From Lachnospiraceae bacterium (GTDB taxonomy: Bacteria > Bacillota > Clostridia > Lachnospirales > Lachnospiraceae): 48,754 bases of DNA. The notes under the pieces were generated by a model, which ran no database searches, had not been told where the DNA came from, and saw only the letters and a list, made by a program, of their open reading frames with translations. Positions 1 through 48,754 of the stretch are shown here, one piece after another. The position numbers were made by a program, and so were the translations under genes. The stretch lies in NCBI GenBank assembly GCA_017513625.1, contig JAFXEW010000109.1, positions 1 through 48,754 on the forward strand. The letters are read 5' to 3'. Each line of letters opens with the position of its first letter. Within the stretch, counting starts at the first letter, position 1.

Positions 1-80
1 CCATCAAATGTTTCATATCACATCTTACCTTAACCTGCAAAATCAGTATTTCAATTCCTTCCGGCACTTCCCATTATACC

Positions 81-112
81 AAAAACACCCCCGGATTTCC
101 ATCCGGGAGTGC
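81..112 (-). terminator. Intrinsic terminator of the ligase-HAD operon
   Basis: On the minus strand a GC-rich stem (CACTCCCGGAT / ATCCGGGGGTG, GGAA loop) is followed by a T5 tract. It lies about 55 bases past the HAD phosphatase stop. Its core matches the terminators near 3460 and 6393. Confidence 0.85.
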
Positions 113-164
113 TGTTTCTACGCTTTATCTCTGAAAGTGCTTTCCGTAATAATTCCAGAAAAAA

Positions 165-758
165 CTATAATGTCTGTTTCTTCAACACTTCGTAAACTTC
201 CTCCCAGCCGCACACCCGGGTCACATTCCCGTGGCTGACGGACTGATTATAGGGTGCGTCAATCATAAGTACGGGAATGCCCCTTTCCGCAAGATACAGT
301 ACGATTTCCGGTCGGTCATCTATCATTACCTGTACTCCGTGTTTTACGCACGCCGCGTATTTATCTTCGGGCCCGTATTTTTCAGAACAAAAAGTAATGC
401 TGTCAAAAGAAAAGCCATATTCACTACACCAGTTCTTAAACCACCTTTGACTGCTTTTGCCCAAAGGACTCTTCTGTGTCACAAATTTTCTGGCGGTAAT
501 CTCATGAAGCACATGTCCGTCTTCTTTCAGACGGTTCAATATTTCCGCTGCATGCTCCCGGGGCGGAAACTCCTTGCAATATTTAGGAAAGTACTTTAAG
601 CCGTAGAAAAACTCAGCCCACTTTCCTACCCCAAATATTTCTTTTACGGAGTAACCGGCCGGATTTAAGATTTCCTTCTTAAAATATTTTTTACCGTACC
701 TGTAATTAAATTCCTGCATATCGGTCAATACACCGTCTGCATCTACACCAATAATCAT
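165..758 (-). CDS. HAD-family phosphatase, 5'-nucleotidase (NT5C)-like
   Basis: Probable soluble HAD-superfamily phosphohydrolase of the 5'(3')-deoxyribonucleotidase type. Motif I, DADGVLTD, lies at the extreme N-terminus with both catalytic Asp residues, and the acidic motif IV appears late as MIDDRPE. The size (197 aa) suits this small-cap family. An upstream in-frame ATG at 770 has no ribosome binding site. The ATG at 758 is preceded by GGAG six bases away and places motif I immediately after the start, so 758 is preferred. The gene lies 27 bases downstream of the ligase-acyltransferase fusion and ends before a strong terminator, so the two are probably co-transcribed. The real substrate is unknown; a nucleotide is only the family expectation. 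Confidence 0.75.
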   Translation of the reverse strand: MIIGVDADGVLTDMQEFNYRYGKKYFKKEILNPAGYSVKEIFGVGKWAEFFYGLKYFPKYCKEFPPREHAAEILNRLKEDGHVLHEITARKFVTQKSPLGKSSQRWFKNWCSEYGFSFDSITFCSEKYGPEDKYAACVKHGVQVMIDDRPEIVLYLAERGIPVLMIDAPYNQSVSHGNVTRVCGWEEVYEVLKKQTL

Positions 759-785
759 TTTGCTCTCCATTCAATATATACCACA

Positions 786-3368
786 TTACTTTTCAGCTTT
801 TTTCTCTACAATAAAGGTTTTGATTCTGTCTGTTATTTCTTCTTTGGAAAGTTCCCTTACATCAATTGCTTCTCCGAATGACATCTTCAAACGATAGGGA
901 CGGAATTTCCGCCAATTGAAGCAGTGGGGGATTTTTACATTGGGCGGATATATTTCATATGCACCGTCGATACACACCGGTACGATTTTTACACCGGTTT
1001 CTTTAGCCAGTTCCGCTGCTCCCAGCTTAAACTCGCCCAGCTCTCCGCTGCGGCTCCTCGTTCCTTCCGGATGTATCAGCATACAGACTCCCTTTTGCCG
1101 CAGCAGCTCTGCCGCTCTCTTCATGGCCGGAACCGTATTGCCGCTTCTGTCCACGGGGATACCGCCCAGTGCCCTGAATGCCCTTTTCATAAAGGCTTTA
1201 TCCTTAAGATGCTCCGCTGCCAGACAGCAGAATCCGTTCACATCATATCCTTCTCTTAACAGGGCAGCTGCCACCCACATGGCATCGGGATAACTTTCGT
1301 GATTAGGACAAAACATCACATTTTCATCCCGGGGGATATTAGCGATACCGTCTGCCTCCAAACGGTACAAAAACCGGGCCAGCCTACCAAAGGCCTTAAT
1401 ATACCCCATATCACCGGCTTTTCTTTTCAGAGGGAACTCACTAATATCATAGTTCTTTTCATCACCGTTTTCACTACCGTACAGAATGTCCTTTACCTTT
1501 TCAATTCTGCCCCAGTAATTTACCACATCGATACCCAGACAGCTCTCTATCTCTATACCCAGTTCAAACATACTTAAGGAATCTATTCCCAGCTCTGTTT
1601 TAAGCTCGGACTCCATGGTCACTGTCTTACCGGGTGCGTATTTCTCTATGATCCGGATCAGGAACTCTTCCCTACTCTCCTCACCGGTGTCGTCTCTCTG
1701 TTCTTCTGCACCTTCCTCAAGAGGCAGCTCCTCAGCATACTTCTTTAACAGGAACCTCTTTACCTTGCCCACAGCGGTCACCGGGATCTTATCAATTGCA
1801 AGAATCCTTTCCGCCTTATAAATGGACGCAGTCTCCGATATTTTAGTCAAATCACGGAGGGCACGCTTCACCTCTGCATCCGGATGGTCTCCCTTCTCCA
1901 CAAAGAGATATATTTGGTCATACCCATCAGGCGAAGGAATACCGCAGCTGGCATATGTCAGTCCTCTTGCACCCTTACGGTAATAATGGTCCACATCTAT
2001 GGGCGATGCTTTCTTACCGTTACGCAGGACGATTGCTTCCTTGCTTCTGCCGGTGATGTACAGATTGCCTTGCGCATCAATATATCCCAAATCACCGGTT
2101 TTAAAATATCCTTCTTCGTCAAATGCCCGGGCAGTCAGCTCCGGCTCCTTGAAATAGCCCTTCATAGCCAGCGGGGTTTTCACTCTTATTTCACCCACGC
2201 CCTCTGCATCCGGGTCTGCAATCATCACCCGAACCTCCCGGAACTGCTTTATATTACCGGCTCCCTTTGTGGGATATCTGTCATTGCAGTTAGCCGCAGA
2301 GATAGGGAAACCTGTTTCGGTAGCACCGTATACATTGACAAAATCAATTCCCAGATTTAGGTAAAACCGTATAATATCTTCCGAACAGGGCAGTGTACCG
2401 CATCCGCAAATCTTCATATTCTGCCCCAGCGCCGCCTTCCAGACAGGCTTCGTAAGAAAACGTAATTTAATACCCGTTTTCTCCCTTACCAGACCGCAGA
2501 TTTTCATGGCAGACAGTGCATACCATTTCACAGGTAAGGGCTTACGTTCTATTACCGCCATGATTTTATTCATAATCACTTCATATACCTTGGGTATCAT
2601 GATGAAATTGGTGGGATTGTAGTTCAAAAATCCGGCCGAAAGTTTTTCCGCACTCATTTCAGAGATAAATCCCATCTCCGTTCCCGTAAGGAAACAGGAC
2701 ATTGCAGACGAATACCCTGCTATATGATTAGACGGCAATACATCCAGGAAAGTAGCCTTGCTATCCAGATTGGTATATTGAAGCATATATTTCTGAGCAT
2801 AAATAATAGAATTGTAGGTAACCATGCATCCCTTCATTTCGGATGTGGTCCCACTGGAAAATACGATGGCAATGACCTCTTCGTCACCGGGCTCAATGCT
2901 TTCTCTAACACACTCTGCCGGGCTTCCGTCAAGCACCCTGCACGCAAAATCATCCGTCAACTCCATAGCAGGGATGTCCTGTTTTAAGACCTCATCCATT
3001 TGGTTGTAAATGTCCTGCGTGGTAAACGCAGCATTTACATCCGCATACTCTAACAATTTATTGCGCTGCGTGCACGGCAAAGCAGCATCAATCAGTACAC
3101 CTGTATAACCGCCGTAAGCCAGAGCCAGATTTACCACCACCGCCTGCGCAGATGAGGGAAGCACCACTGCTACACGCTGTGCCCTCTGAATTCCCATATT
3201 TTGCAACCCGGTAATCATGGCATTCACAATTTCCTGTAATCTGCCATATGTTATTTTACGATGATTATCCTTTTCTTCCACGCATGAAATGGCGTTTTTG
3301 TCACCATACAACCGGAAAACACGGTCTATCAGCTCTTTATAATCCTCATAAGTAAAAACGGTCTGCAC
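786..3368 (-). CDS. Adenylate-forming ligase / acyl carrier / PlsC acyltransferase fusion
   Basis: A single 860-aa polypeptide with three parts. The ANL adenylation domain (about 1-550) has the P-loop SSGTTSEMKG (171-180), GATETG (348-353), TGDLGY (424-429) and a C-terminal GKVKR lysine near 535. An acyl-carrier domain (about 565-635) has GIDSL, with Ser597 as the likely phosphopantetheine site. A PlsC-type acyltransferase (about 655-855) has HX4D (H690, D695) and HPEGT (766-770). The order suggests that a fatty acid is activated as acyl-AMP, loaded onto the in-built carrier and passed to a lysophospholipid or similar acceptor, analogous to bifunctional Aas but with an integral carrier. The start is GTG with GGGAGG eight bases upstream. 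No signal peptide is seen. Acyl specificity and acceptor cannot be read from the sequence. Confidence 0.85.
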   Translation of the reverse strand: MQTVFTYEDYKELIDRVFRLYGDKNAISCVEEKDNHRKITYGRLQEIVNAMITGLQNMGIQRAQRVAVVLPSSAQAVVVNLALAYGGYTGVLIDAALPCTQRNKLLEYADVNAAFTTQDIYNQMDEVLKQDIPAMELTDDFACRVLDGSPAECVRESIEPGDEEVIAIVFSSGTTSEMKGCMVTYNSIIYAQKYMLQYTNLDSKATFLDVLPSNHIAGYSSAMSCFLTGTEMGFISEMSAEKLSAGFLNYNPTNFIMIPKVYEVIMNKIMAVIERKPLPVKWYALSAMKICGLVREKTGIKLRFLTKPVWKAALGQNMKICGCGTLPCSEDIIRFYLNLGIDFVNVYGATETGFPISAANCNDRYPTKGAGNIKQFREVRVMIADPDAEGVGEIRVKTPLAMKGYFKEPELTARAFDEEGYFKTGDLGYIDAQGNLYITGRSKEAIVLRNGKKASPIDVDHYYRKGARGLTYASCGIPSPDGYDQIYLFVEKGDHPDAEVKRALRDLTKISETASIYKAERILAIDKIPVTAVGKVKRFLLKKYAEELPLEEGAEEQRDDTGEESREEFLIRIIEKYAPGKTVTMESELKTELGIDSLSMFELGIEIESCLGIDVVNYWGRIEKVKDILYGSENGDEKNYDISEFPLKRKAGDMGYIKAFGRLARFLYRLEADGIANIPRDENVMFCPNHESYPDAMWVAAALLREGYDVNGFCCLAAEHLKDKAFMKRAFRALGGIPVDRSGNTVPAMKRAAELLRQKGVCMLIHPEGTRSRSGELGEFKLGAAELAKETGVKIVPVCIDGAYEIYPPNVKIPHCFNWRKFRPYRLKMSFGEAIDVRELSKEEITDRIKTFIVEKKAEK

Positions 3369-3434
3369 TTTGCGTTCCTCCCATATATCTGACAGTAACT
3401 TACTTTTTCTACGTTTTTTTCACGACAATTTAAC

Positions 3435-3463
3435 ATTATATCAGAAACACTCCCAAGTTTCCA
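3435..3463 (-). promoter_or_regulatory. Candidate sigma-A promoter of the ligase-HAD operon
   Basis: Minus strand TGGAAA, 17-base spacer, perfect TATAAT, about 67 bases ahead of the GTG start. The -35 falls inside the preceding terminator hairpin, a compact terminator/promoter overlap. Confidence 0.5.
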
Positions 3464-3475
3464 CCGGGAGTGCAC
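3445..3475 (-). terminator. Intrinsic terminator after the XRE regulator gene
   Basis: CACTCCC / GGGAGTG stem with a 12-base loop; on the minus strand it is followed by a short T run (GTTTC). It sits 50 bases past the XRE stop. The weak T run suggests partial termination. Confidence 0.6.
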
Positions 3476-3525
3476 TTTCTAACAATATTGTATTAAATAT
3501 CCGCTTGTTTCTACTGATTTCTTCT

Positions 3526-4554
3526 TTACAGCCCCTTCTTCTGACAATCCAAAAAGTAAACTATTTTTTCATATTCCTCTTCGGAAAGGTTCGCTTTTTG
3601 CTTTATTTTATCCAAATAACCCCTGTAGATTTCATCTGCCTTCTCTTTTTCACCGGCTCTGCTATATGCCACCATTTTATATAAAGCAATCTTCTTTCCG
3701 AATTCGTAATAAACCGCAGTATCCATAAACCTTTCATTCTGTGCGTATATATCCACTAACTGCTCGCCCCATTTACAAATACGAAGTGCTTCTTCTTTTT
3801 CTCCGAAATACGCATAATTCTCGGAAATCATGCAAAGATGTTTGCAGAAAACCCCAAAAAGAATTTTCGAGTTTTCAACGATAACATCCTTCATTTCCTC
3901 AAATCCTTTTTCAAAAAAGGTCAGTTCCATGTTAATGGATTCCTTGACACGATTGGATGCAAGGCTGGGAAGAACATTGATATGCTCTCTGGCATTATCA
4001 TAATCTTGCTTGTGAATGTAAATCCATGCCAGCGCATAATGCGCCTTATCAATCAGCTGATGATCGTTGCAGTAGCGGATGACCTGAATTCCCTTTTGAA
4101 TTCCGTCCTCATACAGTTTCTGATAACGTTGTGGTTCTTCCTTTAAAAAACCCTCCAGATCAACCAGCATACTCAAATGTGCAATCTGCTGTACAAACTC
4201 TATCTGAATTCGGTAATTAGTAGGATTCTTTGTAGATTCCCCGCTAAGATACTCACAAATTTTTAAGGAACTTCCCCATCTGTCTCCCTCGTCATGGAGA
4301 CCTTTGACATATTCCAAAATACCATTGGTAACTGCTTCATCCTGATTCATCTTATCGTATCCGAACAGTGCATCCGTTGTCACACCCAAAATCTGTGCCA
4401 TCGGGATAATCAGTCCGATGTCCGGAAGCCCTGCCTCTGACTCCCAACGACTCACCGCCTGCGGTGTCACACCAAGGAGATTTGCAAGTTCCTCCTGTGT
4501 AAATCCTTTGTTCTTCCTATATACTCTGATATTTGCTCCTAAATTATGATTCAT
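3526..4554 (-). CDS. XRE-family transcriptional regulator with helical C-terminal repeats
   Basis: A 342-aa protein. An N-terminal helix-turn-helix of the Cro/CI (XRE) type spans about residues 5-60 (GFTQEELANLLGVTPQAVSRW, recognition helix TPQAVSRWE). It is followed by about 270 residues of purely helical sequence with aromatic/alanine spacing like tetratricopeptide repeats (YALAWIYIHKQDYDNARE, YAYFGEKEEALRI), the layout of stand-alone sensory XRE-TPR regulators that respond to a peptide or protein ligand. GGAGG lies seven bases before the ATG. It has its own promoter and is followed by a terminator, so it is probably monocistronic. Target genes are not evident; the neighbouring lipid operon and the divergent chemoreceptor are candidates by position only. 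Confidence 0.85.
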   Translation of the reverse strand: MNHNLGANIRVYRKNKGFTQEELANLLGVTPQAVSRWESEAGLPDIGLIIPMAQILGVTTDALFGYDKMNQDEAVTNGILEYVKGLHDEGDRWGSSLKICEYLSGESTKNPTNYRIQIEFVQQIAHLSMLVDLEGFLKEEPQRYQKLYEDGIQKGIQVIRYCNDHQLIDKAHYALAWIYIHKQDYDNAREHINVLPSLASNRVKESINMELTFFEKGFEEMKDVIVENSKILFGVFCKHLCMISENYAYFGEKEEALRICKWGEQLVDIYAQNERFMDTAVYYEFGKKIALYKMVAYSRAGEKEKADEIYRGYLDKIKQKANLSEEEYEKIVYFLDCQKKGL

Positions 4555-4592
4555 AATGTCAACCTCCGTTTGTTTATCGGTACCGTAGTTTT

Positions 4593-4621
4593 ATTATACT
4601 TTGGAACATCTGCCCAAACAA
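4593..4621 (-). promoter_or_regulatory. Sigma-A promoter of the XRE regulator
   Basis: Minus strand TTGTTT, 17-base spacer, perfect TATAAT, about 39 bases before the ATG. The rest of the 300-base divergent region to 4854 shows no gene. Confidence 0.65.
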
Positions 4622-4722
4622 GCAATGTGTATTTGGAGAAAACTCAAGCCACACTTGTACGACGCTCTTACATATCCCGAACTGCTTTGCATAAATATCT
4701 CCTCCAACACTTCACACCCGTT

Positions 4723-4760
4723 CAAATAAAATTGACGTTAATGCCAATATACAGTATCAT
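4723..4760 (+). promoter_or_regulatory. Promoter region of the chemoreceptor: sigma-A and possible sigma-28 overlap
   Basis: Two readings overlap. TTGACG (4732-4737), a 17-base spacer and TATCAT (4755-4760) make a good sigma-A promoter. CAAA (4723-4726), a 16-base spacer and GCCAATAT (4743-4750) differ by two bases from the sigma-28 pattern of the flagellin promoter, with the same spacing. The sigma-A reading is the safer one; the sigma-28 reading is attractive because the product is a chemoreceptor. Confidence 0.5.
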
Positions 4761-4854
4761 TGAAATTGAATGATTAATGCCACTCATTTAGTTGCTTTTC
4801 TGAATACCAAAAACATATCACGCATTTGTCGTACATTACACAAAGGAGAATCCT

Positions 4855-6357
4855 ATGAAGGAAAAAGACTATCAATATGCAGACCCCTCTGCCCAAGTTA
4901 AAAAGGTAAATTCTTTTTTATGTATCAGTACCACCATTTTGTATTTTCTGAGTTATATCATCGTATTTGTTTCCTTTTTGCAGCGTAATCGTTCCCCTGT
5001 TTATGCGATTGTCATGCTGCTTGTTATGCTGTCTACAATAATCACGGGATTTGTTACACTCAAAAAAAATAGCGGAAGTCACCGGTTGCGCTATTTTGTA
5101 ACCATAGGACTTGTTATTGTGTCCGGCATGTTGATTTATGCTTTTGAGGATTATTATGTCAGATTCCTGGCTGTTATGCCATTCTTTGGGTGCATCTTCT
5201 TTTTTGACCTAAGATTCACCAGGATAATGGCTATCCTTGTCTGCGCCGAGAATGTGCTGTTTACTTTGCTCAGGGGCTTGGTTCTCCGTAACTATGAAGC
5301 CGAAACCTTTACCCCCAATCTGGTAGCCGGTTTGGCCGTATCCGTTATGATGTTTCTGATCCATTATTTGACAAAGGTTGCCAAGTTATTTAATCAAGAT
5401 TCTCTCGGAAAGGTCCAACATGAAGCGGCGTACCAAAAAGAAATGCTAAATGATGTGTTAAGGATTGCAGAAAAAATCCGTAGCGAAAGTACTCAGGCCA
5501 TGGACATCGTATCGCGTTTGCACGACTCCTCCGATACAGTTAACCGGGCAGTAATTGACATCAGCGAAAGTACCTCTTCCACTGCAGAGAGCATTCAGAA
5601 TCAGAGCTTTATGACACAAAATATCCAGGCTAATTTGGAGCAGATATTACAAAAGGCGGAGGCCATTGTATTGGCAACCGACAGAACCCATGCCTTAAAC
5701 CAATCCAGTGCCGAAAAAATCGTGCAATTAAGAGAAAAAGCCACGCAGCTGTCATCCATCAATGATACTGTGGCCGATGCCATGAATCAGCTGCAGCAAA
5801 ACGTGAACAATGTAAAAGAAATTACAAAAACGATTTTCAGCATCTCCTCTCAAACCAATTTACTGGCACTAAACGCTTCTATTGAAAGTGCCCGAGCCGG
5901 TGAGGCCGGACGCGGCTTTGCGGTGGTTGCTGATGAAATCCGGACATTGTCCGAAAAAACCAGGCTGGAAACGGAAAATATTACTCTTATCCTCGATAAT
6001 TTATCCACTAATGCATATGAAACAGCACACGCCATTGAACAATCCTTAGAAATTGATGGTATACAGGAGCGCATGATTAGTGAAATAGCCACCAAATTTG
6101 ATGAGATGAACACCAACATCGATTTGTTAAATCAGGATATCCACCAACTGGAAGCTGCCCTTGATTCCCTGGCTTCGGCAAATACGGAAATTGTGGGTGA
6201 AATCACCACCTTATCCGCAGCCACCCAGGAAATAACCGCTGCAACCATACAATCAACGGAACTGACAGAAACTAATTCCATGGACGCTAAAAGCACCCGG
6301 GATATTCTTGACCGGATAATCACCACTTCTCACCAGATAGACAAATATATTCCATAA
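4855..6357 (+). CDS. Methyl-accepting chemotaxis protein with polytopic N-terminus
   Basis: A 500-aa chemoreceptor. The first 185 residues hold about six hydrophobic segments and no recognisable extracellular sensor such as Cache or 4HB. No clear HAMP domain separates them from the cytoplasmic part. The remainder is a long helical MCP signalling domain. The conserved hairpin tip ([20 protein letters not shown], continuing as [14 protein letters not shown]) lies near residues 340-375, where CheA and CheW would bind. It should feed a CheA-CheY pathway that drives flagella; che genes are not in this window. AAAGGAG lies seven bases before the ATG. The membrane-embedded input module suggests sensing of a lipophilic or membrane-state signal, which is inference. 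A strong terminator follows. Confidence 0.9.
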
Positions 6358-6378
6358 TTTACTGTTGACTTGTAGCCC

Positions 6379-6410
6379 AAACACTCCCGGACAAAACGGG
6401 AGTGTTTCCT
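6379..6410 (+). terminator. Intrinsic terminator after the chemoreceptor gene
   Basis: AAACACTCCCG / CGGGAGTGTTT stem with a 7-base loop, followed by a T-rich tail, 20 bases past the stop. Its core equals the terminators at 81-112 and 3445-3475. Confidence 0.85.
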
Positions 6411-6418
6411 TGTTTTAT

Positions 6419-6447
6419 GCAAAAAGGACTTCCGCCCGGAAGTCCTT
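6419..6447 (-). terminator. Intrinsic terminator of the flagellin gene
   Basis: On the minus strand a perfect 11-bp stem (AAGGACTTCCG / CGGAAGTCCTT, two-base loop) runs into TTTTTGC, 16 bases after the flagellin stop. Confidence 0.9.
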
Positions 6448-6462
6448 AATTTTACTTTTATC

Positions 6463-8223
6463 CTATGATCCTAATAAAGTCAATACACCGCTGTTACTTT
6501 GGTTCGCCTGTGCCATCATAGCCTGACCGGCCTGCTCCAAGATGCTTAATGTGGAGAAACGTACCATTTCCCTTGCCATATCCGTATCCCTGATGCGGGA
6601 TTCTGCTGCCGTGGTATTTTCCACTACGTTCTCTTCATTGGCAATAGTATGCTCCATACGGTTCTGCTGGGCACCGATCCTGCTGCGGTTGGCAGTCACC
6701 TTGCGGAGTGCGCCTGCCACTTCGTCAATGGCTTTGGTTGCTTTCTCCGCGGTAGTCACATCCACTTCATTTATTCCCAGAACTTCTGTGTTCATTTCAT
6801 CAATTACTACATAAAGGCCGTCACCGGCTTCTGCACCGGACTGAATCCACACGGACCATCTTTCTTCATGTACCGTAACCGGTGTAACATCCGGTCTGGT
6901 AATAATATTATCCAGATTGGCATCAGTATACAAATTGGAAATACCATATTTAAAAGCAACCTTATTCCCCTGTGTCATATCTTTCAAATCATAATAAAGG
7001 CTGAATCCCAAATCCGTGCGCGCTGCACTCTGCCCCAACTGACCGTTCAGATTGTCATAATAGTCCCAGCCGTCTATCTGACTATAATTGCCTAAGGAGA
7101 GACTATCCGGCTTTCTGCTTCCTGCAAAAGATATCTTTTCCGAAAAGACCAGCGCATTATCCACATCCACAATAGAAAAACTACCGGGTACATTACCTTC
7201 ATATATGTAAGGTGACGTAGCACCGTCTGTCAAGGGAGAGTCATTTTGGGAATATATGCAGTATTTATCCACCTTGGCACCATTTATATAATATGCTTCA
7301 CACCTGTCGTTATTGTTATATGCCGTATCTGCATGGAACATAAATTCCAGATTAGCCACTTCCGGTGTTTTGGTGAATTCATAGGACAACACGTAATTCT
7401 TATCCGTGTCCGAGGTATCCTCCACCCGTATGGTCTGTTTGAGACCTACTTCCATACCATCTGCACCCGTATAGGTGAATTCCCTGGACCAGGTATCAGT
7501 ACCATTTGTAGTGAAATCGGCAGGGACCATTTGTTCCAAACTCACTACTGTCTTATTACCGTCAGCATCCGTTATTCTCATGGATGCATCTGAAGTAGAG
7601 CCGTTTCCGTAGAGCATGTTAAAATTCTTACCGTTCAAAGCAGAACCGCTTTTATCTACAATTGCCTGTAGATACATCATGTCCGGGCCCTCACCCTGAT
7701 GCATGGGAGTCTTTCCCAGATTCACATCCACCAATTTCATGTCCGAAAACTCTACATTGCCCATATTGGCAACTGTACCGTCCTCATTCAGAACCACCTC
7801 GTCAAAACCTTTAAATACCGGTTGTTCGTTAAATTTGGTAGTTTCGCCGATACGGTCTATCTCCGCCAGTATTTCCTGTATTTCTTCCTGGATATACTGT
7901 CTGTCCTGTGCACTGTTGGTACCATTAGCCGCCTTTACGGAAAGCTCCGTAATACGGTGAAGCATCTCACTTACTTCAGCAAGTGCACCATCTGCCACCT
8001 GACAAAGAGATACGCCATCCTGTGTATTGGCCACGCCTTGGGTAAGTCCTCTGATCTGGCGCCGCATTTTCTCAGAAATAGACAGACCTGCAGCATCATC
8101 CGCAGCCCTGTTTATTTTATATCCTGAAGACAGCTTCTCCGTGGACTTGGCTTTCATGCCAAGGTTAATTCCAAACTGTCTCTGTGCATTCATTGCCAAT
8201 AAATTGTGTGCAACTACGTTCAT
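6463..8223 (-). CDS. Flagellin
   Basis: The filament subunit exported by the flagellar type III system. The N-terminal D0/D1 region (VVAHNLLAMNAQRQFGINLG, then LSSGYKINRAADDAAGLSIS) and the C-terminal D1/D0 region (SRIRDTDMAREMVRFS..ILEQAGQAMMAQANQ) are intact. The roughly 300-residue centre has no recognisable conservation, as expected for the exposed D2/D3 domains. At 586 aa it is longer than the minimal roughly 270-aa type. An in-frame ATG at 8265 is rejected because it lies inside the sigma-28 -10 element. The chosen ATG at 8223 has GAGG about nine bases upstream and gives the canonical flagellin N-terminus. It is monocistronic between its own promoter and a perfect terminator. No fliW, csrA or fliS gene adjoins it. 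Confidence 0.95.
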   Translation of the reverse strand: MNVVAHNLLAMNAQRQFGINLGMKAKSTEKLSSGYKINRAADDAAGLSISEKMRRQIRGLTQGVANTQDGVSLCQVADGALAEVSEMLHRITELSVKAANGTNSAQDRQYIQEEIQEILAEIDRIGETTKFNEQPVFKGFDEVVLNEDGTVANMGNVEFSDMKLVDVNLGKTPMHQGEGPDMMYLQAIVDKSGSALNGKNFNMLYGNGSTSDASMRITDADGNKTVVSLEQMVPADFTTNGTDTWSREFTYTGADGMEVGLKQTIRVEDTSDTDKNYVLSYEFTKTPEVANLEFMFHADTAYNNNDRCEAYYINGAKVDKYCIYSQNDSPLTDGATSPYIYEGNVPGSFSIVDVDNALVFSEKISFAGSRKPDSLSLGNYSQIDGWDYYDNLNGQLGQSAARTDLGFSLYYDLKDMTQGNKVAFKYGISNLYTDANLDNIITRPDVTPVTVHEERWSVWIQSGAEAGDGLYVVIDEMNTEVLGINEVDVTTAEKATKAIDEVAGALRKVTANRSRIGAQQNRMEHTIANEENVVENTTAAESRIRDTDMAREMVRFSTLSILEQAGQAMMAQANQSNSGVLTLLGS

Positions 8224-8263
8224 CGGGTACCTCGTCTGGCGTGACTTTGACATCTCATACAAC

Positions 8264-8291
8264 ATATCGGCACTTTATTTACATTTCTTTA
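8264..8291 (-). promoter_or_regulatory. Sigma-28 (SigD/FliA) promoter of flagellin
   Basis: Minus strand TAAA (8291-8288), a 16-base spacer, then GCCGATAT (8271-8264), a perfect match to the flagellar sigma-28 consensus. The predicted transcript starts about 35 bases before the flagellin ATG. Confidence 0.92.
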
Positions 8292-8329
8292 GATTTTTTA
8301 AATTTATATGCGGAGCATGTTTAGATACA

Positions 8330-9535
8330 CTATTTTATGATTCTTCTGACCGCTAAAATGGGTCTGTAATTTGCATTATTTACCTTAATACCACTCTTTT
8401 TGTTGCTGGCATGGACGATTTTACCGCCACCGATATACATGCCCACGTGGCCGCTGTAACAAATCAGGTCGCCGGGCTGTGCCTCTGCATAGCTCACACC
8501 CACACCTGCACTTCTCTGTGCCGTGGAAGTACGGGGCAATGTGTAACCGAAATCTGCATAAATACGATAAGTAAATCCTGAACAGTCCGCACCCTTGGTA
8601 AGGCTGGTACCGCCATATACATAAGGATTACCTATGAACTGACAACCGTATTTGGCAATCTTCTTACCCAAATCACTGCCGTTTGCACTGTTAATAATAG
8701 AATCATAGGATGTAGGCCCTACCTCTTTATTGGCCATTGCCTGAGCCCGCGCCTGCTCCTGCTCTAATTTCTTCAATGCTTTCTGTTCCTGTTGAATCAG
8801 CTTTTTAGCTACCGCGGCTTCTTGCTTAGCCTTCTTGATTTCAGCATCAAAATTAGCCGATTCTTTTTTCTTTTGGGCAAGCATGGTATCCAGTTCAGCT
8901 TTCTGCTCTTCCAAAAGCACCTTGTCTGCTTCCAGACCTTTCTTGGCCTCCTCAAGCTCTGCCTTTTCCACTACCAGCTGGTCCCACAACTCATGTACGC
9001 GGATCTTAGTGGCCTCGAACTCATCCAGCTTATTCTTGCCATAGCCGAAAATCTGCTCCGCATAGTCCATACGGTTCAATATATCTGCCAGACCGCCACC
9101 ACCCAGAATCACTTGAAACAGCGTACTGCTATTGTTCTCATATAGTATTTTTGCCTGAACATTCATGCAGCTTTGCTGCTCTTCCTGCAACCTCTTGGCC
9201 TCTTCATACTCTGCCTGCTTTTGGTCAATTTGTAACTGCTTATCGGTGATTTCCTGTTCCTTATGTAAAATCTCCTCTTCCTTAACTCCCATGCTGGCCA
9301 TGGTATTAATGATTTCTGCGTTCAGGTCATCAATCTTCTCTTCAATAATGTCCTGCTCATCGTTAAGACTGTCTATTTTGTCGTTAATGGAATCTAATTT
9401 ATTCTGCTGCTGGGCAATCTTGTCTTTAATCTCGGCAATGGTGGTAGCTGAAACTTCTGCAACCGGAGCAAACGCCAACAGACATGCCATTCCCAGACAT
9501 ACTAATGTTTTCTTCAAACGAATCATTCTTCGCAC
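8330..9535 (-). CDS. Secreted NlpC/P60 peptidoglycan hydrolase with coiled-coil N-terminus
   Basis: A probable cell-wall endopeptidase of the CwlO/PcsB layout. A signal peptide (hydrophobic LVCLGMACLLAFAPVAEVSA, about 10-30) is followed by about 220 residues of Glu/Lys/Gln-rich coiled coil and a C-terminal NlpC/P60 domain (about 285-400). The catalytic Cys is in GADCSGF and the His in GHVGMYIGGG, with a further His in KIVHASN. Hydrolases of this layout cut stem peptides during growth or separation and are commonly controlled by FtsEX through the coiled coil; that is family knowledge. The start is ambiguous: GTG at 9535 has AAAGGA only three bases away, while ATG at 9526 is 12 bases from it. 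No terminator separates it from the flagellin promoter downstream. Confidence 0.88.
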   Translation of the reverse strand: MRRMIRLKKTLVCLGMACLLAFAPVAEVSATTIAEIKDKIAQQQNKLDSINDKIDSLNDEQDIIEEKIDDLNAEIINTMASMGVKEEEILHKEQEITDKQLQIDQKQAEYEEAKRLQEEQQSCMNVQAKILYENNSSTLFQVILGGGGLADILNRMDYAEQIFGYGKNKLDEFEATKIRVHELWDQLVVEKAELEEAKKGLEADKVLLEEQKAELDTMLAQKKKESANFDAEIKKAKQEAAVAKKLIQQEQKALKKLEQEQARAQAMANKEVGPTSYDSIINSANGSDLGKKIAKYGCQFIGNPYVYGGTSLTKGADCSGFTYRIYADFGYTLPRTSTAQRSAGVGVSYAEAQPGDLICYSGHVGMYIGGGKIVHASNKKSGIKVNNANYRPILAVRRIIK

Positions 9536-9703
9536 TTATCCTTTCGTAACTGCAAAATCGTACCTACTTTATTATCATAACATATTCTGCTCTGCTTGGC
9601 ACTACCAAATTCTGCAAAATGTTTTACATATTAGAATTAAGGTGTCAATGGGTGGTATCAGAAGCGTAGTATGGCCATTCGCCTACACCTTAGACTTATA
9701 ATG

Positions 9704-9735
9704 CAAAAACACACCCCCGCTTCCGGAGGTGTGTT
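9704..9735 (-). terminator. Intrinsic terminator after asnS
   Basis: Minus strand stem ACACACCTCCGG / CGGGGGTGTGT (one mismatch) followed by TTTTTGC, about 20 bases after the asnS stop. Confidence 0.85.
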
Positions 9736-9753
9736 ACATTTCATAAGTTTATA

Positions 9754-11145
9754 TTACAGTTCACAGTTATTTACCGTACGGGGGAAGGGAATAACGTCAC
9801 GGATATTGCCCATACCGGTAAGGTACATAACGCATCTTTCAAAACCAAGGCCGAATCCTGCATGACGCACGGAACCATATCTGCGCAGATCCAGATAAAA
9901 ATCATAGTCTTCCTTATTCAGACCCAGTTCATCCATTCTCTGCTCCAAAAGCTCCAGCTTGTCCTCACGCTGGCTTCCGCCGATGATTTCACCGATACCG
10001 GGTACCAGACAGTCCATAGCTGCAACAGTCTTACCGTCCTCGTTCAACTTCATGTAGAAAGCCTTGATCTCCTTGGGATAATCGGTTACAAACACAGGAC
10101 GCTTGAACTCCTGCTCTGTAAGGAATCTCTCATGCTCAGTCTGTAAATCACAGCCCCAGTATACCTTATAGTCAAACTTATCGTTGTTCTTTTCCAGAAT
10201 CTTAATAGCCTCTGTATAAGTAACATGACCAAAGTCAGAATTTACCACATGGTTCAGTCTCTCAATCAATCCCTTATCCACGAACTGGTTAAAAAACGCC
10301 ATCTCTTCAGGCGCATTTTCCAATACATAACGGATTACATACTTCAGCATGCTCTCTGCCAGAAGCATATCGTCCTTCAAATCTGCAAATGCCATCTCGG
10401 GCTCAATCATCCAAAACTCTGCCGCATGACGGGTAGTATTGGAATTCTCCGCACGGAAGGTAGGTCCGAAGGTGTATACATTCTTAAATGCAAAAGCATA
10501 GGTTTCAACATTCAGCTGACCGCTTACAGTCAGATTGGTGGGCTTGTTAAAGAAGTCCTTGCTGAAATCAACCTTGCCGTCCTCAGTCCGGGGAATATCG
10601 TTCAAATCCATAGTGGTTACCTGGAACATCTCACCCGCACCTTCACAGTCGCTTCCGGTAATCAGAGGAGTATGCACATAAACAAAACCTCTCTCCATAA
10701 AGAAGGTGTGAATCGCATACGCAATCAGGGAGCGTACACGGAATACTGCCTGAAAAGTATTGGTTCTGGGACGCAGATGTGAAATGGTTCTGAGGTATTC
10801 AAAACTATGTCTCTTTTTCTGTAACGGATAATCTGCTCCGGAAGGACCTTCCACCAGCACCTCTGCTGCCTGCATCTCAAAAGGCTGCTTTGCATCGGGT
10901 GTCAGCACAATGGTTCCTTTAATAATCAGCGCCGCACCTACATTAATTTTACAGACTTCATCAAAATTTGCCAAAGTATCGCTGTACACTACCTGTAAAG
11001 GTTCAAAAAATGTTCCGTCATTAATTACCAGGAATCCGAAAGTCTTGGAATCTCTGTTATTCTTTACCCAACCGCCCACGGTAATCTCGCAGTTTGCGTA
11101 TTTTGCACTGTCACGATATAAATCTCTGATATCTGTTAAGTTCAT
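9754..11145 (-). CDS. asnS: Asparaginyl-tRNA synthetase
   Basis: A class IIb aminoacyl-tRNA synthetase that charges tRNA-Asn in the cytoplasm. An OB-fold anticodon-binding domain sits at the N-terminus ([18 protein letters not shown]). The catalytic core has motif 2 around [15 protein letters not shown] and motif 3 at [16 protein letters not shown] near the C-terminus. A longer frame begins at 11205, but that ATG has no ribosome binding site. The ATG at 11145 is preceded by GGGAAGAG, starts with [10 protein letters not shown] as in the family, and gives the usual 463 residues. The gene lies about 80 bases downstream of the foldase lipoprotein on the same strand and ends in a strong terminator. 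No T-box was seen in front of it. Confidence 0.95.
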
Positions 11146-11227
11146 AACTCTTCCCATCTGCACCGGCGTCGTGCCCCTCACCTTGGTTAAATCCGCCTTT
11201 TTCATTTAACCGTATACTCATCTTCAA

Positions 11228-12373
11228 CTAATTAGTAATAGTAGCATTTTCCACAAGGAAATTCAATACCTTGTCGTACATAAAATACTCTCTGTATGTC
11301 TCAATATTTATATTGCCGCGGAATTCATCCACACTGGACGCACCTGCTGCCGTAGCATACTCTTCCAACATGGAATTCAGTTCTTCGTCCGTAATACCCA
11401 GTCCTTCTTTGTTCGCAACTGCCTGCATCGCCATCAGCTGCTTGGTCACGGGCTCCGTATAAGCATCTACAAAAGCCTCAAGCTCCATTCCGTAGAAATA
11501 CTTTACATAAAGCTCCGCATCCATACCGTAGGATGCCGCCTGGCTCTCCAGATTACCTCTGGTCTGCGCCTTGTCGGCAGCCAGTCTGTCTGCAGGTATC
11601 TCCTTGACTGTACATCCCTCTATAAATTTTGTCAAAATAGCATTCTCTATATTGGACTGATACTGGTTTTCAATTGCCTTCAGTCCTTCTTCTTCTACAT
11701 ATTTGTAAAGCTGCTCACTGTTTGTTACACCTTCAATGGCAAGCGCCTGTACAATATCATCGGTTGCTTCTTCCGTTCCGGGAATGATATAATTCACGGT
11801 TACCGTAAATACTACGGGCGCACCGTTTAACTCTTCATTACCGTAGTTTTCCGGGAATTTCAGATTCAAATCCACGGTTTCTCCGGGCTTAACCCCCACC
11901 AGACCGGTTTCAAAACCGTCTATGAACTGCCCGCTGCCGATAGCAAGCTGATAATCCACGGCTGTTCCGCCGTCAAATGCCACTCCATCTTTATAACCGG
12001 CAAAGTCAATATTTATCAGGTCCCCGATTGCAACAGGCCTGTCCAGAATCGCACCGGATTCCTTGGTTACCACATTAGCTACAAACTTGGCAAACTCCCA
12101 CTTTATATCCTCTTCTGCCAGTTCTGCCTTCTTTACCTCTACGGTTATCTCCTTGTAATCACCAAGAGTAACATACTTGTCCATATCCATATCTTTCAGA
12201 TACACAGGCACGGGGGCTTCTTCAGATTCTTTGGTTGCATCACCACTTTCCTCACTGCTCACTTCACCGTTTGCGGAGTTCTCCGTTCCCTGCTGTGCAC
12301 CGGTGTCACTGCCACAAGCAGCCAGCATCAGTGCAGCGGATAAAATCAAAGTTGCCAATAATTTCTTTTTCAT
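11228..12373 (-). CDS. Trigger-factor-like FKBP lipoprotein (putative extracytoplasmic foldase)
   Basis: A 381-aa exported lipoprotein. The signal peptide ends in the lipobox LAAC (Cys20), followed by a 30-residue acidic Ser/Glu/Thr linker. The middle contains an FKBP-type peptidyl-prolyl isomerase domain (about 95-195; GDLINIDFAGYKDGVAFDGG, IGSGQFIDGFETGLVGVKPGE). The rest is an all-helical region resembling the trigger-factor chaperone arm. It lacks the trigger-factor ribosome-binding domain, consistent with relocation to the outside of the membrane. It probably assists folding of secreted proteins at the cell surface; that role is inference. A ribosome-site-like AAAGG lies upstream of the ATG. 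It may share a transcript with asnS downstream. Confidence 0.82.
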   Translation of the reverse strand: MKKKLLATLILSAALMLAACGSDTGAQQGTENSANGEVSSEESGDATKESEEAPVPVYLKDMDMDKYVTLGDYKEITVEVKKAELAEEDIKWEFAKFVANVVTKESGAILDRPVAIGDLINIDFAGYKDGVAFDGGTAVDYQLAIGSGQFIDGFETGLVGVKPGETVDLNLKFPENYGNEELNGAPVVFTVTVNYIIPGTEEATDDIVQALAIEGVTNSEQLYKYVEEEGLKAIENQYQSNIENAILTKFIEGCTVKEIPADRLAADKAQTRGNLESQAASYGMDAELYVKYFYGMELEAFVDAYTEPVTKQLMAMQAVANKEGLGITDEELNSMLEEYATAAGASSVDEFRGNINIETYREYFMYDKVLNFLVENATITN

Positions 12374-12515
12374 ATTTACGCTACCTTTCCAAATCCTTGT
12401 ATATTACAGCATTTTGCTTTATTTCTATGTACGGTGTTCCACCCCTCTTACTGTCACCGTACAGACACACATATTTCTTTATACCACAAAAATGTGAATT
12501 TTTAAAGTCCTTTCC

Positions 12516-14018
12516 TTATAAAAAGGGCGAAAACAAACGGCAAATCTGCTCCTTTATCCTTATGATTAACTTACGTGAAACATAGTTGTCCCTGGTAATC
12601 TTGGTACACTGCTCCAGATCTTTACGGAATATCTGTTCCATTTCCCCGGCCTTGGCTTCATCATAAACCACTGCATTAACCTCAAAATTCAGCGCAAAGC
12701 TCCGTATATCCATATTGGCAGTACCGTAACAAAATACTTTACCATCCACAATCATACCCTTGCTGTGAAGAAATCCGTTGTCATAGGTATAGCAGTTTGC
12801 TCCGTGCATCACCAGTTCTCCTATGTAAGAATAGGTAGCCCAGTACACAAACATGTGATCCGGCTTGCAGGGTATCATTATATGCACTTCGATACCAGAA
12901 CGCACTGCTATCTTCAAGGCCGTCAGAATCTCCTCGTCCGGAATAAAATAAGGCGTCTGGATATAAATACTTTTCTGTGCCTTGTTTATCAGACGCAGGT
13001 AATTATCCCTGATTTGCTCCGTATTATTATCCGGTCCGCTGCTGATAATCTGGATATCGCAGCCTTCCATATGGTCACTTTCCGGGATACGGGGCACATC
13101 GCCGGTCGCCTTCTCTCCCTTTTGCGGCATCAAACTTTCCAGCAAATCTTCTTTGGCAGCATATTTCCAATCCATAATAAATCGCAGTCCAAGCGCATGC
13201 ACGGCACTTCCCCGGAGCCGCAAATGAGTATCTCTCCAGTGACCGAACTTATCGTCCAGTCCCACATATTCCCTGCCGATATTAAAGCCTCCCACGTAAG
13301 CTACTTTATTATCAATCACGGCAATTTTACGGTGATTCCTGTAATTCATACGTAATTGGAATATTCCAAAGAACGCAGGGAAAAATTCAGCCGTCATAAT
13401 CCCCTGTGCCCGCATCTTTTTCCAGTATTCCTTACGAATGGATCTGCAGCCCATGGAATCAAAGAGAATGCGCACCTTCACTCCCTGCTGTACCTTCCTT
13501 ACCAGTACTTCCCTGATACGGTTAAAAAGCACATCATTTTTAATAATATAGTACTCCAGATGAATAAAGTGTTCTGCAGCCTCCAAATCCTTTACAAGGG
13601 ACTCAAATTTAGCACTTCCTTCAGTAAAGATCTCCACCTCATTATCATCCGTCAGCACGGCATCCGAGGTCTCCAGATTATACATTACCAAATCCATATA
13701 ATTACTGATGGCCCCGTCCACCTGCTGCTCGTCCGCAGTCCTAAGCTGCTGCTCCTGACTTCGCACCGCCCGGCTCAATCCATCCTCTATGGCCTTAATG
13801 CGGAACATTTTTCGGTTGTGAATATTGAGCCCCAGAAAGAGATATAGCACAAATCCCACTACTGGTATAAAATACATTAACAAAAGCCATGCCCATACGC
13901 TTTTTGGATTCCTTCTTTCAAAAAACACAATAATAATGGAAAAAAGCAAATTCCACCATACCATGTTTCCAAATATAAACTCCCATACCGAAGCTGATAT
14001 TTCCGCCAAATTATCCAT
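12516..14018 (-). CDS. cls: Cardiolipin synthase
   Basis: A membrane enzyme that condenses two phosphatidylglycerols to cardiolipin plus glycerol. Two N-terminal hydrophobic segments (about 8-60, including YFIPVVGFVLYLFLGL) are followed by two phospholipase-D HKD motifs: HRKIAVIDNKVAYVGGFN near 230 and HSKGMIVDGKVFCYGTANMD near 415, both with intact His, Lys and Asp. The 500-aa length is typical of ClsA-type bacterial enzymes. The ATG has only a weak Shine-Dalgarno (GGCGG). It stands upstream of the foldase lipoprotein on the same strand, 142 bases away, so linkage is uncertain. Confidence 0.93.
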   Translation of the reverse strand: MDNLAEISASVWEFIFGNMVWWNLLFSIIIVFFERRNPKSVWAWLLLMYFIPVVGFVLYLFLGLNIHNRKMFRIKAIEDGLSRAVRSQEQQLRTADEQQVDGAISNYMDLVMYNLETSDAVLTDDNEVEIFTEGSAKFESLVKDLEAAEHFIHLEYYIIKNDVLFNRIREVLVRKVQQGVKVRILFDSMGCRSIRKEYWKKMRAQGIMTAEFFPAFFGIFQLRMNYRNHRKIAVIDNKVAYVGGFNIGREYVGLDDKFGHWRDTHLRLRGSAVHALGLRFIMDWKYAAKEDLLESLMPQKGEKATGDVPRIPESDHMEGCDIQIISSGPDNNTEQIRDNYLRLINKAQKSIYIQTPYFIPDEEILTALKIAVRSGIEVHIMIPCKPDHMFVYWATYSYIGELVMHGANCYTYDNGFLHSKGMIVDGKVFCYGTANMDIRSFALNFEVNAVVYDEAKAGEMEQIFRKDLEQCTKITRDNYVSRKLIIRIKEQICRLFSPFL

Positions 14019-14119
14019 ATAACCGCCAACTTTCTATCATTATAGTTTACACAAACACCACGTGAATAAGTATAACATAATTAATATGCAAAAAATGTAA
14101 ATTATTCATAAATGTTTTA

Positions 14120-14149
14120 TTGATTATCTATAAGCAAGTGTGATACAAT
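14120..14149 (+). promoter_or_regulatory. Candidate sigma-A promoter of the 14189 gene
   Basis: TTGATT (14120-14125), an 18-base spacer and TACAAT (14144-14149), about 40 bases before the ATG. Confidence 0.55.
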
Positions 14150-14188
14150 GTGCAGGTACGTAACAAAAACAAGGAGGTCCACCCAATT

Positions 14189-14668
14189 ATGAAAACATGG
14201 GTTATCGTATTAATCGTTGTACTCGTTATCGTGGTTGCAGCGCTTATCTTATTATATTTCCTGGGCAAGAAGGCTCAGAAGAAACAGGATGAACAGCAGG
14301 AAATGCTCAATGCCAACAAGCAGAATATCAGCATGCTGATTATTGATAAGAAACGTGTCCGCATCGCAGATTCCGGTCTTCCCCAAATGGTTATCGACCA
14401 GACTCCCAAGCTGATGCGCCGTGCCAAGCTTCCCATTGTAAAGGCTAAGGTCGGTCCCCAGATTATGTCCCTTGTCAGTGATGAAAAGATTTTTGACAGC
14501 ATCCCCGTGAAGAAGGAAGTAAAGGCTGTAGTGAGCGGCATTTACATTCTGGATGTAAAGGGTCTGCACGGTAAAAACGATTTAAACCAGAACACCAAGA
14601 AAAAAGGCTGGTTCAAGCGCGCTGTTGAAGCGGCTCAGGAAAAAGCCGGTGCAAAGCCCATTAAGTAA
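14189..14668 (+). CDS. Small membrane-anchored protein of unknown function
   Basis: Not recognised. The 159-aa protein has an N-terminal membrane segment (about residues 4-26, VIVLIVVLVIVVAALILLYF) followed by a Lys/Gln-rich stretch and a basic soluble domain. This has short beta-like segments (ISMLIIDKKRVRIADSGL, IYILDVKGLHG) and ends in a Lys-rich tail. A single N-terminal helix with the bulk probably cytoplasmic would make it a bitopic anchor protein. The start at 14189 is set by a perfect AAGGAGG 11 bases upstream; an earlier in-frame ATG near 14150 lacks one. It is flanked by its own promoter and terminator and is monocistronic. Confidence 0.8.
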   Translation: MKTWVIVLIVVLVIVVAALILLYFLGKKAQKKQDEQQEMLNANKQNISMLIIDKKRVRIADSGLPQMVIDQTPKLMRRAKLPIVKAKVGPQIMSLVSDEKIFDSIPVKKEVKAVVSGIYILDVKGLHGKNDLNQNTKKKGWFKRAVEAAQEKAGAKPIK

Positions 14669-14691
14669 TTTTTAAATGCTTTTAAACACAA

Positions 14692-14726
14692 TAAACCCTG
14701 ATATCTTTCCGATATCAGGGTTTTCT
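14692..14726 (+). terminator. Intrinsic terminator, 14189 gene
   Basis: Perfect stem ACCCTGATATC / GATATCAGGGT with a TTTCC loop and TTTT tail. It may also act weakly on the converging DUF1934 transcript. Confidence 0.85.
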
Positions 14727-14744
14727 GCTATATCAAACACAAAT

Positions 14745-15209
14745 TCAGTTCAAATTATTATCCTGCTGCGCCATTCTGTCTGGCAGGTCCGCTGACACTA
14801 CCATAATATCAATCCTGCTCTCAGCTACAAATTTATCATCCATTTCCAGAGTGTAGTCCACCTGAATACGCAGACTGTCTTCTCTCTCTTCCATAGCAAA
14901 ACGCTTTGTATGTATCCCCATCAGAAAAGTACCGTAAGGGGTATTATATGCTGTATTATGCACTACGCCCTCTTCAAATACCATATTGGAACTTAACAAG
15001 CCCTGTTTACTGATTTCCAACACATTCCCTTTTAATTTGAGCCTGTTTTTAATCGTCTCCGTAAATCCCTGCGCATGTTCTTCAAACAATACATAATGGA
15101 CGCCGTCCTTAAGGTAATAAACTCCAGCCGCTGCGGAAGCCACCGGTTGGTTGTCCGTGTCCTCACCGTTATGCATTCCCACTATACGTACCATTACTTC
15201 CTTTGTCAT
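14745..15209 (-). CDS. DUF1934 (YwiB-like) beta-barrel protein
   Basis: A 154-aa protein of the DUF1934 family, predicted to form a small calycin-like beta-barrel. The strand-rich order VYYLKDGVHYVLFEE, then IKNRLKLKGNVLEISKQG, TPYGTFLMGIHTKRF and LRIQVDYTLEMDD fits that family. Its biochemical role is unknown. A TTG six bases upstream (15215) is in frame, but the ATG at 15209 is seven bases from AAGGA and is the better start. It is the last of four same-strand genes that begin with ispE; gaps are short, so they may form one operon. Confidence 0.75.
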   Translation of the reverse strand: MTKEVMVRIVGMHNGEDTDNQPVASAAAGVYYLKDGVHYVLFEEHAQGFTETIKNRLKLKGNVLEISKQGLLSSNMVFEEGVVHNTAYNTPYGTFLMGIHTKRFAMEEREDSLRIQVDYTLEMDDKFVAESRIDIMVVSADLPDRMAQQDNNLN

Positions 15210-15249
15210 AATCAATCCTTCCCTTTCCGTATCTTTAACAGCCTGCTGC

Positions 15250-15531
15250 CTATTCCTTTAACACTCCCTTTTCACGAAGGTATTCCATGAATCTGCTCTT
15301 AAAGACCACATCTTCATCCTCTGCACAGAGCATTTCCCAATATAGTCGTCGTACATCTGTCTCTGCCCTGTATTCCTCACCGTTCCGGTATATACGGACC
15401 GTACTTTCATTTGTCAAAAGACCGGGCATAAACATTCCCCACCAGCACAGCAGTGTAATGCCCCACAGCATTACACGTTTACCTGCTTCTGTTCCGTATT
15501 TCTTTATTATGTTACCTTTCAGATAATCCAT
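15250..15531 (-). CDS. Small single-pass membrane protein, unknown
   Basis: Not recognised. The 93-aa protein has one hydrophobic segment at about residues 20-38 (VMLWGITLLCWWGMFMPGLL), a short N-terminal basic stretch, and a charged C-terminal 50 residues rich in Arg and Glu. The ATG at 15531 is chosen because GAGG lies seven bases upstream; an in-frame GTG two codons earlier is too close to it. It sits between a GntR regulator and DUF1934 on the same strand. Confidence 0.65.
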   Translation of the reverse strand: MDYLKGNIIKKYGTEAGKRVMLWGITLLCWWGMFMPGLLTNESTVRIYRNGEEYRAETDVRRLYWEMLCAEDEDVVFKSRFMEYLREKGVLKE

Positions 15532-15590
15532 ATCCACACCTCTTTATTTTGATATAAGGAGTGTGCACGTTTTTTTCTTTTTTATACAGA

Positions 15591-16274
15591 TTATCTGGCC
15601 GTTCTTTCCAGTCTGAGCTGGTCCATAATGGCCTGCTTTTGATTATCAATATGAATCTTGGCCGCCTTACAGGCTTCATCCTTATCTTTTCTGACAATAC
15701 TGTCATAAATCATCCGATGCTCTTCAATCAGACGACCATGCTGGCTACTGTCCTTAATATATTCAAAACGGTATCTGTACATCTGCTCTGACAAATTATT
15801 AATCAGCTGCACCAGGCGCATATTTCCCGTAGCCTGTACGATAATATCATGCAATGCCACATCTGCCTGGGCAATCTGCTTGATATCCCCTGTGTTTACC
15901 ACCTGCTCAAAATTATCACAGGCTTCCTTCAGTCTCACCAGTTCATCCTCTGTAATACGGTCACATGCCAGTTCCACACATAGCGCATCCACTGCACGGC
16001 GTACCTCCAGCACATCATTCATACTTTTTTCCGTGATCTGGGCTACTTCGGCTCCTCTTCTGGGTATCATGATTACCAGACCTTCCAGCTCCAGCTTACG
16101 TATAGCTTCCCTGATAGGGGTACGGCTGACTCCCAGTCTGTTGGCCAGGTGTATTTCCATCAGTCTCTCTCCGGGCTTCAACTCCCCTGTAAGAATTGCC
16201 TGACGCAAAGTATTAAACACCACATCCCGAAGGGGTAAAAACTGGTCCATTGTTATCTGCAAATTATCCTGCAT
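15591..16274 (-). CDS. GntR-family transcriptional regulator (FadR/FCD subfamily)
   Basis: A 227-aa DNA-binding regulator. The winged helix-turn-helix (about 15-75) carries the GntR signature GELKPGERLMEIHLANRLGV followed by SRTPIREAIRKLELEGLV. The C-terminal all-helical FCD ligand domain (about 90-215) keeps the Asp/His metal-binding pattern in DVALHDIIVQATGN and LIEEHRMIYDSI. FCD regulators respond to small organic acids; the ligand is not deducible here. AAGGAG lies six bases before the ATG. It lies 36 bases downstream of ispE on the same strand, suggesting co-transcription; regulation of ispE is possible but not shown. Confidence 0.9.
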   Translation of the reverse strand: MQDNLQITMDQFLPLRDVVFNTLRQAILTGELKPGERLMEIHLANRLGVSRTPIREAIRKLELEGLVIMIPRRGAEVAQITEKSMNDVLEVRRAVDALCVELACDRITEDELVRLKEACDNFEQVVNTGDIKQIAQADVALHDIIVQATGNMRLVQLINNLSEQMYRYRFEYIKDSSQHGRLIEEHRMIYDSIVRKDKDEACKAAKIHIDNQKQAIMDQLRLERTAR

Positions 16275-16310
16275 GAATGCTCCTTTCCCAATAAGATGTT
16301 TAGGGGTTTC

Positions 16311-17183
16311 TTACAAATCTATATCCTGTATGAGAGTAGTCAGGAACACTTCCGGTGCCTGTCCTTCCTCCCGTATCTTTTCATATGCCGCACGGGCCGT
16401 CTCCTGATTATCAAATATACCGAATACCGTAGGGCCGCTTCCGCTCATAAGACTCTTGCAGGCTCCCAGTTCCAGCATTCTCTCCTTAATCTCTGCAATC
16501 ACCGGATGTGCCTGAACTGTTACCGTTTCCAATATATTTTCCATGCGCTCCAATACACCCTGCAAATCATTTTCCTCAATGGCTGCACGCATACCGTCTA
16601 TATCGGGATGCAGTGTCAGTCCCGCTACATCCAGATGTTCATATACATATTTGGTAGATACGCTGATAGCAGGCTTTGCCACCAACACTATACACTGAGG
16701 GGCAGAAGGCAGTATCGTAAGTTTCTCACCGATTCCCTCCGCAAGCGCGGTTCCTCCCACGATACAATAAGGTACATCCGCACCAATCTTTACACCCAGC
16801 TTTTGCAGTTCCTCCATAGTACATCCCAGACCGTACAGCTCATTTACGCCCCTGAGCGTAGCCGCCGCATCGCTACTGCCTCCGGCCATTCCTGCCGCTA
16901 TGGGAATTCTTTTTTGCAAATGTACATGAACTCCGCCCTGTACTCCGCAGCTATCCAGCAAAATCCGCGCCGCTTTATAAATCAGATTGTCACCATCTGT
17001 GGGCAGCTCACCTGTATCCGTGGAAATAGTAATTCCTTCTTCCCTCTTGGAAAAAGTCAGTTCATCATAAATTCCCACTGTCTGCATAATCATCTTTACT
17101 TCGTGATAGCCGTTTTCCAGCCTGCATACCACATCCAGACCCAGATTAATCTTTGCATAAGCCTTACGGGTTAATTCCTTCAT
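16311..17183 (-). CDS. ispE: 4-diphosphocytidyl-2-C-methyl-D-erythritol kinase
   Basis: A GHMP kinase of the non-mevalonate (MEP) isoprenoid pathway. It phosphorylates CDP-methylerythritol with ATP in the cytoplasm. The N-terminal KINLGLDV motif, the GHMP glycine loop PIAAGMAGGSSDAAATLRG (about 92-110) and the late MSGSGPTVFG loop near 250 are all present. The length (290 aa) is normal. The upstream ribosome site is weak (GAAAGG). It heads the string ispE, gntR, small membrane protein, DUF1934. The divergent 320-base region to 17504 holds the promoter and leader of the 17505 gene. Confidence 0.95.
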   Translation of the reverse strand: MKELTRKAYAKINLGLDVVCRLENGYHEVKMIMQTVGIYDELTFSKREEGITISTDTGELPTDGDNLIYKAARILLDSCGVQGGVHVHLQKRIPIAAGMAGGSSDAAATLRGVNELYGLGCTMEELQKLGVKIGADVPYCIVGGTALAEGIGEKLTILPSAPQCIVLVAKPAISVSTKYVYEHLDVAGLTLHPDIDGMRAAIEENDLQGVLERMENILETVTVQAHPVIAEIKERMLELGACKSLMSGSGPTVFGIFDNQETARAAYEKIREEGQAPEVFLTTLIQDIDL

Positions 17184-17366
17184 AAATCAAACCTTTCGTC
17201 CACTCCCATCCTGTGATTTTCACAGGGCGGGAACCTATTCTGTATATAGTCTGTAAGTCTCATGTATTTTGTATACATGGATTGTACTAATTTTAGTACA
17301 TAAAATTGCCTCCGTCAAGTTTTATCACACTTTTCAAATCTTAAATCTGGCTTTTTACAACATTTA

Positions 17367-17417
17367 TTGACTTTTTTGCGTTTATCCTCTAAACTTTTAG
17401 GTAAAAGAAACCGAAAT
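17367..17417 (+). promoter_or_regulatory. Promoter region of the 17505 gene: sigma-A and possible sigma-28 overlap
   Basis: TTGACT (17367-17372), a 17-base spacer and TAAACT (17390-17395) read as sigma-A. TAAA (17390-17393), a 16-base spacer and ACCGAAAT (17410-17417) read as sigma-28 with two mismatches in the -10, with spacing identical to the flagellin promoter. Which is used cannot be decided by eye. Confidence 0.5.
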
Positions 17418-17419
17418 AA

Positions 17420-17504
17420 TAGGTGAAATCAAGGATGATACCCTTTTGGCAGTGCCGAAGGATAAAGACCCGTTCCTCCGGGAACAGAAAGGCAGGGTGA
17501 ACAA
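17420..17504 (+). promoter_or_regulatory. Structured leader RNA ahead of the 17505 gene, class unknown
   Basis: About 85 bases able to form an outer ACCC/GGGT helix (near 17440 and 17495) enclosing a GGC-AGT-GCC hairpin and a GTTCC-TCCG-GGAAC hairpin with a UNCG-type loop. It contains CAAGGATG and GAAGGAT, resembling CsrA target cores. It does not fit riboswitch consensus sequences that I could recall. Confidence 0.4.
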
Positions 17505-18134
17505 ATGAATGTAAACGGAATTACTTCATCACAGGCTGTTGCGGCTTACAGTGCACAGCCCAACACTACAAAGGTCAATACCAAGACCTCAGACAAGCAG
17601 AATGTAGAGAAACAGACTCAGGATACAGCAGCATCCGCTGACAATGGTGTAATTTATGAGCCCAGTGCAGAAGGCGTAGAAGCAGCTAAAAAGTATACTC
17701 CCAATACCGACCTGGTAGCTAAGCTGAAAGCAGACGCAGACGCACGTACCGCACAGTTACGTAGTCTGGTAGAGCAGCTGATGTTAAAGCAGTCCAATAG
17801 TTATGCAAACGCTAACGATATCTGGAGTTTCCTCAGGGAAGGTAATTTTACCGTAGACCCTGCTACCAAAGCACAGGCACAGGCCGATATCGCAGAAGAC
17901 GGTTACTGGGGTGTTGAACAGACCTCCGGCCGTATTATTGACTTTGCTACCGCACTAACAGGCGGCGATCCTGACAAGATTGAAGCAATGCGGGATGCCT
18001 TTAAAAAAGGTTATGCCCAGGCAGAAAAAACCTGGGGCGGCGAGTTACCCGAAATTTCCAGGCAGACCTATGAAGCTGTTATGAAGAAATTCGATGAACT
18101 GGCTCAGAAACCTGACGAAGTCATTACAGAATAA
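17505..18134 (+). CDS. Unknown 209-aa protein, possibly motility-linked
   Basis: Not recognised. The first 55 residues are low-complexity Thr/Gln/Ser/Asn (MNVNGITSSQAVAAYSAQPN) and look disordered. The remaining 150 are helical, with Ala/Gln-rich helices and a conserved-looking block around GYWGVEQTSGRIIDFATALT (about 140-160), then WGGELPEISRQTYEAV. There is no signal peptide or membrane segment. The ribosome site is a weak AGGGTG. The possible sigma-28 promoter and flexible N-terminus could mean a flagellar or exported substrate, but this is inference. It is monocistronic, ending at a strong bidirectional terminator. Confidence 0.75.
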   Translation: MNVNGITSSQAVAAYSAQPNTTKVNTKTSDKQNVEKQTQDTAASADNGVIYEPSAEGVEAAKKYTPNTDLVAKLKADADARTAQLRSLVEQLMLKQSNSYANANDIWSFLREGNFTVDPATKAQAQADIAEDGYWGVEQTSGRIIDFATALTGGDPDKIEAMRDAFKKGYAQAEKTWGGELPEISRQTYEAVMKKFDELAQKPDEVITE

Positions 18135-18147
18135 TCCATGAAACGCA

Positions 18148-18197
18148 TAAAAGCATGCCCACAGTGACAATTGGTCATTGCGGGCATGCTCTTTTAT
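18148..18197 (+). terminator. Bidirectional terminator between converging genes
   Basis: AGCATGCCC / GGGCATGCT outer stem and an inner TGAC / GTCA, with T runs on both sides. It serves the 17505 gene on plus and the SipL-like gene on minus. Confidence 0.85.
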
Positions 18198-18213
18198 TGG
18201 GGTCCGGAACAAG

Positions 18214-19806
18214 TCATCTGGTCTGCTTTCTGATAAGCAGTTTCTGTCCGGATATAATCTCTTCCCCTGTCAATCCGTTCAGTTCCCTGATATCTTCCAC
18301 ACTTACGTGATATTTCTTGCCGATACTCCATAAATTATCTCCCGGCTTTACACGGTAAATGGCGAATCCGGGAAGTTTCTTAATGGCATTTTTATCTGCA
18401 TCGGATACAAGAATCCGGTCAATAATCTCCGTTTCCATACAACGAAAAACAATGGCCTGAAAGCTGAGCACTGCCCTGACATCCGCTTCGTTACCGTCCA
18501 TCAGCCCTGTTTGCAGCTGCTCTGTTTGTACATGCACACGTATCTTATCCCCTTCCTGTATGCCGGGCACCTCCATCACATATCTGTAGGGCAGTTGGGC
18601 TTTGCAGGATACAAAAGGCATTTCATCATTGCCGGTGATGCAGATAATATTTAACAGCAGAGAGCCTTTTACCACTACTCCATCCTTTTGGATACTCACT
18701 GCAGGAACCGTACTTTCCACATCACAATTTAATATCTGTAAAACATCCCCTGTGGCAGAAAGTGCCACGTGGTCCGTAATCTTCATCTTGCCGGACACGC
18801 TTCCTAACAGTCCCTGTAAAGTCCCCTGATGGGACTGAGTCGTCACGTCTTTATGTACTCCGTAAACATCCGTTATCATTTCCGGCCGGATTTCTTCATA
18901 CATACGCATATTCATATCAAAACTTACTTCCACCTGCAGACAACGCTCCTCACCGTCCCTATCCGGCTTTAAGCTAACTTCCTTTTGTCCCAGGGTATAT
19001 AAAATATCCGGAATCATATCCCCCCGTACACCGGGGCATTCCTGTGTTTTATTAAAAGAAAGCATTGTTTCATATGCACGTACCGGATGCCCCTCTCCTT
19101 CTCCTTCATAAATCACGCTAAGCTGCAACTCTCCGCTGATTTCCAGAGCATCCTCCCGCAGTTTAAATTCCATGTCTACGGGTCTGATCCTGTGGCTGAG
19201 AATCCCTGATACATTAGGATAATTGGAGGGAAGTACGCACTCATCACTGACACGCAATACATCTCTCTTGCTCATACACAGCCTGGCTACAGGCATATTG
19301 CATCCACTCACAGCATTCTCTGACATACATACAGGTGCCTTTCTGTATTCCACCTGCTCCTCACCCCGGATATCCACAGGCAGTGCTTCGTCATATATAT
19401 CCTCCACGCATGCGTTAAACTGAAGCAGTGCCTGAATACTGAGTTTTCTGCTGTTTATCATACCGATGGTCAGGTCCTCCACCTGTACCTCTACCCGGAC
19501 CTGGTCCGTCATGGCAGTCCCAGGCAGGTGAACCTTTTCTTCAAAAGGCAGGCTTCCGTCTAAATCCACCATCTGACAGCCCGCTTCATTGGTTCCGTAC
19601 AGTACATGATAAAGCAGTCTGCCTTTAATGGTTACGGTATCGTTTCCCGCCTTAACTTCCTCCGTCACCGCCTCACCCTTCTGTAACAGAATCCCTGTTA
19701 CATCGGGTTTTTGGTCCGGAATATTCATATCTTCATCAAAAGAAACCTGGACGGTACCCTCTGCCCGTATCCGCCCCATATGTATGTTTTCTTTTATTAT
19801 CTCCAC
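18214..19806 (-). CDS. SipL-like DUF3794 / LysM spore-envelope protein
   Basis: A 530-aa protein. Residues 1-470 are beta-rich repeats of the DUF3794 (SPOCS) type; related segments recur with the pattern VSFDEDMNIPDQKPDV early and VSFDMNMRMYEEIRPEMI later. The C-terminus is a LysM domain (about 485-528; YRVKPGDNLWSIGKKYHVSV). This is the architecture of Clostridioides difficile SipL, which binds SpoIVA and is required for coat assembly in the mother cell. The start is GTG with GGAGG seven bases upstream; that GGAGG is the 3' arm of the palindrome at 19812-19853. A sigma-E-like promoter sits in front of it. Other DUF3794 proteins of unknown role exist, so orthology with SipL is probable, not proven. 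Confidence 0.8.
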   Translation of the reverse strand: MEIIKENIHMGRIRAEGTVQVSFDEDMNIPDQKPDVTGILLQKGEAVTEEVKAGNDTVTIKGRLLYHVLYGTNEAGCQMVDLDGSLPFEEKVHLPGTAMTDQVRVEVQVEDLTIGMINSRKLSIQALLQFNACVEDIYDEALPVDIRGEEQVEYRKAPVCMSENAVSGCNMPVARLCMSKRDVLRVSDECVLPSNYPNVSGILSHRIRPVDMEFKLREDALEISGELQLSVIYEGEGEGHPVRAYETMLSFNKTQECPGVRGDMIPDILYTLGQKEVSLKPDRDGEERCLQVEVSFDMNMRMYEEIRPEMITDVYGVHKDVTTQSHQGTLQGLLGSVSGKMKITDHVALSATGDVLQILNCDVESTVPAVSIQKDGVVVKGSLLLNIICITGNDEMPFVSCKAQLPYRYVMEVPGIQEGDKIRVHVQTEQLQTGLMDGNEADVRAVLSFQAIVFRCMETEIIDRILVSDADKNAIKKLPGFAIYRVKPGDNLWSIGKKYHVSVEDIRELNGLTGEEIISGQKLLIRKQTR

Positions 19807-19811
19807 AAAAA

Positions 19812-19853
19812 AACCTCCGCATATATACTGATATCAATATATATGTGAAGGTT
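19812..19853 (-). terminator. Palindromic terminator of the pyr operon that also holds the SipL-like gene's Shine-Dalgarno
   Basis: A 42-base near-palindrome centred on GATATC; the minus-strand arms begin AACCTTCACATATATA and end TATATATGCGGAGGTT. It runs into a T7 tract, as an intrinsic terminator for pyrD would. The GGAGG in its 3' arm is the only ribosome site for the downstream GTG. Confidence 0.7.
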
Positions 19854-19866
19854 TCTTAAAATATTC
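19838..19866 (-). promoter_or_regulatory. Candidate sigma-E (mother-cell) promoter of the SipL-like gene
   Basis: Minus strand GAATATT (matches the KMATATT -35), a 14-base spacer, then CATATATA (compare CATACANT). The start point would fall at the centre of the palindrome, so the transcript would keep only its 3' arm. Confidence 0.6.
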
Positions 19867-19880
19867 TGCTGTGTCTGCAA

Positions 19881-20789
19881 TTATTCCTGCACCGCCCCGA
19901 TTAAATCCGTAAGATTTTCCACATTATAACGGCGCATATAATCCTCTATTCCCTGTACAATCTCCATGGTGCAATAAGGATTTACGAAATTCATGGCACC
20001 TACGGATATAGCACTTGCTCCCGCCAGAATAAACTCAATGGCATCCTCTGCATTGGAGATACCACCCATACCGATAATAGGGATTTTTACTGCCTTGGCA
20101 GTCTGATAAACCATACGTACCGCAATGGGCTTGATGGCAGGACCACTCATACCGCCGGTCTTGTTAGCCAGGGCAAAGGTTCTCTTATGCACATCTATTT
20201 TCATACCGGTAAGCGTATTAATCAGGGAAAGTGCATCCGCGCCTGCCGCCTCAGCCGCTCTGGCCATCTCGGTGATATCCGTCACATTAGGACTGAGTTT
20301 CATGATGATGGGCTGCTTGGCATACTTTTTTACTTCTCTGGTAATATCAAACAGGGCATCTGCTTTTTGTCCGAAAGCAATGGCACCCTCCTTTACATTG
20401 GGACAGGATACATTGATTTCAAGCATGGACACTGCTGACTCCTCGCCCAGCCGTTCCACTACTGCCACATAATCTTCCACGGTTTTGCCGCAAACATTCA
20501 CGATAATACCCGTGTCATACTGTTTCAAAAAAGGAATATCCCTCTCCATAAACACATCAATACCGGGATTCTGCAGGCCGATGGCATTTAACATGCCGCC
20601 GTACACTTCCGCCACTCTGGGTGTAGGATTACCGGGCCAGGGCACATTTGCCACACCCTTGGTCACCACCGCACCAAGCTTATTTAAATCCACAAACTCC
20701 GCATATTCCATACCGGAGCCGAAAGTTCCCGAAGCAGTCATTACAGGATTCTTAAAAGTCACTCCTGCCAAAGTAGTCTGCATATTCAT
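19881..20789 (-). CDS. pyrD: Dihydroorotate dehydrogenase B, catalytic subunit
   Basis: A class 1B FMN enzyme that oxidises dihydroorotate to orotate in pyrimidine synthesis, working with PyrK and NAD+. The N-terminal VTFKNPVMTASGTFGSG, the active-site loop EINVSCPNVKEG (catalytic Cys, about 135) and the phosphate-binding GMGGISNAEDAIEF near 240 are all present. The 302-aa length is normal. GGAGG lies 10 bases upstream, and the ATG overlaps the pyrK TAA by one base (TAATG), indicating translational coupling. It is the last gene of pyrC-pyrK-pyrD. Confidence 0.95.
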   Translation of the reverse strand: MNMQTTLAGVTFKNPVMTASGTFGSGMEYAEFVDLNKLGAVVTKGVANVPWPGNPTPRVAEVYGGMLNAIGLQNPGIDVFMERDIPFLKQYDTGIIVNVCGKTVEDYVAVVERLGEESAVSMLEINVSCPNVKEGAIAFGQKADALFDITREVKKYAKQPIIMKLSPNVTDITEMARAAEAAGADALSLINTLTGMKIDVHKRTFALANKTGGMSGPAIKPIAVRMVYQTAKAVKIPIIGMGGISNAEDAIEFILAGASAISVGAMNFVNPYCTMEIVQGIEDYMRRYNVENLTDLIGAVQE

Positions 20790-21559
20790 TAGATGTCTAC
20801 CTCCTTTGCTTCAAAAACCGGTCCGTCCGTACATATCCGCGCATTATGCACATGGGAATGATGGTCTACCTCACTGGTCTTTACCACACAGCCCAGGCAT
20901 GCACCTACACCACAGGCCATATGCTCTTCCAGTGAGATATAAGCATCAATTCCCTTATCCTCTGCGTATCTTTTAATCGCTCTCAGCATAGGCATGGGAC
21001 CGCATGCAAAAATCATGTCCGCCTCCAATGCTTCAGCAGCAATGGCATCCATTACATTTCCCTTGGTCCCCACACTGCCGTCTTCGGTAGCCACATACAC
21101 CCGGCCGTACTTATCCAGGTCTTCTTTTAAAAACAGATTTCCGTCTCTGTAGCCTACGATAATCTGCTTTTCAGCATCCATTTCCTTAGCAAGCTGCAAA
21201 ATGGGAGGCACACCGATTCCGCCGCCCATGAGGAATACCTTTTTCCCCACAGCCTTATCCTTAGGGAAACCGTTTCCCAATGTGCCCAGTATCGCTATAC
21301 TGTCCCCTGCCTGATAGGAAGAAAATTCTTTAGTACCCTGACCTGCAATACGATATACGATACGCAGGGCGGTCTTGTCCTCATTTACCTCGCAAATACT
21401 GATAGGCCGGGGGAGCAATGCACTCTTGTCCTTAGTGTATACACAGATAAACTGGCCCGGAAGTGCCTGCTTCGCCAGTTCCGTCTCTATCCACATGTCA
21501 AATATCATGGGTGCCGCTTCCTTTTGAGAAAGCACCCTGGCTGTATGTTTTTCTTTCAT
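20789..21559 (-). CDS. pyrK: Dihydroorotate dehydrogenase B, electron-transfer subunit
   Basis: The iron-sulfur flavoprotein partner of class 1B PyrD, carrying electrons to NAD+. An FAD-binding barrel (about 1-100; LPRPISICEV) and an NAD-binding domain (LMGGGIGVPPILQLAK) are followed by a C-terminal cysteine cluster (CGVGACLGC, with a later Cys in ARICTDGPVF) for the [2Fe-2S] centre. A longer frame opens at 21661, overlapping pyrC, but AGAGGA eight bases before the ATG at 21559 and the family N-terminus favour a 256-aa product. It lies between pyrC and pyrD. Confidence 0.95.
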   Translation of the reverse strand: MKEKHTARVLSQKEAAPMIFDMWIETELAKQALPGQFICVYTKDKSALLPRPISICEVNEDKTALRIVYRIAGQGTKEFSSYQAGDSIAILGTLGNGFPKDKAVGKKVFLMGGGIGVPPILQLAKEMDAEKQIIVGYRDGNLFLKEDLDKYGRVYVATEDGSVGTKGNVMDAIAAEALEADMIFACGPMPMLRAIKRYAEDKGIDAYISLEEHMACGVGACLGCVVKTSEVDHHSHVHNARICTDGPVFEAKEVDI

Positions 21560-21627
21560 CTCTTTGTTCCTCTTTATATTTCTGTATATATCTACATTCT
21601 GTGCAGTATTTGTGGTGAACGCTCCTG

Positions 21628-22896
21628 TTAAAATCCCTGATAAACCAATTTGCCGCCGCACATGGTGACAACCACCCGTCCGGTCAGTTCCCAGCCGATA
21701 AAAGGACTATTGGCGGATTTGGACACCGGTTCTTCCACGGTATACACCTGTTTAGGGTCAATCAGAATCAAATCTGCCGGACCGTCCTCTGCCAGATATC
21801 CCGCATCCAGATGATACATCCGGGCAGGATTAACCGTCATCTTACGCAGCAACTCCATCATGGACAAATGCCCCGGCTCCACCAGATTAGTGATGCCCAG
21901 AGACAGTGCGGTTTCCAGTCCCAAAATACCACTGGGCGCCTCCGTAATAGGTTTCGCTTTTTCCTCTGCTGTATGGGGTGCATGGTCGGTAGCAATCAAA
22001 TCAATGGTGCCGTCCTGCAATCCGCGAATAATAGCCTGCCTGTCTGCTTCCGTACGAAGGGGTGGATTCATCTTGGCCATGGTACCATACTTAATCACCG
22101 CATCCTCCGTCAGGGTAAAGTGATGGGGCGTGGCTTCCGCATGAATATTGTCACCCATTTCCTTAGCCCGGCGCACCAGCTCCACCGCTTCTTTAGTACT
22201 GATATGCTGTATATTGATGCAGGCACCGGTTTCAAGTGCCAGTTGTAAATCTCTGTTCACCAGGGAAATCTCCGCCTCTGAAGGAGAACCTCCGATGCCG
22301 TAGTATTCACTTGCTTTGCCCCTGTTTACTCCATTGTTGGTAATCAGAGAGGCATCTTCTTCATGAAAACTGATGGGCATATCCAGCTTCTTGGCCTGCT
22401 CCATAGCCTGACGCACCATTTCTGCATCCATGATGGGGATACCATCATCGGTGAAGCCCGCTGCTCCCTGCTTTGCCAGCTCTTCCATAGGTACAAGTTC
22501 ACTGCCCTGCATTCCCATGGTCACATTGGCACAAGTCTCCACATGAATCCCTGTTCCTCTGCCTTTTTCAAGCACGTAAGACAAAGTCTCTGCATTGTCC
22601 ACTGCAGGCTTGGTATTGGCCATCAGCACCACGGTGGTAAATCCGCCCTTAGCCGCGGCGGCAGCACCGCTTTCAATATCTTCCTTATGTGTAAAACCCG
22701 GATCGCGGAAATGCACATGCACATCCACCAGTCCCGGAGCTACAATTAACCCTGTTGCGTCTATCTCCGAATAAAAAGGAGATACCTCCAGATTTTCCTC
22801 AATGGCAATAATTTTATCCTCCATGATGGCAACATCCCGATATCCTTCCACACCGGATGCGGGATCAATAAAATATCCGTTCTTTATGATATACAT
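21628..22896 (-). CDS. pyrC: Dihydroorotase
   Basis: A zinc amidohydrolase that cyclises carbamoyl-aspartate to dihydroorotate. The class I (longer, 422-aa) form has the metal motif DVHVHFRDPG (His60, His62), later His residues in NIQHIST and HAEATPHH, and the catalytic Asp in ATDHAPHT near 303. A ribosome site (AGGTCAGG) precedes the ATG. It leads the pyrC-pyrK-pyrD operon. The upstream 100 bases show a small GCGGG/CCCGC-type hairpin but no clear PyrR attenuator. Confidence 0.95.
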   Translation of the reverse strand: MYIIKNGYFIDPASGVEGYRDVAIMEDKIIAIEENLEVSPFYSEIDATGLIVAPGLVDVHVHFRDPGFTHKEDIESGAAAAAKGGFTTVVLMANTKPAVDNAETLSYVLEKGRGTGIHVETCANVTMGMQGSELVPMEELAKQGAAGFTDDGIPIMDAEMVRQAMEQAKKLDMPISFHEEDASLITNNGVNRGKASEYYGIGGSPSEAEISLVNRDLQLALETGACINIQHISTKEAVELVRRAKEMGDNIHAEATPHHFTLTEDAVIKYGTMAKMNPPLRTEADRQAIIRGLQDGTIDLIATDHAPHTAEEKAKPITEAPSGILGLETALSLGITNLVEPGHLSMMELLRKMTVNPARMYHLDAGYLAEDGPADLILIDPKQVYTVEEPVSKSANSPFIGWELTGRVVVTMCGGKLVYQGF

Positions 22897-23004
22897 AATT
22901 ACCTGACCTTTCCGGACCTATGATATATTTACCATACCTTAGTGTATCACGGTTTCCGGCTTTTTGAAAGTCATTATTTACGGGAGTTGCCCGCTTTTCC
23001 TGCT

Positions 23005-23412
23005 TTATTTGTAAATCACCTGTTTATCCGTATTTTCCGTGCGGATGACAATTACCGGATTGCCCCCTTCTTCCGTCATTTCTCCATCCTTAGGCCCCAG
23101 CAAAGTGGTCTGCACACAGACCGATGTTTCCGTCAGGTACAATTCGTCCACCGCAATCCTGTATCCGCCCTTATCTTTTGCGCCATACCCGATGCAGATA
23201 TACAGATTCTCCCTGTCACGAAAGGTAAAGCGGAAGGGCTCCCCCTGCTTTTCCCGAATCAGTTCCATAATCTCCTGAGGCACCACTGATTCGCTTAACG
23301 CCACATACTCCAAGTCCTTCAGTTTCACACTCTCTGTTTGTACCAGACTGCATCCTGCCAGTATCCATACTCCGGCCAATACTGTAAACACCTGTATCCA
23401 TCGCTCTCTCAT
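23005..23412 (-). CDS. Lipoprotein with PrcB-like C-terminal domain
   Basis: A 135-aa probable lipoprotein. The signal peptide VFTVLAGVWILAGC gives a lipobox at Cys21. Residues about 55-130 resemble the PrcB C-terminal (protease-complex subunit) domain: CIGYGAKDKGGYRIAVDELY, then VQTTLLGPK and PVIVIRTE. Such domains occur in secreted proteins and probably bind partners; no enzymatic motif is visible. It precedes pyrC on the same strand by about 108 bases and may be separately transcribed. Confidence 0.7.
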   Translation of the reverse strand: MRERWIQVFTVLAGVWILAGCSLVQTESVKLKDLEYVALSESVVPQEIMELIREKQGEPFRFTFRDRENLYICIGYGAKDKGGYRIAVDELYLTETSVCVQTTLLGPKDGEMTEEGGNPVIVIRTENTDKQVIYK

Positions 23413-23525
23413 ACTCTTTTATTCCCTGATTGATGTCAGTAAATCCTATGTACAGTCCTGTGTTTTTATGTTAAAATGCAAACGTGACTTAAAATAATGC
23501 TAATACTCCCTGAAAGGATTTTTCT

Positions 23526-24272
23526 ATGATACGTTTTATCATTACCATACTTTTTGTAATACTGTTTCTTATACTCAGTACACCTCTTCTCATTATTGAA
23601 TGGGTCATCGGCAAGTTTAATCCGGAGTTGAAAAGCCGCTCCTCCCTTGCCATTGTGAATTGGGCATTCCGCATGGTGGCCAGGCTCTCCGGCACCAAAG
23701 TAATTGCTCTGGGCGAAGAAAACATACCCACGGATACTGCCGTACTGTATGTGGCGAATCACCGCAGTTTCTACGATATCATCCTTACTTACGTAAGAGT
23801 TCCCCGCCTTACGGGCTATGTATCCAAAAAGGAAATGCTACGTTATCCGCTGCTTTCCCACTGGATGCGCAATCTCCACTGCCTCTTCCTGGACCGTAAA
23901 AATATTAAAGAAGGTCTGAAGACCATATTAACCGGTATCGAAAAGGTAAAAGCAGGTATTTCCATTTGTATTTTCCCCGAAGGAACCCGTTGCAAGGAAA
24001 AGGATTCCTTCCTGCCCTTCCATGACGGCAGCTTCAAGATTGCAGAAAAAGGTAATGTGCCTGTGATTCCGCTGACCATTGTAAACTCTGCCCAGGTATT
24101 TGAGGACCATTTCCCCAAAGTAAAAAAGGCTACAGTGATTTTGTCTTACGGTAAACCTGTTTATATAAACGACCTGGATAAAGAGGTCCGCAAAAGTATC
24201 GGTACCTATTTCAGCGGCATCATTTCCCACGAATATTTCCGTCTGAAGGAAGAGTACAAAGACGTGCTGTAG
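23526..24272 (+). CDS. plsC: 1-acyl-sn-glycerol-3-phosphate acyltransferase
   Basis: Makes phosphatidic acid from lysophosphatidic acid at the membrane. An N-terminal hydrophobic helix (about 3-22) precedes the acyltransferase domain, with the catalytic HX4D in ANHRSFYD near 80 and the glycerol-phosphate motif FPEGTR near 155. The 248-aa length is usual. GAAAGGA precedes the ATG. It is a stand-alone gene, converging on murF with a shared terminator. A second PlsC domain is fused within the 786-3368 gene; this one is the likelier housekeeping enzyme. Confidence 0.9.
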   Translation: MIRFIITILFVILFLILSTPLLIIEWVIGKFNPELKSRSSLAIVNWAFRMVARLSGTKVIALGEENIPTDTAVLYVANHRSFYDIILTYVRVPRLTGYVSKKEMLRYPLLSHWMRNLHCLFLDRKNIKEGLKTILTGIEKVKAGISICIFPEGTRCKEKDSFLPFHDGSFKIAEKGNVPVIPLTIVNSAQVFEDHFPKVKKATVILSYGKPVYINDLDKEVRKSIGTYFSGIISHEYFRLKEEYKDVL

Positions 24273-24293
24273 ATTATGTTTTGAAGTAAAAAT

Positions 24294-24336
24294 AACCGAC
24301 TGTTGTAAGAAATACTTACAGCAGTCGGTTTTATTT
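24294..24336 (+). terminator. Bidirectional terminator between plsC and murF
   Basis: AACCGACTGTTGTAAG / CTTACAGCAGTCGGTT stem with one G-U pair and T runs on both sides. Confidence 0.9.
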
Positions 24337-24344
24337 ACGCTATC

Positions 24345-25799
24345 TTATTTCAACAGTTCTACCACATCTTCAAAATGCATGCCATGAGATGCCTTAATCA
24401 GTACGGTGCAGTTCATGGGAAGGAACCTCTCAGGCTGTGCCTTCAATGCTTCCAAAAGATCTTCACGGGTCTCAAAATAAGCAATCCGTCCGGACTCTGC
24501 GTCACTGACTCCGTCAGGGTTACACAGGGTCTTTTCCTGTTCTTTTAAAGCGGCCTCATACATATGTCGTGAATGATTGCCTACACAAATCAGCCGCTCC
24601 ACCTGCTTATCCATGGCATATGCACCCACTTCCGCATGCAACGCATCTTCCTTTTCACCCAGTTCAAACATATCTCCCAATATAGCCACCTTATATGTAT
24701 CAGCCATGCAAAGCAAATCAATACCTGCCTTCATAGACACGGGATTTGCATTGTAACAGTCATCAATCAGGGTATACCTGTCCGTACGAATTAAATGATT
24801 ACGGCCTCCTACTGCAGCAACTTTCTTTAATCCTGCCTGAATTTCCTCAGGTCGCAGGCCCAAATACTCTGCCACGCAGGCAGCCGCCACAGCATTTAAC
24901 ACCATGTGCGCTCCGGGTAAGGACACCTGTGCCTCATAATGCTGTCCTGCGGCATTATATATCACCATTTCGCTCCCCCACAAGCCTTTGCTTACCACTT
25001 CCGTAGCATATACGGCGCATCCTTCCGGGTTATTACTGCCGAAAAATCTGATTTCTTTTTCACCGGCTGATGTCACTGTTTTCAATTTGTCATCTTCACC
25101 ATTTAAACATATCATCCCCTTTTCTGCCATAAAATCAAAAATCTCGGTTTTGGCCTTGAGGATTCCGTCTCTGGTTTTCAGATTTTCCAGATGGCACTGT
25201 CCGATATTAGTTATTAGCGCCACATCCGGCCGGGCCATTTTGCTGAGTCTGTGCATCTCCCCAAAATCGCTGATACCCATCTCTACCACGGCCACCTGAT
25301 GCTCCGGCCTGATTTGAAGCAGGGTCAGGGGCACACCGATTTCATTGTTATAGTTACCCTGGGTCTTTAACACATTATATTTTTCACTGAGGACTCCGGC
25401 CACAAACTCCTTGGTACTGGTTTTACCCACACTGCCTGTAATGCCGATCACAGGTATATCCAGTGATTTTCTGTAGCACTCTGCCACGTCCTTCAGTGCC
25501 TGCAGGGTATCTTCCACCAGAAGGTAGCTTCCCCACTGTCCGGGCACCCGGTCAGGTGTCTTTTGGGTAATCACCAGTGCTGCTCCATTAGCATACACCT
25601 GCGGGATAAAGCTGTGTCCGTCCACTCTTTCCCCCTCAGTAGCGATAAAAACACCTCCCGGGGTCACCTTTCTGGAATCCAGCACTACACTGTCCACAGC
25701 TGAGTCCATAAAGGACTGTTCTGTCTGCTCCCTGCCCGCAGGCATATATACCAGACGGCCTCCCGTTGCCTCCGTAATCTGTCTGATTGTTAAATTCAT
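24345..25799 (-). CDS. murF: UDP-N-acetylmuramoyl-tripeptide--D-alanyl-D-alanine ligase
   Basis: Adds D-Ala-D-Ala to the UDP-muramyl tripeptide, the last cytoplasmic step in making the peptidoglycan precursor. A Mur N-terminal domain is followed by the ATP loop GITGSVGKTSTKEF (about 110-123), the central QGNYNNEIGVPLTLL and the C-terminal DCYNANPVSMKA block. The 484-aa length is a little above the usual 450. GAAAGG lies seven bases before the ATG. It is downstream of ddl, which supplies its dipeptide substrate. A perfect 8-bp GTCCGGGC / GCCCGGAC hairpin (25826-25847) sits in the gap between them without a T tract. Confidence 0.95.
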   Translation of the reverse strand: MNLTIRQITEATGGRLVYMPAGREQTEQSFMDSAVDSVVLDSRKVTPGGVFIATEGERVDGHSFIPQVYANGAALVITQKTPDRVPGQWGSYLLVEDTLQALKDVAECYRKSLDIPVIGITGSVGKTSTKEFVAGVLSEKYNVLKTQGNYNNEIGVPLTLLQIRPEHQVAVVEMGISDFGEMHRLSKMARPDVALITNIGQCHLENLKTRDGILKAKTEIFDFMAEKGMICLNGEDDKLKTVTSAGEKEIRFFGSNNPEGCAVYATEVVSKGLWGSEMVIYNAAGQHYEAQVSLPGAHMVLNAVAAACVAEYLGLRPEEIQAGLKKVAAVGGRNHLIRTDRYTLIDDCYNANPVSMKAGIDLLCMADTYKVAILGDMFELGEKEDALHAEVGAYAMDKQVERLICVGNHSRHMYEAALKEQEKTLCNPDGVSDAESGRIAYFETREDLLEALKAQPERFLPMNCTVLIKASHGMHFEDVVELLK

Positions 25800-25891
25800 G
25801 CTATTACCTTTCTTTTATGAGAATAGTCCGGGCGCACATGCCCGGACACCGATTCTTTTCACTGTTTTCTTTAGGCATTGCTTGCCTTGCC

Positions 25892-26914
25892 CTACATAAA
25901 TGCCTTGCTTAAAATCTTTTCACAAAGCTGCTCATAACTGATACCCAGAGCCGCTGCTTCCTGAGGAAGCAGGGATGTGGGAGTCATACCCGGCAATGTA
26001 TTTGCCTCCAGACAATACATATTGCCCTGTTCATCCATCATAAAGTCCATACGCGCATAATTCTTCAGTCGCAGTGCCCGGAATACGCGGACTGCAATCT
26101 CCTGCATCCGTGCGGTCTGCTCGGGAGAAATCTCTGCGGGACAGGTCTCCACCGCACTGCCGGCCTGATATTTATTCTTGTAATCATAAAAGCCCTGCTT
26201 GGGTGCGATTTCAATAACCGGTAATGCTTCACCATCCATCACACCTACGGAAAACTCCCGTCCTGTTATGTACTGCTCGATAACTGCCTCGTTGTCGTAG
26301 CGGAACGCTTCCTCTTTCGCCGCCGCATATTCCTGCTCATCCCTTGCGATGCATACACCTACACTGGAACCGCCACAACATGCTTTTACAATACACGGGA
26401 AAGGAACCCTCTCCTTCTCCTGTTCTCCCTTCTTTAAACGGATACCCTTAGGAGTGGGGATATCGTATGCCTTGAAAATATCCTTTGTGATACCCTTGTC
26501 CATGGCCATGGCCGCACTGACAAAATCGGTGCCTGTATAAGGAATTCCCATCAGTTCAAAGCATGCCTGAATCTTACCGTCTTCACCGTTTGCTCCGTGA
26601 AGGGCCATAAATACAGCATCTGCTTCCTGACACAGTTTCAATACATTGGGCCCGAAAAAGTTCCTGTCACCATCAGGACGCAGTGCCTTTATAGCATCCA
26701 AATCAGGATTATTTTCGGAGATGGCTCCGATATTTTCCGTCCAGTCATATTCTCTCTCAAAAATACCTTCCGTACTGCCATCATAGCCCAGATACACATC
26801 CAGCAAAATTGCTTCATGTCCGTTCTTTTTAAGTGCTCTGTATATGCCGCATCCGGTAATCAATGATACATCTCTCTCCGTACTTGTTCCGCCTGCCAAA
26901 ACTACTACTTTCAT
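25892..26914 (-). CDS. ddl: D-alanine--D-alanine ligase
   Basis: An ATP-grasp enzyme that joins two D-Ala for peptidoglycan. The N-terminal VVLAGGTSTERDVSLITG, the glycine loop CCGGSSVGV near 180 and the metal-binding end (RMDFMMDEQGNMYCLEANTLPGMTPTSL, near 290-315) are intact. The 340-aa length is normal. It sits 35 bases after the GH9-like lipoprotein gene and 92 before murF, on one strand, forming a cell-wall cluster. The active-site Tyr/Phe that decides D-Ala versus D-lactate preference was not assigned. Confidence 0.95.
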   Translation of the reverse strand: MKVVVLAGGTSTERDVSLITGCGIYRALKKNGHEAILLDVYLGYDGSTEGIFEREYDWTENIGAISENNPDLDAIKALRPDGDRNFFGPNVLKLCQEADAVFMALHGANGEDGKIQACFELMGIPYTGTDFVSAAMAMDKGITKDIFKAYDIPTPKGIRLKKGEQEKERVPFPCIVKACCGGSSVGVCIARDEQEYAAAKEEAFRYDNEAVIEQYITGREFSVGVMDGEALPVIEIAPKQGFYDYKNKYQAGSAVETCPAEISPEQTARMQEIAVRVFRALRLKNYARMDFMMDEQGNMYCLEANTLPGMTPTSLLPQEAAALGISYEQLCEKILSKAFM

Positions 26915-26949
26915 AACTCTTCCATACCTTTCCGCCTGTTCTTTTGCAA

Positions 26950-28197
26950 CTAGTTATATATATTCGCCAGCTGTGCCAGCAATACCAGACAACTGCTTTT
27001 ATCCTCAAGTTTTTCGTACATGCACAGGGAGTCCCTGTTACGCCCCATGAGATAGTGGGCAAAATCCTCCTGCACATGGTTATACTGATAATTATTTGTA
27101 ACATAATTGGCGCATGCCAGCTCAAATGATTTCTTCAGAACCTCCTGCTCACCATTGTTACGTGGGGACAGTGGATGCAGGGTGTCACTGTGCAGGGCTG
27201 CCGTTTCTTCCGCCCTATCCATGATATTGGTCATTAACACATTGCATAAATCCACATCTATCTGCTGCCTGGTTCCCATATAAGTCATGGAACCGTACAG
27301 ATACCCCATCTGCTCCAGATAGGAATTACTGGATTCAAAAAAAACCGTCTGCCCTGAAATCTGCTTTTTGTATTCTGCCAGTCCCGACGCACGGTACAAC
27401 TCCGTTAATGCATAAAAACTGTCCGCGCCCTTACTGCCTGTGCTTTGTTCATGGAGATTAGATGCCATCTGCAGGCACTGGTTAGCATATTTGCGGTCAA
27501 AATCCTGATACAGATAACTGAACTTGGCCAAAACTGCCGCCGAGAAATCATTTTCCGCAGATAATTCCTGTACATGTTTTTCTATCCAGTCGGCAATGAC
27601 TTTCAATGTATCCGGAACCGTATCTCCGTTCATATCCTCAAAAAGTCCCGGATACCACTCATAGGCAATCAACATTCTGTTGATTGCCTCCAAGCTGATA
27701 TTACCATCCTTACAGTCCTGCTCCGTCTCCGAAAGCACCCTGTGAAAGCTGTCCTTATATATCTGACTGTTCACAGGGAACCTGTCCGATTCTCCTACAA
27801 TATCGCAACGCAGATAATACTTCCCATTTTCATTAAAATCGGAAAAATCCGCATACGCAATATAACAGTCTTCTTCCTGCAGGTGTTGCACCTCCGTCAG
27901 TATACCCGTAAATACAACCCTGTGACTCTGTGCATCCAGTAATTCAAATCCGCGGGGCAATGCTGCGCCTTTAACCACCGCCACTTTATCACTACTGATC
28001 TGATAACCGTGATGGTCCACCAGTACATTGGGACGCATACGGGGAAGCTCATAATCCACAATGGGAGTCTGCTCCATTCCCGTATCACCTGTCACCGGAT
28101 TCATGGATACCATGGGTTCTTCTTTGGAGCATCCGCTCAGCAACAATATATTGATACCTGCGGCCATGGCCACCATACACCTAAAGCTCCGTTTCAA
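26950..28197 (-). CDS. Lipoprotein with CelD_N-type Ig domain and degenerate GH9-like fold
   Basis: A probable surface lipoprotein of 415 aa. A signal peptide leads to the lipobox LLSGC. Residues about 50-150 resemble the N-terminal Ig-like domain of family 9 glycosidases (VLVDHHGYQISSDKVAVV, ADFSDFNENGKYYLRCD). The rest is alpha-helical like the GH9 barrel, ending in a GH9-like YVTNNYQYNHVQEDFAHYLM just before the chain stops. The usual catalytic Asp pair and the terminal Glu were not found, so it is probably not an active cellulase. An ATG at 28215 opens the frame, but GGGAGG lies inside it, six bases before a TTG at 28197; the TTG start also gives a cleaner signal peptide. It sits with SpoIIQ-like, ddl and murF genes. 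Confidence 0.65.
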   Translation of the reverse strand: MKRSFRCMVAMAAGINILLLSGCSKEEPMVSMNPVTGDTGMEQTPIVDYELPRMRPNVLVDHHGYQISSDKVAVVKGAALPRGFELLDAQSHRVVFTGILTEVQHLQEEDCYIAYADFSDFNENGKYYLRCDIVGESDRFPVNSQIYKDSFHRVLSETEQDCKDGNISLEAINRMLIAYEWYPGLFEDMNGDTVPDTLKVIADWIEKHVQELSAENDFSAAVLAKFSYLYQDFDRKYANQCLQMASNLHEQSTGSKGADSFYALTELYRASGLAEYKKQISGQTVFFESSNSYLEQMGYLYGSMTYMGTRQQIDVDLCNVLMTNIMDRAEETAALHSDTLHPLSPRNNGEQEVLKKSFELACANYVTNNYQYNHVQEDFAHYLMGRNRDSLCMYEKLEDKSSCLVLLAQLANIYN

Positions 28198-28261
28198 TGT
28201 CTTCCTCCCATGCATTCAGTCATGAGACTATTTTATCACGAAATGGGTATAAAGCAAGAAT

Positions 28262-29152
28262 TTACTTCTTAAAAAGTGCTTCCGGATTTACCGGCGCACC
28301 ATCTTTTTCCAGATGCAAATACAAATTGGCACCCTCTGCGCTGTAATAGATACTGGGCTCTGCCACTTTTGCTATCAGGCTGCCTTCCCCGATATAACTT
28401 CCCTCTGTAACACTCACATCCGTCAGCTGACCGTAGGTCATGGAATAGCCGTTACCTAAATCTATGATAACCGTCTGTCCGTTCTCTCTGGTATTACATA
28501 TTTTTCTCACCTGTCCGTCGGCACATGCTACCACATCCGTACCGGGCTCGGCCGCAATTATCATTGCCGGGTTATATTTATACTGGTCCAAGGTAGTGAA
28601 GTAAATACTGCTATCCATGCTGAATGGCAAAATTACTTCCCCTTCCAGAGGTCTGGTCAGGCCTTCACTTTCGACGAAAGAAAGCTCCGGACTGTTTACC
28701 ACCTGAGGTGTACCGGTTTCCACCGCACTGTCCGCTGTACCTTCTCCTACCGGTGCTTCCCCCGGATCTTCTCCCTCCGACAGTGTTTCTCCCTGACTCT
28801 CATCACCGGATACTACCGGCTCCTTTTCAGGCTGATTCTTAGGTTGTTTCCCGGGCTTGATATCTTTATTTTTTTCATATGATACATCAGAAGTATCCTG
28901 TTCCTGTCTTGCCACGTTCTCTCCTATGTTTTCCTCCTGTTGCATATTACGGGCAATCTGCTGACTTTTATTTTCCACACTTTCTTCCAGCGCCTGAAAA
29001 TCAATGGTATACCCGTCGTCCTGCTCTGCCTCATTCTGTCCTCTCATATAAAATCCGGTTATTGTAAGCGCAGTAAGCACCAGTCCGCTTGCTGCCATTA
29101 AGGCAATCTTTTCTTTTTTCATGCCGCTTTTGCCAAAACCTTTTCGTGCCAT
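28262..29152 (-). CDS. Membrane-anchored degenerate LytM (M23) protein, SpoIIQ-like
   Basis: A 296-aa protein: one N-terminal membrane helix (about 16-36), a 120-residue acidic Glu/Gly/Pro linker, then a LytM/M23 domain (about 165-293). The zinc-binding HxxxD stretch is replaced (QYKYNPAMIIAAEPGTDVVA), although the fold-defining GNGYSMTYGQL and LYLHLEKDGAPVNP remain, so it is probably not a peptidase. SpoIIQ of Bacillus has this anchor-plus-LytM layout and also lacks a catalytic His; it forms the forespore side of the channel with SpoIIIAH. Identity as SpoIIQ is likely but unproven; other inactive M23 proteins control amidases. AAGGA lies seven bases before the ATG. A terminator stands just upstream, so it starts the envelope cluster. 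Confidence 0.65.
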   Translation of the reverse strand: MARKGFGKSGMKKEKIALMAASGLVLTALTITGFYMRGQNEAEQDDGYTIDFQALEESVENKSQQIARNMQQEENIGENVARQEQDTSDVSYEKNKDIKPGKQPKNQPEKEPVVSGDESQGETLSEGEDPGEAPVGEGTADSAVETGTPQVVNSPELSFVESEGLTRPLEGEVILPFSMDSSIYFTTLDQYKYNPAMIIAAEPGTDVVACADGQVRKICNTRENGQTVIIDLGNGYSMTYGQLTDVSVTEGSYIGEGSLIAKVAEPSIYYSAEGANLYLHLEKDGAPVNPEALFKK

Positions 29153-29199
29153 AAGCTATTCCTTCCTTCCCATATCAATCTGACAACAAAATTGTCTGT

Positions 29200-29240
29200 G
29201 AAAAAAACTTCCGGAACACCTGCTCAGATGTTCCGGAAAA
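29200..29240 (-). terminator. Intrinsic terminator of the EF-hand gene
   Basis: Minus strand TTCCGGAACA / TGTTCCGGAA stem with a 10-base loop followed by GTTTTTTT, 70 bases after the stop. Confidence 0.9.
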
Positions 29241-29308
29241 TTACTTTTCCTTACAGTTATTGTTACCAAAGGAAGTAAAGTTATACAATTTTAAAAAACC
29301 CAAAATAA

Positions 29309-30406
29309 TCAGGTGGCTAAATCTAAATGCTGCACCGTTCCCACACTGCCGTTTTCATACAAAAACACACCTGAACTGCGGATAATGGCCTGCAACTTAC
29401 CGCTATCATCCTTTTGAGAGAACTCCGTACCCACATGATTTAAACAAATGGCGCCTACACCCTTATCAGCAAGTCTGTACAGCCGGTCGTTACCGTTCCC
29501 GTCCTTACACCAGATTTGCAGCTTACTCCAGATGCTGTCATCTTCATCAATCCAGCCGTCACCGTCCTCATCATATGCAGCCAGTTCCCGGAAACCGTCT
29601 CCGGTAGCTGTACCAAACAGCTCGGTGCCATTATTAATCCGCCCGTCACCGTTTTTATCCAGTGCCAGATAACCGCTCCCACTGTTTAACATAGCAATCT
29701 CTTCTTCCGTGCCGTCACTGTCCAGATCAAAAAAGAAGGTCTGGTCCCTGACAGTAGCCACATCCGTATCCAGATTAATTACCAAGGGGTCTATGGTTTC
29801 CAACACAGCCAGGTCCAGTCTGCCGTAAAAGGTCTCTTCTACACTGCGACTCATTCCTACATTTACCTTAAAATCAATCTCCCTGCCGTCCTTTGTTCTG
29901 ACAGTGCCATCTGTAGTAAAGAAAGTACTTTCTTTTTCATAATAATGGGTTTCCTGTACCAGGGAAAGAGATACCTGCTTCATGGGCAGTCCCTGTAGAC
30001 CGGTGCCTGCCGGACTCATATTCTGTCCTCCCGTAGTCCATCCTTTTTCTTCCATCCATTCCTGCAACCGGTTTCTCCTGCCTGCAAACAACAGCTCAAA
30101 AATGTACCTGAGCGTTACTTCCCGCAGATTTTCTGCAATACTTTGATCCTCCTGTCTAAGGGACAATCTGCCTGATGATACCCCGAAATAATCCTGCCAG
30201 CTGCGGTCCGTTTCTTCTGACGCAGGGGCTCTGTCAGCAATGTCTGTACTTTCATCCATTGCCCCTCCTGTCACATTGGCTCCTGATGCATTCTCCTGCA
30301 TGGGGTTCTCACGATAATCCATTATCATAAAACGATGGGTCGTTTTTGCAGAAGTCTTATAACTTCTGACGGATTCCATTCCTATTACACTGGAATCAAT
30401 TCTCAA
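29309..30406 (-). CDS. EF-hand-type calcium-binding protein of unknown role
   Basis: A 365-aa protein with no signal peptide or membrane segment. Residues 1-200 are unrecognised, with a Ser/Glu-rich part followed by beta-rich sequence. The C-terminal part has three calcium-loop-like segments: FDLDSDGTEEE (from 226), DKNGDGRINNGTELFG (from 250) and DEDGDGWIDEDD (from 279). The intervening LALDKNGDGRINNGTELFGT pattern recurs in bacterial EF-hand/VCBS-like secreted proteins. The start is TTG, well supported by AGGAGG six bases upstream. It lies 50 bases after a large foldback element that could be part of its leader. Function is unknown; calcium-dependent structural folding is the reasonable expectation. 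Confidence 0.75.
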   Translation of the reverse strand: MRIDSSVIGMESVRSYKTSAKTTHRFMIMDYRENPMQENASGANVTGGAMDESTDIADRAPASEETDRSWQDYFGVSSGRLSLRQEDQSIAENLREVTLRYIFELLFAGRRNRLQEWMEEKGWTTGGQNMSPAGTGLQGLPMKQVSLSLVQETHYYEKESTFFTTDGTVRTKDGREIDFKVNVGMSRSVEETFYGRLDLAVLETIDPLVINLDTDVATVRDQTFFFDLDSDGTEEEIAMLNSGSGYLALDKNGDGRINNGTELFGTATGDGFRELAAYDEDGDGWIDEDDSIWSKLQIWCKDGNGNDRLYRLADKGVGAICLNHVGTEFSQKDDSGKLQAIIRSSGVFLYENGSVGTVQHLDLAT

Positions 30407-30454
30407 TCTTTCCCTCCTGTTCTTTTGTGCGCCTTGCGCATGCTTGTACCATTT

Positions 30455-30774
30455 ACTTCACGAGGGTGTGCAGGGGCACTTGTTTTTGGTAGGGCTATGG
30501 GGGTAGCCGGTTGTTTTTCCGGTTGTGACTGTGCAGGATATATTAGATTTTCTTAATGTTCTGTTCGTTTAGCAGCAATCCGCGGGCAGGACGCCGGCGG
30601 AAGGATGAGCTGAGGCATGGATGCCGAATCTCATCCGATTGCGGAAAAAACCTGCATTCTGCAGAACATTTAGAAAATCTTATATCCGAACCCCGGAACA
30701 ACCGGGGAAATAACCGGCCACCTCCATGGCCCCACGCAAAACAAGTCCCCTTGACCATATCCCTACCGTGAAGC
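30455..30774. repeat. 320-bp imperfect inverted repeat / foldback in an intergenic region
   Basis: Two arms of about 115-120 bases (30455-30579 and 30637-30774) are diverged reverse complements. Matching blocks include CTTCACG, GGGGCACTTGTTTT, GGGGGTAGCCGGTTGTTTT and AGATTTTCTTAATGTTCTG on the left with their counterparts on the right. The centre holds nested stems GCAATC/GATTGC, GGATGAG/CTCATCC and GGCAT/ATGCC. It fills most of the 470-base gap 30407-30877; no convincing gene lies here. Confidence 0.8.
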
Positions 30775-30824
30775 AAAAAGGACGGAATCCATGCAGTCAT
30801 TCCTTTCTGCATAAATTCCGTCCC
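30774..30824 (-). terminator. Intrinsic terminator of the SseB-like gene
   Basis: Minus strand GGACGGAAT..CTGCA stem against TGCAG..ATTCCGTCC, followed by TTTTTGC, 54 bases after the stop. Confidence 0.9.
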
Positions 30825-30877
30825 TGGTCATCTTGTAATAAGATTATCGACATTTGGGAAAAAAACTTTAGTGTCTG

Positions 30878-31360
30878 TTATTTTAAACTGATTCCCTGTT
30901 CCTTTGCCAGCTTAGCCAGCATCAGATTTGCAATAGCATCCTTTAACAGAATCATATTGTGATTCATGGGATTGATTACAATACCTACGGCCTCATTCTT
31001 TTGCCCTGCTTCACTGCCTTTCAAAAGCATAGCCACATAGTCATCGAATTTCAGTGCAAATACATTGGAATTCTCTTCTTTTTTGTAAAGCTGGAACTCA
31101 TCCATATCAGTAAAGGCCATAAAATACTTATCACCTTCTTTAGACTTTAACAAAGGGAAAGAAATCTGACTGCCGGAAGGAATACGCTTCACTCCGTCTT
31201 CGCCCATTACAGGCGGAGGATCAATTTCTACAGGTGAGAGAAATGTTGCTCTCATGATTTCCTGCACAAAAGCATCTCTGCGCTCAGGTGTATCCTCTTC
31301 TTTTAACAACTGCATCATACCCACCAGCATGGGATTGGTAATACCTTTTTCTATTCTCAT
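30878..31360 (-). CDS. SseB-family protein
   Basis: A 160-aa protein with the SseB N-terminal-type domain, seen as ISFPLLKSKEGDKYFMAFTD followed by MDEFQLYKK, then FDDYVAMLL and VGIVINPMNHNMILLKD. The family is widespread in Firmicutes with no established enzymatic role; in proteobacteria SseB is linked to serine sensitivity. No signal peptide is seen. AAAGGA lies seven bases before the ATG. It is 24 bases downstream of the aconitase-family gene and ends in a strong terminator, so the two are co-transcribed from the promoter at 33735-33763. Confidence 0.78.
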   Translation of the reverse strand: MRIEKGITNPMLVGMMQLLKEEDTPERRDAFVQEIMRATFLSPVEIDPPPVMGEDGVKRIPSGSQISFPLLKSKEGDKYFMAFTDMDEFQLYKKEENSNVFALKFDDYVAMLLKGSEAGQKNEAVGIVINPMNHNMILLKDAIANLMLAKLAKEQGISLK

Positions 31361-31384
31361 GATATATTCCTTTCCACCGGTGTA

Positions 31385-33679
31385 TTACACACGGTTGTAG
31401 TTAATCAGACAACCCTTCAGGATAATCTGACGCTCTTCATCGGTCAGTTCACCCAGTCTCAGGGTAAATTCCTTCATGGCACCGTCTTTTACGGTATATG
31501 CTTTAATCTCTTCCTGCTTGCTTTCCACTGCAGTCTTAATGCCGGGCACAAAGATGTAGTCCATGTTGGCAAAAGGAAGCTGGCCTTCTTCAATCAGGAA
31601 AGGAAGCATCCCCCAGTTAATCAGGTTGGAACGATATCTCTTGGTCGCATATTCATTAGCGATATTAGCCCATCCGCCCAGTACCTTCTGGCAGGATGCT
31701 GCCTGCTCACGTGCAGAACCGTCACCGGGCTTCACTGCAAAAATGGTGGAACCAAATCCCACATTGCCCTTGCCGGTCTCGGGGAAGGACTTCTTAATAG
31801 TCTCCATTACCGCATCCAGACCCAATTCAGGACAACTCTCTGCAGGGCACTTGCCCTCCATTACAGCTTCCTGTGCAGCGCGGATTTCCTTCGCACGTCC
31901 TACATACATAGGATCCTTACGACTCAGGGTAAACTCTGCAAGACCCAAAGGATTGGAACGGTAAGAGCTGGTCTCACCGGAAGGAATAAGCTCATCTGTA
32001 GTAGTTACGGGATCATGAATCTCGCTGACTACACGAAGTACCATATTTTCAGGAAGCTCGCACATAGCTGGCCAGTCCTTGATATTGGGACCAAACTGAA
32101 TCTCCACGGAAGGATCAGCCACACCCTTGGAATCAAATACGCGGTTTGCATAAATATTGCTGTCAAAATGGTATTTGTATTTACCCATGCTGCCGTCAAA
32201 ATCAGTAGCAGGAGTCAGAACACCCTTATTTGCTGCGGTAGCTGCAATAGAACGTGCATCCATCAGTGCCACGGAAGAAATCTGTCCGCTCTGTAACTTA
32301 GAACCTTCACGGTTGGGGAAGTTTCTGGTGGAATGTCTGATACTGAATGCATTGTTTGCGGGCGTGTCTCCTGCACCGAAGCAGGGACCGCAGAATGCAG
32401 TCTTCATTACGGCACCGGTTTCCAGAATGGTTGCAGCACAGCCGTTCTTAATCAGTTCCATATATACGGGCATGGAAGCAGGATATACACTCAAGGTAAA
32501 TCCATCAGCACCGATATATTTACCCTTCAGAATATCTGCCGCTGCGCAGATGTTTTCAAATCCGCCGCCGGCACAGCCTGCGATAATACCCTGGTCTACC
32601 ACAAACTTACCGTTCTTTACTTTGTCCCTGAGACTGTACTCTACTGCACCGTCCAGGCTTACCAGAGCACGTTTCTCGGTTTCTGCCAGAATATCCAGCA
32701 GGTTTGCATTCAGCTCTTCAATGGTATAAGTATTGCTGGGATGGAAAGGCATAGCAATCATGGGACGGATCTTATCCAGTTCCACTACGATCATGCCGTC
32801 ATAATATGCCACCTGGCCGGGATTTAACTCTGCATATTCTTCACTTCTGCCATGGATATCGTAGAATTCCTTAATCTCATCATCTGTCTGCCAAATAGAG
32901 GATAAGCAGGTGGTCTCTGTGGTCATAACATCAATACCGATACGGAAATCAGCACTCAGATTAGCTACGCCGGGGCCTACGAATTCCATTACTTTATTCT
33001 TTACAAAACCATTCTTGAATACTGCACCGATAATAGCCAGTGCCACGTCCTGGGGACCTACTCCCATTACGGGTGCACCGGTCAGATATACACCTACCAC
33101 GCCGGGCATATTGATATCATAGGTCTGGTTCAAAAGCTGCTTAACTAATTCAGGACCGCCTTCACCCATTGCCATGGTACCCAGTGCACCATAACGGGTA
33201 TGTGAATCGGAACCCAGAATCATCTTACCGCCGCCTGCCAGCATTTCACGTGCAAACTGATGAATAACTGCCTGATGAGGGGGTACATATACACCGCCGT
33301 ATTTCTTTGCACAGGTCAAACCAAACATGTGGTCATCCTCATTAATGGTACCGCCTACCGCACAAAGGGAGTTGTGGCAGTTAGTAAGTACATAGGGCAT
33401 GGGGAACTTCTGCAGTCCTGATGCTCTTGCTGTCTGGATAATACCTACAAAGGTAATATCATGGCTGGTCAGCTTATCAAATCTGATCTTCAGCTTATCC
33501 ATATTGTCGGAGGTATTGTGACTCTCCAAAATACCGTATGCAATGGTCTGCTTTGCAGCCTCTGCCTTGGATACATCCATACCTGTTTTACTCTTTACCG
33601 CAACTGCTGCTTCTGCAGTATCTTCGATAATCTCGGTTCCGTTCACTAAATAGGCACCGCCGTTTAATAACTTTATCAT
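31385..33679 (-). CDS. Aconitase-family hydratase
   Basis: A 764-aa [4Fe-4S] hydro-lyase of the aconitase superfamily. An N-terminal substrate-binding stretch ([20 protein letters not shown]) is followed by the cluster cysteines: one in IAGCAGGG and two in [13 protein letters not shown]-terminal swivelling domain carries the [13 protein letters not shown] block. Aconitases interconvert citrate and isocitrate. This lineage is related to the single-chain YbhJ-like hydratases, so aconitate activity is probable but substrate specificity is not certain. In an anaerobe without a full TCA cycle it would serve 2-oxoglutarate and glutamate synthesis. It has a near-ideal promoter and leads the SseB-like gene. 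Confidence 0.82.
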
Positions 33680-33734
33680 AATACTTTTCCTCTCTTCTTA
33701 AGTTCACTGACGGGAACTAACAACATTACACATA

Positions 33735-33763
33735 ATTATAATAAAAAGACAAGTCTATTGCAA
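33735..33763 (-). promoter_or_regulatory. Sigma-A promoter of the aconitase-family gene
   Basis: Minus strand TTGCAA, 17-base spacer, perfect TATAAT, about 55 bases before the ATG. Confidence 0.85.
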
Positions 33764-33803
33764 CGAAAAAATGTTATCCCTCTCTATTTTATCCCATCTG
33801 TAT

Positions 33804-33859
33804 AAAAATCCTCCGTTTACTTTCAGGTGCTTTGACCTGATCTGTAAACAGAGGATTTT
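33804..33859 (-). terminator. Long intrinsic terminator of the PEBP lipoprotein gene
   Basis: Minus strand AATCCTCTGTTTAC / GTAAACGGAGGATT with an inner TCAGGT / ACCTGA, followed by a T run, 30 bases after the stop. Confidence 0.9.
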
Positions 33860-33888
33860 GATTCTACAAGCCGGAAAAGCGGATTTCA

Positions 33889-34509
33889 TTAATCCCCGTG
33901 AGTATATGTTCCGACTATTTCGCCATATGCAAGTATGTTGCCGGTTGCACCTTCAGTGACTTCATCCAGAGCCATAACATTTGATTTAAATCTCTCGTTG
34001 GTACTGTTAAATGCCCCTTTTGCTCTTTCTACCGGCTCTTTAATGGCAACAACATAAATCTTATAATCATGTGTTCCGCCGGGAGGATAGGGACCGATAT
34101 ATTCACCCTTAGGTGCCCACCCACGGGAAAGATTTGTCTCCGTAACATTATTGGATTTCCAGTGAATCCAGTTGCCGGCAGTGGTATCCACCATATAGAT
34201 TACATAACAGCCCGCACCGGGAACAGTCTCCCATGAAAGCTGCGGCGAAACATTGGAACCGTTGGTTGTATTGGTAATAACCGTATCCCATACGCCATCA
34301 TGCAAATCTTCCGAAGTCACCTCAAATGTACTGTACCCGCTGCCTTCAAAAATAGCACTGTTGAGCAGATCATTCTGAATCAGAATTTTACTCTCTTCCG
34401 TAGACTCACTTTGCGCTGCCGTTTCACCTAAGCTGCCGCATCCTGTGGCTGACAGAAGTAACACTCCCATAAGCCCGCAACACATAATTAATTTCTTTAG
34501 TCCTTTCAT
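33889..34509 (-). CDS. PEBP / YbhB-YbcL family lipoprotein
   Basis: A 206-aa exported lipoprotein. The signal peptide (MCCGLMGVLLLSATGC) ends in a lipobox, followed by a phosphatidylethanolamine-binding-protein fold. NVSPQLSWETVPGAGCYVIY, then GNWIHWKSNNV and GPYPPGGTHDYKIYVVAI are the family's ligand-pocket blocks (DPD-like and GxHR-like regions). Family members bind phospholipids or other small anions; the bacterial role is unsettled. GGAGGG precedes the ATG. It stands alone between two strong terminators. Confidence 0.88.
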   Translation of the reverse strand: MKGLKKLIMCCGLMGVLLLSATGCGSLGETAAQSESTEESKILIQNDLLNSAIFEGSGYSTFEVTSEDLHDGVWDTVITNTTNGSNVSPQLSWETVPGAGCYVIYMVDTTAGNWIHWKSNNVTETNLSRGWAPKGEYIGPYPPGGTHDYKIYVVAIKEPVERAKGAFNSTNERFKSNVMALDEVTEGATGNILAYGEIVGTYTHGD

Positions 34510-34602
34510 AACACACTTCCCTCCTGATTATTATTTCATATTCGCTCATGCTTCCCATTTAACCGGTACAATGCCCGGTAAATAAGACGTATCCTATGAA
34601 GC

Positions 34603-34653
34603 AAAATACACCCCTCAACCCGGAAGCTTATCCTGCAACCGGGTAAGAGGTGT
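34603..34653 (-). terminator. Intrinsic terminator of glgP
   Basis: Minus strand ACACCTCTTACCCGG / CCGGGTTGAGGGGTGT stem followed by ATTTTGC, about 30 bases after the stop. Confidence 0.88.
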
Positions 34654-34684
34654 AAGTTCCTACTGTCTGACAATCAGTATCGTC

Positions 34685-37186
34685 TTATTTCAAAATCACC
34701 TTATCCAAATGCCAGATTTCATCCACATACTGCCGTATGGTTCTGTCAGAGGTAAACTTGCCGGAGCATGCCACATTCAGTATGGCACTTCTTGCCCAAT
34801 TTGCCTCATCCCTGTATGCAGCCTCTACCTTACGCTGCGCCTCAGCATAGGACTTGAAGTCCTTGAGGATAAAGTAAGTATCCGCTTTGGCTGTACACTG
34901 TGTATTTAACAGGGAATTGTACAGCGGTCGGAACAGTTCCGTATCATAGGGCGCATAGGTTCCGTTAATCAGCTGCATCAAAACCTTGCGGATATCCTGG
35001 TCGGAATTAAAGATTTCCATGGGATTGTAACCGCCGTTATTCTCGTAATGGATAACCTCATCAGAGGATAAACCAAAGATAAACGCATGGTCCTCACCCA
35101 CTTCTTCTACAATTTCCACATTAGCACCGTCCATGGTACCGATGGTAAGTGCACCGTTTAACATGAACTTCATGTTACCGGTACCGGATGCTTCCTTACT
35201 TGCCGTAGATATCTGCTCGGATACATCTGCTGCCGCAAAAATAATCTCTGCATTGGAAACATTGTAGTTCTCAATGAATACCACTTTCAACTTGCCATTA
35301 ATGGAGGCATCGTTATTTACCACATCTGCCACGGAATTAATCAGCTTGATGGTCAGCTTTGCATTATGGTAACCTGCTGCCGCCTTAGCACCAAAGATAA
35401 AGGTTCTGGGATAGAACTCCATATCCGGATGCTCTTTGATTTCATTGTACAGATACATTACATGCAAAATATTCAGAAGCTGTCTCTTGTATTCATGGAG
35501 ACGCTTTACCTGTACATCAAAGATGGAGCGGGGATCCACATCAATACCGTTGTGCTCCTTGATATACTTAGCCAGGCGCACCTTATTGCGGTATTTAATA
35601 TTCATGAATTCCTGCTGCGCCTTAGTATCATCAGCGTAAACTTTCAGTCTGCTGATCTGAGGCAGGTCTGTCACCCACTCATCTCCCACATGTGCGCTTA
35701 CCCAGTCAGCCAACAGGGGATTACCGTGCTTTAAGAACCTTCTCTGGGTAATACCGTTGGTCTTGTTATTAAATTTCTCGGGATACATCTCGTAGAAATC
35801 ACGAAGTTCCTGCTTTTTCAGGATTTCCGTATGCAGTCTGGCTACACCGTTTACGGAATAGCCTGCCACTATAGCCAGATGCGCCATCTTGACCTGACCG
35901 TCATAGATGATTGCCATCTTACGGATCTTGTCCTGGACATTAACGCCCTGGACACCTTCGTATTTCTTTTCAATATCCAGAATAAATCTGCGGTTAATCT
36001 CTTCCACAATCTGATATACTCTGGGAAGCAGTCTGGAAAACAGCTCAATGGGCCATTTCTCCAATGCTTCAGCCATAATGGTATGGTTGGTATAAGCACA
36101 GGTCTTAGTGGTTACTTCCCATGCCTCATCCCAAGTCAGATAATAGTCATCCATCAGCACACGCATTAACTCTGCGATGGCTACCGTAGGATGTGTATCA
36201 TTTAACTGGAAGGTCACCTTTTCATATAATTTACGTACATCATCATGCTTTCTCATGTACTTCTCAACTGCTTCCTGTACGGATGCAGAGATAAAGAAAT
36301 ACTGCTGTTTCAGGCGCAACTCTTTGCCTGCATAATGATTATCATTGGGGTAAAGTACTTCTACGATATTTCTGGCAAGGTTTTCCTGTTCCACCGCCTT
36401 GCGGTAATCACCCTTGTCAAAAGAGTCCAACTGGAAACACTCCACAGGCTCAGCATCCCAGATACGAAGGGTATTTACGATACCGTTACCGTAGCCTACA
36501 ATAGGGCAGTCATAGGGAATCGCCCTAACAGACTGATAACCCTCCTGAGTAAATACACCACGGCCGTTTTCATCAGTATGTACACTTACATAGCCGCCGA
36601 ATTTAACAATCTTGGCATATTCGGTACGACGCAGCTCGAACGGATTACCATCCACCAGCCAGTTGTCGGGCACTTCCACCTGATAACCGTCTCTGATCTG
36701 CTGCTTAAACATACCGTAGCGGTAACGGATACCACAGCCGTATGCAGGATAACCCAATGTTGCCAGAGAGTCCAAAAAGCAGGCAGCCAGTCGTCCCAGA
36801 CCACCGTTACCCAGTGCCGCATCCGGCTCCTGGTCCTCAATCACATTTATATCAAGGCCCAGTTCTTCCATGGCGCTGCGCACCTCATCCATTGCCTGCA
36901 AATTGATGATATTGTTACCCAAGGCACGGCCCATTAAAAACTCCATGGACATATAATATACCATCTTGGAGTCTTCCTTTTCGTATGCCTTCTGGGTCTC
37001 CATCCAGTTCTCCACGATCTGGTCTTTCACCGCATAGGAAACTGCCTGGAATATCTGCTGGGGAGTAGCCTCCTCCAACGTCTTACGGTACAAGGTTTTC
37101 ACATTGTACAGAACACTTCTTTTAAAAAGTTCTTTGTCAAATTGGTCTTTACTTACTTTGGTATTATCTTTTGTTGTCATCTGCAT
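34685..37186 (-). CDS. glgP: Glycogen / alpha-glucan phosphorylase
   Basis: A PLP-dependent GT35 enzyme that phosphorolyses alpha-1,4-glucan to glucose-1-phosphate. The N-terminal AALGNGGLGRLAACFLDSLA stretch, the NDTHPTVAIAELMR block, the VKRLHEYKRQLLN motif and the PLP-lysine region EASGTGNMKFMLNGALTIGT are all intact. The 833-aa length is typical. Two ATGs (37186 and 37180) are equally plausible given AAAGGA and GGAG upstream. It has its own promoter immediately after the ileS stop and a strong terminator. No other glycogen gene is nearby. Confidence 0.95.
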   Translation of the reverse strand: MQMTTKDNTKVSKDQFDKELFKRSVLYNVKTLYRKTLEEATPQQIFQAVSYAVKDQIVENWMETQKAYEKEDSKMVYYMSMEFLMGRALGNNIINLQAMDEVRSAMEELGLDINVIEDQEPDAALGNGGLGRLAACFLDSLATLGYPAYGCGIRYRYGMFKQQIRDGYQVEVPDNWLVDGNPFELRRTEYAKIVKFGGYVSVHTDENGRGVFTQEGYQSVRAIPYDCPIVGYGNGIVNTLRIWDAEPVECFQLDSFDKGDYRKAVEQENLARNIVEVLYPNDNHYAGKELRLKQQYFFISASVQEAVEKYMRKHDDVRKLYEKVTFQLNDTHPTVAIAELMRVLMDDYYLTWDEAWEVTTKTCAYTNHTIMAEALEKWPIELFSRLLPRVYQIVEEINRRFILDIEKKYEGVQGVNVQDKIRKMAIIYDGQVKMAHLAIVAGYSVNGVARLHTEILKKQELRDFYEMYPEKFNNKTNGITQRRFLKHGNPLLADWVSAHVGDEWVTDLPQISRLKVYADDTKAQQEFMNIKYRNKVRLAKYIKEHNGIDVDPRSIFDVQVKRLHEYKRQLLNILHVMYLYNEIKEHPDMEFYPRTFIFGAKAAAGYHNAKLTIKLINSVADVVNNDASINGKLKVVFIENYNVSNAEIIFAAADVSEQISTASKEASGTGNMKFMLNGALTIGTMDGANVEIVEEVGEDHAFIFGLSSDEVIHYENNGGYNPMEIFNSDQDIRKVLMQLINGTYAPYDTELFRPLYNSLLNTQCTAKADTYFILKDFKSYAEAQRKVEAAYRDEANWARSAILNVACSGKFTSDRTIRQYVDEIWHLDKVILK

Positions 37187-37217
37187 TCTCCATTCCTTTG
37201 AAAAATGATTTTATACT

Positions 37218-37246
37218 ATTATACCCCAAAACAAAATAGATTCCAA
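37218..37246 (-). promoter_or_regulatory. Sigma-A promoter of glgP
   Basis: Minus strand TTGGAA, 17-base spacer, perfect TATAAT. It begins only eight bases after the ileS stop, with no terminator between, so ileS read-through into glgP is also possible. Confidence 0.75.
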
Positions 37247-37253
37247 CTTTTAT

Positions 37254-40200
37254 TTATACACGCTCTATGGAAATGATTGCCTTTTCACCGTTGATATCCC
37301 AATCCTTAGAGATGGAATAGGTCTCACCGGACACAATGCTGTCTGCCAGAACCTTAGCAGCAATCATATCCTTATTTGCCTCTACAACTGTTGCCAGCTT
37401 GGCATTGTCATTCAATGATACTCTGATGTGGTCCATTACCTCGAAATCAGCTTCCTTACGCATGGTCTGTATCTTACTGATTACCTCATATACATAGCCT
37501 TCTTCGATAAGTTCAGGTGTCAGATTGGTATCCAGCACTACAGTTACAGTATTGTCAGCCTCGGTTACATAGCCTTCCTTCTGTGCGATGTTAATCAGTA
37601 AATCTTCTTCAGCCAGCTTTACTTCCACACCGTCTACTTCAAAGGAAATGAAACCGTTTGCCTTCAGGTCATCCATTGCACCGTTACCATCAATGGTAGC
37701 CAGCGTCTTCTGGATGCCGCCCATCTGCTTGCCGTACTTAGGTCCCACGGTACGCAGCTGGGGCTTAAAGGTATAGGATGTGAATTCTCTCACATCATCT
37801 GTAAATACAACCTTCTTTACATTCAGCTCGTCACGGATAATCTCCTGATAGAACTCATCCAGTACAAAAGGAGCCTTGATAAACATATTGCCGATGGGCT
37901 GACGATTCTTGATGGTTGCTGCATTTCTGCATGCACGGCCCATTACTACAGCCTTCAGGACATTTTCCATATTATTTTCAAGCTCTGTGTCAATCCATGC
38001 TTCGTTAGCAACAGGGAAATCACACAGATGGATACTTTCAGGTGCATTTGCATCCACGCTTCTTACCAGGTTCTGATAAATATCCTCAGTCATGAAAGGA
38101 ATCATGGGTGCTGCAGTCTTAGCGATGGTTACCAGCGCGGTATAAAGTGTCATGTACGCATTAATCTTATCCTGCTCCATGCCCTTTGCCCAGAAACGTT
38201 CACGGCCGCGTCTTACGTACCAGTTACTCATTTCATCTACAAAGGAGTCCAGTGCTCTGGCAGCCTCGGGAATCCTGTAATTGCCCAGATGGTCATCCAC
38301 AGCCTTTACTACAGAGTTCAGCTTGGACAAAAGCCACTTATCCATTACGGTTAACTTATCATATTCTAAGGTGTATTTGGATGCATCAAATCCGTCGATA
38401 TTTGCATACAGCACAAAGAATGCATAGGTATTCCACAGAGTACCCATAAACTTACGCTGACCTTCCTGCACTGCCTTGCCATGGAAACGGTTGGGCAACC
38501 AGGGTGCGGAGTTGATGTAGAAGTACCATCTGATGGCATCTGCACCATAGGTCTCCAGCGCCTCAAAAGGATCCACTGCATTTCCCTTGGACTTACTCAT
38601 CTTCTGGCCGTTCTCATCCTGTACATGACCCAGTACGATTACATTTTCATAAGGAGCCTTGTTAAATAACAGGGTAGAAATCGCCATCAGGGAATGGAAC
38701 CATCCTCTGGTCTGGTCCACTGCCTCAGAAATAAACTGTGCAGGGAACTGCTGCTCAAATAATTCTTTATTTTCAAAAGGATAATGATGCTGTGCAAAAG
38801 GCATTGCACCGGAGTCAAACCAGCAGTCGATTACTTCCGGTACTCTGTGCATTGTCTTGCCGCAATCGGGACATACAAAGGTTACTTCGTCAATATAAGG
38901 TCTGTGCAGCTCTACCTGCGCATCTGCGGACTTGCCACTGCGCTCTGCCAGTTCTGCGCGGCTGCCGATACATTCCTGATGTCCGCACTCACACTCCCAG
39001 ATATTTAAGGGAGTACCCCAATAACGGTTACGGGAGATTGCCCAATCCTGAATATTCTCCAGCCAGTTGCCAAAACGTCCCTTACCGATGGATTCGGGAA
39101 TCCAGTTTACCGTATTGTTATTACGGATTAAATCATCCCTTACCGCAGTTTCCCTGATATACCAGGATTCACGTGCATAGTAGATAAGGGGAGTGTCACA
39201 TCTCCAGCAGTGAGGATACTCATGCTCAAACTTAGGTGCCTCGTACAATTTGCCTGCAGCATCCAGATCTTTCAGAATCACAGGATCAGCGTCCTTTACA
39301 AACATACCTGCGTAATCGGTTTCCTCTGTCATCTCACCCTTGCCGTTTACAAACTGAACGAAGGGCAGGTCATACTTACGTCCTACCTGGGCATCATCTT
39401 CACCGAATGCAGGCGCGATATGTACGATACCTGTACCGTCGGACATGGTAACATAACCGTCACAGGTCACATAATGTGCTTTTTTGTTCTGCTTTGCTGC
39501 CACATCCACAGCCCAGGGGAAGAGGGACTCATACTCTTTGTACTCCAGATCTTTACCCTTGTAAGTCTCCAGCACTTCGTATGCTTCCACGCCGTTTTCC
39601 TTGTCAGCCAGTCTGCCCAGTACCGCATCCAGCAGTGCCTGTGCCATATAATAGGTACGACCGTCAGCAGCCTTTACCTTGCAGTAATTTTCATCAGGAT
39701 TTACACAAAGTGCCACGTTAGAGGGCAAAGTCCAGGGTGTGGTAGTCCATACCAGGAAGTATGCATCTTCACCGGTCACTTTAAAGGATGCAATCGCAGA
39801 ACGCTCCTTTACAGTCTTATAGCCCTGGGATACCTCTGCAGTGGACAGAGGGGTACCGCAACGGGGACAATAGGGAACAATCTTAAAGCCTTTGTATAAA
39901 AGGTTCTTGTTCCAGATTTCCTTTAATGCCCACCATTCGGACTCAATGAAATCATCATCATAGGTAACGTAGGGATTGTCCATATCAGCCCAGAAACCAA
40001 CGGTTCCGGAAAAATCCTCCCACATTCCCTTATACTTCCATACAGATTCCTTACACTTACAGATAAAGGGCTCCATACCGTATTCTTCAATCTGTTCCTT
40101 ACCATTCAATCCCAGAAGCTTTTCCACCTCCAGCTCTACGGGCAGGCCATGAGTGTCCCATCCTGCCTTACGGGGCACCATATATCCTTTCATGGTACGG

Positions 40201-40412
40201 TATCTGGGGATCATATCCTTGATAACACGTGTCAGTACGTGTCCGATATGGGGCTTACCGTTTGCGGTAGGCGGTCCGTCGTAAAAAGTATAGGTAGGGC
40301 CTTCCTTGCGGCTTTCCATACTCTTTTCAAAGATATTGTTTTCTTTCCAGAACTGCTCTACATTTTTTTCACGCTCAACAAAATTCATGCTGGCTGATAC
40401 CTGTTTGTACAT
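37254..40412 (-). CDS. ileS: Isoleucyl-tRNA synthetase
   Basis: A class I synthetase that charges tRNA-Ile, with an editing domain against valine. HIGH appears as PHIGH (54-58) and KMSKS at 604-608; the CP1 editing domain has TTTPWTLPSNVALC near 223-236. Zinc-like cysteine pairs occur at CPRCG (182-186) and in the insert CECGHQEC / CPDCG. The 1052-aa length and the long C-terminal region are of the eukaryote-like IleS2 type, the group often insensitive to mupirocin; that assignment is from length and layout only. GGAAGGA lies five bases before the ATG. Expression is controlled by the upstream isoleucine T-box. Confidence 0.96.
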   Translation of the reverse strand: MYKQVSASMNFVEREKNVEQFWKENNIFEKSMESRKEGPTYTFYDGPPTANGKPHIGHVLTRVIKDMIPRYRTMKGYMVPRKAGWDTHGLPVELEVEKLLGLNGKEQIEEYGMEPFICKCKESVWKYKGMWEDFSGTVGFWADMDNPYVTYDDDFIESEWWALKEIWNKNLLYKGFKIVPYCPRCGTPLSTAEVSQGYKTVKERSAIASFKVTGEDAYFLVWTTTPWTLPSNVALCVNPDENYCKVKAADGRTYYMAQALLDAVLGRLADKENGVEAYEVLETYKGKDLEYKEYESLFPWAVDVAAKQNKKAHYVTCDGYVTMSDGTGIVHIAPAFGEDDAQVGRKYDLPFVQFVNGKGEMTEETDYAGMFVKDADPVILKDLDAAGKLYEAPKFEHEYPHCWRCDTPLIYYARESWYIRETAVRDDLIRNNNTVNWIPESIGKGRFGNWLENIQDWAISRNRYWGTPLNIWECECGHQECIGSRAELAERSGKSADAQVELHRPYIDEVTFVCPDCGKTMHRVPEVIDCWFDSGAMPFAQHHYPFENKELFEQQFPAQFISEAVDQTRGWFHSLMAISTLLFNKAPYENVIVLGHVQDENGQKMSKSKGNAVDPFEALETYGADAIRWYFYINSAPWLPNRFHGKAVQEGQRKFMGTLWNTYAFFVLYANIDGFDASKYTLEYDKLTVMDKWLLSKLNSVVKAVDDHLGNYRIPEAARALDSFVDEMSNWYVRRGRERFWAKGMEQDKINAYMTLYTALVTIAKTAAPMIPFMTEDIYQNLVRSVDANAPESIHLCDFPVANEAWIDTELENNMENVLKAVVMGRACRNAATIKNRQPIGNMFIKAPFVLDEFYQEIIRDELNVKKVVFTDDVREFTSYTFKPQLRTVGPKYGKQMGGIQKTLATIDGNGAMDDLKANGFISFEVDGVEVKLAEEDLLINIAQKEGYVTEADNTVTVVLDTNLTPELIEEGYVYEVISKIQTMRKEADFEVMDHIRVSLNDNAKLATVVEANKDMIAAKVLADSIVSGETYSISKDWDINGEKAIISIERV

Positions 40413-40507
40413 AGCTTTCCTTCCTTTCCGGGCTTATCGCCCACACCTGATTACAGCACCTGAGTGCCCGTCACTACCTGCCATGCAGGCCCTTCCGCTT
40501 TTTGCGA

Positions 40508-40543
40508 AAAAGAAAAGCTCCGTCCCGTAAAAGGACGAAGCTT
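40508..40543 (-). terminator. T-box terminator hairpin of ileS
   Basis: Minus strand AAGCTTCGTCC / GGGACGGAGCTT stem followed by TTCTTTTT. This is the regulated terminator whose formation competes with the antiterminator. Confidence 0.9.
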
Positions 40544-40780
40544 AAAAATGCATCGTTACCACCTGTTACAACATACGTTTCCAATGCCGGCCGGCTTTGA
40601 AAGTTATATGGTATCCGATAACGGTGGAAAACCGTCTGGGACTACTGGTACTCGATATTCTTTCCTTTGGTCCCGGCTGCTCAGAAGTGATTTTCCAAAA
40701 ACCCTTACTCAGACCGGTCTCACACCAACACCGGCTCGCTGTGCTTTTGAGGATAAATGTACTCTCTTCGTCATTGCATT
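40514..40780 (-). promoter_or_regulatory. T-box leader (isoleucine) controlling ileS
   Basis: The leader opens with GACGAAGAGAGTA (stem I base; minus strand from about 40772). It has a specifier loop with ATC at 40691-40689 (GGAAAATCACTTCTGAGC), an isoleucine codon. A GACGGTTTTCCACCGTTA element follows, and then the T-box core CAGGTGGTAACGATGCA (about 40565-40549). Uncharged tRNA-Ile should pair with ATC and the T-box to block the terminator. Codon and gene agree. Confidence 0.92.
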
Positions 40781-40794
40781 TTACAATTAAATGC

Positions 40795-40823
40795 ATTTTA
40801 TATCCATTTTACGTAATTGTCAA
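40795..40823 (-). promoter_or_regulatory. Sigma-A promoter of the T-box/ileS transcript
   Basis: Minus strand perfect TTGACA, 17-base spacer, TAAAAT, about 20 bases before stem I. Confidence 0.88.
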
Positions 40824-40825
40824 GC

Positions 40826-40854
40826 TTGCTTTCATTTTTCGCTGATATTATAAT
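40826..40854 (+). promoter_or_regulatory. Sigma-A promoter of the radical SAM gene
   Basis: TTGCTT, 17-base spacer, perfect TATAAT. Its -35 is two bases from the -35 of the divergent ileS promoter, so the two polymerases would compete. Confidence 0.7.
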
Positions 40855-40889
40855 AAGAACATAATAAAAACACTTTATGGTAACGAAAG

Positions 40890-42230
40890 ATGTATATTAA
40901 ATTAATCCAACCCAAAATGAATAAAAGACCCATGGATACGGGGCTTAAACTCCGTATGTCTCCTCCCCTTGGTTTATATACCATTGCCGCAATTTTGCGG
41001 GAAGAGCATAAGGTTGTTATTATAAATGAAAATATCGAAAAAATAGATTATGATGACATGCCGGATATAGTAGGTATCACGGTTACCGTAGACGCATATC
41101 CCAGAGCCGCTGAAATCGCCAAAAATTTCCGCAGGCAAGGAGTTCCCGTTGTTGCCGGCGGCATCCATATTACGACGGCATACGAAATGATTCCCGAGGG
41201 CGTGTTTGATGTTCTCTGTATCGGCGCTGCCGAAAACACCTGGCCGGACATCATGAAGGATTTGTCAGCAAATTGTCTCAAAGACAAATATTTCGGCTGC
41301 AAGCCTTTAGAGGGGAAGGATATTGTTTCTCCCGCATACGATATGATTGATAAAGACAAATACCTTTATACCAATATCCTTCATACAGGAAGAGGATGTC
41401 CTTTCCGTTGTGATTTCTGCTATAACAGTTCCAAAGAAAGATATTATGTTGTACGTAACATAGATGATGTGATTCAGGAAATTAAGCAGATGGGCAAAAA
41501 GCACATCATGATTATCGATGACAATTTTATCGGTGACCCGGCCTGGACCAGAGCCTTTCTGAAGGAACTGAAAAAGCTGAATCTGAAATGGAACGCAGCG
41601 GTATCCGTTAATGTAGTAAACATTCCCGGTCTGCTGGCAGAAATGAAAGAATCCGGCTGTTGCAGCCTTTTTATCGGCTTTGAAAGTATTCAGCCCGATT
41701 CCGTAAACGGTGTGCATAAGGTTCAAAATGATGTATCGAGGTATGAAGAAGCCATCCGGTTAATCCATTCCCATGGAATTATGATTAACGCCAGCTTCGT
41801 ATTCGGATTGGACTCGGATACCAAAGAAACCTTTCAAAATACCCTTGATTTCATAGTCAGAAATAAAATAGAAACCGTTACATCCCATATAATGACACCC
41901 TATCCGGGGACTGTTTTATATGACCGACTGAAAGCAGAGGGCCGAATTATTACGGAAGATTATTCTAAGTATAATACCGCACATGTGGTTTTTAAACCTA
42001 AGAATTTATCGGCAGATGAACTTTATAAAGGTTATCTGTGGATGTATCGCAGGATTTACAGTTTTAAAAACATTATAAAGAGAATTCCTGATGCTAAGGA
42101 ACAGGTTTTACCCTATCTTGCATTTAATCTGTTTTATCGCAAATTTGGTAAGTTCACCGATTTGATTTGCAAAATAGTCACATACAGACGCTTGGGATAT
42201 TTTGCTGAAAAGATGTCCAAGTATATTTAA
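40890..42230 (+). CDS. B12-binding-domain radical SAM protein
   Basis: A 446-aa class B-type radical SAM enzyme. The N-terminal Rossmann-like cobalamin-type domain (about 25-135) shows PDIVGITVTVDAYPRAAEIA, then VPVVAGGIHITTAYEMIPEG and VLCIGAAENTWP. The radical SAM core has the cluster motif GRGCPFRCDFCYNSS (CxxxCxxC, about 169-183) and a GFESIQPDSVN block near 265. The C-terminal 100 residues are helical and basic. Such enzymes methylate or rearrange unactivated carbons; the substrate here is unknown. The ribosome site is poor. No biosynthetic partner genes adjoin it, so it appears to be an isolated enzyme. Confidence 0.85.
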   Translation: MYIKLIQPKMNKRPMDTGLKLRMSPPLGLYTIAAILREEHKVVIINENIEKIDYDDMPDIVGITVTVDAYPRAAEIAKNFRRQGVPVVAGGIHITTAYEMIPEGVFDVLCIGAAENTWPDIMKDLSANCLKDKYFGCKPLEGKDIVSPAYDMIDKDKYLYTNILHTGRGCPFRCDFCYNSSKERYYVVRNIDDVIQEIKQMGKKHIMIIDDNFIGDPAWTRAFLKELKKLNLKWNAAVSVNVVNIPGLLAEMKESGCCSLFIGFESIQPDSVNGVHKVQNDVSRYEEAIRLIHSHGIMINASFVFGLDSDTKETFQNTLDFIVRNKIETVTSHIMTPYPGTVLYDRLKAEGRIITEDYSKYNTAHVVFKPKNLSADELYKGYLWMYRRIYSFKNIIKRIPDAKEQVLPYLAFNLFYRKFGKFTDLICKIVTYRRLGYFAEKMSKYI

Positions 42231-42244
42231 CACAATATATTTGT

Positions 42245-42305
42245 CCGTACCGTCCGAAGAGTACGGCAAGAGTCAGTCGTTTGTACTGATACCTTGGGGA
42301 GGTAT
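42245..42305 (+). promoter_or_regulatory. Leader hairpins with occluded Shine-Dalgarno before the diguanylate cyclase
   Basis: CCGTAC (42245-42250) pairs with GTACGG (42261-42266). ATACCT (42289-42294) pairs with AGGTAT (42300-42305), putting the GGGGAGG ribosome site partly inside the stem. This could lower translation unless the stem is opened; no known riboswitch was recognised. Confidence 0.45.
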
Positions 42306-42310
42306 TACCT

Positions 42311-43588
42311 ATGAAAAATAAGTCGCGCGGCAAGATTGCCTATACCTTACATGCCATATACACGCTACCCATGATTTTTTTATGCGTCCTTATTATTATT
42401 CTCACGGAATACAGTGTGGGAAGTGCCATGAAAAAGGAAGTGGAAAAATCACTGCGGAGTGTATCCGGCAACATTACCCAGATGCTGGACCTGGCCTATC
42501 CCGGCGACTACCGTCTGGAGGGAGACACCGCCTATTCCATTTATAAAGGTGACCACAATCTCACCTCTGATTCGGCTTTGGTGGACCAGATTAAAGATAA
42601 TACAGGGCTGGATGTTACCCTTTTTTATCAGGATACCCGCATTCTTTCCACCATCCGTGATAAAAACGGCCAGCGGCTTATCGGCTCCGCCGCCCCCGCC
42701 ATGGTACTTGAGAATGTGCTGAAGGGCCGGACTGCCACTTTTTATGATGACACTATTATTTTTGGTACCCACTATTTTGCCTATTACACACCCTTACTTA
42801 ATGAGGACGGCAGTGTTGCGGGAATGCTGTTTGTGGGCAAACCGTCCGATGACGTGAATGCAGCAGTACAGCAATGTGTTATTCCTTTACTGGCGGCAGT
42901 GTTACTGGTAATTCTGATTATTACGGTTAGCATTCTTATATTTACGAGCAAATTTGTCACCGACCTGTTGCGCATAAGGGTCTTTCTTTCGGAGGTTTCT
43001 TCCGGAGAAATGACTGCCGTATTGCACAAGTCAGTACTGCAAAGAAATGATGAATTACGCGATATCGGCTTCAGGGCCATGAATATGCAGCGTTCCCTAT
43101 GTTCTCTGCTGGAACATGACACACTGACCCAGCTGTACAACCGCCGTTTTGCCAACCGTAAATTAAAAGAAATCATGTCCAAGTCCCTGCAAAACGGCAC
43201 GCCCTTTTCCATTGCCATGGGTGATATCGACTACTTCAAAAAAATCAACGATACCTATGGTCATGACGGCGGAGATATAGTACTGCAGAAAATATCTGAA
43301 GTCCTCCGCAACAAAATGCGCCTCCACGGTTTTGTAGCCAGATGGGGCGGCGAAGAGTTCTTCTTCGTATTTGACCACGAGGATGGAGAGGCCTCCTGTC
43401 AGGTATTGACGGAGCTTTTACAGGAAATCCGTGAACTGGAGATTCCCTATGGGGAACAGCATATAAAGGTGACCATGACTTTCGGTATTGCTTGTATGGC
43501 CACCGATGACATGGATGCCCTTATTAAAATTGCCGACGAGAAACTCTACGCCGGCAAAGAAGCGGGCCGAAACCGCATAATTGTTTAA
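42311..43588 (+). CDS. Membrane diguanylate cyclase with extracytoplasmic sCache-like sensor
   Basis: A 425-aa protein. Transmembrane helices at about 12-32 and 190-212 flank an extracytoplasmic domain (about 35-188) of single-Cache type (GQRLIGSAAPAMVLENVLKG, YTPLLNEDGSVAGMLFVG). A short HAMP-like linker leads to a GGDEF domain (about 265-425). The active loop is GGEEF (346-350) and the substrate/metal Asp lies in GDIDYFKKINDTYGHDGGD, so it should make c-di-GMP from GTP. The inhibitory I-site RxxD reads RLHG (337-340), missing its Asp, so product feedback is probably lost. It follows the radical SAM gene by 80 bases and may share its transcript. It fits the motility theme of the window. Confidence 0.93.
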   Translation: MKNKSRGKIAYTLHAIYTLPMIFLCVLIIILTEYSVGSAMKKEVEKSLRSVSGNITQMLDLAYPGDYRLEGDTAYSIYKGDHNLTSDSALVDQIKDNTGLDVTLFYQDTRILSTIRDKNGQRLIGSAAPAMVLENVLKGRTATFYDDTIIFGTHYFAYYTPLLNEDGSVAGMLFVGKPSDDVNAAVQQCVIPLLAAVLLVILIITVSILIFTSKFVTDLLRIRVFLSEVSSGEMTAVLHKSVLQRNDELRDIGFRAMNMQRSLCSLLEHDTLTQLYNRRFANRKLKEIMSKSLQNGTPFSIAMGDIDYFKKINDTYGHDGGDIVLQKISEVLRNKMRLHGFVARWGGEEFFFVFDHEDGEASCQVLTELLQEIRELEIPYGEQHIKVTMTFGIACMATDDMDALIKIADEKLYAGKEAGRNRIIV

Positions 43589-43608
43589 TTAACAGAAGTT
43601 CCCGTCGA

Positions 43609-43717
43609 GGCAATGTCATTAGGCTAAGGCTCCGCCCTGTCCCATACCCCGCACCGGGGTCACAGTTCCCGGTGCAGGGTATGGGACAGGGCAGGGTCTT
43701 AGCCTAATGACATTGCC
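43609..43717. repeat. 109-bp near-perfect palindrome between converging genes
   Basis: 50-base arms around a 9-base loop: a perfect 20-bp outer stem (GGCAATGTCATTAGGCTAAG), a 5x5 internal mismatch, a perfect 16-bp stem (GCCCTGTCCCATACCC), one mismatch, and a perfect 8-bp GCACCGGG stem. It lies 20 bases after the cyclase stop and nine bases from the spoVT stop. There is no T tract, so it is not an ordinary terminator. Confidence 0.95.
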
Positions 43718-43726
43718 TGCGGTAAA

Positions 43727-44272
43727 CTATTCTTCCATCTGTCTGCCCAGGAAAACCGCTGCGGCCTGTACCAGCTTTAAATCAGTTTCACTCAGCTTTT
43801 TACGAGTGTCACTTTCCAGCAAAATAACAGAACCGATTACATCGCCCTGACATATGATAGGGGCGATTATTTCATGCACATAATCCAGTGTCATATCACT
43901 GCAGATATAGGTAAAGCTTCTTTCACCCCTGGCAGCAATAAATACCTCTCTCTGCTCTATTTTTTCCTCCAGCCCCGCACTGATCTCCTGATTTAAGAGA
44001 ATTTTACACCCGCCTGCAGCCGCAATGAACTGCTCCCTGTCCGTAATCAGTACCATATGTCCGGAAACCTGGGCCATGCTCTCCGCATACTGCTGGGCAA
44101 ATGCAGTCATCTCACCAATGGGTGAATATTTCTTTAAAATCACCTGGCCTTCTTTATCGGTAAATATTTCCATAGGATCACTTTCCCTGATGTGCATGGT
44201 TCTGCGAATCTCCTTGGGAATCACAATTCTGCCCAAATCATCTATACGACGTACTATACCTGTTGCTCTCAT
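43727..44272 (-). CDS. spoVT: Stage V sporulation protein T, AbrB/SpoVT-family regulator
   Basis: A 181-aa transcription factor. The N-terminal AbrB swapped-hairpin DNA-binding domain (GIVRRIDDLGRIVIPKEIRR, about 4-23, extending to 50) is followed by a GAF-like C-terminal domain (about 55-178; VLITDREQFIAAAGG, CQGDVIGSVILLESD). SpoVT modulates sigma-G genes in the forespore. The frame opens at 44290, but the ATG at 44272 is downstream of GGAGG and matches the family start and its 178-aa length. The gene carries its own sigma-G-like promoter. Confidence 0.9.
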   Translation of the reverse strand: MRATGIVRRIDDLGRIVIPKEIRRTMHIRESDPMEIFTDKEGQVILKKYSPIGEMTAFAQQYAESMAQVSGHMVLITDREQFIAAAGGCKILLNQEISAGLEEKIEQREVFIAARGERSFTYICSDMTLDYVHEIIAPIICQGDVIGSVILLESDTRKKLSETDLKLVQAAAVFLGRQMEE

Positions 44273-44312
44273 ATAACAAAAAACCTCCATTTACATTTTC
44301 TAGTTTTGAACC

Positions 44313-44341
44313 TAGTATCTGTAAATAAAGGAATTTTATGC
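44313..44341 (-). promoter_or_regulatory. Candidate sigma-G/sigma-F promoter of spoVT
   Basis: Minus strand GCATA, 17-base spacer, GATACTA (one mismatch to CATACTA). The adjacent palindrome CTAGTTTTGAACCTAG (44300-44315) overlaps the -10 and could be an operator. Confidence 0.5.
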
Positions 44342-44361
44342 CTTGAAAAATGACTTTCCTG

Positions 44362-44862
44362 TTATAATTTGCTTTTCATCGGAATCTTCATCAGCAAAAC
44401 ACCCATACTCAATCCCACAACACTCTGTACAGCGTTGGCAAAGATATTCATAAGTGCAGGTACAAATCCGTATAAAAGACCTTCAAACACGAAATATCCG
44501 CCTATCATTGTGAGTTCCGCTAATATACCGCTGATAATCCTTGAAGGCAGACCGGCCACCTTCCTGTGAAACAGCTTATAACCATAAGTTGCAATAAGTG
44601 CCATCAGACCTTTAATTACAAAGGTCGCCGGTGCATAGAGCACATAACCCGAAAATATATCAGCCAGTGCAGAACCGAGACCTGCGGCAAGGAAGCCGTA
44701 TGCAGGCGAAAGCATCCAGCCTGCCACTAATACGATACCATCCCCAAGATTCAGATATCCTTTAAGCGGGGACGGAATTTTAATTATCATGGTTGCCACA
44801 CAGATAAGCGCCGCCATAAGGGCCGCCGTAACGATTTTCTTTGTTTTCGAGTTCATCCTCAT
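44362..44862 (-). CDS. ECF transporter S component, possibly for vitamin B6
   Basis: A 166-aa integral membrane substrate-binding (S) subunit of an energy-coupling-factor importer, with five or six hydrophobic helices. The ECF-S pattern is clear: TAALMAALICVATMIIKIP, then YLNLGDGIVLVAGWMLSPAY and LGSALADIFSGYVLYAPATF. It would dock on a shared EcfA/A'/T module encoded elsewhere. AAAGGAG lies five bases before the ATG. The divergent neighbour is a MocR-type regulator, the class that includes PdxR, and PdxR-linked S components carry pyridoxine; vitamin B6 is therefore a context-based guess. Riboflavin or a thiamine precursor remain alternatives. Confidence 0.82.
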   Translation of the reverse strand: MRMNSKTKKIVTAALMAALICVATMIIKIPSPLKGYLNLGDGIVLVAGWMLSPAYGFLAAGLGSALADIFSGYVLYAPATFVIKGLMALIATYGYKLFHRKVAGLPSRIISGILAELTMIGGYFVFEGLLYGFVPALMNIFANAVQSVVGLSMGVLLMKIPMKSKL

Positions 44863-44949
44863 CTTACTCCTTTACTTCTTATGAAAAGTATTGTATGGTA
44901 AATCTGAACATATAACAATTACCAAATAAGGAGTATTTTATATAACCAG

Positions 44950-46038
44950 ATGAAATATATCATAGATAAAGAAAACCGCCCGGTATATCTGCAACTTTAT
45001 AAGCAGATACGTAATGACATTATCGCCGAAAACTACCCCTATAATACAAAGCTCCCTTCCAAACGCAGTCTCTCCGAAGAAACAGGTGTCAGTATCATCA
45101 CTGTAGAACATGCATATGCCCTGCTTTGCGAGGAAGGTTACTTAGAATCCAGGGAACGAAGCGGCTATGTGGTTATTTTTCGAAAAACGGACGGTTTTGC
45201 AGCTTCAGAAGAGCTCCCCACCGCACATACATCCCATAATGCCTCGCATACCTATCCGGAGTTCCCGCTATCCCTGCTCAGTAAGACTATGCGCAAAGTA
45301 TTAACCGAACGCAGCGACCTGCTGCTTGAAAAATCTCCCAACTGCGGATGTATGGAATTACGTGAAGCCATCCGTCACTATCTGGCCAGGAACCGGAACA
45401 TACAAGTCGCTATGGACCAGATTGTAATCGGTTCGGGCTCGGAATATCTCTACGGACTTATTGTGGAACTGCTTGGAAGACATCACACTTATGCCATAGA
45501 GGCCCCATCCTACAAAAAGATTGAACAGGTTTACAAAGTGGCTGAAATCAACTACGACCAACTTCCGTTGACACAATCCGGTATTGACAGTAAGGCACTC
45601 GCCCACACAAAGGCTGACGTACTGCATACAACACCTTACCGAAGCTATCCCAGCGGTGTTACTGCAACTGCATCCAAGCGCCACGAATATATTCGATGGG
45701 CAGCGCGTAATGGCCGCTATATCATCGAAGATGATTTTGAATCAGAGTTTTCGGTTTCCAACAAACCCACCGAAACGCTTTTTGCACTCTCCGGTCGTGA
45801 TAATGTCATCTACCTGAACACCTTCTCTAAAACCATCTCTCCCTCTCTGCGTATCGGATACATGGTGCTCCCCGGGCACCTGGTGGCTGAATTTCATAAA
45901 AAGCTTGGTTTCTACTCGTGTACGGTACCTACTTTCATGCAGTACGTTCTTACTGAGCTCATCAATAGCGGAAATTTTGAAAGACATATCAATCGGGTGA
46001 GAAGGAATAAACGTAAGGAACTTCTAGGGCAGAAATAA
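44950..46038 (+). CDS. MocR/PdxR-type GntR-aminotransferase regulator, C-terminally truncated
   Basis: Residues 1-75 are a GntR winged helix-turn-helix (YKQIRNDIIAENYPYNTKLP, SIITVEHAYALLCEEGYLES). Residues 100-362 are a fold-type I aminotransferase-like domain with the DDFESEF aspartate (near 261) and the PLP lysine in NTFSKTISPS (Lys294). Full-length MocR proteins are about 450-500 aa. This one stops at 362, in the helix after HINRVRRNKRKELL, and its last codons lie inside a perfect hairpin. The missing piece is not found downstream in any frame, so it looks like a 3' deletion. AAGGAG is 16 bases from the ATG, unusually far. It is divergent from an ECF S component, its likely target. It may be non-functional. 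Confidence 0.8.
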   Translation: MKYIIDKENRPVYLQLYKQIRNDIIAENYPYNTKLPSKRSLSEETGVSIITVEHAYALLCEEGYLESRERSGYVVIFRKTDGFAASEELPTAHTSHNASHTYPEFPLSLLSKTMRKVLTERSDLLLEKSPNCGCMELREAIRHYLARNRNIQVAMDQIVIGSGSEYLYGLIVELLGRHHTYAIEAPSYKKIEQVYKVAEINYDQLPLTQSGIDSKALAHTKADVLHTTPYRSYPSGVTATASKRHEYIRWAARNGRYIIEDDFESEFSVSNKPTETLFALSGRDNVIYLNTFSKTISPSLRIGYMVLPGHLVAEFHKKLGFYSCTVPTFMQYVLTELINSGNFERHINRVRRNKRKELLGQK

Positions 46039-46081
46039 GTAAAAGCGTCGCAACTTAGCGACGCTTTTACTTATTTCTGCC
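46028..46081. terminator. Perfect 24-bp-arm hairpin at the truncated MocR end
   Basis: Arms 46028-46051 and 46058-46081 are exact reverse complements around the loop AACTTA. The core AAAAGCGTCGC / GCGACGCTTTT is a bidirectional-terminator type; the outer 13 bp extend it. The left arm supplies the last codons and stop of the MocR gene. Confidence 0.85.
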
Positions 46082-46107
46082 TGAAATTCACAACGGCTTT
46101 CCTTTAC

Positions 46108-46293
46108 TTATTCCGCTACATCACTTACATCTTTAGCATAATACGCTGCCAGCTGTTCCTCTAACCGGTTTTCTTCCTGCTTCGCTTTGTGATTCTTATA
46201 CAGATACAAGGCAATGACACCGATGAATACCAGCAGTGCGGGGATATCCCACCAGGTGAACTTCATAACTGTATGTTCAATAATGTATTGCAT
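46108..46293 (-). CDS. Tiny bitopic membrane protein (61 aa)
   Basis: Not recognised. A short N-terminal stretch is followed by one membrane helix (about 13-32, WWDIPALLVFIGVIALYLY), a basic patch (KNHKAKQ) and a Glu/Leu-rich helix (EENRLEEQLAAYY). GGAGCGGAGG lies just before the ATG. It is the last of three same-strand genes that start with the large surface protein, 17 bases after the 64-aa gene. Its TM-basic-helix layout repeats that of the surface protein C-terminus and the 64-aa protein. Confidence 0.75.
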   Translation of the reverse strand: MQYIIEHTVMKFTWWDIPALLVFIGVIALYLYKNHKAKQEENRLEEQLAAYYAKDVSDVAE

Positions 46294-46310
46294 ATTCCTC
46301 CGCTCCTTTC

Positions 46311-46505
46311 CTAGTTATTCATCTCCGGATTTGTCTGCTGAATCATATCAGCCAGTTTTTTCTCATATGCTTCTTCACGCTTTTTGGTATTGCGTCTGTG
46401 TACACACCCTATGATTACCATCAACACTGCAAGAATCAGTGCAGGCAGGGTCCAGAAGCACATGTTCCATGTTTCATGTAAAAAATTATATAAGTCTAAC
46501 CACAT
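46311..46505 (-). CDS. Tiny bitopic membrane protein (64 aa)
   Basis: Not recognised. An N-terminal aromatic segment (MWLDLYNFLHETWNMCFW) leads into a membrane helix (about 17-37, TLPALILAVLMVIIGCV), then a basic patch (HRRNTKKR) and a charged helix (EEAYEKKLADMIQQ). An AGGGGG ribosome site lies in the end of the surface-protein gene, and the ATG is six bases past that gene's stop, so translation is probably coupled. Same layout as the 61-aa protein next to it. Confidence 0.78.
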   Translation of the reverse strand: MWLDLYNFLHETWNMCFWTLPALILAVLMVIIGCVHRRNTKKREEAYEKKLADMIQQTNPEMNN

Positions 46506-46511
46506 GCCTAT

Positions 46512-48754
46512 TTACCCCCTGTTCTTCCACTGGATTTCTTCCAGTTTCGCTTTTAATTCATAAATTTCTTCCTGATGCTTTTTCATCTTTCTGGTGTATG
46601 ACATTAAGATAATACATGCTGCCAGCATTAAAAGGAAGCTGGTGATGTTGCAGGCATGGTCGCCGTGGATATTTGCCAGAGGCACTTCATTGTCCTCGAT
46701 AGGCACCAGATGTGCCTTGCCCTCATCATCTATAATCACCACTGCGTCTGTTATCTCTTCCGGCTCCTCCGGTGTAGGATCTACGGGTGTAGGGTCTACG
46801 GGTGTGGGATCCACGGGTGTAGGATCCACGGGTGTGGGATCCACAGGCGTAGGGTCCACGGGTGTAGGGTCTACGGGCGTAGGATCCACGGGTGTAGGAT
46901 CCACGGGTGTAGGATCTACGGGTGTGGGATCTATGGGTGTAGGATCCACAGGTGTGGGATCTACGGGTGTAGGATCCACAGGTGTAGGATCTACAGGTGC
47001 AGGGGGATTCGCCGTATATGTTACGGTAAATTCCAGATTCTGGGCCGGCATTCCGTTTTCATCACTGCTTATGGAGCTATAATTCGGTGTATATCCCGAA
47101 ATCACGGGAGATGCCACATTGAAGGCTTCTCCTACGGCGATTGCTGCACTATAGTCCTCAGCCATGGTTTTACCTGTTGTATCCACATAATGAATGGTCA
47201 GCAGGTAGGTAGGAATGGGGCGTACTTCCAAAGTACCGTATGTTACGGTAAACTCATAATTATCAGCCTTAGTGCCCTCTGACAGTGTGTAGGTAAAGGT
47301 ATTATCACTCTCACCTACCTCCCTTTGGGAACCTGTCACATCATAGCTTGCTCCTTCACCTTCGGCAAAACCATCTCCGCTGATAGCCACCACACTTTGT
47401 GTAAGTGCTTCACCGTTATAGGTCTTCACAGCAGATGCGGAAGCCAGGATTACGTTTCTCTTTGTAATCTCCAGTTTACCCTCTTCAATTACAAATCTGA
47501 CATCAAAATTAGGATTGGTATTAACAAAGTCTGATGCCTGCAATTCCATTTCATAGATGCCTGCATCCTTGCCGCTCACCTGTGCGTTTCCTTCAAATCG
47601 GAAGTCTTCTGCAGTATACAGCGGATTACTGATATCGGTAATCTCATATCCCTGCAAAGTCTTTTCTGTACCATCATATAAATAGCTACCGCTGTTTTCC
47701 GTAATGGTTACCACTACTTCCTCTGCCTTGGTAACAGTCAGCAGACCATCTGTTACGGTTACTTCGTAATTATCGGTTACATCTCTTTCTCCGTCCACGA
47801 TCCTGAGGTCTGTTATCACATTTGCAGATGTACCTGCGTCCGTACGGCTGCCCTCAGTCATTGCACGGAGCTGATGACCCTGTACCAGAGCTGCCTCATC
47901 ATAAATCACTGTTTCGCAGGTAAGGGGCTGACCGTCGTAATCCTTTGCAGAAGAACCCGCAGTCACGGACAATGCTCTTTTTGTAATCTGCAACTCACCA
48001 TCCGCAACAGTAAAGGTTACATTCTTAAAGTTAGGATTTACATTGGTAAAATCTTCCTCTGTAAGACCCATTGCATAAATACCTGCATTTGTAGCGCTTA
48101 CAAATGAATCTCCTGCAAATACAAAATCATTTGCCATATATAAAGGATTGCTGATAGTTACATTGTAGCCTTCTGCCACATGCTCTAAGCCATCGTACAC
48201 AGCTACTTCCTTTGTTCCCAGAATGGTGACTTCCACATTTTCCACCGGTGCAATGGTCAGACTTCCGTCTACGATTATGAAAGTTACCTTTGTAAAATTG
48301 GAATTGGTATTTACAAAATTCTCAGGCTGCAGTTCCATCTCATAACTGCCTGCAGCGGTTCCCTTCACTTCTGCATTGCCGCTGAAGATGAAGTCCTCCA
48401 CGGTATATAATTCATTTGTAACAGATATCTCATAACCGGTTACGGACTTTTCGTTGCCATCATATACATAGCTGCCGCTGTGCTCCGTAATGGTTACAAC
48501 CACTTCATCCGCCGCGCCTACAGTCAAAGTACCGTTTACAGTGGTGATGTCATAGTTCTCTGCCTTGGTATTCTCATTCAATGTATAAGTAAAAGTATTC
48601 TCACTGCTTCCTGCCAGAGTCTGACTGCCGGTTACGGTATATGCCGCTCCTTCGCCCTCTGCAAAATCTTCGCCGCCCACGGTTACTTCTTCTGCGGTCA
48701 GGGCACTTCCGTCATAGCTCTTACTTGCGGACGCACTGGTCAGGGTCACTGCAC
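46512..48754 (-). CDS. Large repeat surface protein (MBG-like and MucBP-like modules), N-terminus outside window
   Basis: Partial; the frame is open through the right edge, and the first visible GTG (48749) is not a real start. The visible 745 residues hold about six beta modules of 75-90 aa in two alternating types. One carries KSYDGSALT..GFAEGEGA..NTFTYTL. The other carries SGSYVYDGNEKSVTGYEI..AGSYEMEL..NFVNTN, typical of MBG-type adhesin repeats. A MucBP-like module (YLLTIHYVDTTGKTMAEDYS) follows, then 15 VDPTP pentapeptides and a C-terminal membrane helix (about 705-722, CNITSFLLMLAACIILMSY) with a basic, then charged helical tail. No LPXTG motif is present, so it is held by the helix rather than a sortase. 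Two tiny membrane proteins follow directly. Confidence 0.88.
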   Translation of the reverse strand, partial: AVTLTSASASKSYDGSALTAEEVTVGGEDFAEGEGAAYTVTGSQTLAGSSENTFTYTLNENTKAENYDITTVNGTLTVGAADEVVVTITEHSGSYVYDGNEKSVTGYEISVTNELYTVEDFIFSGNAEVKGTAAGSYEMELQPENFVNTNSNFTKVTFIIVDGSLTIAPVENVEVTILGTKEVAVYDGLEHVAEGYNVTISNPLYMANDFVFAGDSFVSATNAGIYAMGLTEEDFTNVNPNFKNVTFTVADGELQITKRALSVTAGSSAKDYDGQPLTCETVIYDEAALVQGHQLRAMTEGSRTDAGTSANVITDLRIVDGERDVTDNYEVTVTDGLLTVTKAEEVVVTITENSGSYLYDGTEKTLQGYEITDISNPLYTAEDFRFEGNAQVSGKDAGIYEMELQASDFVNTNPNFDVRFVIEEGKLEITKRNVILASASAVKTYNGEALTQSVVAISGDGFAEGEGASYDVTGSQREVGESDNTFTYTLSEGTKADNYEFTVTYGTLEVRPIPTYLLTIHYVDTTGKTMAEDYSAAIAVGEAFNVASPVISGYTPNYSSISSDENGMPAQNLEFTVTYTANPPAPVDPTPVDPTPVDPTPVDPTPIDPTPVDPTPVDPTPVDPTPVDPTPVDPTPVDPTPVDPTPVDPTPVDPTPVDPTPEEPEEITDAVVIIDDEGKAHLVPIEDNEVPLANIHGDHACNITSFLLMLAACIILMSYTRKMKKHQEEIYELKAKLEEIQWKNRG
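46771..46995 (-). repeat. 15-copy tandem 15-bp repeat encoding VDPTP
   Basis: Fifteen contiguous 15-base units inside the surface protein gene; 14 encode VDPTP and one (46921-46935) IDPTP. Units vary at third positions (GAT/GAC, CCT/CCC, ACA/ACG-type changes), so the array is not freshly amplified. It forms a stiff Pro/Asp stalk between the MucBP-like domain and the membrane helix. Confidence 0.95.

What the first reader, a model, noticed from the sequence alone, without database searches (positions are those of the whole stretch)
46108..48754. Surface repeat protein with two tiny partner-like membrane proteins sharing one TM-basic-helix design
Three adjacent same-strand genes end (surface protein) or consist (61 and 64 aa) of one membrane helix, a basic stop-transfer patch and a highly charged helix. 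Spacing is 6 and 17 bases, implying tight co-expression. The surface protein lacks LPXTG, so the charged cytoplasmic helices could assemble with each other to anchor, cluster or secrete the giant adhesin. I know of no named system with this makeup; the idea of a three-part anchor is inference.
Basis: partly seen in the sequence, partly recalled or inferred. Interest (0 to 1): 0.8.

Follow-up and report, generated by a model that had tools for sequence, protein, structure and literature searches.

The report
Adhesin tail with small membrane partners
A gut-bacterial surface adhesin without the usual cell-wall anchor ends in a membrane tail that, in related bacteria, is usually followed by one or two tiny membrane-protein genes of a so far unnamed family, which hints at a dedicated way of holding such adhesins on the cell.

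Summary
The window ends inside an MBG/MucBP adhesin gene (at least 746 aa, cut by the contig end) with no LPXTG and a C-terminal membrane helix, basic patch and amphipathic helix. Two single-helix genes (A 64 aa, B 61 aa) follow at 6 and 17 bases. A and B are homologous families; the window's two pass no Pfam or NCBIfam cut-off. In 397 family genomes, 13 of 18 strong tails have small gene(s) directly downstream, one has a divergent pair, four have none adjacent. In a scan seeded by the tail alone, 15 of 15 tails in 13 loci have them. All 17 two-gene loci found carry one A then one B. In accessory-Sec loci the small gene follows this tail (5 of 5) and is absent beside LPXTG or W-rich tails (0 of 6). 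Two draft genomes with two cassettes each show no sortase. Best reading: a sortase-independent membrane-retention module with A and B as dedicated partners of the tail. Covariation at a shared His/Cys motif ranks first among tail-small pairs but does not beat tree simulations (90-203 of 500 reach it).

The parts
46512..48752 (-). 3' part of the adhesin gene (at least 746 aa; start lies beyond the contig end)
   Evidence: Open frame; Pfam MBG 3.8e-12 in 4 stretches, MucBP 7.5e-5; window is the whole contig
46771..47003 (-). 15-bp tandem repeat coding a P(V/I)DPT stalk before the tail
   Evidence: Tandem repeat finder, 15.5 copies; 15 P[VI]DPT matches in the protein
46515..46751 (-). C-terminal tail domain: EVPLAN box, HACNITS segment, membrane helix, basic pair, amphipathic helix
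   Evidence: Alignment with 16 relatives; hydropathy; profile matches in other genomes
46311..46505 (-). Small gene A, 64 aa, one membrane helix, N-out/C-in by charge, H-x5-C before the helix
   Evidence: Frame; A-family alignment; A side of the tree
46108..46293 (-). Small gene B, 61 aa, one membrane helix, WWDIPAL entry motif; the family Cys is Thr here
   Evidence: Frame; B-family alignment; B side of the tree
46028..46081 (.). Perfect 24-bp inverted repeat with 6-nt loop, probable two-way terminator after B (inferred; the consensus terminator scan did not list it)
   Evidence: Inverted repeat; scan

Best explanation
The three genes are a sortase-independent display module. The adhesin is exported and stays in the membrane by its C-terminal helix. 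A and B, oriented like the tail with the C-terminus inside, are dedicated subunits that pack against the tail in the membrane and through parallel amphipathic cytoplasmic helices, so that the adhesin is held (perhaps clustered or spaced) without a wall linkage. Shown here: linkage to this tail type, one A plus one B in fixed order wherever there are two, common ancestry of A and B, shared design and helix register, presence in two draft genomes without detected sortase. Inferred: physical contact, stoichiometry, the retention role. A weak profile match to the 'doubled motif LPXTG' domain suggests, without proving it, that the tail comes from a wall-anchor signal that lost its sortase motif.
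For: Linkage: 13 of 18 strong tails in 397 genomes and 15 of 15 tails in 13 loci. Natural control: 5 of 5 accessory-Sec adhesins with this tail have the small gene, 0 of 6 with LPXTG or W-rich tails. A then B in 17 of 17 two-gene loci. Stop-start overlaps between adhesin and A at four junctions (L109, L114) and between A and B in L090. Shared register and amphipathicity above all 300 shuffles in each of three sets. No sortase found in G475 (95% complete, also met as G769) nor in G768. hhalign of B and A against the tail: probability 88 and 76, weak and open to TM-composition bias.
Against: No direct contact evidence. Four of 18 strong tails have no small gene adjacent, though their genomes have one elsewhere, and one has the pair on the other strand. 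The L080 tail with an HDCFIHW segment has no match to A or B beside it. Most cassette genomes also have sortases (17 of 19, the window's included). The best covarying tail-small pair is reached by chance in 90 to 203 of 500 simulations, by score. The window copy has lost two of the shared His/Cys positions.
Confidence: 0.5

Rival explanations
1. A and B are translocation or membrane-insertion helpers (SecE-, SecG- or YajC-like) that help long repetitive adhesins through Sec or help the tail leave the channel sideways.
For: In five genomes the small gene lies between a serine-rich-repeat adhesin and a SecY2-like gene. Six of 17 B-type members match YajC weakly, best E 0.0056. Streptococcal Asp4 and Asp5 are small SecY2 partners (PMC5076819, passages).
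Against: Absent from 6 of 6 accessory-Sec loci whose adhesin has another tail. No Asp4 or Asp5 family among all matches up to E 1 of the window's two proteins. No Asp3 match in the window's genome, which is 81.8% complete.
Confidence: 0.2
2. A and B serve controlled processing or release: a linked S26 signal peptidase (or another protease) cuts at the PLA box or near the membrane and A/B present or protect the tail.
For: S26 gene in 11 of 31 loci scanned (Pfam PF10502 confirmed for 7 of these). GGDEF gene upstream in 6 of 31. Pro of the PLA box was the only invariant column of 17 tails.
Against: No S26 homologue of this type found in the whole window nor in 19 other loci scanned, some of which are short or reach it only with a weak or cut-off match (L095, L101). 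The peptidase may simply process the N-terminal signal.
Confidence: 0.13
3. A and B are small membrane proteins of unrelated function (stress, toxin-like or holin-like) that only share the operon.
For: Single-helix proteins with charged tails are common; weak scattered database matches.
Against: Linkage to one tail type in 12 genera of 334 drawn, fixed order and stop-start coupling, absence beside other tails.
Confidence: 0.1
4. The PLA box is an unusual sortase signal and A/B are adaptors for a sortase.
For: The PLA box is shared with a tail that passes the doubled-motif LPXTG model (G361, 49.0 bits); 17 of 19 cassette genomes have sortases.
Against: No sortase detected in G475 and G768, each with two cassettes, where the box reads TPAG or APAG.
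Confidence: 0.07

Closest known systems
Doubled motif LPXTG anchor domain (NCBIfam NF033073) and sortase sorting signals
   Same: Acidic EExxPLA box before a C-terminal membrane helix and basic end; window tail matches at 21.4 bits over model positions 19-66
   Different: No LPXTG; below the curated cut-off of 48; long amphipathic cytoplasmic helix; dedicated small genes
Asp4/Asp5 of the streptococcal accessory Sec system (PMC5076819, passages seen)
   Same: Small membrane proteins coded with a large adhesin; five accessory-Sec loci here carry a B-type small gene before a SecY2-like gene
   Different: Asp4 has one TM with a SecE-like amphipathic domain and Asp5 two TM; here one TM followed by a cytoplasmic helix, no such family match for the window proteins, and mostly no accessory Sec locus nearby
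SipA-like signal peptidases of sortase pilus loci (PMC4049620, abstract start only)
   Same: A signal-peptidase-family gene beside a surface-protein operon in 11 of 31 loci
   Different: SipA is described there as signal-peptidase-like and essential for pilus polymerisation; here no pilus sortase was seen in the operon and SM.PTL plus KR motifs are kept in six of 11 by pattern
C. difficile CD2831 type c-di-GMP-regulated adhesins (PMC6447587, abstract start only)
   Same: Adhesin with a possible c-di-GMP link: GGDEF gene upstream in 6 of 31 loci
   Different: CD2831 was described as a sortase substrate; here no LPXTG, and c-di-GMP control is only suggested by gene order

Membership tests
Sortase-anchored LPXTG proteins (incl. 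NF033073) | LPXTG-like motif before the C-terminal membrane helix | tested here: not met
   No [LIVN]Px[TSA]G in the 746 aa
Sortase-anchored LPXTG proteins (incl. NF033073) | Score over the NF033073 cut-off of 48 bits | tested here: not met
   Window tail 21.4 bits, E 1.9e-4
Sortase-anchored LPXTG proteins (incl. NF033073) | Sortase present in the genome | tested here: inconclusive
   Three sortase matches in the window's genome, but none found in G475/G769 and G768, which carry two cassettes each
Accessory Sec Asp4/Asp5 | Match to the Asp4 or Asp5 family | tested here: not met
   Not among all Pfam matches up to E 1 of the two window proteins; for other members only 25 families were shown
Accessory Sec Asp4/Asp5 | Locus with SecY2, SecA2 and Asp1-3 | tested here: not met
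   No Asp3 match in the window's genome (81.8% complete); its only SecY2-model match scores 161.5 of 249.6 bits, as an ordinary SecY would. Met in relatives G049 and G359
Named C-terminal sorting domains (CTERM and similar models in NCBIfam) | Tail over the cut-off of a sorting-domain model | tested here: not met
   Window adhesin 0 families up to E 0.1; window tail only NF033073 and one unrelated model, both below cut-off
This cassette (tail + A + B) | Tail followed by A then B on the same strand | tested here: met
   Window order and gaps
This cassette (tail + A + B) | Physical heteromer of tail, A and B | not testable with these tools
   Structure tool off

The most novel reading that the evidence does not exclude
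A new kind of surface-protein anchor: a three-subunit membrane complex in which the adhesin tail (H-x-C-C-x-x-H), A (H-x5-[H/C]) and B (H-x5-C-W-W-D) build one metal-binding or redox site at the outer membrane face, so that holding or releasing the adhesin can respond to metal or redox state, with c-di-GMP control from the upstream GGDEF gene. Cys/His swaps at the +6 position of A favour a metal ligand. The window's own copy has lost two of these positions (tail Ser, B Thr).
Probability: 0.2. Interest if true: 0.85.

Novelty: new variant of a known kind. Interest (0 to 1): 0.66.

Why it matters
How Gram-positive gut bacteria hold large adhesins without sortase is poorly known (general knowledge). 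Here a short C-terminal tail predicts one or two specific small genes in at least 12 genera, and the small gene is missing where the same kind of locus uses LPXTG or another tail. That makes the question directly testable by gene removal in cultured commensals. It also gives a possible role to tiny genes that annotation often skips, and a marker for finding more adhesins of this type.

Tried and rejected
Covariation. Of 3102 tail x small (B, single, accessory-Sec type) column pairs over 26 loci, tail His(+6) x small Cys(+6) ranked first by both scores. Over 31 loci the tail His is present in 26, all with Cys or His in the small protein, and absent in 5, none with Cys or His (29 rows plus two read by eye; three near-duplicate loci included; one row, G265, pairs a tail and small genes from different contigs). 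But simulations without coupling on the joint tree reach the top score in 90 of 500, the top z in 118 of 500 and the MI-APC top in 203 of 500. I keep it as a lead only. Tail-A and A-B comparisons were ruled by single odd loci.

Mobile origin: no relatives confirmed in viral contigs (tail query), and no plasmid or phage match (one B-type query). Solved structures: no match for the tail, two chance-level ones (E 0.52, 0.63) for the small family.

Weak tail hits. Of the rows weaker than 1e-10, 17 loci (L065-L081) were looked at. L067 (G320) is a true cassette. The others are PLA-box tails with other TM types, one with an ordinary PKTG signal (L076), or unrelated TM ends, and showed no A or B match in the stretch held. 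L080 (G303) has an HDCFIHW tail and no small single-TM frame beside it, only a 102-aa two-TM frame. Dropped before counting: rows weaker than 1e-6 or in long frames (G221 at 5e-7 in a 509-aa frame), G359 excepted and named; G422 and G102 (long frames); rows in long frames or with stops inside, apart from G049, whose small gene was read as a 48-aa frame.

NCBIfam and PHROGs gave no usable name for the small family. Papers: eight searches showed, in listings and abstract starts, nothing describing the cassette; only PMC5076819 was opened, passages only; 'doubled motif LPXTG' returned no paper.

Full report
What is there. The finding lies at the end of a contig that is the whole window. On the minus strand run the 3' part of an adhesin gene (46512-48752, at least 746 aa) and two short genes, A (46311-46505, 64 aa) and B (46108-46293, 61 aa), with gaps of 6 and 17 bases. 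The adhesin has MBG in four stretches and MucBP and a P(V/I)DPT stalk coded by a 15-bp tandem repeat. Its last 80 residues hold an EVPLAN box, the segment HACNITS, a hydrophobic helix, a basic pair and a charged helix; no LPXTG-like motif is found. A perfect 24-bp inverted repeat lies just past B (46028-46081) and probably ends the operon, though the terminator scan did not list it.

A and B. Profile comparison shows that they are homologous (hhalign probability 99.3, E 2e-20). The A consensus has H-N-x-L-G-x-H-F-W-D-x-P-A-L, a TM, then V-H-x-x-N-Q-K-K-R; the B consensus has H-T-x-x-G-F-C-W-W-D-I-P-A-L-I, a TM, then K-K-E-E-x-E-L-E-D. The window's two proteins pass no curated cut-off in Pfam or NCBIfam. 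For the other members only 25 of 39 and 25 of 36 matching Pfam families were shown, with best E-values of 0.00031 and 0.001 among those. In a tree of 46 small proteins, A is one side of a branch (97/89); B with the accessory-Sec type and two single-gene members lies together (100/99); seven single-gene members lie on the A side outside A. Rows are short and long-branched rows (the window's A among them) are unsure. In all 17 loci found with two small genes there is one A followed by one B; nine further loci have a single gene and three of the accessory-Sec type were in the tree.

Linkage. Among 99 relatives the tail query matched 4 genomes, B 8 and A 6; the true matches fall together in G007, G052 and G067. 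In 397 genomes of the family the tail profile gives 34 genomes at E<=0.001, of which 18 tails in 13 genomes reach 1e-10. The small-gene profile gives 48 genomes at E<=0.001, of which 13 (12 genera of 334) have matches below 1e-6 in short frames. Of the 18 strong tails, 13 have the small gene(s) directly downstream on the same strand, one has a pair on the other strand beside it (G197 C2), and four have none adjacent (two in G182, one in G481, one in G265). All 13 strong-tail genomes have a small gene somewhere; in G359 it is a 41-aa frame whose match is 1.4e-5. Conversely, 13 of the 15 small-gene places in the 13 small-gene genomes follow a tail directly; G320's tail scores only 1.2e-5. A second scan of the 84,980-species collection, by the single tail pattern [DGN]H[KAI]CCILH (41 stretches, 13 confirmed), gave 13 loci with 15 tails, all followed by small genes. 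In 373 genomes drawn from the order only G067, of another family, was added. In a genus draw 7 of 101 genomes matched. The cassette is rare but spread: named records include Faecalicatena contorta, Schaedlerella arabinosiphila, Dorea sp. D27 and Drancourtella massiliensis. From these I infer that the window is from Lachnospiraceae; no call names it.

A natural control. Twelve of 397 genomes have Asp3 of the accessory Sec system over the cut-off, the window's genome not among them; four more accessory-Sec-type loci came from the genus (G049, G018, G040, G013). Where the adhesin tail next to the SecY2-like gene can be read, five have a tail of the present type (G049, G018, G359, G040, G013), and all five have a small gene of 41-49 aa between the two. 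The SecY2-like proteins of G049 and G018 score best against SecY2 models but below their cut-offs; those of G359, G040 and G013 were judged by position and look. Six have another tail, a true LPKTG (G361) or a W-rich TM without LPXTG (G380, G349, G401, G455, G389), and none has the small gene. G409 shows no readable TM tail and G247, G250, G364, G282 no adhesin frame next to SecY2 in the stretch held; these five are not counted. So the small gene follows the tail, not the channel. The G361 tail passes the NF033073 'doubled motif LPXTG' model (49.0 bits, cut-off 48), the G380 tail reaches 28.9, the G018 adhesin 27.2 and the window tail 21.4; the PLA box may therefore be a common inheritance. 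LPXTG-free PLA-box tails with other TM types are seen in further genomes of the family.

Sortase. Of 19 genomes with the cassette or its accessory-Sec form, 17 have sortases, the window's included with three; G475 (95% complete) and G007 (59% complete) have none. G475/G769 and G768 carry two complete cassettes each. The module can thus exist without a detected sortase, but these are drafts of what look like related lineages, and the completeness of G768 is not told.

How it may work. The window's three proteins have the same orientation by charge. Across the sets, hydrophobic residues peak at +5 after the first basic pair in the tail (0.62 of 29), A (0.59 of 17) and B-type (0.75 of 28), then near +8/+9 and +12/+13, more weakly in A; mean hydrophobic moments exceed all 300 shuffles in each set. 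On the outer side most tails have H-x-C-C-x-x-H, most A H-x5-[H/C] (three have one residue less) and most B H-x5-C. The simplest reading is a heteromeric bundle that retains the adhesin. Contact is inferred; the covariation lead does not beat tree simulations. Neighbours give hints: an S26 signal peptidase in 11 of 31 loci scanned, a membrane GGDEF protein upstream in 6 of 31 (all six were in the profile used, and all match Pfam GGDEF), a sigma-factor gene in 4 of 31. Many stretches are short, so these are lower bounds. The window has no such S26 or sigma match; its own GGDEF gene (42311-43588) has an sCache domain and is of another type.

The window's copy. It keeps order and design, but the last His of the tail motif is Ser, the second Cys is Asn, and the Cys of B is Thr. 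It is one of five such loci out of 31, so the metal or redox reading would apply to it only partly.

Verdict. The anchor model is the best reading but unproven, and the emphasis should move from cytoplasmic charge alone to the whole membrane bundle.

Noticed in passing
window 44950-46038 (+): GntR/MocR-type regulator whose aminotransferase domain stops at profile position 269 of 361; its stop codon lies in one arm of the 24-bp inverted repeat, so the gene looks shortened.
   Followed up: partly
L109 and L114: Two consecutive cassettes, each with its own A and B, separated by a 138-aa single-TM gene, in genomes without detected sortase; the box reads TPAG or APAG instead of PLA.
   Followed up: partly
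L066, L070, L077, L079, L081; L128, L130, L131, L133, L135: Surface-protein tails with a PLA-like box and a W-rich membrane helix but no LPXTG and no small partner: perhaps another sortase-free tail type.
   Followed up: partly
L087 and L088: Adhesins of the same genomes without an adjacent small gene have lost the KKRQ-type helix, and are followed by a multi-TM GGDEF-like gene.
   Followed up: no
window 37254-40412; L110 14820-17969; L111 12968-16117: Isoleucyl-tRNA synthetase-like gene (window: Pfam; others by their first residues) lies a few kilobases downstream of the cassette in both lineages, which hints at shared synteny.
   Followed up: no
L004 and L005 (G067 C8 and C4): Two contigs end at the same point inside the adhesin tail, which suggests several near-identical copies that broke the assembly.
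   Followed up: no
L080 around 1477: Tail with HDCFIHW before the membrane helix but no A/B match; a 102-aa two-TM frame lies beside it instead.
   Followed up: partly
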